Shown here one piece after another: positions 1 to 64,000 of a stretch of DNA of 64,000 bases. Position 1 is the stretch's first letter. Every line of letters begins with the position of its first letter. Source of the DNA: Diplonema papillatum (lineage: Eukaryota; Euglenozoa; Diplonemea; Diplonemida; Diplonemidae); assembly GCA_030068145.1 (NCBI GenBank), contig JAPJBO010000169.1, positions 186,001 through 250,000 of the forward strand, given 5' to 3'. The translations under genes and the position numbers were made by a program. Below the pieces are notes generated by a model that saw nothing but the letters and a program-made list of their open reading frames with translations, was not told the DNA's origin and made no database searches.

Positions 1-32
1 GAAGTCCACAGTGCAGAAGTCGGGGTTGTGAC

Positions 33-97
33 GCCCAAGCTTTGCATGCAAGTTAACCCGATATTGATACGGCCCAAGCTTTGCATGCAAGTTAACC
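33..97. repeat. 26-nt direct repeat pair
   Basis: Two near-identical segments at 33-58 and 72-97 share the core AAGCTTTGCATGCAAGTTAA. Nothing else is recognised in the first 170 bases. Confidence 0.7.
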
Positions 98-171
98 TTA
101 TACTTTGCAGCCTCGCAGCTTTGTAGTGAGCCGATCCACCCCCGGCTGCCGGACTATGATAGACTAATCGT

Positions 172-425
172 TGAGGTTGGAATGCAGAACATCTGTAGCG
201 ATGGCCTGCATTAGTCACTAGGTGACTACCTCTTCAATCGGACCGTGTCGTGCTGCTGGCGTTTGCACTCATTCGAATCATCGTTTGCGGTCGCTTTGCG
301 TCCTTTCCCTGTGTGCATGCTGCTGCGATCCCTGCCTTCGCTTTCACGGGTGGCGCTGGACAATTCTTCTTCCGTTGGGGGTCGTCATCTCGTCTTCGTT
401 AGCCGTCGTTTGTCGTCCTGACAGA
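172..425 (-). pseudogene. Diverged fragment of the 44-48 kb transposon
   Basis: This stretch aligns over about 250 bases with 45,790-46,040, the spacer between the two large ORFs of the transposon at 44-48 kb. The match runs from TTGAGGTTGGAATGCAGAAC to the GGCGCTGG..TCTTCCGTTGG block. On the minus strand the basic segment around PQRKKxCPAPPVKAKA is still readable, but it then loses frame. Some differences from the intact copy are synonymous in that frame, which points to a decayed coding fragment rather than a noncoding repeat. The ORF1 and ORF2 sequences that flank it in the intact element are absent here. Confidence 0.6.
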
Positions 426-1726
426 CTGTGACAGCAGCAGGCAGTTCGATGCACTTCCAGGGGATATGGCTCAATTGTAGTGCAACCCGCAAGATTGTAA
501 ATACTGAAAGATAGAAAGAGAACACAAGAAAACAAGTCCAAATGGCAATGCAAAAATCTGGGGACGGCTGACCTTGGGAGAGACCGAGAGAGGGAGAGGA
601 GAAATACTCGGAGGGGCTGTCCGGTGCTTATTTCGACGGAGGCTATCCAGCTACGGAAAGGATCGTTTTTGTTGAACGCTCCTGCCCCGCACTAACCGGA
701 ATTTGCTTGTGTTTCGTGTGGGCAGCACATTCCCTTATTTTATATCCGTTGTGATTGGGTCCTTGTTGTGCCCGTGGGAGGTTTTGCAACGCGGCGGCCT
801 CCGAGTATTGCTTACCAGCAGGTGTAAGAAAAGCGTTCCTGGAAAGGACGCACTTTTACCGTCGTGCAAGGAAGGAAGAGGAGTGGGTGGAAATGCTCTG
901 TGCGACCGACCTGAGTTTGCTTGAACCCTCGCAGCAACACTCGAGCTACGTTTTGGTGTTGTGCTGCCAAGATGCCGGGAGATGCAGTCTGAACTCATTC
1001 CGACGCGGGGGCTCTCATGTTTGTTGCGGCGTCAAGTCTCGACGTCGTTGCAGAAAGGTTAAGTAGAACCCCTATCCAACTTAGAGTGGTTCCCTACATT
1101 TCAACGTCACGCTTCAGGACGCATGAAGCGAGTGTGGGGCGGGTGGGTAAGCGAGAGCAACGTGCAACGAGTGTTTTGAGGGAGAGGAACCCTGCTAGCA
1201 GGTCATTGTATCAGCCACTAATCATGATCTGTTGACTTCGGAGAGAAACTCTGCAAGTCTTGTAAAGGCAAGGAGCGATTGTACTGGGCTCGTGCAACCT
1301 TCTACTGGTGGACGAATGTCCTGGCAAGTGCGCCTTCACGCACGAACTCGTGTGCTCCAGAGAGAGGATACTGACTGAACTGACAGAAGCTGGGGTTGCT
1401 TGTTTGTTTGTTTGTTTGTTTGTTTTTCGCCGACGGCAGCAAGGGTCAGACAAGCCCATCTTATTTCGCTTTTTTGAGTTGGCTGCTACACCTGGTTCGT
1501 TTGGAATAACAAAACATTGGGACAAAAGACTGATGTGTTTATCGTTCAGGATCTGTTGTTCTTCGCGTGCAGAGGGCGTAAAACTCTTGAAAAGGGGCTT
1601 TTTTTTCCCCCCCTGCAGAAGCACAAGTTCGTCTGTTTCGTGTCTCAGTGCTCGTGTGCAGACGTGTTGCGGAAGTGTTCCCTTCCAGTACGGCAGTACT
1701 ACTCGAAAAAATGTTCCCGCGCCCGG
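426..1726. other. No gene seen; dispersed repeat and GTTT microsatellite
   Basis: No convincing exon. Bases 603-735 belong to a dispersed family with relatives at 20,945-21,010, 21,266-21,420 and 33,165-33,255, sharing blocks such as GTTGAACGCT and TGTGTTTCGTGTGGGC. A GTTT microsatellite lies at 1,400-1,427. Short open frames on both strands look like chance. Confidence 0.5.
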
Positions 1727-4700
1727 GCTTCGTCGTTAGATCGACATGTCGCTGTCGTCCGCATCTTCGCCACCCACTTCGGTCAGGGTTGCAGGGTCAG
1801 CTGGCGGGAGACACCGGGGGTCCGTGTGCCGGCGTTCGGCGGGAAGCGGCAGCGGGGGCGTTCCGGGGGCGCGGAAGGCGTGCGTGTCACTATTCGCGAC
1901 GACCCAGCCGCCGCCGTGGAGCCGGAGCCAGGCGCCGGACTCCTCGGCGATGTGCACAATCGACCGGTCCGGCAGCGCCGAGACCACGGGCGCCGCGTGG
2001 GCCGGCGCCGCGTGGATCGGGGCACCCGACGGGTCCAGGCAGGCCAGCACTTTTTCGCACAGCACCAGCCGCCTGCCCCGCGCCTCCGGCGGCGCCGGCT
2101 GGCACGCCGCCACTGGCACCACCCACGTCCCGACGCCTTCCGCGCTCAGCAGCACCTTTTCCCGCGGCCCACTCGCTCTGCGCAATTCGCTTCACGAAGT
2201 GCGTCTCTCACCTAGTATCGGAATCACGATCGTGCATCCTCTTTCTCCGATTTTCTTTGCGTCTCTCTTCGAGCAAGCGCCCGCGATAACGACGTTCGGC
2301 ACGCGGAGGTCCCGACGCCTTCAGCGATCAGCAGCACCTTTCCTACTACCCTGTCGCTTTATTTTTCTAACGGGAAGACGCCTCGGATCCGTAGCTTATC
2401 CACTTGCCCTGCGAAACGGGCTTCACGACGCAGCGCGTTTCTCACCTAATAATAATATTGGACTAACTACTGTGCATCATTCTCCGGTTGTCTCCGCTTC
2501 TCTCTTCCAGCGAAGCGCCCGCGATAACGATATGCCCACGCCTCCTCGGGCTTCGTCGTTAGATCGACATGTCGCTGTCGTCCGCATCTTCGCCACCCAC
2601 TTCGGTCAGGGTTGCAGGGTCAGCTGGCGGGAGACACCGGGGGTCCGTGTGCCGGCGTTCGGCGGGAAGCGGCAGCGGGGGCGTTCCGGGGGCGCGGAAG
2701 GCGTGCGTGTCACTATTCGCGACGACCCAGCCGCCGCCGTGGAGCCGGAGCCAGGCGCCGGACTCCTCGGCGATGTGCACAATCGACCGGTCCGGCAGCG
2801 CCGAGACCACGGGCGCCGCGTGGGCCGGCGCCGCGTGGATCGGGGCACCCGACGGGTCCAGGCAGGCCAGCACTTTTTCGCACAGCACCAGCCGCCTGCC
2901 CCGCGCCTCCGGCGGCGCCGGCTGGCACGCCGCCACTGGCACCACCCACGTCCCGACGCCTTCCGCGCTCAGCAGCACCTTTTCCCGCGGCCCACTCGCT
3001 CTGCGCAATTCGCTTCACGAAGTGCGTCTCTCACCTAGTATCGGAATCACGATCGTGCATCCTCTTTCTCCGATTTTCTTTGCGTCTCTCTTCGAGCAAG
3101 CGCCCGCGATAACGACGTTCGGCACGCGGAGGTCCCGACGCCTTCAGCGATCAGCAGCACCTTTCCTACTACCCTGTCGCTTTATTTTTCTAACGGGAAG
3201 ACGCCTCGGATCCGTAGCTTATCCACTTGCCCTGCGAAACGGGCTTCACGACGCAGCGCGTTTCTCACCTAATAATAATATTGGACTAACTACTGTGCAT
3301 CATTCTCCGGTTGTCTCCGCTTCTCTCTTCCAGCGAAGCGCCCGCGATAACGATATGCCCACGCCTCCTCGGGCTTCGTCGTTAGATCGACATGTCGCTG
3401 TCGTCCGCATCTTCGCCACCCACTTCGGTCAGGGTTGCAGGGTCAGCTGGCGGGAGACACCGGGGGTCCGTGTGCCGGCGTTCGGCGGGAAGCGGCAGCG
3501 GGGGCGTTCCGGGGGCGCGGAAGGCGTGCGTGTCACTATTCGCGACGACCCAGCCGCCGCCGTGGAGCCGGAGCCAGGCGCCGGACTCCTCGGCGATGTG
3601 CACAATCGACCGGTCCGGCAGCGCCGAGACCACGGGCGCCGCGTGGGCCGGCGCCGCGTGGATCGGGGCACCCGACGGGTCCAGGCAGGCCAGCACTTTT
3701 TCGCACAGCACCAGCCGCCTGCCCCGCGCCTCCGGCGGCGCCGGCTGGCACGCCGCCACTGGCACCACCCACGTCCCGACGCCTTCCGCGCTCAGCAGCA
3801 CCTTTTCCCGCGGCCCACTCGCTCTGCGCAATTCGCTTCACGAAGTGCGTCTCTCACCTAGTATCGGAATCACGATCGTGCATCCTCTTTCTCCGATTTT
3901 CTTTGCGTCTCTCTTCGAGCAAGCGCCCGCGATAACGACGTTCGGCACGCGGAGGTCCCGACGCCTTCAGCGATCAGCAGCACCTTTCCTACTACCCTGT
4001 CGCTTTATTTTTCTAACGGGAAGACGCCTCGGATCCGTAGCTTATCCACTTGCCCTGCGAAACGGGCTTCACGACGCAGCGCGTTTCTCACCTAATAATA
4101 ATATTGGACTAACTACTGTGCATCATTCTCCGGTTGTCTCCGCTTCTCTCTTCCAGCGAAGCGCCCGCGATAACGATATGCCCACGCCTCCTCGGGCTTC
4201 GTCGTTAGATCGACATGTCGCTGTCGTCCGCATCTTCGCCACCCACTTCGGTCAGGGTTGCAGGGTCAGCTGGCGGGAGACACCGGGGGTCCGTGTGCCG
4301 GCGTTCGGCGGGAAGCGGCAGCGGGGGCGTTCCGGGGGCGCGGAAGGCGTGCGTGTCACTATTCGCGACGACCCAGCCGCCGCCGTGGAGCCGGAGCCAG
4401 GCGCCGGACTCCTCGGCGATGTGCACAATCGACCGGTCCGGCAGCGCCGAGACCACGGGCGCCGCGTGGGCCGGCGCCGCGTGGATCGGGGCACCCGACG
4501 GGTCCAGGCAGGCCAGCACTTTTTCGCACAGCACCAGCCGCCTGCCCCGCGCCTCCGGCGGCGCCGGCTGGCACGCCGCCACTGGCACCACCCACGTCCC
4601 GACGCCTTCCGCGCTCAGCAGCACCTTTTCCCGCGGCCCACTCGCTCTGCGCAATTCGCTTCACGAAGTGCGTCTCTCACCTAGTATCGGAATCACGATC

Positions 4701-5447
4701 GTGCATCCTCTTTCTCCGATTTTCTTTGCGTCTCTCTTCGAGCAAGCGCCCGCGATAACGACGTTCGGCACGCGGAGGTCCCGACGCCTTCAGCGATCAG
4801 CAGCACCTTTCCTACTACCCTGTCGCTTTATTTTTCTAACGGGAAGACGCCTCGGATCCGTAGCTTATCCACTTGCCCTGCGAAACGGGCTTCACGACGC
4901 AGCGCGTTTCTCACCTAATAATAATATTGGACTAACTACTGTGCATCATTCTCCGGTTGTCTCCGCTTCTCTCTTCCAGCGAAGCGCCCGCGATAACGAT
5001 ATGCCCACGCCTCCTCGGGCTTCGTCGTTAGATCGACATGTCGCTGTCGTCCGCATCTTCGCCACCCACTTCGGTCAGGGTTGCAGGGTCAGCTGGCGGG
5101 AGACACCGGGGGTCCGTGTGCCGGCGTTCGGCGGGAAGCGGCAGCGGGGGCGTTCCGGGGGCGCGGAAGGCGTGCGTGTCACTATTCGCGACGACCCAGC
5201 CGCCGCCGTGGAGCCGGAGCCAGGCGCCGGACTCCTCGGCGATGTGCACAATCGACCGGTCCGGCAGCGCCGAGACCACGGGCGCCGCGTGGGCCGGCGC
5301 CGCGTGGATCGGGGCACCCGACGGGTCCAGGCAGGCCAGCACTTTTTCGCACAGTACCAGCCGCCTGCCCCGCGCCTCCGGCGGCGCCGGCTGGCACGCC
5401 GCCACCGGCACCACCCACGTCCCGACGCCTTCCGCGCTCAGCAGCAC
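1727..5447 (-). repeat. 823-bp tandem array of the 3' coding end of the SAM gene
   Basis: Four near-identical 823-bp units (about 1,736-2,558, 2,559-3,381, 3,382-4,204 and 4,205-5,027) are followed by a fifth partial match, 5,028-5,447, which is the real C-terminal coding end of the minus-strand gene above. Each unit repeats the last roughly 140 codons and the stop, then adds about 390 bases of other sequence. That sequence itself holds a diverged second copy of the unit's own splice-like and coding segments. The copies carry GGGAAAAGG where the gene has GGGAAAGG, a 1-base shift, and diverge just upstream of it. The long plus-strand frames through the array are antisense shadows. Confidence 0.92.
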
Positions 5448-8400
5448 CTTTCCCGCCGCCCGGTCGCTCTTCGACACCCGCTTCACGACGCAGCGCTTTC
5501 CGCAGCAACCCGCCATGTTCGGGTCCCAGCCGAGCCGCCTGTCCGCCAGGCACAGCCGCTTCACCTCCTCCGCGTCGTTGCGCACGACCACGTGCGAACC
5601 GACGTCCAGCGTGTCGACATCCACGCTGCACACGGACCCCCCCGGGGGGGCGCAGGGGGCGGGGGGGGCCGCGGAAAGGGGGTTGGCGGCGGCCGGAGCG
5701 CGGCGGGGGGGCAGTCCGAAGAGCTCGACGACCTCGGCGTGCGACCGCGGGCGGAGGATCTTGAGCAGGTCCGCGAGGAACTTGCGGAGCTTCCCGGCGG
5801 AGCAGGCCGTGCGCAGGCTCCGCGCGCACGAGGCCAGGGTAGGGTCGGCCATGTTCATCGCCACTCCGTACGCCCGCAGCAGGTTGAGCGACCGGACCGG
5901 CAGCTGCTCTCTGCCGGATGGGGATGCCGAGGAGGGTCCTGCCGGGGCGAGTCTCTGCAGGAGCACCTGCAGCACTTTTTCGGCGATGTCCTGGTGGTCC
6001 TGGACGAGGGCGGCGAGGAGGCCTAATTCGACGGGGTCGGACGCTGGCGGGTGCTGCTGGGGGGGAGGGGATGGGCTTGCGGGGGGTTCGGGCGGGGGTG
6101 TGTCGCTCAGAGCGACGGCGACCGGGGGCGGCGAAGGGGTGCGGGCGGCTTCGTGGAGGATGTCGGAGAGGCCGTAGACCTGGACGTAGACCGAGAGCGC
6201 CTGCGGGTGCAGCGGCGCGGTGGCAGACGAGGCCAGCGGGCCGATGCCTTCGCAGACGCGGAACGTGTCGCGGACGAAGCGCTGGCAGCGGTGGGGCGGC
6301 GGCAGCTGCGTCAGCGCGCGCGCCGCCGTCGCGATGGTTCCGTCGGTCTGGCACGACAGACCTGCGGGGATTGGGGGGGAAAATGTTTCTTGGGTTTGAA
6401 GAGCGCGTGGTGCTTGCACCACTGAGGCCAGGTTATTTAACCGCGGATTTAGTGAAGGATTGTTCAGGAAACGGTCGCGAGCGAAACCCGACCAGGTAAC
6501 GGGGGGGGGGGGGGGGGGGGGGGGTTTTGTTGTTGGTGCTGGTTTGTGGGATAAGGTGGTTTTTTTTGCGGTGGTCTCCGCTGGTCTGGTAGTCCGTGCT
6601 ACCTCCTTTCTTTTACACTCGTTCTCTTTTCTACTCACTACTGTACGTCCTCTTTCACTCTTTTGCTCTCTTTGGCTAGCCAAAAAAAGAAAAGGGACTG
6701 GGGGGGTCGTTGTTATTGGTGCTGGTTTTGAGGGATAAGGAAAAGGTAAGAAACCTTTTTTGCAGTGGCCTCCGCTGGTCTGGTAGTTTGTGCTACCTCC
6801 ATTATTTCACACTCGTTCTCTTCAGGCGAGCTCTGTTCACGGGCTAGTGTTAGTCATAAGACGTCGCCCTTGGGAGAGTCAACGATGATGAGGATGAGGT
6901 CAAACTGGTCACTTCCAGGTCAAGTTTTGTTGCCGCTCGCATTTGCGGTGCGGACTCTTTCGGCCGTTTTGGCTGTTGGCTGCACATTGAGAGCACGTTA
7001 GTGCAGGCGACATGAAGGCCAAGCCCCGTTCATGGGATGCGATTGAGTTCGTCGGGCCTACGCTTGCACGCACCTCCTCTCAATGCGAGCTTTCTCATCC
7101 CTAAAACGGATGATGTTCCAGCAGCTGACATGTATTAGCAAACAGAGTTACCATTGTTACCCAACATGGCCTACGCTTGCACGCACCTCCTCTCAATGCG
7201 AGCTTTCTCATCCCTAAAACGGATGATGTTCCAGCAGCTGACATGTATTAGCAAACAGAGTTACCATTGTTACCCAACATGGCCTGCGCTTGCACGTATC
7301 GCCCTTCCTCCCCACTCATTGCGAATGTGTTCGTGGTGGTTGCGGCAAAATCGACCCCAAAAGGAGTCCGCACCGCGAAAGCGGAGACAGTCGCTGGGCG
7401 TGGAAATGACCACAGCCAGTTGACTTCATCCTCGGCTACGTTGCCCCTTCGGACGGACGACTTCTCAAGATGCACTACCACTCGTAACACTCGTGACAAC
7501 GATTCTCGGAGGTATAGGTGACGACGGGGTGTTGGAAACCCAACGTGTTGCAAACGCTGCTGGAGATCACTAGCCTTCAACAGAGCTGCGTGTTCGAGGT
7601 CCCGCAAAAAGTCCGAAGAATGTGGGAGAGAGAAGAGAGAAGAGACTGGATACCGTACGACCGAAGCAGCGTGACGGCGGAGGAGGACAGCGGTTGGTGA
7701 AGGACGTCGTTCGAGTCGCACAGCGACTGGGAGGAGACGGCAGCTTCGGCGCGCGCCGTGTGGCTCTTGCCCGCGAGGCCGAAGAGCAGGCGGGTGAGGA
7801 TGGCCTCGAGCCCGTCGATCGCACCGGGCGCGCCGCCGCACAGGAACTTCGTGAAGCTGGCCACCGACACGCGCTCGCCGCCGACCGCGCGCTTCAGCTG
7901 CCGCACCGCCGCCCGCTGCTGGTCGTCCGTCAGCGAGACGTCCGGGCTCACCCGCAGGTTGTACCGCGCCCGCCGCTCGCACGACCAGTCCGACGTCGAA
8001 TTGTCACTCCCCGTCGTCGACCGAGGAGTCGTCGCCTCAGACGCATTCCGGACATGCACACTCGCACTGGTATTCAACGACGGCGACGGGGGAGACCCGA
8101 AGCAGGTGAGCGGCGGTGACAACGGCGAAAGGGGGCCGACCAACGCGCTCGACGTCAGCCCGGCCGAAAGACTCTGCGACAGCGACCGAGGGCTGTCCTC
8201 CTCGTGGTGCTGGCAGGGCGGGTTGCCCGGGTCGGGGACGCGGTACCGCCGGCGGAGTGCGGTGAGCTCGCCCCACAGGATCTTCCGGTCCAAGTAGCTG
8301 ACGATCGACAGCTCGTCCCGCAGGTCCTCCTTCGCGATCGCGACCAGCGCCCGGCCGTCGACCCGGTTCCGCCGGAAGCTGCCCTGCAGCTGCCCCAGCT

Positions 8401-8470
8401 CGCACGCCTGCAGCCACGCGCAGCAGTCGTCGGTCGACCAAGTGTCCAGCGCGTCTCCGCCCGTGCCCAT
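5028..8470 (-). CDS. SAM-domain protein with a C-terminal Mind bomb-like SH3 domain, two exons
   Basis: Exons are 8470-7654 and 6361-5028 (716 residues). The donor is ACG|GTATCC and the acceptor CCCCGCAG|GTCTG. The split glycine codon joins in phase, and the join completes a helical motif (LLRSYG, residues 268-273) that recurs as LLRAYG at 433-438, which independently supports it. Residues 8-76 form a SAM domain (WSTDDCCAWL start, LDRKIL end), usually a protein-protein interaction module. Two related helical segments follow, separated by a Pro/Ser-rich linker. Residues 525-596 resemble the Mind bomb repeat (VGSHVVV..D..EVKRL, GWDPNM, W.VP). The tail is acidic (DADDSDMSI). No RING or catalytic domain is seen, so a scaffold role is inferred. 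I start at ATG 8470. Reading straight through 6362-6683 instead would place intronic repeat sequence in the protein. Confidence 0.8.
6371..6524. mobile_element. Truncated copy of the 39-kb repeat ending in a G24 run
   Basis: Lies within the intron of the SAM gene. About 130 bases match the start of the repeat triplicated at 39.3-40.98 kb (GTTTCTTGGGTTTGAAGAGC to CCCGACCAGGTAACG). The match stops at GGTAAC and is replaced by 24 consecutive G residues, which suggests truncation at a slippage-prone homopolymer. Confidence 0.8.
6525..6835. repeat. Diverged tandem duplication in intron
   Basis: About 120 bases from 6,525 recur from 6,711 (GTTGTT..GGTGCTGGTTT, TCCGCTGGTCTGGTAGT, ACACTCGTTCTCTT) with substitutions and an insertion. 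Intronic, with no coding signal. Confidence 0.65.
7056..7300. repeat. 113-bp tandem repeat in intron
   Basis: Two full units (7,056-7,168 and 7,169-7,281) and the start of a third at 7,282. Each opens with GCCTACGCTTGCACG and includes CCAGCAGCTGACATGTATTA. Inside the SAM gene intron. Confidence 0.85.
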
Positions 8471-8540
8471 CGCCAAGGCGCTGCCTTCTTCGCGGCCCGG
8501 CTTTTCGAGTGGGGGGCAGGTCCCTCGGCAGGTATATCTT

Positions 8541-8600
8541 CCCCCGACGGCAAGCGTCAGACTAGCTCACCCGAAGGCAATGTTTTTCCGACGAAGCGCT
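8541..8600 (-). promoter_or_regulatory. Conserved upstream element, SAM gene copy
   Basis: On the minus strand this reads GCCTTCGGGTGAGCTAGTCT then GACGCTTGCCGTCGG, and lies about 70-115 bases upstream of the ATG at 8470. It matches elements upstream of the genes starting at 12,139 and 37,909 in the same orientation. It may be a promoter or 5' UTR signal, or a short retroposon. No A-run follows it here, unlike the other two genes. Confidence 0.55.
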
Positions 8601-8639
8601 GCTGTCGGTTGTCTTGTGACCTTTCTATGTGTGCCTCGT

Positions 8640-9940
8640 CCTCTTTGAGTTCCTCTGTCTGAATGTGCGGGGTGGGGATTGGGTGACGTGAGGGAGGGGA
8701 TAGGCTCTGGAACTTTGTTATGCGGCGATAGTTATTTGCAAACGGTGGTACCGAAACATCTTCTCACATCTTCAAGTAGCGGAGCGACCACGTCGCCCAA
8801 TCGGCTGCTCTGTCCGTCCACATTTTCTGGGCCATTGCAGTGGTCACATCTTCAAGCATCGGGAGAATTCCACGAGGCGCGACGAACACTACCGAGACCT
8901 CGCTGTGGCCGGCCGGGCGAGGATACCCGCCCGCTTCTTCCCGCCTTTGGTCTCTGGCATAATGCAGGAGTGATGCAAACGGAAAACACTGGCCGGAAGC
9001 CTGGCCTCCGAAGTTCGCGCATTACTGCTTGGGTTGGCGTTGGTGCTGTGAGTGCCCCGGCTCTGACGATAAGGTGCCCCGAGCAATCAACAACGGCGGG
9101 GTCGCAAGTCTGTGCGCGCGCTTTTCCGGAGCGCTCTGCAAGCTTGCACGTATGTTTATGCGCACTTCCTTCAAACCTGTTTTGTTCATCTAACGGGAGT
9201 GAGGATAGCACGCTGCCATCGATCTCGTTTTTGTTCTTGACAAATTGCATTTGTTAGAAACACAAAAAAAAAAGCGGGAAAACCATAGTTGTCGACTGAG
9301 ACTGAGGATAGCGAGCATCATGTCAAGAGACCAACAACACTGCATCGGCCCTGGCATGAGGTGGCACTTCTCAAGGCAAGAGCGGGACCACGATTCTACC
9401 ACTGGATACGTTGGTACCACCAGGGAGCAATTGGTCGTCAGGTCCAGCTTGGATCAGACGAGAAACGGATAATCGATGACGTGGCGACTCTTCCCTACGA
9501 GAAGCCGTGTTCAGGAGTCGTATCCCTTGAAGGGAAAGTGCCAAACAGTCAGAGCTCCGGAGTGCTCCTCGGCTCGGTGGCTGGAGTGCAGAATTCGTAA
9601 TGTCTGGTGGCAATAACAGGTCACAGCATCAGAAAGAATCGAGCACTGCCGCGATTATCAAGCAAAGCGAAGTCTATCGCGGAAACACCCTACTTCAGAC
9701 CAACCAGCCCGATGATTTCCCGTTGCTTCGGCAGAAAGTGGTTCTTTAGGGTTGCGCGGAAGAGGACAGACTCTTCGCAGTATCACAAAATGGCGGCTCA
9801 CCACCCCGCATGGAAGACGGAGGGAACAGCGGACCTGAAAGAAGGAGCGTGGGCTCAACCCGGAGAACCTCCTCAGGCGCCGGTACACCTTGTTGAGCTT
9901 TACTTTAGAGCTGCTGATGTGCACAGAGCTGTTGGACACT
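8640..9940. other. Intergenic stretch without recognised genes
   Basis: Only short discontinuous frames on both strands and no splice-site pair that joins them. I see nothing I can support between the two genes before the 76-bp array. Confidence 0.5.
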
Positions 9941-10495
9941 GCTACGTGCTGTGGATGTTGCTGCTGGGTGGAATCACCTTCTGCTAGCACTACATACGCA
10001 TGCTACGTAGTACACTGCTACGTGCTGTGGATGTTGCTGCTGGGTGGAATCACCTTCTGCTAGCCCTACATACGTATGCTACGTAGTACACTGCTACGTG
10101 CTGTGGATGTTGCTGCTGGGTGGAATCACCTTCTGCTAGCACTACATACGCATGCTACGTAGTACACTGCTACGTGCTGTGGATGTTGCTGCTGGGTGGA
10201 ATCACCTTCTGCTAGCCCTACATACGTATGCTACGTAGTACACTGCTACGTGCTGTGGATGTTGCTGCTGGGTGGAATCACCTTCTGCTAGCCCTACATA
10301 CGTATGCTACGTAGTACACTGCTACGTGCTGTGGATGTTGCTGCTGGGTGGAATCACCTTCTGCTAGCACTACATACGCATGCTACGTAGTACACTGCAA
10401 CGTGCTGTGGATGTTGCTGCTGGGTGGAATCACTTCTGCTAGCACTACATACGCATGCTACGTAGTACACTGCTACGTGCTTCTGCTGATGCTAT
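9941..10495. repeat. 76-bp tandem repeat, about 7 copies
   Basis: Units begin GCTACGTGCTGTGGATGTTG at about 9,941, 10,017, 10,093, 10,169, 10,245, 10,321 and 10,397, with a partial unit at 10,471. Units alternate between CTAGCACTACATACGCATG and CTAGCCCTACATACGTATG, so there is a higher-order pattern. Lies 100-650 bases downstream of the stop at 10,597 of the minus-strand gene. Confidence 0.95.
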
Positions 10496-10596
10496 GCGTA
10501 AAGCTCTGTGGTACTACTACGTGCTGTGGAAGCTGGCACCAGATGCGCACGCTACGCAACGGCGACGCACGGTAAACCGCTTTTGTAGTGGTGGCT

Positions 10597-12139
10597 TCAT
10601 TGGTCCCCAACGGCGGGTTGGTCACCTTCTTCGTCTTCTTCGATCCATACATTGGACAGCTTGAGAAGCGTGTTGTTTGTCAGCGGGTCTTCTTGCGCCG
10701 TCAAGGCACGCCAGAACTCGTCGGTGTAGTCTTTGCCGTAGGACTCCCACATCGAGGCCAACCGCCGCGCGTTGTCGGCTTTTTCGAACAGCAAAGCCAT
10801 CTGTTCCTCCAACGCCCTGTCTTCCGCGGAGCCCTGTAGTGGTGATGGTGGTGACGGCGGCAATAACCTTGTAAGCAGACCCCGGAGTCAAAGACGCAAG
10901 TAGAATGGCCGAGTAAGTACGGTTATCTCCTGATTCGCTCCATTCGAAAGAGTGGGGTTGAATCAGGAGAAACCCGGATGTGGATTTGGAAAAACGGTGA
11001 AACAAATGGTTCTCTCGATGTTGGTCTTCTGAATAATGGTTGACGCATCATAAGGCAAGAACAAAGCCGGTTCCTGGGTCTCGCATATCTTTCACTTCAC
11101 AAAATAATCGGGAAGGTGTGACTGACATTCTTTGACCCTGTTCGTTCGTGCTAGTTCAGGAGTGCTACCTTATACCGGAATATTACTAGTCGTAGAAGCC
11201 AGCACCGCCCGAATTCTCCTGGTGTCGATTCGAGGTGGTTGTGCTCATCCAGCCATGCGTCTTGCTCCTATTCCCTCAGTAAACTGCAAAACTTTGAAGA
11301 CTGGCCCTTAGAAGCACAGCCCTGAGGGGTCCAGAGTGGAAGTGGACTAGTTGAGATGGACGGTTGGTCCGTAACAAGAAACAGTGGCACTGCACGCATA
11401 CCTCTTCCAGCTCGTCTCGCTTCATCCCCAGTTTCATGATGGCTGCTTGCGATTCTTCCAACGCCTTGTAGATCTGTTGTGTTTTTTTTCTTTTTTGCCC
11501 GCTGCGGGTTCTAGCCCCTCAAATCACCTGATACTGAAAAGCAAGTCCCATTCTAAGACCAAACAGCGCGGTAGGTTGCAAAACGGACACTGTGCCCAGT
11601 TGACTTCATCCTCGAGGATATCAGTCCGAGAAAAAGAGCCATTTTTGTTTGTACGTGCCGGCGGAGGATTAGCCTGCTAGATACGCTGCCAGTGTTTTCT
11701 TTCGTGGTTACAACGCATTGCTACTGCAGAAAAAGCCGGGCGAAAGTTCATGGTTGTAAGTGAAAGGCGCGGCGCGCGTGCGTACCGTTGGTTTGTGCTG
11801 CTCCAGCAAAGCCGCACGCTCATCGGGCGTCAGGCGGCACGGCTCTTCTTCGGGTTCGGCGCTCGCACCCTCGCCGGCCCTCCGGCGGGCAGCCCGCTGG
11901 AGGGTTTCCTCACGTTCGATGCTGTCGAGCACCATGCGCGACCGGGCGTCCCCGGTGCCGTCCGCTTGCTTCACGGCGGCCTGCAGGGCGTCCGCCAGCG
12001 CCGCGGGGTCGCTGTCCGCCAACGCGTCGACGAGCGCGCCGAAGTCCTGCTTCGCCGCCGTCGCCAGAACCGCCGCCTTCGCCTTCCCGTCGGGGAACGC
12101 GAGCCCGCCGATCTTCTTGATGGTTTCCGTGTTCGACAT
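10597..12139 (-). CDS. Small acidic helical protein, three exons, unknown function
   Basis: Exons 12139-11786 (118 codons), 11473-11402 (24 codons) and 10833-10597 (78 codons plus TGA) give 220 residues. Donors are ACG|GTACGC and GAG|GTATGC; acceptors are CACAACAG|ATC and CACTACAG|GGC. All joins are phase 0. The protein is Ala/Glu-rich and looks almost wholly helical. An N-terminal Ala/Asp repeat region (residues 30-60) is followed by a charged linker, a coiled-coil-like stretch across exon 2 (IYKALEESQAAIMKL), and a C-terminal helix pair with W-containing segments ending in an acidic tail (IEEDEEGDQ). No signal peptide or membrane segment. I do not recognise the family. The 72-nt middle exon is too small to find without splice-site logic. 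Confidence 0.78.
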
Positions 12140-12272
12140 CGTCGAGAGAGTGGTGGGTGGTTTTTTTTTTTTTTTTTTTTCCCGACGACAACTCGTGTCA
12201 GACTAGCCTACCCGAAGGCAGTTGATTTCTTTAGGCAAGGTTTCTCTGCCGGCGGAAGTTGTTTGGGTTAGC

Positions 12273-12309
<37 letters not shown>

Positions 12310-12675
12310 TCGGCCGCCCAATGTCCACTCTCCTTACTGTCTTTCTCCTTTCCGCTAGTCGCCTTTTTCACTGTCAAATCAAGCATGCACTAATCGAGAT
12401 ATCTCAAAACGAGGGATGACCAACGAACCGCGAGCGGGTCGTCACATAGCGCTTTCACGCGCCCGGGGAACGCGAGCCCGCCGATCTTCTTGATGGTTTC
12501 CGTGTTCGACATCGTCGAGAGAGTGGTGGGTGGTTTTTTTTTTTTTTTTTTTTTCCCGACGACAACTCGTGTCAGACTAGCCTACCCGAAGGCAGTTGAT
12601 TTCTTTAGGCAAGGTTTCTCTGCCGGCGGAAGTTGTTTGGGTTAGCGTTTTTTTTTTTTTTTTTTTTTTTTGTCT
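12091..12675 (-). repeat. Duplicated 5' end of the 220-residue gene
   Basis: Bases 12,091-12,290 recur at 12,464-12,672 with a 373-base offset. The copy includes the first roughly 16 codons, the ATG (near 12,512), the 5' UTR, the A-run and the conserved upstream element, so a complete second promoter and start region lies upstream of the gene. After GLAF the upstream copy leaves the gene's reading frame sequence. Confidence 0.88.
12161..12308 (-). promoter_or_regulatory. Conserved upstream element between two A-runs
   Basis: Minus strand: A35 (12,308-12,274), then CGCTAACCCAAACAACTTCC, GGCAGAGAAACCTTGCCTAA, GCCTTCGGGTAGGCTAGTCT, GACACGAGTTGTCGTCGGG, then A20, then about 20 bases to the ATG at 12,139. 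The same order of blocks occurs upstream of the cyclase at 38.1 kb. The poly-A at the gene-proximal end would suit either a retroposed element or an A-rich leader. Confidence 0.6.
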
Positions 12676-12829
12676 TCCGCTCCCCGCCCGAGGGGGTGGT
12701 CGGATCCTTTTTTTTTGTTTTCGAGTTGCGTTCAGTGTGCACGCGATCAGCCGGCTGATGAAACTGTTTTTTAAACGGCAGACTCTACAAAATCTGCCGA
12801 GTAAAGTGTGTGGCTCTACCGCCCCTAGT

Positions 12830-12893
12830 CCTATGTAGGATGGAAACGTTGGAAACGTTTCCGTTTCCGTTTCCGTTTCCTTCTTTTTGGCGC
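12830..12893. mobile_element. Solo terminus of the TTTCCG element
   Basis: CCTATGTAGGATGGAAACG followed by GTTTCCGTTTCCGTTTCC matches the left end of the TIR element at 42,055-43,353. No partner end is found nearby. Confidence 0.7.
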
Positions 12894-14367
12894 AGAGACC
12901 CGGGCTAACTAGCCTGGAACTAGTGTGATGGACCTTTCTTCGGAGGGGCTCACGCACTCAAAGTTCGACTTATACGCATGTCCGAGTCCGCCTGTTTAGG
13001 GTGCGGCATTTATTTTGCTGCATGGAGGAAAGGGAAACCCTTCGCGGGAGTAAGACGAATTACAAGAAAAAAGAGAAGGTCGAAAGAGAGAAGAACGAAG
13101 GGAAAGGGGGGGAGGGGGCGGGGAGAAAAGCCAAGGAAGGAAGAAGGACTTAAACGAAACCAGGAAACGGGAGAGGGAGAGGAGAGGCCGCAACAGCAGA
13201 GAAAGATAGAAAGAATGGGAGAAGGGGGAGAAGAAGAAAAAAAGGTAGAAAATAAAGGGAACTTTGGGCCGCCAAGGAGAGGGGGGGGGTCGGAAATGGT
13301 AGGGATCGAACAGAGATGGAAGTCATTTGCTTTGACTAAGTTCACGCAAGCAAAGAGCCGGCGGGGTGCGGAGGGACGGCGGGTGCGGGAGTGTGGGCTG
13401 AGTGCGGGCCAAAGAATAAGTAAGGGAATTAAAGAGGAAAAGAAGAAAAAACTGTACGCCGCGAGAGTAGGAGCTTCGTTTCCAACTCTGGACGTGGTTG
13501 CAGGCGACAACTTGATCATGGTCAGACATTCCTACTCGGCGGATCAGTTTCCTCACACATAGCATGTGGCCAAGAAAAAGGAAAGTATGTAAGAAAAACC
13601 AATAAAAAAAAACGGAAGAGCCAACGGGCGCTGATGTACGACGTGCGGCTGCATTGGGTCAAGTACACAATGCGGACTTCTTCCATACGACCCCCTGCGA
13701 CAACTGACTGTCTTGATACCCAGCTGTGGCGCTGGTTCCCTAGGCACGTTCAGCAGTTGTTTAAGCAACTTGCCTCTGGGTTCAAGAAATAAGCCGCACG
13801 GGGGGAGAAGTCCCGTTCTGGCAAGCAAAGACCGGGCCGGCTGGGTGGTGTCAGGACCGCGCGTTTTGCAAGTCTTGAGGTCCCGTTTTGCGCGGCCTGG
13901 GGTGTCCTGGTGACATGCACTTCGGTCGGACAAACACGGTGCCAGATCTTTCTTGACAGGAGGATGCTCTATTAGAGTGAAAGTCGGTATTCTTACCTGG
14001 ATACCAGGAAGCGACACATGCACGCTAGCAGCTCACTCAGAGAGAGTCTGCGCAGCGAAAAAGAGAGCCTACTTTGAGTGTGGTCGATGAGCTAAGTGCA
14101 GGCTTTGACCTCGCTTCAGCTCGTTTCCCCGCAATACCTACCACCAGCCGCAAGTTGCAGCGAAGATTCTCCACAAACGGGGAAGCAGGAAAGCTGGAAG
14201 CGCAGGTTCCAGTCCGCACGTCCACGGCCGGCCGCAATTTTGAGGTGCGTATCAGCGCGTGTGGCCTTGGGGGGACAAACAAAGAAAGCACAGAGAGACT
14301 TAACCGAAGTGGGCCACGCAAAAACAGTGTGGGGACGAGGGTGGGGGCAAGGTGGAGCCCTGCTTCG
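12894..14367. other. No gene seen; purine-rich tract
   Basis: Bases 13,030-13,300 are strongly purine-biased on the plus strand (AGG/GAA runs), creating long Lys/Arg/Glu-rich frames that look compositional rather than coding. Nothing else recognised. Confidence 0.5.
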
Positions 14368-14517
14368 GAAGCTGGAGTTGAACCAGGTGCCTGAGACGCC
14401 GAAAAGTGCAACGACCAAAAGAAAAAAACGGCGTGCCACAGCACACCCGAAGAGCGGGTGTGGCGTCCGCTTTTTTTTTTTTTTGACTCCAGCCGTGGCA
14501 CTTTTAGCTCCAGCTTC
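14368..14517. mobile_element. Fold-back element (GAAGCTGGAGTT family), copy 1
   Basis: Ends in GAAGCTGGAGTTGAA at the left and GCTCCAGCTTC at the right, with internal CACACCCGAAGAGCGGGTGTG, itself an inverted repeat. Same family as 15,411-15,528 and 23,251-23,397. Confidence 0.7.
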
Positions 14518-15410
14518 TGAGGGTGGATTCTGCCATGCAGTGCTCGCTACTCGCCGACGACGACGTGCAGGAAGCTGGCTGGCAGGGTGGGTTGTGCGCG
14601 CGCCACTTGACGCGGTGGGTCGCTGTGCCTCTTTAAAGGTGCAGTAAGCTACGCTCTGTTGCTGCACGTCACGCAGCTAAGAGCTTCACGCGGTCGCTGG
14701 CGGCGGTGGCGAGTTTGTTCATCGACGCTTCGTTCATAAACGAGAACGGTGCAAGAATAGTTGAGTTGCAGCTCTTGACAAAAATAGATGGGGAAAAAAA
14801 AAAAAAAAAAAGGTGTTATTATTCTTCGCTTTTTCTCACGAACGGGGGGGGGGTCGGTCTGCTTTTGGCGTTGTAGGTTCTCCCCTCATCATTTCCCTCG
14901 AGCCGGCGGCGCGTCGCTGGCCGGGTAGGAGTTTTTCCGTGAGCAACACCACGGCACGCTATCCCTTCCCCCGCCGCTGGTCCTCTACGGCCCGCCTGTT
15001 CTGAAGTTGCACATGTTGAAAAATGACACGTGACACACATGTCACTTGTCACACATAACGTGCGATGTCACTTGTATTTTTTTGTAACAGTGGGCCGTGT
15101 CTTCGGCACCAAGAAGCTTGGGGCGGTACGTTCTTGCCGTTCTCGGCCCTTTTGTGCTAGTGAGTCGGGTCCTTTTGATGATACTAAAGGCGGTGGTGGA
15201 GGGGAGATTAGAAAGAAAGAAAGGCATGGCAGCTTGCTGTCGAAGCAAGTCCGGACGGAGCGCGTCTTTACAGACCGAATGGCGAAGAAGGCAGGCGTCC
15301 GGCGGGGAGCAGCCTTTGTGGCCCTGGATCGATAGGGGACGGGAATGAACACGGCACAGAGGAGCCCAGCCGCGGATGCTGTGAACACGGCACAGTGGAG
15401 CCCAGCCGCG

Positions 15411-15528
15411 GAAGCTGGAGATGAAAAAGCGGGTGGAACTGACCGTTGACCGTTCTTTTTGGGTGCTCCGGGACTCGACCCAAACACTCGGGGTAACGCC
15501 CCTGTTTGTGTTTTCAGCTCCTGCTTCT
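15411..15528. mobile_element. Fold-back element, copy 2
   Basis: Starts GAAGCTGGAGATGAAAAAGC and ends AGCTCCTGCTTC. It is preceded by two tandem copies of a 36-bp unit (GAACACGGCACAGxGGAGCC). Confidence 0.6.
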
Positions 15529-15800
15529 AGGCTGGGCCCCGCCGTAAAAAGACACAGAATGCAAGCCAAAACACGCATTTAATTTTTCACTTGCTTTTAC
15601 TGGCTTCGTGACTCGCTTGGCATGTCCACCACCTCCGCGAAGTAAATGGGCAAACCGAAAATGCACGAGGAAGCAAAACAGGTGGGATTGTGGTCATCCA
15701 AAGCCTAAGAATTTTTTTTTTTTTGACTCGTTGCAACCAGGGATTTATATAGCTTTTCCTCCTCTGCAGAAAAGTCCTTGTCGCCCTCGGGGTCCTGTGG

Positions 15801-17662
15801 TGGATCCAAAATTAATTAGAATTGGTAGTCAAGAGGCAAGCACTACCAGGCCAGCCCAGGCTAACCCACCCAACCTCAGTGTTGGAACAAGAATCAGACG
15901 AAATGGTTAAGCTAATTTGTAAGAGAGGGGGGTCTGGGGGGCAGCGCCCCCCAGCGCACGGTACGGTACAGCGAAGAATTTCCGCACCGGTCAACTTCTA
16001 GTATTGAATCCAAATTCAGTTAGAACCGGTAGTCAACGTCTGATGCCGAACCCCAAATCTAATTAGAATCGGTACTCAACGTCCAATTTCCGATTCCAAA
16101 TTTAAATAGAATTGGTAGTCAACGTTCAAGGTTGGCTCCAAATTTAATTAAAATTGGTAGGCAACGTCGATCCAAAATCAATTAGACTTGGTAGTCAACG
16201 TCTGATGCCAAATCCAAAAATTAATTAGAATTGATAGTCAACGTCCAGTTTCGGATTCCAAATTTAATTACAATCGGTAGTCAACGTCTGATGCCAAATC
16301 CAAAATTTAATTAGAATTGGTAGTCAACTTCCAATTTCGGATTCCAAATTTAATTACAATCGGTAGTCAACGTCTGATGGCGTATCCAAATTTAATTAGA
16401 CTTGGTAGTCAGCGTCCAATTTCGGGTCCCAAATTTAATTAGAAATGGTAGTCTACGTCCAATTTCGGATTCCAAATGTAATTACAATCGGTAGTCAACG
16501 TCTGATGTCGTATCCAAATTTAATTAGAAGTGGTAGTCAACGTCTAATGTCGGATCCCAAATTTAATTAGAAGTGGCAGTGAACGTCTATTGTCGGATCC
16601 AAAATTAATTAGAATTGGTAGTCAACATCCAATTTCCGATCCCAAATTTAATTAGAATTGGTAGTCAACGTTCAATTTTGAATCCAGATTTAATTAGAAT
16701 TGGTAGTCAACGTCCAATTTCCGATCCCAAATCTAATTAGAATTGGTAGTCAATGTTCAATTGGATCCAAATTTAACTAGAATTGGTAGTCAACGTTCAA
16801 TTTTGAATCCAGATTTAATTAGAATTGGTAGTCAACGTCCAATTTCCGATCCCAAATCTAATTAGAATTGGTAGTCAATGTTCAATTGGATCCAAATTTA
16901 ACAAATTTAATTAGAATTGGTAGTCAACGTTCAATTTCCGATCCCAAATTTAATTAGAATTGGTAGTCAACATCCAATTTCGGATTCTGAATTTAATTAG
17001 AATTGGTAGTCAACGTTCAATTTTGAATCCAAATTTAATTAGAATTGGTAGTCAACGTCCAATTTCCGATCCGAAATTTAATTAGAATTGGTAGTCAACG
17101 TTCAATTTTGAATCCAAATTTAATTAGAATTGGTAGTCAACGTCCAATTTCCGATCCCAAATTTAATTAGAATTGGTAGTCAACGTCCAATTTCGGATCC
17201 CAAATTTAATTAGAATTGGTAGTCAACGTCCAATTTCCGATCCCAAATTTAATTAGAATTGGTAGTCAACGTTCGATTTTGAATCCAAATTTAATTAGAA
17301 TTGGTAGTCAACGTCCAATTTCCGATCCCAAATTTAATTAGAATTGGTAGTCAACGTTCAATTTTGAATCCAAATTTAATTAGAATTGGTAGTCAACGTC
17401 CAATTTCCGATCCCAAATTTAATTAGAATTGGTAGTCAACGTCCAATTTCGGATCCCAAATTTAATTAGAATTGGTAGTCAACGTCCAATTTCCGATCCC
17501 AAATTTAATTAGAATTGGTAGTCAACGTTCGATTTTGAATCCAAATTTAATTAGAATTGGTAGTCAACGTCCAATTTCCGATCCCAAATTTAATTAGAAT
17601 TGGTAGTCAACGTTCAATTTCCGATCCCAAATTTAATTAGACTTGGTAGTCAACGTCTCGCC
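15801..17662. repeat. 43-bp satellite array
   Basis: An isolated unit at 15,801-15,830 is followed, after about 170 bases of unrelated sequence, by a continuous array at 15,999-17,662 of roughly 39 units. The consensus opens AATTTAATTAGAATTGGTAG and continues TCAACGTCCAATTTCCGATC. The left third is diverged and the right two thirds homogeneous. There, units ending TTTTGAATCC (42 bp) alternate with units ending TTTCCGATCCC (43 bp), a higher-order repeat. It is AT-rich against GC-rich surroundings. Confidence 0.95.
15915..15980. repeat. GC-rich hairpin followed by ACGGTACGGTACAG
   Basis: GGGGGGCAGCGCCCCCC forms a near-perfect stem and is followed by CACGGTACGGTACAG. The same combination occurs at 25,962-26,006 inside the hAT MITE, so this is probably a fragment of a related element sitting between satellite units. 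Confidence 0.65.
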
Positions 17663-17734
17663 TCCCACCACCCCCTTTGGCCCTCCGCCCCTGGCCCTCC
17701 TGCCTCCTCTTTCCCCGCCTCCGTTTTACTCTTC

Positions 17735-17797
17735 CTGCCCCCATGGCTTCGCCATGGCTTTCGCCATGACTTCGCCATGGCTTCGCCATGGCTTCGT
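17735..17797. repeat. Short CCATGGCTTCG tandem repeat
   Basis: Five or so units of CCATGGCTTCG, one with an extra T and one with GA, directly after the satellite. Confidence 0.8.
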
Positions 17798-17799
17798 CC

Positions 17800-20700
17800 C
17801 TCACCCCCGCTGATCCCGGTTGGTAGTGACCCGGCCCTACCCCAACCCCCAGCCCAAAATTAAGGCAATTTTTTTTTTTTTCGCGCTCGGGGTGGCCCCG
17901 AGCCCCAGACCCATATATAAATCACTGGTTGCAACACTTGAGGAATACAGAAAATGGCAGCTTTTAAGTCGAGTGGTGACGCGCGATGGGTTGCTAGCCA
18001 CGTTGCAAGAAAGCCAGTACACTAGGAGTAGGCGTCCTCAGGCTTTGAGACCCCCTGCTTCGCAACAGTTTCTAGGGGGGCGAAGCGAATGGGATGCTTT
18101 GCTTTTTGCTTGCACGTGGTGTAAAAATTAGTTGGATCGCTTGATAGGGGACGCATTTTATTTCGTTTTCCTTTTTCGCTTTTTTTTTGTGTTCTCACGA
18201 TAACAGAAGAGACCATGCTGGCAATGCTTGGGCGCTGCAACGACTCTTTTCAACCCGAGAAGGCGAGTTCGAATCCGATGCGAGGACCGGGCGAGCTAAG
18301 CGAAAAGGCCTTGAGAGTTAGGATGCAAGACTACCCGGGTGCCTGTTGCCCTGCATCGCTTCACTTCTCCATTTTGTCGAGAGAGCCCCCACCACCAAAC
18401 GACTCGCCACGCAACGCCAGACGCACAATTGGCAGCGCAGACCAGGCGCAGCCATGGGTGAACGTGAGACGAGAGGCAATTACTTGCCGTCGAACTACTA
18501 GCAACTTCAGCGTCAGTACGTGCATGAGTGAGGCGACAAGGGTGCTGGTCTCGTCAGGCCGTCTACACTTGTTTTTTTTCGAGACTACTCTGAGGTTTGC
18601 AGGGCCGGCATTATTCGTATTCTTTTTCCGGAGGTTCTTCGCTCATCTCGCGGGGGAAAGTGGGACTAGCGGGCCATGTCCAAAAGTACTCGGGTGCCGA
18701 TGCCTGTACTCATTTTCGAAGGAAACTGAGGGAGAACAAAAAGAGTGTGCTCTTTGTTTCGAACGCACGGATCCGAGAACGTTCGGACTAGCAAATCATA
18801 TGGCTACCCCGAGGATTGCCTCCAAAAAACAGGCGATTTTCCCAAGAAAAAAGCACGCCTCGACTAGTTCCAACTTGTTTTTCGTTGCTTGTTTGAACCA
18901 TGCTTCGTTTTTTATTTTGGGTTCCCCCCCCCCGCAGACACTGCCAGACACAGGCCACTGCGACGCTTCTGACGCAGAAACGTGCCAGGATGAGGGCAAC
19001 AGGTGAACCCCCCGAAGACGCTTGCCGCAGGTCAGAGCCGGCGATGAGAGGCACGCGTGTGAAAGACGGAAACAGACTAAGGAAGAAAGCCCGGTTGCGG
19101 AGCAAATGGTTAAGATTCGAAAAACATCGTTTTGTCTAAAAATAGGGGCGTGGGGGACGGGGGTGGGGCAAAAATGAAGGGGAAGGAATTACGCAGGTCG
19201 GGAAACGAATGCGCCCGAAGCAGAGCCCGGGGTGCTTAGGCAGCAAGGAGTGCCGGCGAGCGTATTTTCCCGTGCCGTTAGTAACGACGTTACTTGATAA
19301 CTGCGTGTCGGATGAGATTGCTTCGTTCGGTTGTTTTTTTTTTCCCCCCCGCTCAGTGGCACGTGTCGTTGTAGTTCTGGAACAACGCCGGAATTCTCCA
19401 CGAGAAAACGAGCGGGCACCGGCCTGGGGCGGTATCGATCCCAGCGCAGACAGCGGCGGTTACTGTAGGCCTTTTTCTTTGCACGTCGGGTTTGCCAGGG
19501 TAATAGCTTCGACCTGCCGGCAGGCTGGCTAATTTCGACCGCTGGTTCAATAGCAGCAGCGGATTTAGCTTTAGCGCGATCGGCCAGACCCATGCCCTCG
19601 GGGGATATATCGACTTTCGCAACTTTGACCGGCAGGGCAGCGATGTGCCACCTTTTCATCTCAAGCATCTGTCCTCCATCAGAGCTAGGATTGCCTTGGT
19701 GGGCCGCGCATGTCGAGAAGGCCTAAACCCCTTTCTTTACATTTTCCGCCTCTCGGCGGTTTGCAGATTTGGACTGGACCTCGGTCAAAAACTGCAATAA
19801 TATGATGAAGCTGATTACCCTGATTCTTGCTAGAGAGAACCGTACCTTCCTCAAGAGCAGGACACAAGGGAAGAAATGCGTAGTTTTGTTGAAAAGGAAG
19901 ATAACAAAATGGAGGGGGGGAAAAAGAAGAAGGGAAAGAAGAAAAAAAGCCATATTTTTCCGCAAGCCTCCGGGAACCCGCGGCCGCTGACTGGCGTCCG
20001 CGATCAGACGATCGGAACTTCCACTCCGTGCGCGTGCTAGTGTCGGAACGCATCGCACGCAAAAATGAAAAAGGAAGCGGGGGAAGAAAAAAACGAAAAG
20101 GAATGGTCTATACTGGCTGGACAGCCTCGGAAGCTCCCTCGAGGGGAATCGTTCAAGAAAAAGCGCGCAGCTGGCGCAGAAAGCGGACGGGTGGAGAGCC
20201 CTGCAGGCACTTGGGGCAAGTTCCCATGCCTTCCGTGCAGATGACTGCATTGTTCGACGCCCACCACCCGCAGTCGAGACAGAGAGGGTCGCCGCTGATG
20301 CCAGACCCGAGTACCCGGGTTGCGGAATATTCACGCACTCCCGGCAGTACCCCGGCTGCGCTCAGGCAGGACACCTCAGGAAGCCTCCGCAAATCGCGAG
20401 GGGTGATGTGGTTTTCGAATCGGGGTCTTTCCATGTTCGTGCGCTGGCCTTCCAACAGCTGACACTACTAAACAGAACAGTGGTAAGAAGCTCGTTCTGC
20501 ACTACATCTGCTAGACACGGACAAGCTCAGGAGGTTGATGAAGGCTCAACGAGTCTACCGGACCCGCCACGAGTCGATGAGTCGCACCGCTAGTGACAAT
20601 CCTGCTGGCAGCCCTCGACACTGCGCGCAGAAGAATGGCCGTCTTTTCTGAGGCAAGCGGCCCCTTGGCCGATGGCCGCGGCAGGACGAATGAGCACGTC

Positions 20701-20940
20701 CACCCGCCCCATTATCGCGAGGCCACCCTCTCTCCGTTCTCTCTGCGCAAAACCTTCTGACGCTAGGTTTGCTGTCGCAGGGGACTGGAGCGGCTGGCGC
20801 GGGAAGAAGCCCGGCACAATATGGTTGAAATTATTATGAAAGTGCTTTTGTTTTATCGTTGCATGGGTCGCGTCCGAAGGTTATAGACAGCAGTTTTCGT
20901 TGAAGCCGTACGGCTCACTTTCCGTTACTCCCTGCCCTGT
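17800..20940. other. About 3 kb without recognised genes
   Basis: A plus-strand frame at 18,215-19,006 (263 codons) has no recognisable domain and a composition like its flanks. I do not call it. No splice-paired exons or repeats stood out here. Confidence 0.45.
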
Positions 20941-20941
20941 C

Positions 20942-21490
20942 AAAAATACTCGAGGAGCTGCTCTGTGTGCATATTTCGACGGAGAAATGTGAAAACGGGT
21001 TTTGCCTAGAGGCTTGTCGTGTTCTGCTGCTGCAGATGCTTTGTGCTATTTTTGGGTCTAGGTTTTCGTACGTCTTCTTAACCATGGAACATTGCTGCGA
21101 TAGTAGGGAGTCATCGGCCTGCTGATGAGTACCACGACTTTGAGACTTCGCAACTGGCAGTCTCCTCAAGTATTTCCTACACAGCAGGTGCTTACACAAA
21201 AAATAAAACTGCGGAGTATTCGACTTGTGTCGCGGGATCCTAAGTAAGGTTGCCGAATCAAAAAAAAACTCGAGGGGCTGCCTTGTGCGTACTTCGAAGG
21301 AGGCTAGAGGGGGAGAAACGATACAACTACAAAGTGGGTCTTTTTTGTTGAACGCTTGCGCCCGCCACTGAACCCAGATTCACCTGTGTTTCGTGTGGGC
21401 TACAGCACTCCTTTGATCTTTTGCAGTTGGCAGCCTCCTCAAGTATTTCCTACAAAGGAGGTGCTTATACAAACAAAGAAGACCTGTGCA
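20942..21490. repeat. Dispersed repeat in two adjacent diverged copies
   Basis: Copy 1 (20,942-21,215) and copy 2 (21,266-21,490) share CTCGAGGxGCTGC, TTTCGACGGAG/TTCGAAGGAG, and GGCAGTCTCCTCAAGTATTT. Related single copies lie at 603-735 and 33,165-33,255. Confidence 0.6.
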
Positions 21491-21703
21491 GTTCTGTTGG
21501 TGAACTCTGCTTCGGATTCACACACGCGCGCGCCTAAATCAATGTCTATCGAAGGAACCCGTTGGCCACGTTTCGCAACAAGCAGTCAACAAAAAACGAA
21601 GAAGGATGCCGTGCGTCCTTTTTTTTTTTTTCTTGTTTGACCGGGCGAAACTGCGGCCGTTTCCATGAAAAGAAAAATGCGTGCGAAGGCCGGTCCATCC
21701 CTC

Positions 21704-21976
21704 CTAATAGATCACGGTGTGCCGTGATACTTTGAGGTTAGAATGCAGAACATTTGTAGCGATGGCCTGCACTACGGTGATGAGACAGCTCCAAGCAATT
21801 TTATAAAGCTCCAGGGGATAGGGATGGGCCTGATAGACCACGTGGTACACCGCGATAGACAGCGGCAGGCAATTCGATGCAGTTCTAGGGGATAGGTGGG
21901 CCGGCTTGCATACTTGTTGATTTGTTGAGAAGAAGCCAAGTCCCTCCTTTCTTTTGTTGCAAGGATCGGCGGGCAC
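21704..21976 (-). pseudogene. Fragment of a transposon-related minus-strand frame
   Basis: Encodes VVQAIATNVLHSNL, matching CLMQAIATDILHSNL encoded at 45,790-45,830 within the large transposon and a decayed copy at 172-215. Substitutions are conservative (N/D, V/I, a synonymous Ala), which suggests former coding. The rest contains a repeated block around TCCAGGGGATAGG / TTCTAGGGGATAGG. Confidence 0.5.
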
Positions 21977-22356
21977 GAGCCGTAGACTGCCTCAGGGACA
22001 ACGAGCTTAGAAGAGGGAGTGTCCTTGGTGTGTTTCTTTTCGGATGATATATTCCTGTTGTTCTTTTGTGACTGTTTCTTGTTGTAAGAAGTCGGTGCTT
22101 CCATGTCACCGGTTGACATGTGTGAGGCGGGGGGTGTTTTGTTACGCTTCTTTCCGTTCTCTGCGGGGCACTGCTTGTATTCGAAAACGGGCCTTTCGGT
22201 CATGAAGATCTTTCGCACCGCCAGGGTTAAAAAGCTCGAGAAGGAAAGGTGTCCGCCCTTTCGTGCTCGCCTGTCTCCCGGCTGGCCTGATCCGCGTTTA
22301 GGTTTTGTTTTGTTTTTTCCCGCCCTGCGCGGGCGCGCGCCTGGCCCGATGAGGGT

Positions 22357-22725
22357 TCACCCACGGTACGGCTGCTGCAGCCCCGCATTGCCTGGGTTGA
22401 CGGGGAGGGTGGGGTACGCGTTGTTCCCGTAGTTTGCTGGCGGCGGCTGGTTCTGCGGCACCGGGTTGTATGTCATGCTCGGCATGTTGAGGACGGGAGC
22501 TTGGTTCGGTTGTTCGTAGGCGTTCTGCTGCATGGCCGTGTTGACGGTGGTCGGGACGCTCAGGTCGCTGTTGTTGGCGGCCATGACGTTGTTGATCGGG
22601 TTCGCGTTGCCTTTCATGACATTGTTGCCAGTGTTGCCCATGTTGTTGTTGTTGTTGGTGTTGTTGTTGCTGTTGTTGTTGTTGTTGGCGTTGGCGTTAC
22701 CGTTTGCGGCGTTACCGTTAGCGTT

Positions 22726-22756
<31 letters not shown>

Positions 22757-25700
22757 TTATTGTCGTTGTTCCCGTTGTTTCCGTATGTTCCCCTCATGTT
22801 GCCGTTGAAGCCATCCTTGCCGCCTTTGCCGTACTTCCCTCCGTTTCCGTACTTGCCGCCGTCGCCGTACTTGCCGCCTCCTTCGAACTTTCCACCCTTG
22901 CCGCCGAACTTTCCTCCTTCGAACTTGCCACCGCCTTTTCCGCCCTTGTCGCCCTTCTGCGTGGTGTGTTTTTAGAATGGTGTGTGGTCAAAGAACGTGA
23001 AACTCACGCTGACCGCCGTGTATACCGTTCATCACAAATAGCTAACGAGGGCGAGACGAGTTAGAGTGCAGGGGCCATCTCTCCGGGGAGCACCCGGTCA
23101 CCTCACTAATGCCGCGTACTACTACGTACCCAAGTTGTTACGTCGCTGGATACAGGCGGGGGCGAGTGGGGAGAAGGCGGTCCTGATTACACAAGGGCCA
23201 TTAAGTCCGGGGTTGCGCCCGCCAAAGGTGCACGGTGAAGTCCAGCCTGAGAAGCTGGAGTTAAAGCTGGAGTTACAGCTGGAGTTAAAAAGCGGGTGTC
23301 CCTCTCTGCTTTTCGGGTGTGCATTTACACGCGTTTTGGTTGTAGCACACTCGCTTTTCGGGTGTGACTCGGGCACACCCTCTTTAACTCCAGCTTCTGA
23401 GGATGTGCCTCACCGTCCGGGTACCGCCTGTTGCCAAGTTACCAGCCGCAACTGTTCCTTCTGATCATGCGCTCGAGGTCGGCATTTTTGCGCCATGGCG
23501 CTTTCGATCAACGACACATCTCCATAACCCCATTCTTGGCTGTCTAACTAACCGAGGTGAAGCATGAGTCGCGACAAAGCAAAAACTGACGAAGACGGCG
23601 CAGCTGTCGATCGCTGTGGACTGTAGTACTTCTGAATGGCTTTCGTTTTTACAAGCCTCGCACACGGCTCTGTGAGAGTGCCTGCTAGTAGAAACTTCAC
23701 CCAAATCATTCCGCCTTGCATGAGACCAGGCCAATCTTGCCAAGGATCAGAAGCATAGCCATCGCTCGCGCGTTTCCGTCGAGAACGAAAAGGCGATCTA
23801 CACAGCCAATGAGCACATTTTCACATTGTAGCTTCCTAGGTAGGTTGTTTCACCCCTCCGTCGGCTGCCACACTGAGAGCTACGTTTTTTGCCGTTTTTC
23901 GGCACTTTTCTCCGGGCACTTCGTTCCCAGCAGTACCCTATTGCGTGTCGAACAACGGGCCTGGACGTTCACGCAGACCGACTGAGTGACTGGACCTCAG
24001 GACGGAGGAACTGCTCGAAGCTTTTAGCGCCGCTAGCGGCATAGTACAGAATGCCCTTTCAGTTTATCGTTGTAGAATGCACTTGTCGCGGTCTAGGTTG
24101 TAGCAGTAGAGGTACTGGGCATCATTTATAAAAGCCTCTGGAAAACCCCTTGTTTTAACGCGTCTTCTTCGGAAAGGTCGCGTCGGCAGAAACGGCGGCG
24201 ATGTTAATTGATACAGAGTAGGAGGTGTGGCCGCCAATCTTTAAGAACACGCCGCCAGAAACGAATCGCTAAAAGCCACCCGGAGCAAGCAGCGCAGGTA
24301 CCCACCGATACTCTTACCTCCATTGCCGGTGGTCGCGCGGAGACTCTAAACCCTCGGAGTTTCCTTCACTCTACAAAAGCCACGGGTGCAGGACTTTGAT
24401 AGTATCTCTGTTTTCGTACGTCGCAACCATGGTTAAGTCATAGAAGGAGAAGAAGAAGAAGAAGTGATAGTATCTCTGTTTTCGTACGTCGTAACCATGG
24501 TTAAGTCACAGAAGGAGAAGAAGAAGAAGGTGCGTACCTGGAAACCGCCTCCTCCGCCGCCGAAGCCGCCGAAGCCGCCTCCGCCGCCGAACCCTTTGCC
24601 GCCGCCCGAAATGCCGCAGAGGTGGGGCGGCCAGATGATCTTCGGGCGGTTGACGCCCTGCTGGGCGCAGTTGTTCATCGCCTGGTCGACGGCTGCCTGG
24701 TCGTCGTGCGTGCCCCAGTTCTTGCCGCCGGCGCCCCAGGCGCGCTTTCCGTTCGGCGGGCAGCGGGGCCCGACGGCGAGCACCTTCGGGTCCGGCAGCT
24801 GCAAGAACTCCTCCCACTTGCCCGGCATGTCAATGTCCTGCAACTCAATGGGCGGCTCGTTCGACGTGGGTACGGCGCCTGTTTCAAAGGTGCCCTCCTG
24901 CCCTTCGCAGCGCCACCGCTTGAGCACGTCGTTCCACTCGACGCCCATCGCCGACAAGTCGTTGCGGATGGCGTCTGCTTCCTTGAAGCTGCGTTGAGCC
25001 CTCAACTCGAACCGTTTCTCGAGCATCTTCGACACGGTTTCGGGGTTGATCTTCTCGCCAGCCTCTCTCCACTCCTGCATCTCGGGACTCTCCTCCTCCT
25101 CCTCCGGCTGGGCCCAGAGGCTCATGTCGACGTTGGTAGTGCCCGTCCTCTCCGCCGCTGGCCTCATCAACAGCTCCTGAGCCGGCATCCTCGGCGCTTG
25201 CGGGATCGCGAGGCCGATCTGCACCGCAACTCTCACGCGGCCCTCCCACAACTTGACCGCCTCTTCTCTGTTTGCCGGCAATTGGTTGCCCCACAACCGC
25301 TGGAGCACGTCAGCGCCGGCCTTTGTCAATGGCGGGTATTTGTAACCGTCCGGTCCCGTGACTTCCTGCGGGTACGTGTGTTAAAGTGCGTGGCTAAAGT
25401 GAATAACGTCTGAAGCGACGTGTGGCCCACTTGTCACTTTAGGTTTGGATGGTGCGCTTGAGACTCCTCTCCTAAGGGTGGGGTGGGAAACAACACTAGG
25501 CATTGCCTTTCCGTCCCATCCCGCTTATTGCGACTGAGACTGCCCAGCTGCATGCAAGTGATAGCCCCAGAGAGACTCCAAACCCACTGAGGTGCGAGGA
25601 CCGTAAAGTAGCGCCACTGCTGGAGACCACTTTTGATCACCTTTTTGACCCACATGGAATGAGAGGCGGCAACTGCCCAAACCCCTGCGCAAAGTTCCGG

Positions 25701-26803
25701 ATTGGTGTTTTTGAGTGGTACCCTGGGGTTAAAGATCCACCAATCCAACGCGTAATTGTTTTCCTGTGACGGTCAGTGCTCCCGCTAACCTCACTTTTGG
25801 TGAGGAATTCAAAAACCTGCTTTCAGACTTTTTTTTTTTGTGCCCCCCAATTTTTTTCCCCCCTGTGCTGCGCAGGTTATTAGCTTCGTTTCTGCCTCGG
25901 TTTCTCGACCAACTTTCTGAAACCGAGAAGCTTTTCTCCGGGGGAGCACCAGAATCTTTCAAGGGGGGTCCGGGGGGTCTGCCCCCCGGCGAACGGTACG
26001 GTACAGGTGGAGGAAGTCTGCACTTCTCAGTCTGTTTGTCACAATAAACACTGCACATTCCTGAAGGCAACAGCCCATTTCAAATTCAACCACCACTCGA
26101 TACCGCGTGCTGGTAAATCATTGCCACGAGTAGATGCAGACCAGAGATCGCATGGAACAAGGCACTTGTGTCGACTCGGAGAGAATCTGTCAAGAAATCC
26201 GGGGCTGCTTCTGAGCCTCGACTCTCTTTCTCAGCTCCAGCCCCCAACTTCTACCCGCCAGCCCACCATGCCCAGCAGAGAGTAGACCGTGATACAGTGC
26301 TTTGGCTACACGATACCACCAATGGGAAAAAGGTGAGGAATTCCTCATGAGGAATCCCTCACCCTCTTTTTTCGGGCCTCTTTTTTTTTGAGGAATTCCT
26401 CGCACTTTTTCGTTAGCGGGAGCACTGGTGACGGTTTCACACATTTCCACAACGTAAGTGGGGTCGTGTGTGCTTGGCCCCATCCCCTGCCCCCCGTGCG
26501 TAGTAGCGACGAGGTTTTGCATACCACGGTTTCCGTCTCTTCGGTGATTTCTTCGTGGGCGAGCTCGTCGAGCAGGGGCGCCGCGGGCCGTTCGACGGCC
26601 TCCGTCGGGTGCTCCTCGAAGCCCGGGGGAAGCGAGCCCCAGCCGCCCCAGTTCTTCTTCGGCTCCTCCGCGACCGGGGCCGGGGCCTCTCCGACCTCAC
26701 CCGCGGGGGGCGGCTGTTCGTCCACCTGCGCGACCGGCGCCGGGGCCTCTTCCGAGACCTGCGCGGGCGGCATCTCCGGCATCTGCTCTCCTTCGGTCGC
26801 CAT
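22357..26803 (-). CDS. Gly- and Asn-rich protein, three exons, unknown function
   Basis: Exons 26803-26525 (93 codons), 25365-24538 (276 codons) and 22956-22357 (199 codons plus TGA) give 568 residues. Donors are GTG|GTATGC and CAG|GTACGC; acceptors are CCCGCAG|GAA and CACGCAG|AAG. Both joins are phase 0, and the second joins a Gly/Phe-rich tail (GFGGGGGFGGFGGGG) to a Lys/Gly repeat (GGKYGDGGKYGNGGKYG). Residues 1-93 are acidic, Pro-rich and disordered. Residues 206-246 hold a helical motif (RSFKEADAIRNDL..MGV..ND..KRW) like the C-terminal region of cysteinyl-tRNA synthetases and of several protist proteins. Residues 427-490 are an Asn tract encoded by GTT repeats on the plus strand. The tail is Gln/Pro/Asn-rich. 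A phase-separating or RNA-associated role is inference from composition only. Confidence 0.8.
23251..23397. mobile_element. Fold-back element, copy 3, in intron 2
   Basis: Terminal inverted repeats GAAGCTGGAGTTAAAG / CTTTAACTCCAGCTTC, preceded by multiple GCTGGAGTTA units and flanked by TGA on both sides. Internal blocks GCTTTTCGGGTGTG and GGGTGTC match copy 1. Confidence 0.8.
24398..24530. repeat. 68-bp tandem duplication beside an exon
   Basis: GATAGTATCTCTGTTTTCGT to the GAAGAAG run occurs at 24,398 and 24,466. The inner copy ends only a few bases from the exon 2 donor (24,537), so the intron start has been partly duplicated. Confidence 0.85.
25774..26427. mobile_element. hAT-type MITE with perfect 8-bp target duplication
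   Basis: Begins CAGTGCTCCCGCTAAC and ends GTTAGCGGGAGCACTG, a 16-bp perfect terminal inverted repeat. A second block, GAGGAATTC, is also inverted. Both sides are flanked by GTGACGGT (25,766-25,773 and 26,428-26,435). CAGTG termini plus an 8-bp duplication are the hallmark of hAT transposons. At 654 bp with no transposase frame it is non-autonomous. It lies wholly within intron 1 of the Gly/Asn-rich gene. Confidence 0.93.
25962..26006. repeat. GC-rich hairpin followed by ACGGTACGGTACAG
   Basis: GGGGGGTCTGCCCCCC stem then CGAACGGTACGGTACAGG. Partner of the motif at 15,915-15,980. Confidence 0.65.
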
Positions 26804-27560
26804 CTTCTTTCGTGTGGAAAGTCTCCGGGTGGCACGGGAGGGTCGTGGTCTCTGGTTGCTGCTCCTTTTTTTTGTTTTCTTTTTTTCCTGGGCAGGGGCA
26901 AAGGGTTCTGGACGACCAAACTCGTGGTGAAAACAGGAATGCAAGCTGGGTTATTGGAGTGCTGTAGCTGTGTTTACGATGATCCCGTGCCGGAAATACA
27001 GATTGGTACCTTTTCCGTCTTTTGTTTGTTTGTAGTTCTGCTGAACGGAGCGGCGCATTTGAAGAGGGTTCGGGTAGAGGAGGGGTCCCCGTTGCTTGCT
27101 TCGCTCGAGGATTCCACGGTCGTTTGCCGGGAAATACACATTTTGCCACGACAGCCACCTTGGGGGTTTGGGCGTAGCGCTTTAGTAGGGGGCTCTTGTA
27201 TTTCACCAGCGTTTACAAGTGCCTCTTTTATGAAACATGCTGGGAAGACGATGATTCGCATGAGTGCAAGCGCCTGGAGCACAACGGAGTACGCGAAGAG
27301 GTAGTCCCTGGTGACTAAAGGCAGGCTAATGCAGATATCGGCAGGGAGGTTGAAAATTTGGAGTGTAGAAAAAGAGAGTTTTAGGGGTGGAATGGTTTTC
27401 CCATCGCTTGCCAACATCCCTTTCTCTCGTGTACACACGGTGCTGGTGCAGTTTAGCAGGGGGCGATCAGTCTGTCCCACACGCACTTGGTGAAACTCGA
27501 CTTGGAGCACCAGCACACGGAAACAACCAGCGCAGGCCACTTCACATGCTGGAAGATGCC
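26804..27560. other. Upstream region of the Gly/Asn-rich gene
   Basis: On the minus strand a pyrimidine-rich stretch ending TTTGCCCCTGCCCAG (about 26,893) precedes an A-rich leader and the ATG at 26,803. This would be a reasonable 3' acceptor for a 5' UTR intron or a trans-spliced leader. No other gene seen. Confidence 0.35.
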
Positions 27561-27561
27561 A

Positions 27562-28870
27562 CCGGCCAGCTCATCCCATCGAGCTAGCAATCCAGCTAAG
27601 GAGCACAACCGAGGATCCCGTAGCGTCAGCGGTCCGGCCACGGAACGTAGCCGAGGTCCGTTTGGTAGAACAGTGCATTAAATATGAGTTTAATTCGCAC
27701 ACCGGAGCGGCGCCTACGGCTCCGAAGGCAACCGCACCGAAGGAGAATTAAATGGAGGTTTAATGTCAGCTAATTTCGTGCAAGCGTCGGCAGAAGCGAA
27801 ACCTACCTAACGTTATCCTTCGATTTTCCCACCCACCCCCAGAAAAAGGAAGGAAATAGAAAGGTGACTTGGGATACCGGGCAGCTCTCCTCCCGAAGGG
27901 ATGAGTTTACCGATGAGAATGGGAAGGTTTCACTGGAGCCTTCCCTACAACTACCTCCCGGTCCCCTCCCCCCGGGTTTCTGCGTATCACCGCAGGTCTA
28001 GAGGGGCCCGGTAAGCCCATGAGGTCGGGGCGGCCGCCCCAGGGGAAAGAGAACCGCATCGACGAAATTGATCTGGTCCCCCTCTTGCTACCGAGTGCTC
28101 CGGATGGCGCCCCAGGCCGGGTCTGTGCTTGTCCGGTAGAGGTCTTCTCCCTGCTGAAGGAAATAACGTTAGCGAAGGGGTGGGTCCGAGCTGCTATGCC
28201 CTCTCCCATGTGCTCTTCGTACTACGGCGTCCTCTGCGTACCGGGGCCAGGCGGGGGGTGCTGCAGGACCTCAACCAGCATATCCCGGCCGGGCGAAACG
28301 GCAACACCTACGGCACCCACAATGCGAGGATTGGATCCGGACCAAGTCGTCACCATGGGCGACGTAGAAATGGTTCGAAGGTACGACGAGGAAGTTTTAC
28401 GCGACCCGCACGGCTGCGTGCGCGACCACCGTTAGCTGGCTTGCGCTGCCGTGGGCCCGATCGCGCCATTCACGCGGTACCATGGGATTGTCCCTTCGCC
28501 GGGCAGCCCTAGCAATCCAGGGAACACAGACCTACACCCTCGGCATCTGAACGCGCAGCCATGAGCAGCTGGGACAGACAGCCGGCACACAGCTAGATCG
28601 CCGCGCCCTTCGACGTGTACACGTGTGAACCCGCAACCGCAGCCGCCATATGGTGGCCACATTCGCCCGTGCCCACACGCCGGCCAGCTCATCCCATCGA
28701 GCTAGCAATCCAGCTAAGGAGCACAACCGAGGATCCCGTAGCGTCAGCGGTCCGGCCACGGAACGTAGCCGAGGTCCGTTTGGTAGAACAGTGCATTAAA
28801 TATGAGTTTAATTCGCACACCGGAGCGGCGCCTACGGCTCCGAAGGCAACCGCACCGAAGGAGAATTAAA
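27562..28870. repeat. Pair of identical 191-bp direct repeats enclosing 927 bp
   Basis: 27,562-27,752 and 28,680-28,870 are identical over 191 bases (CCGGCCAGCTCATCCCATCG to GGAGAATTAAA). The arrangement resembles a very short LTR element, but the repeats do not start TG and end CA, and I see no target duplication. The enclosed segment is GC-rich and open in several frames. The plus frame at 28,019-28,435 ends in a charged segment (DPDQVVTMGDVEMVRRYDEE), but no domain is recognisable. Identity implies a recent duplication or insertion. Confidence 0.75.
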
Positions 28871-30495
<1,625 letters not shown>

Positions 30496-31861
30496 CAGGG
30501 GTGGGGACTCTCATCAGCTCTGCTTCTTTTTTTTCGTTAAGAACGTGGTGGCCTCGACGTTGTTGTGCGTGCCTGGTTCTCCCGGTTTCTGTTCGCTCGT
30601 GATTGGATCAACCGAAAGCTTTGAGAATCATGGGGGGATTGCAAGAACGTGCTCAGGATAGGTGTGGGGTCAACACCGCACTGGTCCCGTCTGCACCGTG
30701 TTTCGGTCCTTCGGACCATCATCAGCCGGCCTGTGTCAGCAGACAGGACAGCGGTGCGAGTCTGTTTGTCACGCGGATCCGTAGCCACTCGTGCTACTAG
30801 AGCACAGGGAAATCCGTCACGGGGAGAAGGCCCCTAAAGCCGTGGCTGAGCAATCAGTTAAAAAGCTCAGGGCTCCAAGATCATGGGGGTAGGGGGTCCT
30901 GCTCGTGGACGCACACAACCGATTGATTCTGCATTATTCTCTTACTTTTCTTTTCGCAGGGTTTGCATCAGGGTACGGAGCCCAACTTTTGCGTGTTTTG
31001 CAGTTAGTGGTTAATCGCGTAATGCTGCCGCCGTTTCTTTATTGGGGAGGGTGATCCGTGCAGGGGCGCCAAATACGGAATCCAAATCCTGCTTGTGTGC
31101 AGGAAATGGTTAATCACGTGACGCTGACGATGCGGTTTCCTTTATGTTAGCCGATTCGTTGCCGATTCGTTGCCGATTCGCTCCCTCTCGTCGCGGGTTG
31201 CTGGTTCACACAGACCGTCGGTTATTCTTTTCCGAGCGAGGTCAGGAGGCATTGCAACAAAGAGTCTTTGGAGTGCCAGCAGTAGCTGCCGTCAATCATA
31301 ACGATGACGCTTACCAGCAGCTATCTCACCAGTCACGTTTTGCTCATTTTCTTCACGTTGTGTGCAAAACCAGGGTAGCTAATGCACTGGGACCTGGTCC
31401 CCCGTAGGCCGTGGTTCGATTCCCTTGGTCCGAACTTTATGGGCAAGCTGCCAGCTAGCTCAGTGATCAGTATCTGACTCAGTGATTGCAGTAAGAATGA
31501 GAGGGCGCGCTGTGACGGTTACAAACCATGCGGGCGCAGCTAAAGAAATTTGAACGCGGTAAAACTTGTAAACCTGACGATGTTGGAGGCAGTCCACGAG
31601 TCTTGTAACCAGTGCAATGCGCAGTTAGATTCGTCATTTGCCACGTTTCGAAGACGACCGGTGTGGTGTTGCAAGCACGCGCAGACAACGCTCGAAAGAA
31701 CCCGAGAGGCGCGAAATGCTTAGGCCAGCAACGCCAAGAAAGCGGAGGGAGTATGCAGACGAAGAGACTGTGAGACTGTGGGTTAGGGTGAGTCTCATCG
31801 CAAGTCCACAGACTCTCGTGTGGGAGGAAAACGTAGTTTAACTTTTAGGCAGTGGTGTCTG

Positions 31862-31985
31862 CCTTTCATGCTAGCATCAAGCCCTTTTCGAAGAAGAATT
31901 AAATTGAAAAGTATTGCGAGCAGTGTGAATAGAAAAGAAATGCAAAGGCAGGAACAGGGAGTGCAAGACTCCGCAAAGAGGGTAC
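31862..31985. repeat. GATGCTAGCATC dispersed repeat, copy
   Basis: CATGCTAGCATCAAGC then TTTTCGAAGAAGAAT, and about 90 bases further GAGTGCAAGACTCCGCAAAG. Other members are at 30,131, 52,879, 59,243, 59,370 and 62,110, some with the same downstream CAAGACTC block. Confidence 0.55.
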
Positions 31986-32864
31986 GAACCCTTGAGGGAC
32001 GGGTCCTCCGCATTCTTTTTTCGCCACGGTGTTGCACACCTTGTCTTCGTCTCGTGCTGCATTCGCGAGTGCAAGCCATTTCCAAAGCCAGAGTACTCCA
32101 GTGGGTCTTATGGATGGGGATTTTGCAGCCCTGTTCCGGCGCGAGCACAATTCTTTTGGTTGGATTGGTCGCGTCCTTCCTTGGTTGGCTTAAAAAAGTG
32201 GGTGCGCACGAAACGAAAGCCGCGTGTTCCGTGAGCAAGCGAGAGATGCCGCAACCGGGAGCTCCACGGGGAGGGGTCCTATTTCGTCCGCGCGCGCGGA
32301 TCGTAAGGACGTGCTTCAAAAAAGGTTGTGCGCAACACGCCCACCGGATTCGTGCTTGGGTTGTACAATCCGCGAACGCATGCGGCGGGCCCTTTAACAA
32401 TAAGCGGTGACGTTGCTTACAGTGAGGTGGGGTCGTCTGCAGAGTATCAACCGCACCTCTTGACCGCAAAGAAACTGACTGGTCAAGCGCACGACCGGAA
32501 ACTTTCGCAGACCGACTGGTCAGGAACTGACCGGTTCAAGGTGCACTCATGAACTCGTGAACATGACGATTTTGCAAAGGATGCAGGATGTTGTCCACAC
32601 CTTGTTGACCGCTGGACACTTTCTCAAAATTGAACCGCTGCCAAACGTTCACTTTGAACTCTGAAAACAATTATGCTTACCAGGAAGACAGATGCTGGTT
32701 CTCGCAGAAAGGTCAGACTCTTCGTCGTGTCCACCAGTTGTTCGACTTCTCGATTTTGTTTGCCTTCGGAACACTGATCAACAACACTACTAACTAAAAG
32801 GCGCTACAAGTCCACTGTAGGCAACCCCCAAGAGCATACATCTGCCTAACTACCACTTCACCAA

Positions 32865-33010
32865 TCCGGCATGGGGTGGGCAACGTCTACATGAAGTGGT
32901 GTGCAATGGTAGTAGTCCACATGAAGTGGCGTAAGTCCGGCATGAAGTACCCGACTAGCGTCCACATGAAGTCGTCACGTGGTGAGTAACGGTAGGAGTC
33001 CTCATGAAGT
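32865..33010. repeat. Degenerate CACATGAAGTGG repeats
   Basis: CATGAAGTGGTG, CATGAAGTGGCG, CATGAAGTACC, CATGAAGTCGT and CATGAAGTGCT recur at roughly 25-40 base spacing, often preceded by GTCC. Surroundings hold no recognised gene (30,500-34,870). Confidence 0.6.
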
Positions 33011-34876
33011 GCTATGCGATTACCGTACATCGGCCCCGCAAGTTAGGCAGATGTCTGCGCAAGACCGTAAGGTTTCAAAAAAAAAGGGGGAGTAGTTGAG
33101 AGTGATATGAGGCGGTTCGTCTGTACAGCACAGGAAAGAAACAAACACAAAAGATTGTGTGTACTTCAAAATACTCGGAGGCCGCCCGGTGCTGAGAGCA
33201 ACCGCGAACGGGTTTTTCTGCTGACGGCTTACGCCCGGCACTAAACCCGCAGAGTGAGAGTGAGCGGGTGCTTCTCATCTCACCTTCTGGACACTGCTAT
33301 GCCACGCATGTCCTTGTCAGACGCTAGTCTAGCGTCCGGCAATAAGCACGTGTCAGATGCCTCTCGTCACACCTTTCAGATACGGCTGTGCCATGCTAGC
33401 TCTCTTCATGCAAGCTCGGTGTTATGCATTGCGTGTCACAGCAGTTGAGTGGTACGAGCTTGTAAGGATAGCGGAATGACCTTGCACCTTGCGGCCTTCT
33501 CGAGTATTTTCGACTTTAAAGATAAGCGCGATAAATAGAGCTGCTTGTGCGTTTTGAGCTCGTTCATCCCATGGAACCGTCTATCTGCCGCTGACGAAAA
33601 GTCGGGTCCTATCGTTGAAGTCGTTGTGTTCCCGCTTTCGCCAGGCACAAGCTCATGAGGGCTTTGGCCAACGGCTTCCCTGCAGTATTTGCGTACTTTC
33701 AAGAAAGCAATGGCCGTTTTTTTCCTTTTGTGTGTTTCCGGCGATATTCGCTCAGTCAGTTTTTTGTTTTCTTTTGCCCATGTCGTTTCGTTGAAGAAAG
33801 ATGCAGACGACACACCATCAATGGCTGCGGTACAACCGGAACCACTTTGGGTTCGACCCGTAGGGTCACGGCGCACGCCAGACCTTTGATGGGTAGACTG
33901 GTCCTTGCGCTAAGATATCGGTATTTTTAAGTCTCCGATTGACATGTGAGGCGGGGTGTATTTTTACTGCGAGGAGGGAATACTGAACTGAGCCAATCCA
34001 CCCCCTGCCCGATCGAACGTTGTACTTTGGGTTACTTGATGTGTTGCGTACGTAAGCGCAATCGGGCGGAAAATCGAGTGGCATCGAGTGTAATCGCCGC
34101 GCAATCGTTTGGGTTAGAATGCAAAGAATCTGTGGCAATAATTTGCAACCGCGCATTCGAGTTCGGTCGCTTTCAGGGGGGGGTAGGCGAATTGGCTCAT
34201 GAACACGAAGGATTAGAAAGAAGGAGACGTAAGATAAAAAGTGTCCGAGTGCTGGAACCCGGTGGCAAGATGGCTAGCAGCCGTCGCGGCGATTGAACCC
34301 GAGACCACTGCTAGCCCACGGTGTGGCATTTTTGAAAGCGAAAGTGCGTTTGAAACTCCGGTTATTTAGAGTCTCCGCATGACTTTCGTAAGAGTATCGG
34401 TGTGTACCTATGCTGATTTCTTTTTGTCCAAATTTGGCAGCTTGAAGTGCAAGTCAGCCGTGGGAGGAATTGACAGAGAGCCAGAGCCATACCACAACAA
34501 GGGGCAACGAAGATGCATCCATTCCAGTTTTCCATTTATTGGACACGTGCATCTTCAGGGAGATATACATTGGGAACTGACTCCAAACGAATACACGGAC
34601 ACCATGACGACCCGTGTATTGATTTTGCGATCTTGAGCGAGAACCTTTTCGGTTCTCCAAAGAGGCTTGTCCAGATGGCCACACTTCGGCAACCCGTGTT
34701 TGCAACAAGACCTGGTGATTGTTGGGCCCCGAATGATGCCGGCAGCCACTTCTCGGAGCCTGAACGCAAACAATGCTAGTTCGCAGAGAGTGGCCTTTAT
34801 GTCCAACTCTAAAAGCCTGAGCGCGTGGCAATCGCCTGTTTGAAGCTAGCACAACATAAGACGCCGCCGTTTCTGT

Positions 34877-35200
34877 TCACTCGTTCGCTCCCCCCGTAGT
34901 TCTCGCATAAATCTCCCACAGAAAGCGGAACACACCAGAGATAACCGTTTTCTCAGGTAAAGACTGGTGGACTGTGTCGTGTTGCAGAAGCCCAGCGTGT
35001 TCGTAAGTCTCTGCTCTGGGCAGGGTGGTGGGCAAAAACAAAATTAATGCGATATGTATTGTTCGCAGACCGAGCCTGATTCGTCCCACATGGGTGAGTG
35101 CTTCCTGTTCGTCTTCTAGGGTAGTTTCGGCGCTTGTGGCAGATTCTACGAGGCCCTCAATACGCGTACAGTCGGCAGCCAAGGGACTGCTGCCGGTGTG
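34877..35200 (-). CDS. Possible downstream exon of the cyclase gene
   Basis: After the acceptor TGGCTGCAG|CACACC (exon start 35,200) the frame is open to a stop at 34,877. Its first 40 residues are coding-like (TRIEGLVESATSAETTLEDE, acidic and helical). A CAG|GTG donor at 35,531 in the cyclase frame would join it in phase 0. Against this, that donor (GTGTTC) does not fit the GTAYGC pattern of the other genes, and the later part of the frame is less protein-like. The exon may therefore end near 35,090. The alternative is that the cyclase ends at its own stop at 35,495 and this is chance. Confidence 0.3.
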   Translation of the reverse strand, partial: HTGSSPLAADCTRIEGLVESATSAETTLEDEQEALTHVGRIRLGLRTIHIALILFLPTTLPRAETYEHAGLLQHDTVHQSLPEKTVISGVFRFLWEIYARTTGGANE

Positions 35201-35494
35201 CTGCAGCCAGAATCAGAGGAAGCGCGTGCTTTGGACTGCGCACTCTAGGTCCCGTCACTGCGACTCTGAAACCCATGAACCCCGGTGCCCAACTGTCTTT
35301 CTATCGCCGTTCTATGACCATTGGCAGCCATTCTGGTGCCGCTCGTTGATCAACGGCTGTCATCCTTGGGCGATCTCTGGCCATTTGCAGTCGTTCTGGC
35401 GCCGCCATTTGGCCATTGTCGGTGATGGCGCTTTTTGTTCTGTTTGGTTCGGTCAAATGCGTCTTCGGAGGGCAAGAGAGGAGTTTCTCGCGTG

Positions 35495-37909
35495 TCAGAG
35501 GTATCCCGAGTGTGCCACGTCACAGAACACCTGTTTGTTGCCTCTGTCGAGTCCCTCAGCGACTTTCATGAGGATCTTGTCGGAAGAGTCGCGAATCTTG
35601 CTGCGGAGGGCCGCCGAGTCGCCTTCGTCGAATATCGCCCAGTAGTCCGCCGACCAGCCGAACTCCATCTCCTCGACGGGGTCGTTCTCGCACCTCGCCA
35701 AGAACGGCCGGGCAAACCGCTTGCTCTCGTCCAGCGACTGCAGCCGGACCTGGTACAGCGTCACCAACTCGCAGACCTCGAGATGGCTGCTGCCCACCTC
35801 CCACTTTTCGACGGGCCGCGTCCGGAGCTTGAGCTGCGGGTCCGACTCGAAGACGGGCAAACAGGGGCAGTACAGTGCGGACACCTCGAGCCGCGCGGCG
35901 GCGGCGGCGACGTGGGACGAGAGCCGGACGCCTTCTCCGAAGACGGTCAGGAAGCTCTGACCGGCGCCTCCGACGGGGCCCATGAACACGCTGCTCGTGC
36001 ACGCGCCGATGTGCGCGGCGCATTGGGTGGGCCGGGCCGAGAGGTCCTTGTGCAGGAGGTTCATGAACCGGAACGAGCTCTCGACGTGGGTCGCGCTCCT
36101 GACTTGCGTGTTCCAGCCGACGGCCACGCAGCCCCCGAGCAGCGCGAACACCGTCCCGTCGCTGCGAGCCGCGGCTGTGATGGTGCGGGTTAGGATGTCG
36201 TCCATCGCGAACTGCAACCCGGCAGCCTCCACGCAGATCCGGGGTTTCACCTCGACGAGCGCCACCGTGGCTTGCGCGATCCTTTCCAGCCTCACGGGCC
36301 GCTCGGATCTCTTGTCCGACCGTGAAGAACGGCTGGACCTGGGCCGGCCGGAGCCGACCAGGTCTGCTCCGAGCGACGCTTTGGGCCTCGAACTGATGGT
36401 CACAGACTTGAACGCGGTGTGTTCGCCGCCGTCGTTCTCACCACTCGAGAAGCGCTGGCTCAGGCTCGCGGGGTAGAGGAGCATCACGTCCACCGCCGCC
36501 GCCCCCTTGAGCTCGACCACTCCGGCGGAGACCGCGACGGTCGGCAGCCGGTTGCTGGCGGAAACCGCGTTCCAGCTCTCCTCCGACAGTGCCACGGCGC
36601 CCGGCATGCACGCGTTCTTGAGCCGCGCGGCTACCGCGACGGCGGGGCCGGCGTAATCGAGGCGGTTGGTGGCCTCGTTCAGCTGCACCTGCACGTCGCC
36701 GTGCTGGATCCCGACGCGGACGCGCAGGCCCTTCCAGCAGCCGCCCGACGCGCACTGCGGGAGGTCCTCTATAGCCGCGGGCCACGCCGCCTCGAAGAGG
36801 CGCAGCTGGGCCTGCAGCCCGAACGCGACGGCGGCCGACAGCTTTTCGAACGCGACCATGAACGAGTCGCCGGAAGTCTTCACCTCGTAGCCGTGCGCCG
36901 ACGAGATCACGCTGCGGAGCACCCGGTTGTGCACTTGAACGGCCTTCCGCATCGCCTCAGCGCACGTCTCCCACGTCAAACTCGCCGAGCAGACGTCGGT
37001 GAAGACAACGGCAGCCCGGTGGGACGCAATCCCAGGCGCATGCGCCATGTCGTGGGGCGGGCTGCCGCAGCCGGGGAGCGCCGCGTCCGGAAGGAACGGC
37101 CGGCACGCGAACAGCGACTGCAGCAGGGCCTCGAGCGCGGCGGCCAGCGGCCGGGCCAGGCGGGGCTGGCCCTCGGAGAGCTTCGCGTCGGCGGCCTCCA
37201 GGTCGAAGGTGGCGGCGGACTGGATGACGGCGCGGGTTATCTCGACGGTTCGAGCGTTCGCCACGGCCTCGCCGGAGACCCGCCGCAGCAGCGACCCCGT
37301 CAACGCATAGTTCAAGAAGAGAATCAGCAGGGCAAGCCCTCCCGAGGCGAAGGATCGGGCTCCCAAGGGGCACGGTGGTGCGTCGCATGAGTTCCGCTCC
37401 TTGAGCGCTTCCTTCGCGAGCAGGCCGATCGGGGTGTCGTACAACCCCCAGCGGTACCCGTCTTCGGCTGTCAGGACGACGATCCACAGCGCGGAGACGG
37501 CGGCGAAGGCGCGGCCGCAGCGCATCGGGTTGCCGGCTACCAAAACCGCGTTGAGGATGATCAAAAAGCAGGGCCACGTCCTCGACCGCTGCGCCGCCGC
37601 CTGGAACCAGTCGTGAACCATCGCGGTCGCGAGGGCGATGCCGAAGTATATCGCGACGTGCTGCGCATTCGCGGCCCGGGACACCAGGATCCGCGTGGCC
37701 ATGAGCGCGGACGCGACGGCCAGCACCAGCGAAGTGACCATCCCCAGGACGTGGTCCTCCGCCACGTAGTACACCGTGGCCACCGGCGTGATCCCCAGCG
37801 CAGCGGCGCTGAACAGCAGGATCATAGCCTTCGAGAGCCGGTCGCCCTCCGTGTCACCCTCCGCGGCCGCCAGGTACAGCAGCTGCTGCAGGTCGGGCAG
37901 GCACCCCAT
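35495..37909 (-). CDS. Membrane class III adenylate/guanylate cyclase with two cyclase domains
   Basis: Single long exon, 804 residues from ATG 37,909 to the stop at 35,495. About six membrane segments fall between residues 28 and 206. Cyclase domain 1 (about 295-480) has both metal aspartates (FTD, D305; SGDSF, D348) and a kinetoplastid-like core (YEVKTSGDSFMVA, then WKGLRVRVGIQHG after a loop). It would convert ATP or GTP to the cyclic nucleotide at a membrane. The usual catalytic Asn is Ala425 (in DYAGPAVAVAAR), while Arg429 is kept. Domain 2 (about 547-684) lacks both metal aspartates (Glu553; Gly in LLGGC) and has Arg662 and His666 where Asn and Arg normally lie. A Ser/Arg-rich linker separates them. 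Activity is therefore doubtful unless a partner supplies the missing residues. No Venus flytrap ectodomain is present, unlike trypanosome receptors. Confidence 0.88.
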   Translation of the reverse strand: MGCLPDLQQLLYLAAAEGDTEGDRLSKAMILLFSAAALGITPVATVYYVAEDHVLGMVTSLVLAVASALMATRILVSRAANAQHVAIYFGIALATAMVHDWFQAAAQRSRTWPCFLIILNAVLVAGNPMRCGRAFAAVSALWIVVLTAEDGYRWGLYDTPIGLLAKEALKERNSCDAPPCPLGARSFASGGLALLILFLNYALTGSLLRRVSGEAVANARTVEITRAVIQSAATFDLEAADAKLSEGQPRLARPLAAALEALLQSLFACRPFLPDAALPGCGSPPHDMAHAPGIASHRAAVVFTDVCSASLTWETCAEAMRKAVQVHNRVLRSVISSAHGYEVKTSGDSFMVAFEKLSAAVAFGLQAQLRLFEAAWPAAIEDLPQCASGGCWKGLRVRVGIQHGDVQVQLNEATNRLDYAGPAVAVAARLKNACMPGAVALSEESWNAVSASNRLPTVAVSAGVVELKGAAAVDVMLLYPASLSQRFSSGENDGGEHTAFKSVTISSRPKASLGADLVGSGRPRSSRSSRSDKRSERPVRLERIAQATVALVEVKPRICVEAAGLQFAMDDILTRTITAAARSDGTVFALLGGCVAVGWNTQVRSATHVESSFRFMNLLHKDLSARPTQCAAHIGACTSSVFMGPVGGAGQSFLTVFGEGVRLSSHVAAAAARLEVSALYCPCLPVFESDPQLKLRTRPVEKWEVGSSHLEVCELVTLYQVRLQSLDESKRFARPFLARCENDPVEEMEFGWSADYWAIFDEGDSAALRSKIRDSSDKILMKVAEGLDRGNKQVFCDVAHSGYL

Positions 37910-38097
37910 TGCCGCGCGTCCGTGTATTAGTGTTGTGTTTCCGACGATGCCGTATGGGCGTACAGACTGTGGGTTGCCGACAACCAACCTCGGTTGATGT
38001 GCAGTCTGGTGTCTCTGTTCTTTTTACTTTATTTTGTTTTATGGATATGGTTCGTGTTTTGTTGTGTTTTGCTCTTTTCCTTTTTTTTTTTTTTTTT

Positions 38098-38190
38098 TTC
38101 CTGTTGACAACTTGTGTCAGACTAGCCCACCCGGGGGTGGTTGATTCCTTCGGGCAGGGTCCCCCCCGTCCAGCGTTTGCTTGGGTCCAC
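38098..38190 (-). promoter_or_regulatory. Conserved upstream element, cyclase copy
   Basis: Minus strand: GGACCCTGCCCGAAGGAATC, then GGTGGGCTAGTCTGACACAA, GTTGTCAACAGG, then an A-run (about 20, interrupted) about 190 bases upstream of the ATG. Block order matches the copy at 12,161-12,308. A second plus-strand T-run lies at about 38,298. CAACAG before the A-run could be an acceptor. Confidence 0.55.
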
Positions 38191-38289
38191 GGTGATGATC
38201 GCCCTTCGGCTCTTTATTTCCTATTTCGCTCTCTTTGTCATTTTCATTTTATTGATCTGCGTCCTCCCTCACTCTTAGCGTCCTAACCG

Positions 38290-38800
38290 GTCCTTCTTTT
38301 TTTTTTTTTTTTTTTGGTAACTGAGGGGGGAAATGCATGACGCACGACCACAAGCCGGACCAAACTTGTGAGTGTGGGACTGTCCGTTTTTCCGTCGGGA
38401 CTTACCCACTAAAACCACCTAACTCAGAGATTCGAGAGATGCAGAGGGTGCTACCCACGGTTCTCACCGTGTACGCGGCGCGATGGAGGGGCCACCCTCC
38501 ACGCGGGACTTGGCCAGTCCTTGCGCTGTCTGCCGCAGGGGTGCCCGGTGGCTAGCCGGATCTTGCGTCGGAACCCCTGCGCTCGCTGTGGCGCGGCTTG
38601 GCGGTCCCCAATTCCGTTTTTCTACGGTCGTTGGGGTACCTGGTGATCGTCCAGTCTGGGCGAGTCCGGTTGAACCGGCAGACTGTGGCAAGGGTACGAT
38701 CACGCCGCTCAACTCACTCGGGGAGACACCCTCCACAAGCGACCGGCTTGCGACCGGTCTGGGAGAGTGCCTCGGGTGAGGTTGCTGCTGCACCTGGGTG
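38290..38800. other. No gene seen
   Basis: GC-rich sequence with short frames only, between the cyclase upstream region and the G-rich minisatellite. Confidence 0.4.
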
Positions 38801-38939
38801 TTTTGGGCGCTCTTGCTCAGGCTGGGGTCCTGAGGGCGGGCTTTTTTGGGGCAGTATTTCTCACCCAGGAGTATGGAGCAGGGGGGGTCTTTTCGCTTCA
38901 GCCGGGGCAGTGGCTGATGGGCGGCGATTATTATTATTT

Positions 38940-39298
38940 CTGGGGGGGAGCTGGAGCCTTTTTCGGGGGGGGCGGTGGTGGCTGGTCGTCCCCCGGGGGG
39001 CGCGGTTTTTTCAAGAGTTGTGGGTTGCTCAGTCCCACCGGGGGGTCTTTTCTCTTGAGTGCCTGCGGGTTTGTTTCTGGTGCTGGTGCGTTTTTCGGGG
39101 GGAGTGGCTCTCGTTTTGGGGGAGGTGCCTGCGGGTTTGTTTCGGGTGCTGAGGCGTTTTTCGGGGGGGGGAGCTCTCGTTTTTGGGGGGGTGCCTGTGG
39201 GTTTGTTTCGGATGCTGTGGCGTTTTTCGGGGGGGGGAGCTCTCGTTTTTTGGGGGGTGCCTGCGGGTTTGTTTATGATGCTTGGCGTTTTTCGGGGG
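38940..39298. repeat. G-rich 60-bp minisatellite, left part
   Basis: Units of about 60 bases containing TGCCTGCGGGTTTGTTTCGG, GTTTTTCGGGGGG and GAGCTCTCGTTTT. Unit lengths vary through G-run slippage. The array resumes at 40,985, so it has been split by the 39.3-40.98 kb block. Confidence 0.85.
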
Positions 39299-40977
39299 GG
39301 GAAATGCTTTCTTGGGTTTGAAGAGCGCGTGGTGCTTGCACACAGGCCTTTTGAGCCCGGGATTTAGGGTGAAGGAGGTGTTCAGGGAAACGAGGTCGCC
39401 GATTCGGAAACCCGACGGCGGGCGAAACCCGACCAGGTAACGACCATTTCACTGTCTTCTTTGTTTTGTGATGCGAACATCACGAGGTGCTGTCCGAAGA
39501 CACCGCCCACGTGAGCACTGTTAAGCAGCGGTTGCCAGATACTCCCGTAGCACCTATTTCACGGGTTCGCAGGGGTAAAAAAGGAAGCCCGGGTTGGGGA
39601 GGGTGGTGGGTTTGGTGCGTAGGATTCTTCTTTTTTTGTTCTTTCTCGGTTCTGGTGGTGCTGCTCCTTCCTTCTCGTCCTGTGTTGGGTTACGACTTTT
39701 TTTGTTCTTTATCGGTTCTGAGCGTTTCCATGTGCCTTTTCCTGCTTTGACATGCAGTCCCTTCCAAACTGTACCTCTCTTGGTGTTCGGGGGTTGGGCC
39801 GTATGGTAACGTCTCGGGAAACGAAGTTTGTGGCGTCACAAAAGCGACAGGTTGCCAAAGCAACCGGGTGCCGAGCTTAAGCAAGGCGTTTGTCAATGGA
39901 GAACCAGTCCTGTGCCGTTTTAGGGCCGGCAGGTCAACGGGGGGAAAACGGGGGGAAAATGTTTCTTGGGTTTGAAGAGCGCGTGGTGCTTGCACCACTG
40001 AGGCCAGGTTATTTAACCGCGGATTTAGTGAAGGATTGTTCAGGAAACGGTCGCGAGCGAAACCCGACCAGGTAACGACCATTTCACTGTCTTCTTTGTT
40101 TTGTGATGCGAACATCACGAGGTGCTGTCCGAAGACACCGCCCACGTGAGCACTGTTAAGCAGCGGTTGCCAGATACTCCCGTAGCACCTATTCACGGGT
40201 TTGCAGGGATAAAAAGGAAGCCCGGGTTGGGAAGGGTGGTGGGTTTGGTGCGTAGTATTCTTCTTTTTTTGTTCTTTCTCGGTTCTGGTGGTGCTGCTCC
40301 TTCCTTCTCGTCCTGTGTTGGGGGGAAAATGTTTCTTGGGTTTGAAGAGCGCGTGGTGCTTGCACCACTGAGGCCAGGTTATTTAACCGCGGATTTAGTG
40401 AAGGATTGTTCAGGAAACGGTCGCGAGCGAAACCCGACCAGGTAACGACCATTTCACTGCCTTCTTTGTTTTGTGATGCGAACATCACGAGGTGCTGTCC
40501 GAAGACACCGCCCACGTGAGCACTGTTAAGCATTGAGTTCTTTTAAGTACATGAACATGTTAAGCAGCGGTTGCCAGATACTCCCGTAGCACCTATTCAC
40601 GGGTTTGCAGGGGTAAAAAGGAAGCCCGGGTTGGGGAGGGTGGTGGGTTTGGTGCGTAGTATTCTTCTTTTTTTGTTCTTTCTCGGTTCTGGTGGTGCTG
40701 CTCCTTCCTTCTCGTCCTGTGTTGGGTTACGACTTTTTTTGTTCTTTATCGGTTCTGAGCGTTTCCATATGCCTTTTCCTGCTTTGACATGCAGTCCCTT
40801 CCAAACTGTACCTCTCTTGGTGTTCGGGGGTTGGGCCGTATGGTAACGTCTCGGGAAACGAAGTTTGTGGCGTCACAAAAGTGACAGGTTGCCAAAGCAA
40901 CCGGGTGCCGAGCTTAAGCAAGGCGTTTGTCAATGGAGAACCAGTCCTGTGCCGTTTTAGGGCCGGCAGGTCTCAAC
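39299..40977. repeat. Triplicated 370-650-bp repeat inserted in the minisatellite
   Basis: Three copies (39,299-39,952, 39,953-40,320 and 40,321-40,977) start GGGGGAAAATGTTTCTTGGG and run through AACCCGACCAGGTAACG, GCGGTTGCCAGATACTCCCG and TTCTTTCTCGGTTCTGGTGG. The middle copy is truncated after CGTCCTGTGTTGGG, where the next starts. Copy 1 is more diverged at its start. A fragment sits in the SAM gene intron at 6,371. Confidence 0.9.
40530..40566. mobile_element. Tiny insertion with 8-bp direct repeats
   Basis: Copy 3 of the triplicated repeat contains about 26 extra bases (TTGAGTTCTTTTAAGTACAT..) flanked by GTTAAGCA on both sides. Copies 1 and 2 carry a single GTTAAGCA, which is the clean empty site. 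Confidence 0.85.
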
Positions 40978-40984
40978 GGGGGGA

Positions 40985-41180
40985 AAAACGTTTTTCGGGG
41001 GGAGTGGCTCTCGTTTTGGGGGAGGTGCCTGCGGGTTTGTTTCGGGTGCTGAGGCGTTTTTCGGGGGGGGGAGCTCTCGTTTTTGGGGGGGTGCCTGCGG
41101 GTTTGTTTCGGATGCTGAGGCGTTTTTCGGGGGGGGGAGCTCTCGTTTTTGGGGGGGGAGGTTTGGTGGTTGGCGTTTTT
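40985..41180. repeat. G-rich 60-bp minisatellite, right part
   Basis: Continues the array at 38,940-39,298 with the same units, starting GTTTTTCGGGGGGAGTGGCT. Confidence 0.85.
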
Positions 41181-42054
41181 CGGGGGGCTGGGGGGTTTTC
41201 GCGGCTGCCTGCAGCTTGAGCGCCTGTGTGTGTGGATTGAGGCCTTTTGGTAGCCCTTGCTTTTTTGGTGGGGGTCGGCCTTTTCCGGGGGGATCCGGGG
41301 GCTTCGAGGTGGCCGGGGCGGTCTCCCCCTTGCGGACCTGCGGCTTCGGGGTTGGGACGACCGGTGGCAGCGGCGGCACGACCGACGAGGATGGCGTGTC
41401 CTCGACCCCCAACGGGTCCCGCCTGGTCCCCGCCGACTGCTGTCTTTGCCTGTACGGCTCGGACGGGGCTGCCCTCGGTGGTGCGCATCGCCAGCCGTCG
41501 CGCGATGATGCCGTGCCCACCCTGCCTGCTTCGAGTGGCTTGAGGGTGGCCTTCCTCGTCGCCTCTGCCTCCTCGACCTGCATGTGGGTGTCGTGTTGGA
41601 TGGGGGGGTGCTGTGGGGGGAACCCGCTCCCTGTTGCCCCTGTGCCTGCCCTCGAGTCCACGACTTGACTCGGTCCCCTCTTGGGGTTCGCCTTTCCTGC
41701 CTGCCTTGGGCGCAGGGGTGCCACCCGCGCTCCCTCTGCCGTTTTGGCCGCGACGTGTTGGAGGGGCTGGGGTGCTACCGTTTCTTTCGGGGGTGCTGGC
41801 GGCACCGGGGGTGTTGCTGTTGGGGGGGGGACTTCGCTTTCCCGTCGCGTCGCCTTCCGTCGCTCGACGTCAGCCTGCGCGCCGTCCAAGGCCGTCATCT
41901 CCTCGTCTTCCGGGACGGCCGCTTGCTTCTCTGGGGACGTCCGCCCCTGCGCATCCTCCGTGCCCCCAAGGAGGGAGCCACCCTCCCCAGGGACACAGGG
42001 AATGCGCTCCTCCGGCGCTGCTGCGAGCCCTGCCGTCTGTCCGGCCGCCGCTGG

Positions 42055-43353
42055 TGAGCCCCCCCTAGGGCTATGTAGGATGGAAACGTTGGAAACGTTT
42101 CCGTTTCCGTTTCCGTTTCCGTTTCCTTCTTTTTGGCGGTGGATGGAAACGCCGTTTCTTTTCAAAAGAAACGGCTGGTATGCCACTAGTATACTGGCTG
42201 AAGGTCCGACCGGAAATGTGTTCCGAACGGCGGACCCCGCAATCCAGTGGGAAACCATGGACAAGGAGGCTCCGAAAAGGAGGGAGGAAAGAAGCATAAG
42301 AGTTGCGACCGCGTGGAGCAGACGCAACCACACGCATCCGGTTGTGATGACTTTGAGATCTGCAGCTCTTTACACCAATGGCTGTGGCGACGATGCTCTG
42401 TTATGCGAGGCCGTTGGCCAACGCGCTGAAGACGATCGGGAAAGCACATCCGCTTCCAATAATAGACTCTACAGATACGATCGTTCAGCGCCACAGGCTA
42501 CAAGACCGGGGTTTTTCGGCGGCGTAAGACAAAGAGGGAGTGCAATCAGCATCAGGAGGTGAGAAGGGCACACGTATGCCGGGGCAATGTTGAACCCGCC
42601 AGAAAAGCGATGGCCACGCAGCAACGTGTGCGTTAAACATCACTTGCCACAGTGCACCTTGCATACGACGACGGGTAGCAACCGTCACCGGGAGGGGCGC
42701 CATCGGGCGGTGTTGTCGGAGCATAGACAACGACGGCAGGAAGAACCACCAACAATGCAGAAGAGGACGGCAGATTCAAAAAGCCCCACTCACATGAGAA
42801 CGTGGGTTGGAAGCAGCAGAAGACGAAGTGGTAGGCACAGAGTGGAATCTGGTGTCAGAAGACATCCACACGAGACGACATTCTGCATCACTAGCTTGTG
42901 GTTACCAATTTGCTCGTGCCAGATCGCCGACGAAAGAAATGCGTAGTTTTGTTTGTGAAAGCGGTGAGCACCGGCGACTGCTCTGCACAAACGAGACCGC
43001 GACGCCACACAAGAAGGGGCCGAGCCAAGTCGAAGAACAGCCCAGGAAGGGCCCTGAAGAGTCAGAGAGCCCGCCAGAAGACGGAGGAAGAGAAGTGCCC
43101 GCTGGTAGATCAAAAGAAGAAGGTGATCCCGCCCTCTGAAAGGAAAGCCAAAATTTGGCTGGAAACGGACACCCGACGGACACACAGAAGGACCCGCGAA
43201 GTGGTATCCTATAGGACCCCTCAGCATGAGGAGCCTTCCGGCGTTTCTTTTAAAAGAAACGGAAACGTTTCCGTTTCCGTTTCCGTTTCCGTTTCCATAT
43301 TTCGAAAAAACTAAAAGAAACGGCGTTTCCATCCAACTTAGCCCTAGGGGGCA
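42055..43353. mobile_element. TTTCCG-rich DNA element with TIRs and 7-bp target duplication
   Basis: The left end has CCCCCTAGGGCTATGTAGG then ATGGAAACG. The right end is the inverse, CGTTTCCATCC then TTAGCCCTAGGGGG. Both ends carry sub-terminal GTTTCCGTTTCCGTTTCC runs and a GCCGTTTCTTTT block. CCGCTGG flanks both sides (42,048-42,054 and 43,354-43,360). It is 1,299 bp with no transposase recognised, so probably non-autonomous. Confidence 0.85.
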
Positions 43354-43474
43354 CCGCTGGACTTCCCTCCCTGACCCCCGAAGGCCGGTGCAGGAAGTCG
43401 CTCTGCCTAGCAAAAGGGTGGTAGAGCCGAACCCCTCCGCCCCCCTGGGTGTGTGTGTTGGTGGTGGTGTGCAT

Positions 43475-43835
43475 GCCGGGTGCCCTTTGTCCGGCATGCG
43501 TGTGGTCGGTCGTGACGGCTGGCCCGCTACAGCTCGCACGTGACCCGGGTGTGTGGCGCTGGGTGGTGAGGGGGGGGACGCGGGGGATCGGCTCTACCCC
43601 CCCCAGTGATCGGCATCACTTCCCCTTGCACCTGCCCCCGAGGGGCAGCTTGGGCGCCGGGCGCTCGTCCCTCATCTCCCTGTTCTCCCTGCCCTTTTTT
43701 TTTTTGCTTGCAGTTTTTCCTCTTTTTTTTACCCCCAATCGGGTCGTGTGCCCGTGGGTCGTCGCATCCTGTTGGGTGGTAGTGCTGGAAAAGCGGTCGG
43801 CAACTTTTCAATATGGGGCCTTACTGGGGGGGGGC
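43475..43835. other. No gene seen
   Basis: GC-rich sequence with homopolymer T and G runs. No recognised feature. Confidence 0.4.
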
Positions 43836-44724
43836 CAAATACAATAGGTACTCGAATACAATATTATTTCGGAATACAATAGGTACTCGAATACAATATT
43901 ATTTCGGAATACAATATGGTGTGATCCATATAGTACGGTGAAACCATGGTAGAACTACGGAAGAACTACGGAAAACTGGAAAGGGGTGTCCAAAAACTTT
44001 TTTTTTCCGGCGCTCAGGATTTTTCCAGGAACCCGGGTTTCGGCTAGGGGGTAATGCTTTTCAGACGGGGTTTCCGCACCTTTTCATGCAGCCTTTTGAT
44101 GACATTTGAGCACTGGGAGCGAAAGAAATGTGAAAACGGGGGTTCGCCAAGAGGAAATGAGAAGTGAACGGAGAAGTGAAGGAGGCTGACGATGTTGTTC
44201 GACCAGGCTCAACCTTTGGCATCCGCGCATCCTGGACGTGACTGAGCTAGCTTCGCTGCCACCTTCTTGGTCCATGCGAATAAGATTCCTTGCATTTCGC
44301 GCTGCTTCGTGTTCTTGTTTCGCTGCTTCACTCCTTCTCCTTTTCTTGCCTAGCACAGTGGGTGGTCCGTCTTCTAGGCCCCCGTCAAAAGAATCCAGGT
44401 GAGCGGCCCTCCCCTCTCTTCCCCTCTTGGGAAAGTCAGGAGCAGCACTTGAACTCTACTTGAGTTGTGACAAAAAGATGACAGGGGTATTTGGATTGCG
44501 GTGGCTGCTGGGAAGTTTCCTACCACACTTCTCGGCACCTGGCCCAGAGCAAAGACGCATTTTTTGTTTTTGTGTGCGTGTGTGTTGCACAGAGAAGAAC
44601 TTCGGAGAGCCCTGGTTCAGAGGTTGCAGACATTTGTAGCACGCAACTCTTCAGGTGCCACACCAAAGCTGACCCCCCCAAAATGTTGCTATCACGGCAC
44701 GTCACCTGCTTGTTTTCCTGCCGT

Positions 44725-45615
44725 ATGGATGCCATTCTTGACGAGGCAGACGTACCACCGCCCCCGAAAAAGGCCGCTCCGAAGAAAGCCGCACCGAAGA
44801 ATACAAAGGTGGCCTCAATGTCAGCAGCCGCAAAACAGAAAGCTGAGATGGCGAAGCTGCTTGCTACAGGCAAGGTCCTTGCCTACAGTGAAGCCTTGCT
44901 GTGCCCCGACACCTTCGCGGGGTTTCGTGAGAACGTGTTGCTTCCTCATTTGAAGCAGGTCGGAGTGAAACTGGCGAAGAAGTACAAGACGGACACTTTC
45001 TTTGCTGACATGGAGTGTCATGCAGAAAGGCTTTTTTTTAAGAAGAAAAGCGAAATACCCGGGGAAGAAGGAACGGTGACCGAGCAGGAAGTGGGAGACG
45101 ACCTCGGCCTCAGCATCGCAATTACGGAAAGTCGACCCGTCTTTGTGGATGTACGCCTCACTCTCTCAGGGAAGGCAATGGGCGAAATTCGCAAGTTCCT
45201 GGCGGTGGAGCACCCGACCCTCCATGACAATGTCATGGCTGCACAGGCCAAAAAGGCCACGTCGATCGAAAAGGATCTGACAGACAGCGTCGTTGAATAC
45301 CTCGGCACTGGCCCTGACATGCACGGCATCTTAATCCAAGGATGCAAGATGACCTGCATATGCGGGTACGTGTCGATTACCGCGAGTGATCGGTTGAGCA
45401 ACCCCAGGAAGTTCTTCGCGCACTTTCTGCGATGTTACCCGTTGCACCAAAAGGTCTCGAAGAAGACAAGGACAAAGCTTCACGAAGAGCTGAAGGGGGC
45501 CAGAGAGAAGAACAAGACGATGACTGCGAAACGAAAGGTTCCCCCAATTGACCCCAAACAAACTCGTCTGGCTTTCGAGCTGAAGGAAACAGCTTACAAA
45601 AGACAAAGAACGTGA
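44725..45615 (+). CDS. Transposon ORF1, candidate DNA-binding protein
   Basis: 296 residues from ATG 44,725; ATG 44,683 in the same frame would give 310, and the frame is open further upstream. It has an acidic start then a Lys/Ala/Pro-rich stretch (PPPPKKAAPKKAAPKN), a mixed helical body, and a Cys/His cluster near the C-terminus (GCKMTCICGYVSI.. FFAHFLRC) that could bind zinc. It ends in a strongly basic tail (TAYKRQRT). It lies inside the AAGGGGTGTCC termini, upstream of and co-oriented with ORF2. I do not recognise the family. A DNA-binding accessory role is inferred from position and the zinc-finger-like residues. Confidence 0.7.
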   Translation: MDAILDEADVPPPPKKAAPKKAAPKNTKVASMSAAAKQKAEMAKLLATGKVLAYSEALLCPDTFAGFRENVLLPHLKQVGVKLAKKYKTDTFFADMECHAERLFFKKKSEIPGEEGTVTEQEVGDDLGLSIAITESRPVFVDVRLTLSGKAMGEIRKFLAVEHPTLHDNVMAAQAKKATSIEKDLTDSVVEYLGTGPDMHGILIQGCKMTCICGYVSITASDRLSNPRKFFAHFLRCYPLHQKVSKKTRTKLHEELKGAREKNKTMTAKRKVPPIDPKQTRLAFELKETAYKRQRT

Positions 45616-46252
45616 GGCTTTTGAACGCGAGGTCTTTCTCCTTTATTGTTATCATATCCCCGTTCATTTGAAATGGGCCAAGTGGTGTTTTCCAGCTGTT
45701 TTTTGCCTTTGAGTGTTCCCATGGAAAATTGTTGAAATGGGAGAGCGCGAACAACTGACTGCCCATTGACGGTGGTGTCCAATGTTGGTTGAGGTTAGAA
45801 TGCAGAATATCTGTAGCGATAGCCTGCATTAGGCATTGGATGACTACCTCTTTGATCGTACCGTGCCGTGCTTCTGACTTGCACTCATTCGAAACATCGT
45901 CTTCGCGCGGTCGCTTCGCGACCCTTCCTTTCCTTGCCGGTTTGCACGCTTCTGCGACCCTTGCCTTCGCTTTCACGGGCGGCGCTGGGCACTTCTTCTT
46001 CCGTTGGGGGGTTGTCGTCTTTCGTCTTCGCTTTACCGGCGCTGATGCCTTCCTTGCTGGTGACGGTGTAATTGGCGGGGCACGTATCGGTGTAGCACAC
46101 GCGCACAAGTCGTTGCGTGCCTGGTTGTTGTAGCAAACCAATGCAGGAAATACAATGGTGGTTCTCTTCGTACACTTTGTCACACCCGATGGGGCGCGGA
46201 GCGATGCATTTAAGTGTACGAGCGAAAGCATGGCTGATATCCGCAACAGCAC
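45377..46252 (-). CDS. Possible third, minus-strand ORF of the transposon
   Basis: Between ORF1 and ORF2 the minus strand encodes a very basic segment (PQRKKKCPAPPVKAKA.. ARKGRVAKRPREDD) that continues to QAIATDILHSNL. Both parts recur in diverged copies at 172-425 and 21,704-21,976 with some synonymous or conservative changes. A different minus frame (45,885-46,472) holds a Cys-rich, zinc-finger-like segment (CDKVYEENHHCISCIG, VCYTDTCPANY). The gene may be spliced or frameshifted. Frame boundaries are uncertain and the edges overlap ORF1 and ORF2 antisense. Confidence 0.35.
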   Translation of the reverse strand: MLLRISAMLSLVHLNASLRAPSGVTKCTKRTTIVFPALVCYNNQARNDLCACATPIRAPPITPSPARKASAPVKRRRKTTTPQRKKKCPAPPVKAKARVAEACKPARKGRVAKRPREDDVSNECKSEARHGTIKEVVIQCLMQAIATDILHSNLNQHWTPPSMGSQLFALSHFNNFPWEHSKAKNSWKTPLGPFQMNGDMITIKEKDLAFKSLTFFVFCKLFPSARKPDEFVWGQLGEPFVSQSSSCSSLWPPSALREALSLSSSRPFGATGNIAESARRTSWGCSTDHSR

Positions 46253-48515
46253 CGCCGCGATTGGTTACATTCCCTCTGCAAGGTATTTGCGGGTTGCGAC
46301 GGGCCCACCGTTGACTGTCCCGCTGGCTGAGTGCCCGGTTATTGCGGCGAACCAATTCGGGGTACTGGAGGACGGATACTCTGTTCTGGTTGAGTGCGAG
46401 AGACGTTATGTCGCTGGCAGCCAGGAAGCAGACGACACACGGTTGCGCACCCTCGTAGATGATCTCATGCACGAGCGGGTAAGCATCAGGCGTATTCCTG
46501 CAGTGCTGGAAAAGACGTGTGGCGTAAAGGTGTCTCGTCGGCGCGTCGAAGAGATCTGGGCCTTGAACCTAGTCTCGCGAGACATGGAGTTCTTGAAGGA
46601 AACCCAAAACTGCAATGTCGCCCTGCAGTTCGATACTGGGCCACGAGACCCGGCTTCGCAATGGGCCGGTGGCCACTTTACAGCGACATGGAAAAACGAT
46701 GAAGGAAGAATCCTGTGGCACCACCTCGACGTCCACATCACATGCCTTAAGCACGGCGATGCTGTCAATGATATCATCCAGAAGATGATTCAGTACTTTG
46801 CGAAGTTGACAGACGAACTGATTGCGTTGAATGTACTGGACGAGGAAGCCTCATTTGGGCAAGACCGTTTTTGTGTCGTGTATGTCGATAGGGGTGCTGC
46901 TCTAGGTGGATTCGCGTGCACGCGGGTCTTTGAAGTTGTCCACCGCATGCACCGGGTTGCCACAGCAGCGATCTCGTCGCTTCGCTGTGAGAAGGAGACG
47001 AAGGCTGTATGCCAGGCCGCAAATTACGTCAGTCAGTCTCCAGAGTTTCAGGAATGGCTTGCCGCCGAATACAGCATTCAAGAGGTCAAGGGGTTCTTGT
47101 GGCAGCGCGCCACACTCGGCAGGTTTGGCACTGCATGGGCTGCTGCGTTCTGCATGAGTGCCATTGTTGGAAACTCGGGAAAGTCGGTACTTGAGTTGCT
47201 GCTCGTGTTCTTCGGTAAGTTCCCTGAGATGGTATCGCAGTCATCTGCGAAGACAAACGTCCTGCACCGCTTAGGGAAGCAAGATGCTCAGACTACAGTT
47301 CGCAGGCTGGGTCTAGGCTTCGCCCTTGTTGTGTACCCTTTCTTCAGAGCTCTGTGGGGGTTTGCTGATGGAAATCACACAAACGACACATTCACGGTTG
47401 GCATCGTGAAATCACTGTTTTCAAGTTTGGCCATCGTTGCGATGAAAGCAGACGCTGCGAGAATGGTGCGACGTAGGGAAACTGTGCTGGGTGTTCCTCA
47501 GGAATGTCGGGTCACACCTGAGACGCTGTCGTGGAAGACAACCATACCCAAGGAATTCACCCCCGATCCCGAAGCAGTGACGCAACTGAACGCCGACCTT
47601 CCTGACGGTGTCGTACGTCACGGAATTGGAAAGTACTATGGAGTTCAAGGCACTTCGTCTCGGGCGATCACCTCACTTTCCGACTGCAACACAAGTGACG
47701 TGGCTTTTCTGAAAGGCTTGCTGCACCACACAGCCTGCGGTTTCATATTGGAAGTACAAAGGTTTTGCACCCAGGAAGACCCCTCTGTTCCGCGCCCTGT
47801 AGCGCTTGGCCCATCCCTGGTCGAAGGCACGGTCGGAAAGCTGAAGCGAGAAATAGCGGAACAGGGAAACCGGCGGATTCGAGACATTTGCTGTCGCGCC
47901 AAGTTGTGCACCGCCGAGCGGCACCTCCCCATCCACGGTGAGCCGTCACTTCGGGTGCAAAGATGCCTCGAAAATACGGTGGCGTCAGCAATCGAAAGCA
48001 TCCATGATCGCAAAGTACGCCTGGGGCGCTTGAAGTTGGACTACCTCGCCAAGAAAGAGAAGATAGCCGATAAAGCTCGCAGGAGAAAGCAACGACGGGA
48101 GGCGTACCGCCAAAATGTGGAACTGCGGTTCGATTATGACACCAACTGGCCGAAGAAGCTCCTCATCGAGCAAGCTGACGCTCGCCGCCTCACCGCGTCA
48201 CAGAAGATGAACAAGAAGGACGTGGTCTCCCGCATTCAAGGGTGCGATGCAGGAAGTACGAACGCGGAGCTTCTTGCTTTGGCAAAGAAGCGCGGCATCA
48301 GCAGAGTTGGTCCTTCGAGCACAACACCCACCCTGCTCAAGAAACTGCAAGAGTATGACGACAAGTTGCCGCTGCCATCATCGGTGAAAGACTCCATGTT
48401 ACCTGTCGATGATGGCAACGAGTCTGTGTCGGAGGATGATATTGAAGACGGACACTTAGAGAGCGATGGAGACAGCGACAACAGCGACCGCCCTAAACGA
48501 AGACGTCAAACATGA
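46155..48515 (+). CDS. Transposon ORF2, candidate DDE-type transposase of unrecognised family
   Basis: 786 residues from ATG 46,155; ATG 46,230 would give 761. An N-terminal region with a helix-turn-helix-like segment (RIPAVLEKTCGVKVSRRRVE) is followed by two candidate acidic strands, FDTGPRD and CVVYVDRGAALGG, spaced about 110 residues apart as in DDE/RNase H-fold transposases. Hydrophobic and Cys-containing helices follow (GLLHHTACGFILEVQRF), then a long basic coiled coil (KKEKIADKARRRKQRREAYR) and a SAP-like segment (TNAELLALAKKRGIS.. TPTLLKKLQEY). The tail is very acidic, then RPKRRRQT. It is intact, so the element may be recent or active. The third catalytic acid cannot be assigned by eye. 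Confidence 0.75.
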   Translation: MVVLFVHFVTPDGARSDAFKCTSESMADIRNSTAAIGYIPSARYLRVATGPPLTVPLAECPVIAANQFGVLEDGYSVLVECERRYVAGSQEADDTRLRTLVDDLMHERVSIRRIPAVLEKTCGVKVSRRRVEEIWALNLVSRDMEFLKETQNCNVALQFDTGPRDPASQWAGGHFTATWKNDEGRILWHHLDVHITCLKHGDAVNDIIQKMIQYFAKLTDELIALNVLDEEASFGQDRFCVVYVDRGAALGGFACTRVFEVVHRMHRVATAAISSLRCEKETKAVCQAANYVSQSPEFQEWLAAEYSIQEVKGFLWQRATLGRFGTAWAAAFCMSAIVGNSGKSVLELLLVFFGKFPEMVSQSSAKTNVLHRLGKQDAQTTVRRLGLGFALVVYPFFRALWGFADGNHTNDTFTVGIVKSLFSSLAIVAMKADAARMVRRRETVLGVPQECRVTPETLSWKTTIPKEFTPDPEAVTQLNADLPDGVVRHGIGKYYGVQGTSSRAITSLSDCNTSDVAFLKGLLHHTACGFILEVQRFCTQEDPSVPRPVALGPSLVEGTVGKLKREIAEQGNRRIRDICCRAKLCTAERHLPIHGEPSLRVQRCLENTVASAIESIHDRKVRLGRLKLDYLAKKEKIADKARRRKQRREAYRQNVELRFDYDTNWPKKLLIEQADARRLTASQKMNKKDVVSRIQGCDAGSTNAELLALAKKRGISRVGPSSTTPTLLKKLQEYDDKLPLPSSVKDSMLPVDDGNESVSEDDIEDGHLESDGDSDNSDRPKRRRQT

Positions 48516-49211
48516 CATCGTTGATGCAGGTACAGATATTCTGTGACATAACCAGTACAATCTAACTGACAGCACACTTTGCTGGGGCTCGATTTCGGGA
48601 TGGGTAGCTGTCAATTTTTTGTCTCGTTTCTTTCTTTTTTGGTTGCAGGAGAGGCAGATTTTTGGTGCTCCAGGCATGCAGAGACCAAACCGACAGCCCT
48701 GCGCAAGTAGTTGGGTAAAAAGCGAACTTTCACTATAAGAATAATTTTTGGACACCCCTTAGTACGGCAAGACTACGGAAGAAGTACGGAAGAACTACGG
48801 AAAACTGGAGGGCGGATCACACCATAATAGGTACTCGAACACAATATTATTTCGGAATACAGTAGGTACTCGAATACAATATTATTTCGGAATACAATAG
48901 GTACGCTGAAATGGGGGTTTCGGTGAGCATTGTTTCGGAATACAATACTATTTGTCCCCAGTGGGGTTTGCAGGGGGTTCCACGGGCTTCCTCTCGCGAG
49001 AGCACCTTCTTTTGCAGAGTTATAGTTCGCTTGAGAATCCGGGATTTTAGAGTCTCCGGGTGGGTTTTCGAGAGAAGTTCAATGTGGAGCACTCCTGAAG
49101 CCGAAACTTCAATCATACTACTTGATTTCGCTATCTGTGGCATTTTCCTCAGGTCAGGGATCAATAATTCCTAAGGCCCGCACCCAAACAAAAAGAAAGG
49201 GCTCGCTTTTT

Positions 49212-49290
49212 TTAGCCCGTGGTCCAGCGGTCACCACACCCACATGTGATGCTGAGGGTGCTGGTTCGATTCCTCGGCGGAGTGGTTTTT
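49212..49290 (+). other. tRNA-like remnant
   Basis: TGGTCCAGCGGTCA (A-box-like) is followed 40 bases later by GGTTCGATTCC (B box), but acceptor, D and T stems do not pair. Similar isolated B boxes lie near 31,410 (GGTTCGATTCCC) and 50,600 (GAGTTCGAATCCC). Probably tRNA-derived repeat debris rather than functional tRNA genes. Confidence 0.4.
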
Positions 49291-49367
49291 CAAAAGTCTG
49301 ATATGCCATCTGGGGGCCAGATTTTTGGGGGACAACTCCCATTGTAGTACACTTCCTTATGTTTGTG

Positions 49368-50762
49368 CCCATTCTCGAACACTATTTAACTTTTTGCCCA
49401 TTCTCGAACACTCGCTAACTTTTTGCCCATTCTCGGTAACTTTGTGCCCATTCTCGAACACTATTTAACTTTTTGCCCATTCTCGAACATTCCAGTTTTT
49501 GTGGTGAAAATGTCACTTCCCCGAGACATTTGCCTCAAGTTTCACCGCGAGAACAGCTGCGTTCACTGATTCGAAGACGGTACCCTTGCTAACTTCAGGC
49601 CGCAGCCTCTTCGGCATCTACACTCGGTTCTTGGTTGCTTCAAGCTCTTCTACACGTGACGGTGGTGTGCGAGCTACCCTGTTTAAAAACCCGGCACAGA
49701 CTTCACTGAGTTTGCTCGTCTTGCTTGCAAATTGCGCGGCGGCCATTGAGTGACCTTAGTTCACTGACCTACACCAGGAGAAGCAGCTTGCAAACTTTGC
49801 AGCAAAGTGATTCAAAAAATTTGACCGAAATTTTTTGGGTCAAAAATTTTCGGTCAATTTTTGGGTCAAAATTTTTGGGTCGAAAATTTAAGACAAAAAT
49901 TTTGGGTCAAAAATTTAGGACAAATTTTTTGGGTCAAAATTTTTGGTCAAAAATTCGGGGTCCAATTTTTTTGGTCAATTTTTTTTCAGAGTTGAAGTGG
50001 CGGTTACACTTGGCACATGGCTGCATGATAGCAGGAGAATGGCTCCTGCCATGCGCCCTGGCGGCTCGCCGGCAATTCCAGTCTCTCTCTCAGCCTGCCA
50101 GCCTGCGGCAGGGAGGACAAGATCCAGTCACCATCCGCCAGCTCCTGATTATTTTCAGACGACTGGCACTTTTTCTTTGCAGCTTCTACTGTAAGAGTAG
50201 CATCACTCAAATCTTGATTGGCTGCGGCGTTACTTACCGCTCTGAGTCTCTCCCGCTCCTCCTCTGGAGTCATTCGTGACGTCGCGCCCGTCGCTGGTTA
50301 CTACTCGTGGTAAAACAGTGGCTCTGATTCTGAAGAGGTTTCGGCACAGAATTAGGAAGCGCTACAAGTAGAACGGGCTGGTCACTCGCGCATACCTGAA
50401 TTATGCACGAATCTGTGTTTAGAAAACCGTTTACCCGTAGTCTGCGGTGTCAATGACCCAGTGCGCAACCAGGATACCGAGCCGGGACGCAGCAGCCAAC
50501 CACAATGCTGGCACCTTGTTCGAGGAACGGATCCGACGGAAATCGGAATCGGAAATGGCGAACCCAAAAATGGCTGGGATTTTTTGGATGTATGGGTGGT
50601 GAGTTCGAATCCCACCCTGGGCAATTTTCAATGTTCGAGAATGGGCAAAAAGTTAGGCGACTGTTCGAGAATGGGCAAAAAGTTAAAAAGTGTTCGAGAA
50701 TGGGCAAAAAGTTAGCGAGTGTTCGAGAATGGGCAAAAAGTTAAATTGTGTTCGAGAATGGG
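49368..50762. mobile_element. Fold-back element with arrays of GTTCGAGAATGGGC arms
   Basis: The left arm (49,368-49,492) has five copies of CCCATTCTCG spaced by TTTAACTTTTTG. The right arm (50,628-50,762) has five inverted copies of GTTCGAGAATGGGCAAAAAG. About 1.1 kb separates them, including an AT-rich tract (49,806-49,990) of repeated TTTTTGGGTCAAAA. No transposase seen; no clear target duplication. Confidence 0.85.
49806..49990. repeat. AT-rich TTTTTGGGTCAAAA tandem tract
   Basis: Roughly ten degenerate 15-20-bp units (AAAATTTTTTGGGTCA and variants) inside the fold-back element. Very low complexity. Confidence 0.85.
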
Positions 50763-50940
50763 AATTAGCCCGATTTTTGGCTACATTGAGTGTAGAAAAG
50801 GTGCCCATACATGCCGCGGTGTAGCTCTTTCCACCCCACAAAATATTTGCCAAACTTCCTCCAATGTTGCCCTGCAAGTGCCTGCACCCAGACTATCAGC
50901 ATCCAGACTGTTTGAAACCCCCGGTTTTCTCTATCCTTCC

Positions 50941-50973
50941 CCTCCAAATACAATATTATACCTATTGTATTTG
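50941..50973. mobile_element. Compact palindrome related to the 43.8-kb repeats
   Basis: CCAAATACAATATTATACCT and its inverse TATTGTATTTGG sit back to back. The AAATACAATA termini match the outer repeats of the large transposon, so this may be a fully collapsed relative. Confidence 0.6.
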
Positions 50974-50979
50974 GGCCCC

Positions 50980-53300
50980 GTAAGCACGGGGCCACTAGGG
51001 TCAACTCTTCGAAAAAGAGACGACCGCATCATCCGGGCTCGGTGGACATGGTCAACAGGATCGTCAATGCGTCGCCACTTCAGATCTCTGCATCCGGGTT
51101 GCGGAATGTACACGCATTCCCTTTCATCAATCCTGCACGGCCGAGCAAGCTCGTCGGTGGCAGCTTTGAGGCAAGCAATTACACCTTGCCTCAGGACCGA
51201 CTGCAGTGTCTCGCCGCGGCGTGCGTTTTCGTGTTGGATGCCCGTGTCCTGTCGGGTTTTCTACAGCTGAAGGTCCGGTGGTTTAGAGTCTCCGGTTGAC
51301 CATTGAGGCTGGTAGCGAGTAGTAGTGATGAGGGCGACGACGTGGCTACCACGACATCACCGACAGAATTATCGCCAAAGATCTGCAGCTTGCGGAAACA
51401 GAGCAAGACGTGGCGGGATTGTCGCGAGGCGGTATGAGAACGGGCTTCGGCTTCACCGCCGCTGTGTCGATCTTCAACGAGAACAGGGCGCGCTACCACG
51501 AAATCACCGCAAGGGTCGCCAAATATCTGAAGTTTGCGTAAGCAGACCAAGACATACAGCTAGCAGCAGGGCTGTGACTACCTGTGGCCGACACGGACCC
51601 AACGGTGCCCTACGATCTTCCGGTGGTTGAGCCCCGAGCGAACATCATAAATCCCATCGATTCTGATATGATCGACACGATAAAAAGGGTCACGCGGGAA
51701 TCGAGCCGCATGACCCGCTCAGAAGCCCCTGCTTGTAGTGAAGAGCGACCTGACAGCGCTCATTTGCCTCTTGTTGAAATCACAGCTCCCTTCAACTTGG
51801 ACTACAAGCACACTCAACGCACATTGGCAGATGTCTCACCAGATGAAGACGTACAGCGCGCACAGCATCGAGAGGCAGAGAGGGGCAGTCACGCATGCGA
51901 TTCAGTCCGCGGGATCCGGACGCGGGTCCCTTTACCTTCGCACGGACCTCTCCAGGAGCCACCGGCAACTTCCCCGAGAACACCCGCGAGACACAAAAAG
52001 GCAACGAAGAGGGCGGGCATGCTCAAGAGAACTCAAAACACACAATACAAAAAAAATAGAAGTGGAAAGGAAATAAGCAAGAAAAGTAAAAAAAAAAAAT
52101 GAGCGCGTGGAGGACAACACTTCCAGCGCTCAACTTTCTCTTTTTCCGTCTGTAGCATTGTTTCTTTTCTTGGTTTGCTCCTTTCTGAAAGGCTTTCATA
52201 CAACCTACTACTACTACTTGTGCAGTCTATCGTCAGAGATTGTTGCTGCGTATCAAGTGTGAACTAATACTTGTCTGCTCATCATGGGGCGGGGCGGCGG
52301 GGTGTGGTGACCTGCCGCTGTGGAAGAAGGCAATTGACGGTGCAAAAGGCGGGAGGCAATGGAGGGGGAAAGCTTCTGCGAGCCGGCCTGGAAGAAGTCC
52401 TTATGACCTCTCTCTCAAACGCCTCCCGCCATGTGCTCGGATCCACACGATTGCGAGCTTCACGACGCAGCAACGTGCACCCCGGGGGCCCGCAAATGGT
52501 CTGCGGGAAAGGGACCCGAAGAAGGCCACACCCCACACGCAACGAACCCCGCCAGCCGAGGACGGGCAGGCCACCACCACCACTACAGGTCGGCATCGGG
52601 AAGACAGACTGGAAGGAGAGCGCGCAGCGGGAAAGCTTCCGCACTTGCCCGCTCGGCTCTATTCCCGGCTGCCTGTAACCTATCTGTTTCCCGAATGCAG
52701 AAGTGGCAAGGCGAGAGAACGGCGACGTTGGGGCAGGTCTTTAACGCTGATCCCGCCGAGAGAGCCAGCAGAACCCCCTCAAAGAAAGAGATACTTCGGC
52801 AACTGGTCTGCGACCCTCTTACACTACAAGAAACAATCTTACTTTTAATGTTTAGGCCGTACAGTCTGCCTTGCATGCATGTTCGATGCTAGCATCAAGT
52901 CTACTTGCACGGGGAGGAAGGGGCATTTTGAGGTTCAAAAGCGAGTCTCCGATCGGAAGCCTTTAGATGGAAGGTCCCAACACCGGGAAAAGCTACGTGA
53001 AAGGATGCTGAGTTCCGTGCCTGCGCGCTCTCCTTTTTGGGTGATTTTCAGTGTGCGAACGTGTGGACCGAATACGAGCAAGACAAACCCTCAGTAAAGA
53101 CGGGTTGACCCTCGACCGTTTTCGGACCGCGCTGTTCATTTGTAGCGTTGCAAGCGTTCTTCCCAAGAAAGACAGCAATGCCGGGGATGCGCCCCAGCGG
53201 AGCGCCCTGGAAAGGTTTGAAGAGCATGTCTGGGGTTGTCCCCCCTGCAGCCGTTGGAGATCTTTCGGGAATGCTCCCTTCTCAGATCCCCCCCCCCCTA
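50980..53300. other. No gene seen; one dispersed repeat
   Basis: A GATGCTAGCATCAAGTC repeat lies at 52,879-52,905. Frames at 51,584-52,102 and 52,240-52,848 have no recognisable domain and no partner exons. Confidence 0.45.
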
Positions 53301-53302
53301 GG

Positions 53303-54122
53303 GCAGTGAAGCTGGTAAACGTTGAGTAAACGCGTTTACTCCAAAATGAGTAAACGTTAACGTTTATAAACGGTAAACGTTTACGTTTACTCGCGGTAAA
53401 CGTTTACTCGCCTACAGAGCACGGTTAGACCATACTTGGCCTCCTGGCGCAACCCATGTTCCATCAGGCTGTCCATCTCTTTTATGGCGTTGTCAAGCAT
53501 CACCCCACCGAGTTCTTCGGGCGTTGGGGGGTGTACTCATCGTGTGCTGATAGCCCGCACAGGACTGAAACCATGGTCAGGAACGAACAACCAGTAGCCT
53601 TGTTAAACCCGATGGCTTCTTCATAGAAGAAGTCCCTGATGGCTTCGTGGGCGTCCACTGCAGTGGTCGCTCGAGTGAGGAATGGCACCATATCCAGCTG
53701 CTTCGTCTTGGCTTTCTCGTTTTTCTTCTGCTGCCTTCAGCTTGATGAGCCACCATGGGATCTTTTGGGGCGCAGCCGCCAATGCCGCTGCCTTGGCCGA
53801 GCAGGTGCTCAGCAGAGGCGGTGGAGAAGGCCTTGTCGCAGAACTTGCAGGTTACCTTGTGCATCTTCGATCCGGGTACGTGAATGTCACCCCCTCCCAG
53901 GCGTCTCCTTTGCGCTTGTTCGCCATTTGGGGCGAAAGGTGCGTCTGGATATTTTGCTTAGTCGCTCCTCTTTCCTGATAGATTGCATTTCCAGTGGATG
54001 CCGCCCTTGATACAGTATACGCTTACACAACGTTTACTCAACGTTTACTCAACGTTTACTCCAAAATGAGTAAACGTAAACGTTTATAAACGGTAAACGT
54101 TTACCGTTTACCTGGAACACTG
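53303..54122. mobile_element. hAT element with GTAAACG sub-terminal repeats
   Basis: Ends are CAGTGAAGCTGGTAAACG (left) and CGTTTACCTGGAACACTG (right, inverted), giving CAGTGnnnCnGGTAAACG TIRs as in hAT elements. Both ends carry dense GTAAACGTTTAC repeats including the shared CCAAAATGAGTAAACG. The inside encodes remnants of a hAT transposase on the minus strand. Flanking octamers do not match, so the target duplication is lost or the ends are misplaced by a few bases. At 820 bp it is an internally deleted copy. Confidence 0.82.
53420..53864 (-). pseudogene. Broken hAT transposase N-terminus
   Basis: Frame 1 (53,864-53,577) begins with a BED-type zinc finger (KVTCKFCDKAFS, then HLL and a further Cys). 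The continuation is in another frame (about 53,691-53,420) with AIRDFFYEEAIGFNKATGCS, which matches the hAT pattern of A-I-x-x-F-F-Y-x-x-G-I-x-F-N. The two frames overlap around 53,690, which implies a frameshift. The catalytic core and dimerisation domain are absent. Confidence 0.75.
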
Positions 54123-54290
54123 GGTCAAAAGGTCTTTTTTTGCGTCAAAATGGTGACATTTTCAGCCTGTAGACTTAACGGCAGTTTAAGGCTAAAAAAA
54201 CATGCAACCCGCCTCAGAAATGCCCGGAAACGTGTTTTTGGGGGAAGTCTCATGGAAAATGGCCCAGGGGGGGTGTATCAGTTGATGGTT

Positions 54291-55148
54291 TTAGGGTGGA
54301 CACCGTTTGGTACCGGCTAGCAGCCTGTGTGTGTGCTTCACTGTTCATACCGTGCAAAGATGAGACTACAATCACGTACAGGCAGCCACAAATGGAAGCA
54401 ACAAAAGGGCGAACGACACCCAGGAGGAAGGCAGCTATGAACGTTGCTCGTCTGGATGGTTAACAACGTCCCTAATGTCCCAAAAGGTTCTCTGTCGCGT
54501 GCATCCCTTCAACAACAACGTTGGGATCTGGAAAATCCCACTACAGATGAGAGCATCTCATTGTTTTTCTCGGAAAGACATCGAACTTTGTGAATATCGC
54601 TCTCTCAGCAGAAGTTCGGGGAAGAGCTGCTGCCTGCGGTGTCAACAACACCTCAGCTTGCGCAAGACCCAGTGTCTTTTATTCAAGTTCGCCTTTCGTA
54701 CACCACCCCGAAGGGGTCGCATTGCACACGCACGGAAGACAATACTGGTCACCGGGGTGTATCTCTGGTACCTAACCCCAACGCACGTTGAGCTTGAACA
54801 AAAATAGAAAACTGGACTTGAACGAAAAGGTTCGGCGGTGGATTTATAGGACTGCCACGACATAGCAGCTCAGGGCAGGGTATCTGCAGCTTGCGGTAGC
54901 ACGCTACACGACACAGGCCACTACGAAAGCGCTGATGTCAAGGACTCGAGGGGGCGGCACGTTACGAAGCCGTACCTCATTGAGTCGCTTGTACGAAGCC
55001 CCACCATCCCCAACTCTCAGGAAAGTCTTTTGAGTAAAAACACATAGGTTTGGGCAGTGTTGTTTTCCTTCTTCGGTTCATGCTGTCACTATTTTTGGGG
55101 TTGTCACCTAAAAAGAAGAACACCGGTACCAAACGGTGTCCACCCTGA
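54291..55148. mobile_element. DNA element with 25-bp TIRs
   Basis: TTAGGGTGGACACCGTTTGG (plus TACCGG) at 54,291-54,316 is inverted at 55,123-55,148 (CCGGTACC, AAACGGTGTCCACCCTGA). 858 bp, no transposase recognised. Flanks also share inverted AAACATGC / GCATGTTT and CAGAAATGCC / GGCATTTC blocks, so it may be the core of a larger inverted repeat. Confidence 0.8.
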
Positions 55149-55326
55149 GTCCAAAAATTGGGCACTCGTAAAAAGGCCTTTTCGGGGCACTTCAGCAGCC
55201 AAAAAGCATGTTTTAGGCATTTCTATACGGTTCTGGGGTGGTTTGCCAAATTGTATTGCCTTTTAGGAGCCCCTATGTGGTTCCCAAAAAAAATGACCTA
55301 TTTTGACAGCTTTTGACCCCCCCTAG

Positions 55327-56842
55327 GCATAGTGGTCAAACGATTCGCATTATCGCATATTATCGCATTTGGGATTTTGGCGCCAATTATCGCATTTTCA
55401 TTCGCATTATCGCACGATTATCGCATACTATCGCGTATTATCGCATATTATCGCACATTATCGCACGTGCGATAATGATTCTCGCACGATTATCGCACAT
55501 TATCGCAGACTTCTTTGGGAGACCCGGAGCGAGGCAGGATGGCTTGTCAGGCGCAGAAAGTGAGAAAAGGAATCCGCGGAGCTCGTTGCGAGCCTTTCTC
55601 ACTCGTACACTCCTCTAGAATGCCATGCTACCGTGACGCTTCGACAACTGACATCCGACCACTACCAGTGTCACCTAACTTGACAACTACCATGGCTCGA
55701 TCCCTTCTTGCGCGAACCGCCTTGGTTGGTGGTGGCTGGTGTGCAGAAGCTTCGGTACGTTGTGGGTGTCCATCACGCTCTCAGAGTTCCTTGTATTTTC
55801 TCCTGCTTCATCCGGAAGTCGTCCACCGAACAACTCTTGCACTGGTAGGCGCCGCCTGACATATCCATGACTTCGCACCCACTTCCGTACCCTACTCATA
55901 GCTGAGACCATCGTCAGCAACCCGACGACAGACAGATGCCTCTTGCAATGCCAACCTCTGGCTGGTGGGTGAGCTCACCTCGCGGGATCGCGTAGCGCTG
56001 CGGGCTCTCTTCTTCTTTGCAACTGCACGGCCTACGGCGGCGGCTAACGCCTTGATGGGAAACTTCAGTTTCCATTGAGCGAAGGGTACGTCCTGCAGAT
56101 ACACGGGTTTGGAGCAAACTGCTTCTATGCCGTTTAACATCACTTTCGTCCTCCTTCCAGCTGCAAAACGTGGGCGGTGCATGATCCCGGCATTGCGGCG
56201 TACCCAGGCAGCGTAAGAGCATACACCTTGTCGCCACTTCCCGGGAAGGCTGAGGCTCCCGTGTCAGCAACGCCGAAGTCGTTGATGAAGACGATGAAAG
56301 AGAGCTTGCACGGTTGCTGACCAGTGCTGATGGCCTGCCTCTTTTTAGCGCTGGTGCGTCGACATCTCTTACGGCGTTTATCTGGTTCCGGCTGTTTCAC
56401 TGGGGCTCGCCGAAGTACAAGTCATGGTTGGTCTTGTTTGTCGGCTGTGTGTCGAGTTCCAGCATGACACTGCCTTCGTGCAAGCCGGCTCATGGTCCTG
56501 TTGTCTTCTGAAGACCTCCATAATATTATGCTTCTTGCGTCTGGGGAGCATCTGAACAACTTCATCTGTCGTAGTATCAGCTGGCACGATCTACTGGGCT
56601 GGCGGGATTGGGGCGGCAACGGTATCTGGATGTGGTTGACAGAAAGGTTCTCATAGCACTCTTGCTACAAACCCCAGAGAAAGCCACAAACTTTCCCCCG
56701 GAACCCACCCCTACAGGGGTACATCCTCTGTACAAATACAGTATTATGAATTATCGCATATTATCGCATGCCGATTATATGCGGTAATTTTGTGCGATAA
56801 TGCGATAATTATTATCGCATGCGAATCGTTTGACCACTATGC
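55327..56842. mobile_element. DNA element with TTATCGCA-rich TIRs
   Basis: GCATAGTGGTCAAACGATTC (plus GCA) at 55,327 is inverted at 56,820-56,842. Inside both ends are arrays of TTATCGCA (about 15 at the left, 55,350-55,507; fewer at the right, 56,750-56,820). It is 1.5 kb. The interior minus strand holds two frames that could be one broken or spliced protein (VKRHRSSLL.. region 55,892-56,400), unrecognised. Confidence 0.85.
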
Positions 56843-56935
56843 GCCCCCCCCCCCCCCCCCCCCCCCGAACGACGGCAAGTGTCAGGTGGGGTCCTTTTAA
56901 GGCAAGGGTCTCTGCCGTTCAGGAGTTGCATGGAA
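56843..56935 (-). promoter_or_regulatory. Fifth copy of the conserved upstream element, next to a C/G run
   Basis: Minus strand: AACGGCAGAGACCCTTGCCT, TAAAAGGACCCCACC, TGACACTTGCCGTCG, then a run of about 20 G (plus strand C) at the edge of the TTATCGCA element. It matches the GGCAGAGA..CCTTGCC and TGACAC blocks of the copies at 12.2 and 38.1 kb. No gene start lies downstream, which favours a mobile or retroposed origin. Confidence 0.5.
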
Positions 56936-56939
56936 ACTG

Positions 56940-59900
56940 ACGATACGTCTTCCCTTTCCACGGCGCTTTCTGTCGGACCACCGCCACTCCAGCGAAATTA
57001 TAGGGGTTGTGTCTTGTAGAGTGACTCTTGGAGAGTGAAAGTTCGCTGACACTCCGGGGAGAGGGTCAAATCTCCCGGTGACGCTCGGCAGGTCATCATT
57101 CGCAAGGCGAACAACTGCAGCGCAGAGCCCGGAGCAGTGTGGGGGCTGGCCCCGGAGAGCCCGGAAGCCCCGAGCGGGGCCGAGGCTCTCCGAGGCTGGG
57201 AATGGGGCTCCTGGTGGACAACGTGTACAAAGTGTTCCCTGTTGCTCCAGACCATCATTCCCAGCCGCGGAGAGTCTCGGCCCCGCGGGGCTGCCGGCCA
57301 TCCCCCGGCACCGCCCCGGAGCGGACGGGGGGCTGCGGCACAAGCCAACTTGACTCGAGCGAGCCTTTTGCCCGCTGCGGCTGACCCGGGCGGAACCTCG
57401 CCTTCTCTCTTGCCTCGACTGGTTTTGGTTGCATTTTTTTTTCTTTTTTTTCTCGCGTTATTTTCCTTTTGCTTTTTCCCCATGCGAACTCGGCAAGCAC
57501 AGATGGATTTAAAAGGCTTGGCCGCTGAGCCCAAAAGCCCCGGTTTGAGGCAAAAATCGTGGGTTGTTTATTTATGTGTACGCGGTTCTGCATTACTAGA
57601 GGCACATTTCTGCACAAGTACATGGCCAAATAGCATAAACCCTTATGGGCGAAATATGAAGTCCCTCCCCTCGAGAGCCTCAAACCGGGAGGGTTCGGCT
57701 TTCACAGTAAACCGGAATTTAAATCTCCTGCATGAAGGCACCACGAGTCCGCACCTCAACTTCTTGATTTGATTAACTACTGCTCTAGACCACTAGGTTC
57801 ACAGAAAGGCAGCGCAGAACAAGCTTCATCACGGTAAAACAATGCAAAAAAAAAAAAAGAAAGAGGAAAATGGGGAGAGGACAGGGAAACGCAGGAAACT
57901 GGGCAAAGGGATCAAGAAGAGTCCCGGGAACTTCCTTTTTCCGGGGGCCGGCAGCAGCTGGATCGAACCGGGAGGGCCACAGCGGATGGGGTTGCGACAG
58001 GTTCTGACTCAGGTTTTGCACGCTGTGCGTAGCCGTCATTTGTCCCGGAGTGAAATTTCCAAGACAGTTTTTCGAAGCTCTTCTCTTCGTCTTCCTATTT
58101 TTATTTCTTTCCTCCTTCGCCTATTGAAAGGGAACGGCAACCCATCTCACCGGCTATTGGGTGACAATCTTTATCTTGGAGACTTCGTTGCATCATTTCT
58201 TTCCTGACTTCGCTATTTCGGGCAGTAGGCCGGACGCCGGCGGTATTTTGAAGTCGCTTCCTGAGTTACTGGTTGATAGGGGGCAACGGTCATTTGCTCT
58301 CGCATGGACACGAACGAGTGCGCTTACAACTGGGGAAGATGGGGGCAAATAGCTTGGTGTTGACAGGTTTTGCAGCATCCGAGAGGCCAGACCTGGGACG
58401 AGCAAAGGTCCTCTCTCGTCCCGCCGCGCATCCCCCCAATGACAGCAAACATTGCCGCACGTCAAGATCGGGCAGGTGACACACATACGGGCCAAGTCAA
58501 GGCTCCCGATTTCCCAAACCAAAGCATCAAGGCACGGCATGAACGCTTGCTGAACACGAGCCCGCAGAGACAGTCAGGCACGGCAGAGCGGACGGGGTGG
58601 AGCACTGTGCGACGTCCGACTCAAACCTTGCGTGTTGCGGTTGGCCGCTACGCTCTTGCCCCGGGAGTCGTTTTTCTTTTTTTTTTAGAGCAAAGGTTTG
58701 CTTGGGGATCCCGGGGTTTTAAGCCTTCGGTGACCATCGTTGCTCATTTTAGGTATCGGCTTACTGTATGCGTATCGTGGTGGGAGTACGTGCAGATTAT
58801 TTGACGTTATTTCAGAGCACGCGTTTTCTTTCTTTTCTGGGAAGGCTGATGAAAGCGGAGAGAGTTTCCGCGTCTCACTGTGCATTAGTCTGTCCAAGTC
58901 CAGGTCCAATCTGCCAGGCGCCCGTGCGCTGGCCACTTCCGAGCGTAGCAATTTGGTGGTGGGCGGTTGATCAATTCACAACCCCCGCCCCCCCCCGTTG
59001 TGCCTGCCCTGGTTCCTTTCTTCGGTAAGGAACTCTGACCTACCACCAAAGCGCTGTCCACGTTAAGCCCATCACAACATACAGGTATCGGACCGCCTTG
59101 GACAAGCAATGCTGCCACACTGCCCCGAGGAGACGGCATGAAATTTCGCCGGGCACTCGATTTTCCTCAAAAACAAACAACAGGCGTTTCGTGAAACGGA
59201 GGGGGGGGTTAACCTTAGTTTAATGATTAGGCAGAACATACATGTTTGGTGTTAGCATCAAGTCTTCTTCGAGTAGAAATCGTGGGTTTTGTTTATTCTT
59301 GGCAACATGTGGGAGTAGAGTTCGTGCGGTACGCCAGTGCAGGCTCTGCTAGAAAGCTGCCCCGTGCATGTTTGATGCTAGCACCAAGTCGTCTTCGAGA
59401 ACACTTCCGGGGTTGGGGCTTGCACTGATAAGCTGAGCCGGTCCGTCCCTATCTCTTGAAACTGCATCGAAGTGCCTGCCGCTGTTTGTCACAGCGAATC
59501 ACCGTCCACCACGGTCTATCAGGTCCATCCCCTAGTCCCTAGAGCTGCATCGAATTGCTCGCTGTATTCTTCGGTCTATCAAGAGGGGATGGGCCGGCTC
59601 ATATGCGAAGTACGACGGCCAGCATCAACTGACCAAAGATGATGAAAAGTATAAGGCAAAACTTCCGAGTTCTTCGCGTGTGTTTATACCTCTCTGGCTT
59701 CCTGTAGTAGTACCGTTGAATTTTTCGTTGGCTTCGGTTTCTCTTTCATGTGCAACCGTTGTTTCGGAAATGTTCCCGTCAGTACGAATGCACTATTAAC
59801 AAAAAGAAATGAGAGAGAGGGGCCTGGACTTTGCTTGGTGCAGTACAAGACTCCGTAAATAAGCAAGAACCCGCGGTGTTGGCGCACGCCTCGTGCTCCG

Positions 59901-60560
59901 CCTCGGGTTGGCAACGCACACCAATCTGAAGTTAACAGAACGCCACTATGGTTGCTTGGCTGCCACCTGCCAGTAATTATGTTTTCGCTCACCTCCGCTT
60001 CGCCCTTGATCGCGAAGCGAGGTCAGAGAATCGTTAGAAGCGAGGTCAAAGAATCGTTAGGGCACGCTTTCACACGGACGGCACTGGAGCTCGCCAGTGG
60101 GGTATATGGGAATGTCGGTTCCGGTGCGAACACAACCTGTTTTGGTCCCTGCACCCTCCCTTCGTCAGGGGGGGAGGGAGGAAAGGGGGTGCGCTCGTGT
60201 ATTCAATAGCTTTTTTTCCCCCCCCCTTGTCCTTCACCGTGCGTTTGCGCCTCACCTTCGTAAGCGGAACAAACCGAAGCGCCCAAGGGGCGTGGAAGCA
60301 CGTTCGCTTCCTCTCCAGAAAGCCACGGGCTGAAATGGTTAACAGAGGGAGTGCGGAATGTTTGCACGGGTGCGACCCATCATAGCTTTGTCTCCGAACC
60401 ACCAACAACAAGTTTGGACCGGTATTGAACCGGATAGCAACTGCTTTGGGACACACAACTGGCGCAGAGACATTCGACTGCCAAATGATGCCAGCCGTCC
60501 TATCCGGCAGCTTCGTTTTGTTTGTGCGTGGCTTGATCCGAATTCCCGCTTGGGGGGGGG
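56940..60560. other. No gene seen; dispersed repeats
   Basis: GATGCTAGCATC-type repeats at 59,243-59,275 and 59,368-59,402. A short direct repeat GAAGCGAGGTCA(A/G)AGAATCGTTAG lies at about 60,013-60,061. GC-rich frames near 57.1-57.5 kb are open on several strands at once and not called. Confidence 0.45.
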
Positions 60561-60564
60561 GGGT

Positions 60565-60640
60565 GAATGCGGGAGTGAAAAAGTGCGGGAGTCCCACTCC
60601 CGCATTACGGGAGTCTACTCCCGCATTATTAGGCAAGTGT
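60565..60640. repeat. Palindromic GCGGGAGT cluster
   Basis: AATGCGGGAGTG, AGTGCGGGAGTCCCACTCCCG, CATTACGGGAGTCTACTCCCG and CATTATT form several overlapping hairpins within 75 bases. Confidence 0.8.
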
Positions 60641-60685
60641 TATTAGTTATTAGTGTTGTTAGTTAGAGTCGCCTCCGTTTAGCCC

Positions 60686-60857
60686 TTGTCAGTGTCGCCT
60701 TTTTGTCTGAAAACGCGAGGCGACACTAACACGGGAAGACGGTCCTCAATGAAACTCCCTGTATTTGCATGAAGAATGTCTCATCCTCGCCAACGGCTTC
60801 CCGTGTTAGTGTCGCCTTTTAGGAAAAGGTGCCTATAGGTAGGCGACACTAACACGG
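60686..60857. mobile_element. Nested fold-back element
   Basis: Each arm is itself a hairpin (GTGTCGCCTT..AGGCGACAC at about 60,690-60,730 and GTGTCGCCTTTT..AGGCGACACTAA at about 60,810-60,855). The two are joined by inverted AACACGGGAAG / CTTCCCGTGTT around a 60-base centre. A small fold-back or MITE. Confidence 0.8.
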
Positions 60858-60859
60858 GG

Positions 60860-63810
60860 GGGGTACAAGGAAAATGAGATAAATGCGGCCCGATCGCACA
60901 AACACTCCCCCATCCGGTGGGGGAATCCGCCGTGTAGGGAACACTGATCAACACCACCACAACGCGCCTTTTTTGGCCTTCAAAGCACACACGCGGCAGA
61001 ATACTACAAAAAAGGAAAGTGCTGCGCGGCTGTTTTCCCCTGATGGCGCGAGCAGCTTCGTGTGGTGTTGAAACAAGACAAGGGAATTGAAAAAGGATAG
61101 TCAAAGTAGCACTGCACATAAAGGGCAGGGGGTGGTGCGGGTGTTATGTTGCAAACAAGGGAGAGGGGGGGGGGGGGGAGGAGTAAACAATGACAAATGA
61201 GCTCACACAGCCGGACGCTTGAATGTTCGTTCTCGTTGGTTCTCAACGCAGGAAAGATCGTACGTGGAAACACCTGTGTGCGAGTACGCCAGCCGGCACC
61301 TCTTTCGACAGCGGCCACCCACCGGGATCCAGGAATATTCATTTCTCCGGCCACCCACCTGTTCTACACCTCTCGCAGAAAGTCACGTTTCCCACTGATC
61401 CATTCTGTTGCACCAGATAGTAGGCAGGACAGATGGAATCTAATTAGGCTCGGGTCGCACCGTTCACAGTCTAAGCAGGAGCAAGGACGTTTTCCGACGA
61501 CGCCGAGCAAGCCGGCAAGCCGTCACGCAGCAGGACTTGACGATGCCAATAGGCCCAGACGTCTTGAACAACAGAAAATGCAGAAGAAGCAAGAAACGAA
61601 AGCGGGTTGGCCATGCCGACAGGGGTTCCCTCGGCGGGAACGTCGATTTTCCGCCTGGGTCGCTTTCAGCCGGGCTAAGATAAAAACAAGTACGTGCACA
61701 TAAGGCATCCATTCCCACGTGAGACTACCGAGAACGGACATGCTTGAGCAACTGTGGGGGAAGGATGGGTGGTGGTCCACGCACCAGGTAACTTTTGGAG
61801 GGGGCGGCGGGCTCAGGAGTCGGTGCTGTTTATCGACTGGTCGGCACGAGGCACAGCAGCGGGCGGGCACGCACTTTTTCCCAGCTTTTTCTTGATGTTG
61901 GGTAGAGGGGAGGGTTCCGAGAGCTGTTGCGCGGCACCACGTGAAAAAATGACCCGATCGGCATGCGCGATCGAGCCTGGTACGCCGTGACAAGCCGGAA
62001 CAATGCTGAAACGACAGCGAGACCTCGGGACCCATGGAGTCGACACGCGACGACCGGTCCGGCTGTCAACGCTTGCAAGTACGGACAAACGAGCCTGCTG
62101 TCTCGCATGCATGTTTGATGCCGGCAAACAGTCTTCTTCGAAGGAAAAGAGAGTGCAAGACTCTAAAAGGAATGAAACCATCAGGGACCACTGCCCTCTG
62201 TTGTGTTGTGGGGAAGGGGGCTACACAGCGGACCGGTCATGGCCATGATCACGGGTAGAGTGCGTTTAGTTTCTGCCCAGTCAGTCTGCGAGGGTGGCCA
62301 ACCAGTTCGAGAGAGTGACCGCACCCAGCAAATGGCCGGTCCCCCGTGTGGGACTGTTTCCCCACACTGGTGCTTACCTGCTCGTGACTCCGTCCTTTAC
62401 TACACGGACACATTGGGCGGACATTCAGCGTGGAAGCTGAGTTTGCAATTGCAGACAGGGGCAGCGTTGTGAGTCTGGTTCGTCTGTCATGGCGTAGCGC
62501 GGCACGGCCAGAACTATTTATACCCCGAGCACACACAGGTAAATCCCAGGGCGGTGGGGAGGGAGATAGCGTTTCGTACTGCGTGGTCCTGCCAACAGCC
62601 TCGGGTGGCTGTAGGCGTGTGGTTTGCGCTGGTAGCCTCTTTTTGTTGCTCGATGAACGAGAGCTGTAAGGAAATAGCGCGGAACCGGTTGTTCGTAGTT
62701 TACACTACCATTGATTGACCGGGTGACGCTCCACCTGTACAAAGGAAAGCGTTCGCCGTCTTTGTTTGCACACTTTCTCGAGACGGGGTTCGTTCGTTTC
62801 TGTCTCTTTCTGAAGGGGAACGGGTGAGGTTCGAGGTTGCTTGTCCATATGCGCAATAAAAACAGAGTACGGAACAATGGTTCGGTTGACGGAAGCATGG
62901 GCGACGTGTTAGCAGAACAGTCTTTTCCTCACTATTGCTTGACAGGGTCTGCCACGCCAACACTATCTGCGGATGCGTCAGGGGATGTGACAGTAACTGC
63001 CGGTGTCACCGGACAGTGCCTGGCGTGTGCCCCTTCGGAGAAACCTGACGCGATACCGGCTACTGGGACTCGGCACGGCACACAACACACACGTGGGAGG
63101 GACTTCACCTGCTGCAGCGGGAACGTGCGAAGCCTCGGTATTGCAGTTGGACTGGGATGGCACATCGCTACATAACCTTTACGCAGGTGTCCGAAGGCAA
63201 GCTGGGCAAGGACAGAAATCTCGTGTGGAGCATAGCCTATGCCATAGGGGTAAAAGCTTGCTCGATGCACAGACAGGGTGCTCGATTCATGTGCAGGGGT
63301 ACAAGAGATCAGCCATGCACCTTCTTTTCAGTCCAACTCCTTGTCTGTGCGTTTTGCGCTGTCTAGCATATAAAGGAAACATTCTGGACTGCAAAAAAGG
63401 CCGACTGTGCGTTAGTGGATAGTATGGATAGTAGAAAAATGGATAGTAGTAGATCACGCGCCGACCTGAATACTTGTTTACTGTCCAGAGGATTTCCTTT
63501 TTTCGGCCAATTGGTTTTGCTTGAGTCGCTTTGCTCACTATCCAGCTTTTTTTCTCCCGCCCGACTGCGGAGAAACAGGAAAGGCAAGGAGGTGGAGAGG
63601 GCTGTAGGGCGGGGGGACGCGCCCGGGTCGTGTGGCTGCTCACGGTGAACACCAGCCGCAGAAGATGGGGTGAAAGAGGGTGTGGGGGAACTTGTGAGAG
63701 AAGGCGGAGCGAATCGCCACGTATTTCATCCGTCCCTACCCGAAGAACGGGTGTGTACATTCCTGTTGCGCGCGCTTTTGTAAAATAGTTTTTGTGTGTG
63801 TCTTGTCTGC
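60860..63810. other. No gene seen; one dispersed repeat
   Basis: A GATGCCGGCA variant of the GATGCTAGCATC repeat lies at 62,110-62,165, with the GTGCAAGACTC block after it. No supported exon. Confidence 0.45.
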
Positions 63811-63815
63811 AGGAT

Positions 63816-64000
63816 CATAGCTCTGACCTCGACCGACATCGCAGTTCGCTACCACTGGGAGGAACAGAACGATCTCTCGGGAGGCGAACGCAGCGTGCAG
63901 AACTTGGGGGTTCTTCGTCAGGACAAGAGCCACACACGACTTGTATTCTTGCCAGCTAAGTTCACTATCCTTGGCATTGCGAACCACGTTTGCAGCTTCC
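63816..64000 (-). CDS. Possible partial exon at the window edge
   Basis: The minus strand is open from the window edge with a coding-like sequence (SELSWQEYKSCVALVLTKNP, FASREIVLFLPVV). The plus strand is also open after a pyrimidine-rich acceptor, TTGTCTGCAG|GATC at 63,814. The strand cannot be settled here, and no family is recognised. Confidence 0.3.

Follow-up and report, generated by a model that had tools for sequence, protein, structure and literature searches.

A complete two-gene DNA transposon with a probable DDE transposase of unclassified lineage in Diplonema papillatum

The window analysed here is a stretch of 64,000 nucleotides from Diplonema papillatum (assembly GCA_030068145.1, contig JAPJBO010000169.1, positions 186,001 to 250,000 of the forward strand). 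It contains a complete transposon that carries two long open reading frames (ORFs) and is embedded in a host satellite. The features of the locus are listed below in window coordinates.

43838..43916, no strand: host 35-bp tandem repeat, left flank, outside the element
43912..43916, no strand: left target-site copy CAATA, inside the host 35-bp satellite
43917..48824, plus strand: complete transposon, family A copy, 4908 bp, delimited by alignment with L021 and L022
43917..43927, plus strand: left terminal inverted repeat (TIR) TGGTGTGATCC, 11 bp, perfect
43931..43980, plus strand: left subterminal stretch of ACTACGG repeats
43981..44004, plus strand: left arm of the inner inverted repeat (taken for the TIR by the first-pass annotation), with counterparts in families B and C
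44683..45615, plus strand: ORF1, 310 aa, with a CxC...FxxHxxxC cluster
46155..48515, plus strand: ORF2, 786 aa, probable DDE transposase (D160, D245, E557, H263/H266, H524/C528)
48737..48760, minus strand: right arm of the inner inverted repeat
48760..48809, plus strand: right subterminal stretch of ACTACGG repeats, oriented like those on the left
48814..48824, minus strand: right TIR GGATCACACCA, inverse of the left TIR, 11 bp, perfect
48825..48829, no strand: right target-site copy TAATA, identical to the left copy at 4 of 5 bases
48825..48904, no strand: host 35-bp tandem repeat, right flank, outside the element

Several other features lie in the window. ORFs sharing their beginning start at 1746, 2569, 3392, 4215 and 5038 (within 1746-6177), and this spacing of 823 bp indicates a tandem array with a unit of about 823 bp, which overlaps a minus-strand frame at 5028-6683. 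Also on the minus strand are a 299-aa frame for a SAM-domain protein at 7577-8476 (Pfam SAM_1, E 5e-9) and a frame at 35495-37987, open over 830 aa, that encodes an adenylate/guanylate cyclase domain (Pfam Guanylate_cyc, E 7e-19). A CGTTTC hexamer is repeated in tandem 5.2 times at 43266-43296, and GNGNGN runs in other frames suggest that similar hexamers recur in the window. Several tandem repeats (13-40 bp, TTTTGGGTCAAAAA type) overlap one another at 49833-49985, roughly 1 kb past the right end of the element.

The extent of the element follows from two further copies in the same genome, L021 and L022, to which it is 99.2 and 99.4 % identical across 4.9 kb (BLAST). Both alignments end on identical bases on either side, and the flanks outside are unrelated. 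The first-pass annotation had placed the element at 43838..48905, an interval that does enclose it but also takes in flanking host 35-bp tandem repeat to the left and right. The repeat then proposed as its termini, AAGGGGTGTCC, is rejected as such: it begins 64 bp inward of the left end, as the inner one of a concentric pair of inverted repeats, and the true ends are TGGTGTGATCC and its inverse. The right-flank sequence was found at 40 further scored places in the genome. Six flank stretches were considered for an empty-site comparison, five of which aligned inside the tandem repeat and were uninformative; in the one used, L041, the satellite array is continuous over the modelled insertion junction (83 % identity, with the two flanks joined computationally).

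The genome searched comprises 271 Mb in 2,910 contigs. A search of it for light-harvesting proteins (PF00504) gave none, an argument against a photosynthetic alga, although genes split by introns can escape such a search. The ORF2 query from the window gave 81 matching stretches (57 of 685 candidates scored), and long open frames fell into three groups, here called families A, B and C. The A frames are those of the window (786 aa), C1400 (786 aa) and C1789 (shortened to 731 aa); the C frames are C14 (790 aa), C419 (750 aa), C2, which diverges near its C-terminus, and C1731, which has one in-frame stop. ORF2 identity to A is 43-44 % in family C and 37 % in family B. B is the abundant group: all 58 scored matches to its protein are full length (768 aa) and stop-free (own place included; 1,563 first-look candidates), and comparison of 13 B loci with a reference copy showed 0 to 4 base differences over 4,067-4,071 bp. 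Exact matches to the first 28 bases of B number 93 across the genome. The first 28 bases of A occur at 81 places with up to 3 mismatches, 62 of them exact, and the reversed control pattern gave 0 in either case. Several A relatives have frames broken by internal stops, and among the three near-identical A copies only that in the window retains both ORFs intact, as the first reading of the locus had described it. The contrast between 81 A-type left ends and few intact A frames suggests many deleted or non-autonomous A copies. Searches with the B and C1 ORF2 proteins returned scored lists made up mostly or wholly of B copies, so that further distant families may exist in the genome. The transposon group is real, complete and recently amplified in this genome.

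Copies with both ends were available at 19 of 21 loci (the window and 20 others; L027, in which termini were not found, and L031, with no exact left end, were left out, and a spurious second row of L032 was disregarded). Directly outside the TIRs, 15 of these 19 carry an identical 5-bp direct repeat, and these 15 duplications have no obvious common sequence. The four without an exact duplication are the window copy (CAATA/TAATA, 4 of 5 bases), L022, L024 and L030. One family B copy, L028, is enlarged by some 1.6 kb close to the right end (oriented positions 6495-8108) and all the same has a perfect 5-bp duplication outside. The search for full-length copies that had been proposed as a check thus supplied both the true ends, from L021 and L022, and the target-site duplications.

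The ORF1 frame opens at a TTG at 44491 (374 aa), and the ATG at 44683 was taken as the start for the alignment. The Cys/His cluster pointed out in the first-pass annotation is conserved as CxC...FxxHxxxC: C225, C227, H247 and C251 (window numbering) are invariant in four proteins of 310-356 aa. Pfam gave no match for ORF1 above cut-off, BED included. ORF1 is probably a separate zinc-finger-like protein that would serve the transposase as a DNA-binding accessory partner. Codon differences between families affect 63-71 % of third and 31-55 % of second positions in ORF1, and 64-69 % and 25-44 %, respectively, in ORF2. This excess at third positions fits protein-coding genes under selection, with the caveat for ORF1 that 61-62 % of first positions differ between A or C and B, nearly as many as third positions. 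A 291-aa minus-strand frame between the ORFs (45377-46252) is taken as chance, because the listed family B and C loci contain no counterpart of at least 180 aa.

Four aligned ORF2 proteins (750-790 aa) share 28 invariant D, E, H or C positions, among which D160, D245 and E557 are the best candidates for catalytic residues. D160 lies in a predicted strand (155-163), D245 follows a hydrophobic stretch, and E557 stands in LGPSLxEG. The putative catalytic Glu was assigned to E557 from its position, with E533 as the alternative. Two further motifs are invariant in the four proteins, H263xxH266, 18-21 residues past D245, and H524xxxC528, 29-33 residues ahead of E557.

The transposase had been called unrecognised, and the HMM searches bear this out: neither Pfam, NCBIfam, PHROGs nor PDB sequences gave a significant match, and the ORF2 profile did not match PDB transposase chains. 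The weak rows, below curated cut-offs where such exist, are taken as chance. They were XRN1_D2_D3 (E 0.18, A) and SAP (E 0.13, C1) for ORF2; VMAP-M2 (E 0.052, C1), MPM1 (E 0.04, B) and phrog_11828 (E 0.36) for ORF1; halocin_C8_dom (E 0.094); and, from the PDB, rows at E 0.38-1.4 together with a ribosomal protein (E 1.6). Short peptide patterns, which can miss distant relatives, confirmed no relative in viral contigs or GTDB genome contigs. Foldseek comparison of the first ORF2 model with the PDB gave 853 rows at E ≤ 10, none of them at E ≤ 0.001, and the top rows were non-transposase. A second model was poorer in the RNase-H part. Both models are of low confidence; in each, Hermes, a hAT transposase, is the nearest structural neighbour of the predicted insertion domain. 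A match to a characterised transposase family, which would have counted against novelty, is therefore lacking at the level of sequence, and in predicted fold Hermes is nearest.

We consider the element to be an autonomous cut-and-paste DNA transposon with a DDE transposase of a lineage outside all families searched, with a probability of roughly 0.8. As far as can be read from sequence, it has what is general to DDE cut-and-paste elements, namely TIRs, duplications of fixed length and conserved D, D and E in an element-encoded protein. The suggestion of an undescribed system holds for the lineage, which is unclassified. Given the resemblance of the predicted insertion domain, in low-confidence models, to that of Hermes, it does not extend to the mechanism: the group is better regarded as a familiar mechanistic type whose lineage lacks a classification than as an unknown type of mobile element.

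It is a serious possibility, at somewhat short of even odds, that the element is a very divergent hAT member (e.g. of the hAT5 group) whose BED-like finger has moved to a separate ORF1, and not a superfamily in its own right. Hermes was the top structural neighbour of both low-confidence models, and a helical insertion is predicted between the Asp pair and the Glu, as in Hermes and Kat1. The order D, D, xxH, E, the subterminal repeats and the short TIRs are also alike, and the distance from the second D to the His of xxH is 21 residues, compared with 20 in Hermes (from its second Asp, D248, to H268). The element differs from hAT in its TGGTG termini, in the H(2)H (H263xxH266 in the four aligned proteins) that replaces C(2)H shortly past the second Asp, and in its finger, since Pfam found no BED zinc finger in ORF2 and the CxC...HxxxC cluster sits in a separate protein, ORF1, instead of at the N-terminus. 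Its duplications are of 5 bp, not the usual 8 bp, and are compatible only with the hAT5 exception; their length does not exclude hAT, because hAT groups with 5-bp duplications are on record (PMC12730594). The ORF2 proteins of A, B, C1 and C2 were unmatched by Dimer_Tnp_hAT (PF05699, C-terminal dimerisation) at E ≤ 10. This silence does not stem from a lack of recognisable hATs, because 150 scored genome places (851 candidates) pass the cut-off of that model, none overlapping a listed ORF2 place (compared by eye), and three genome hATs match it at E 7e-10 to 7e-8. Profile comparison of the ORF2 group with these three gave no match, and BLASTP of the B ORF2 against one of them gave E 1.1. Two of the three likewise failed to match each other by BLASTP (best E 0.35), so that only the Pfam contrast is informative. 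Judged by their sequences, the ORF2 proteins lack the hAT features looked for here. Among hAT enzymes, roles of the CXXH motif and of subterminal repeats are described in a study of Kat1 (PMC4763223), and the insertion domains of Hermes, RAG1, Tn5 and P-element have been described as topologically similar (PMC8230255).

Membership of a known Repbase superfamily for which Pfam holds no model appears doubtful. No such superfamily is known to fit in duplication length and termini. The Repbase table does include superfamilies such as Novosib, Academ, Dada and Sola (PMC4455052), but no earlier description with features matching those of the element was recognised in the open-licence literature.

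An affiliation with the CACTA-Mirage-Chapaev-Transib/RAG1 clan is rather improbable; it would make the element Transib-like, with a putative zinc site of H263, H266, H524 and C528 replacing C(2)C and H(3-4)H. Transib duplications are of 5 bp, as here, whereas Transib termini read CAC..., not TGGTG. The paired metal-ligand-like motifs of ORF2 occupy the same two places, between the second Asp and the Glu, at which, according to PMC12730594, the clan has its C(2)C and H(3-4)H, but they consist of H(2)H and H(3)C. RAG1 and other transposase models in Pfam and transposase chains in the PDB were all unmatched, and Hermes was found as a structural neighbour, with RAG1, Transib and P-element absent among the matches listed for the low-confidence ORF2 models. 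For Transib, then, the duplication length fits and the motif does not. PIF/Harbinger elements resemble the present one in needing two element-encoded proteins, ORF1 and transposase (PMC2836001), but their canonical duplications are of 3 bp (PMC12730594) and not 5 bp, and the stretch between second D and E is long in ORF2. Pfam found neither the Harbinger DDE domain nor any other shared domain.

The ends are layered in the same order in families A, B and C, with a short TIR, a block of short repeats and an inner inverted repeat. The TIRs begin TGGTGTG and are perfect over 7 to 11 bp. Families A and B have ACTACGG as the subterminal repeat and family C has ACAAACCCGG, in each case pointing the same way at the left and right ends. 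The inner inverted repeat opens with a G-run and GTC(C) and continues into a T-rich run, as in GGGGTGTCC (A and B) and GGGGGGTC (C). The first-pass annotation had read the two concentric inverted repeats of the window, which are real, as the ends of two nested elements, one delimited by AAGGGGTGTCC lying within the other; this is scarcely credible, because the layering is shared by the three families, with the inner repeat at equal relative position, and both other A copies, at unrelated sites, have both repeats. The layered termini are thus the end design of one element and not a sign of nesting. Both the subterminal direct repeats and the inner inverted repeat probably serve as binding sites.

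As an autonomous transposon with a DDE transposase of its own lineage, the element would work like a hAT-like or RAG-like cut-and-paste transposon. ORF2 would have an RNase-H-like core, with D160 at the predicted first strand, D245 after the would-be fourth and E557 as the third residue. A helical insertion resembling the one in Hermes would split this core, and a helix-turn-helix would stand ahead of the core and SAP-like helices after it. ORF2 may bind the ends through the helix-turn-helix, and possibly also through the SAP-like tail, while ORF1 would bind the subterminal or inner repeats and aid end pairing. The DDE core would cut at the TGGTG...CACCA tips, and joining of the ends to staggered target cuts 5 bp apart would give rise to the 5-bp duplications.

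When new transposase lineages lie outside the profile libraries, their transposons escape annotation and the encoded proteins are mistaken for host genes. With dozens of near-identical intact copies, the present group may still move, which is directly testable. The division of labour between a finger protein and a catalytic one would represent a further case of two-protein DNA transposition beside PIF/Harbinger. Finally, because its motifs lie between both, the group could link the hAT and Transib/RAG1 lineages; if the insertion domain and the HxxH/HxxxC pair are as they look, they would help to relate hAT-like and Transib/RAG-like enzymes.
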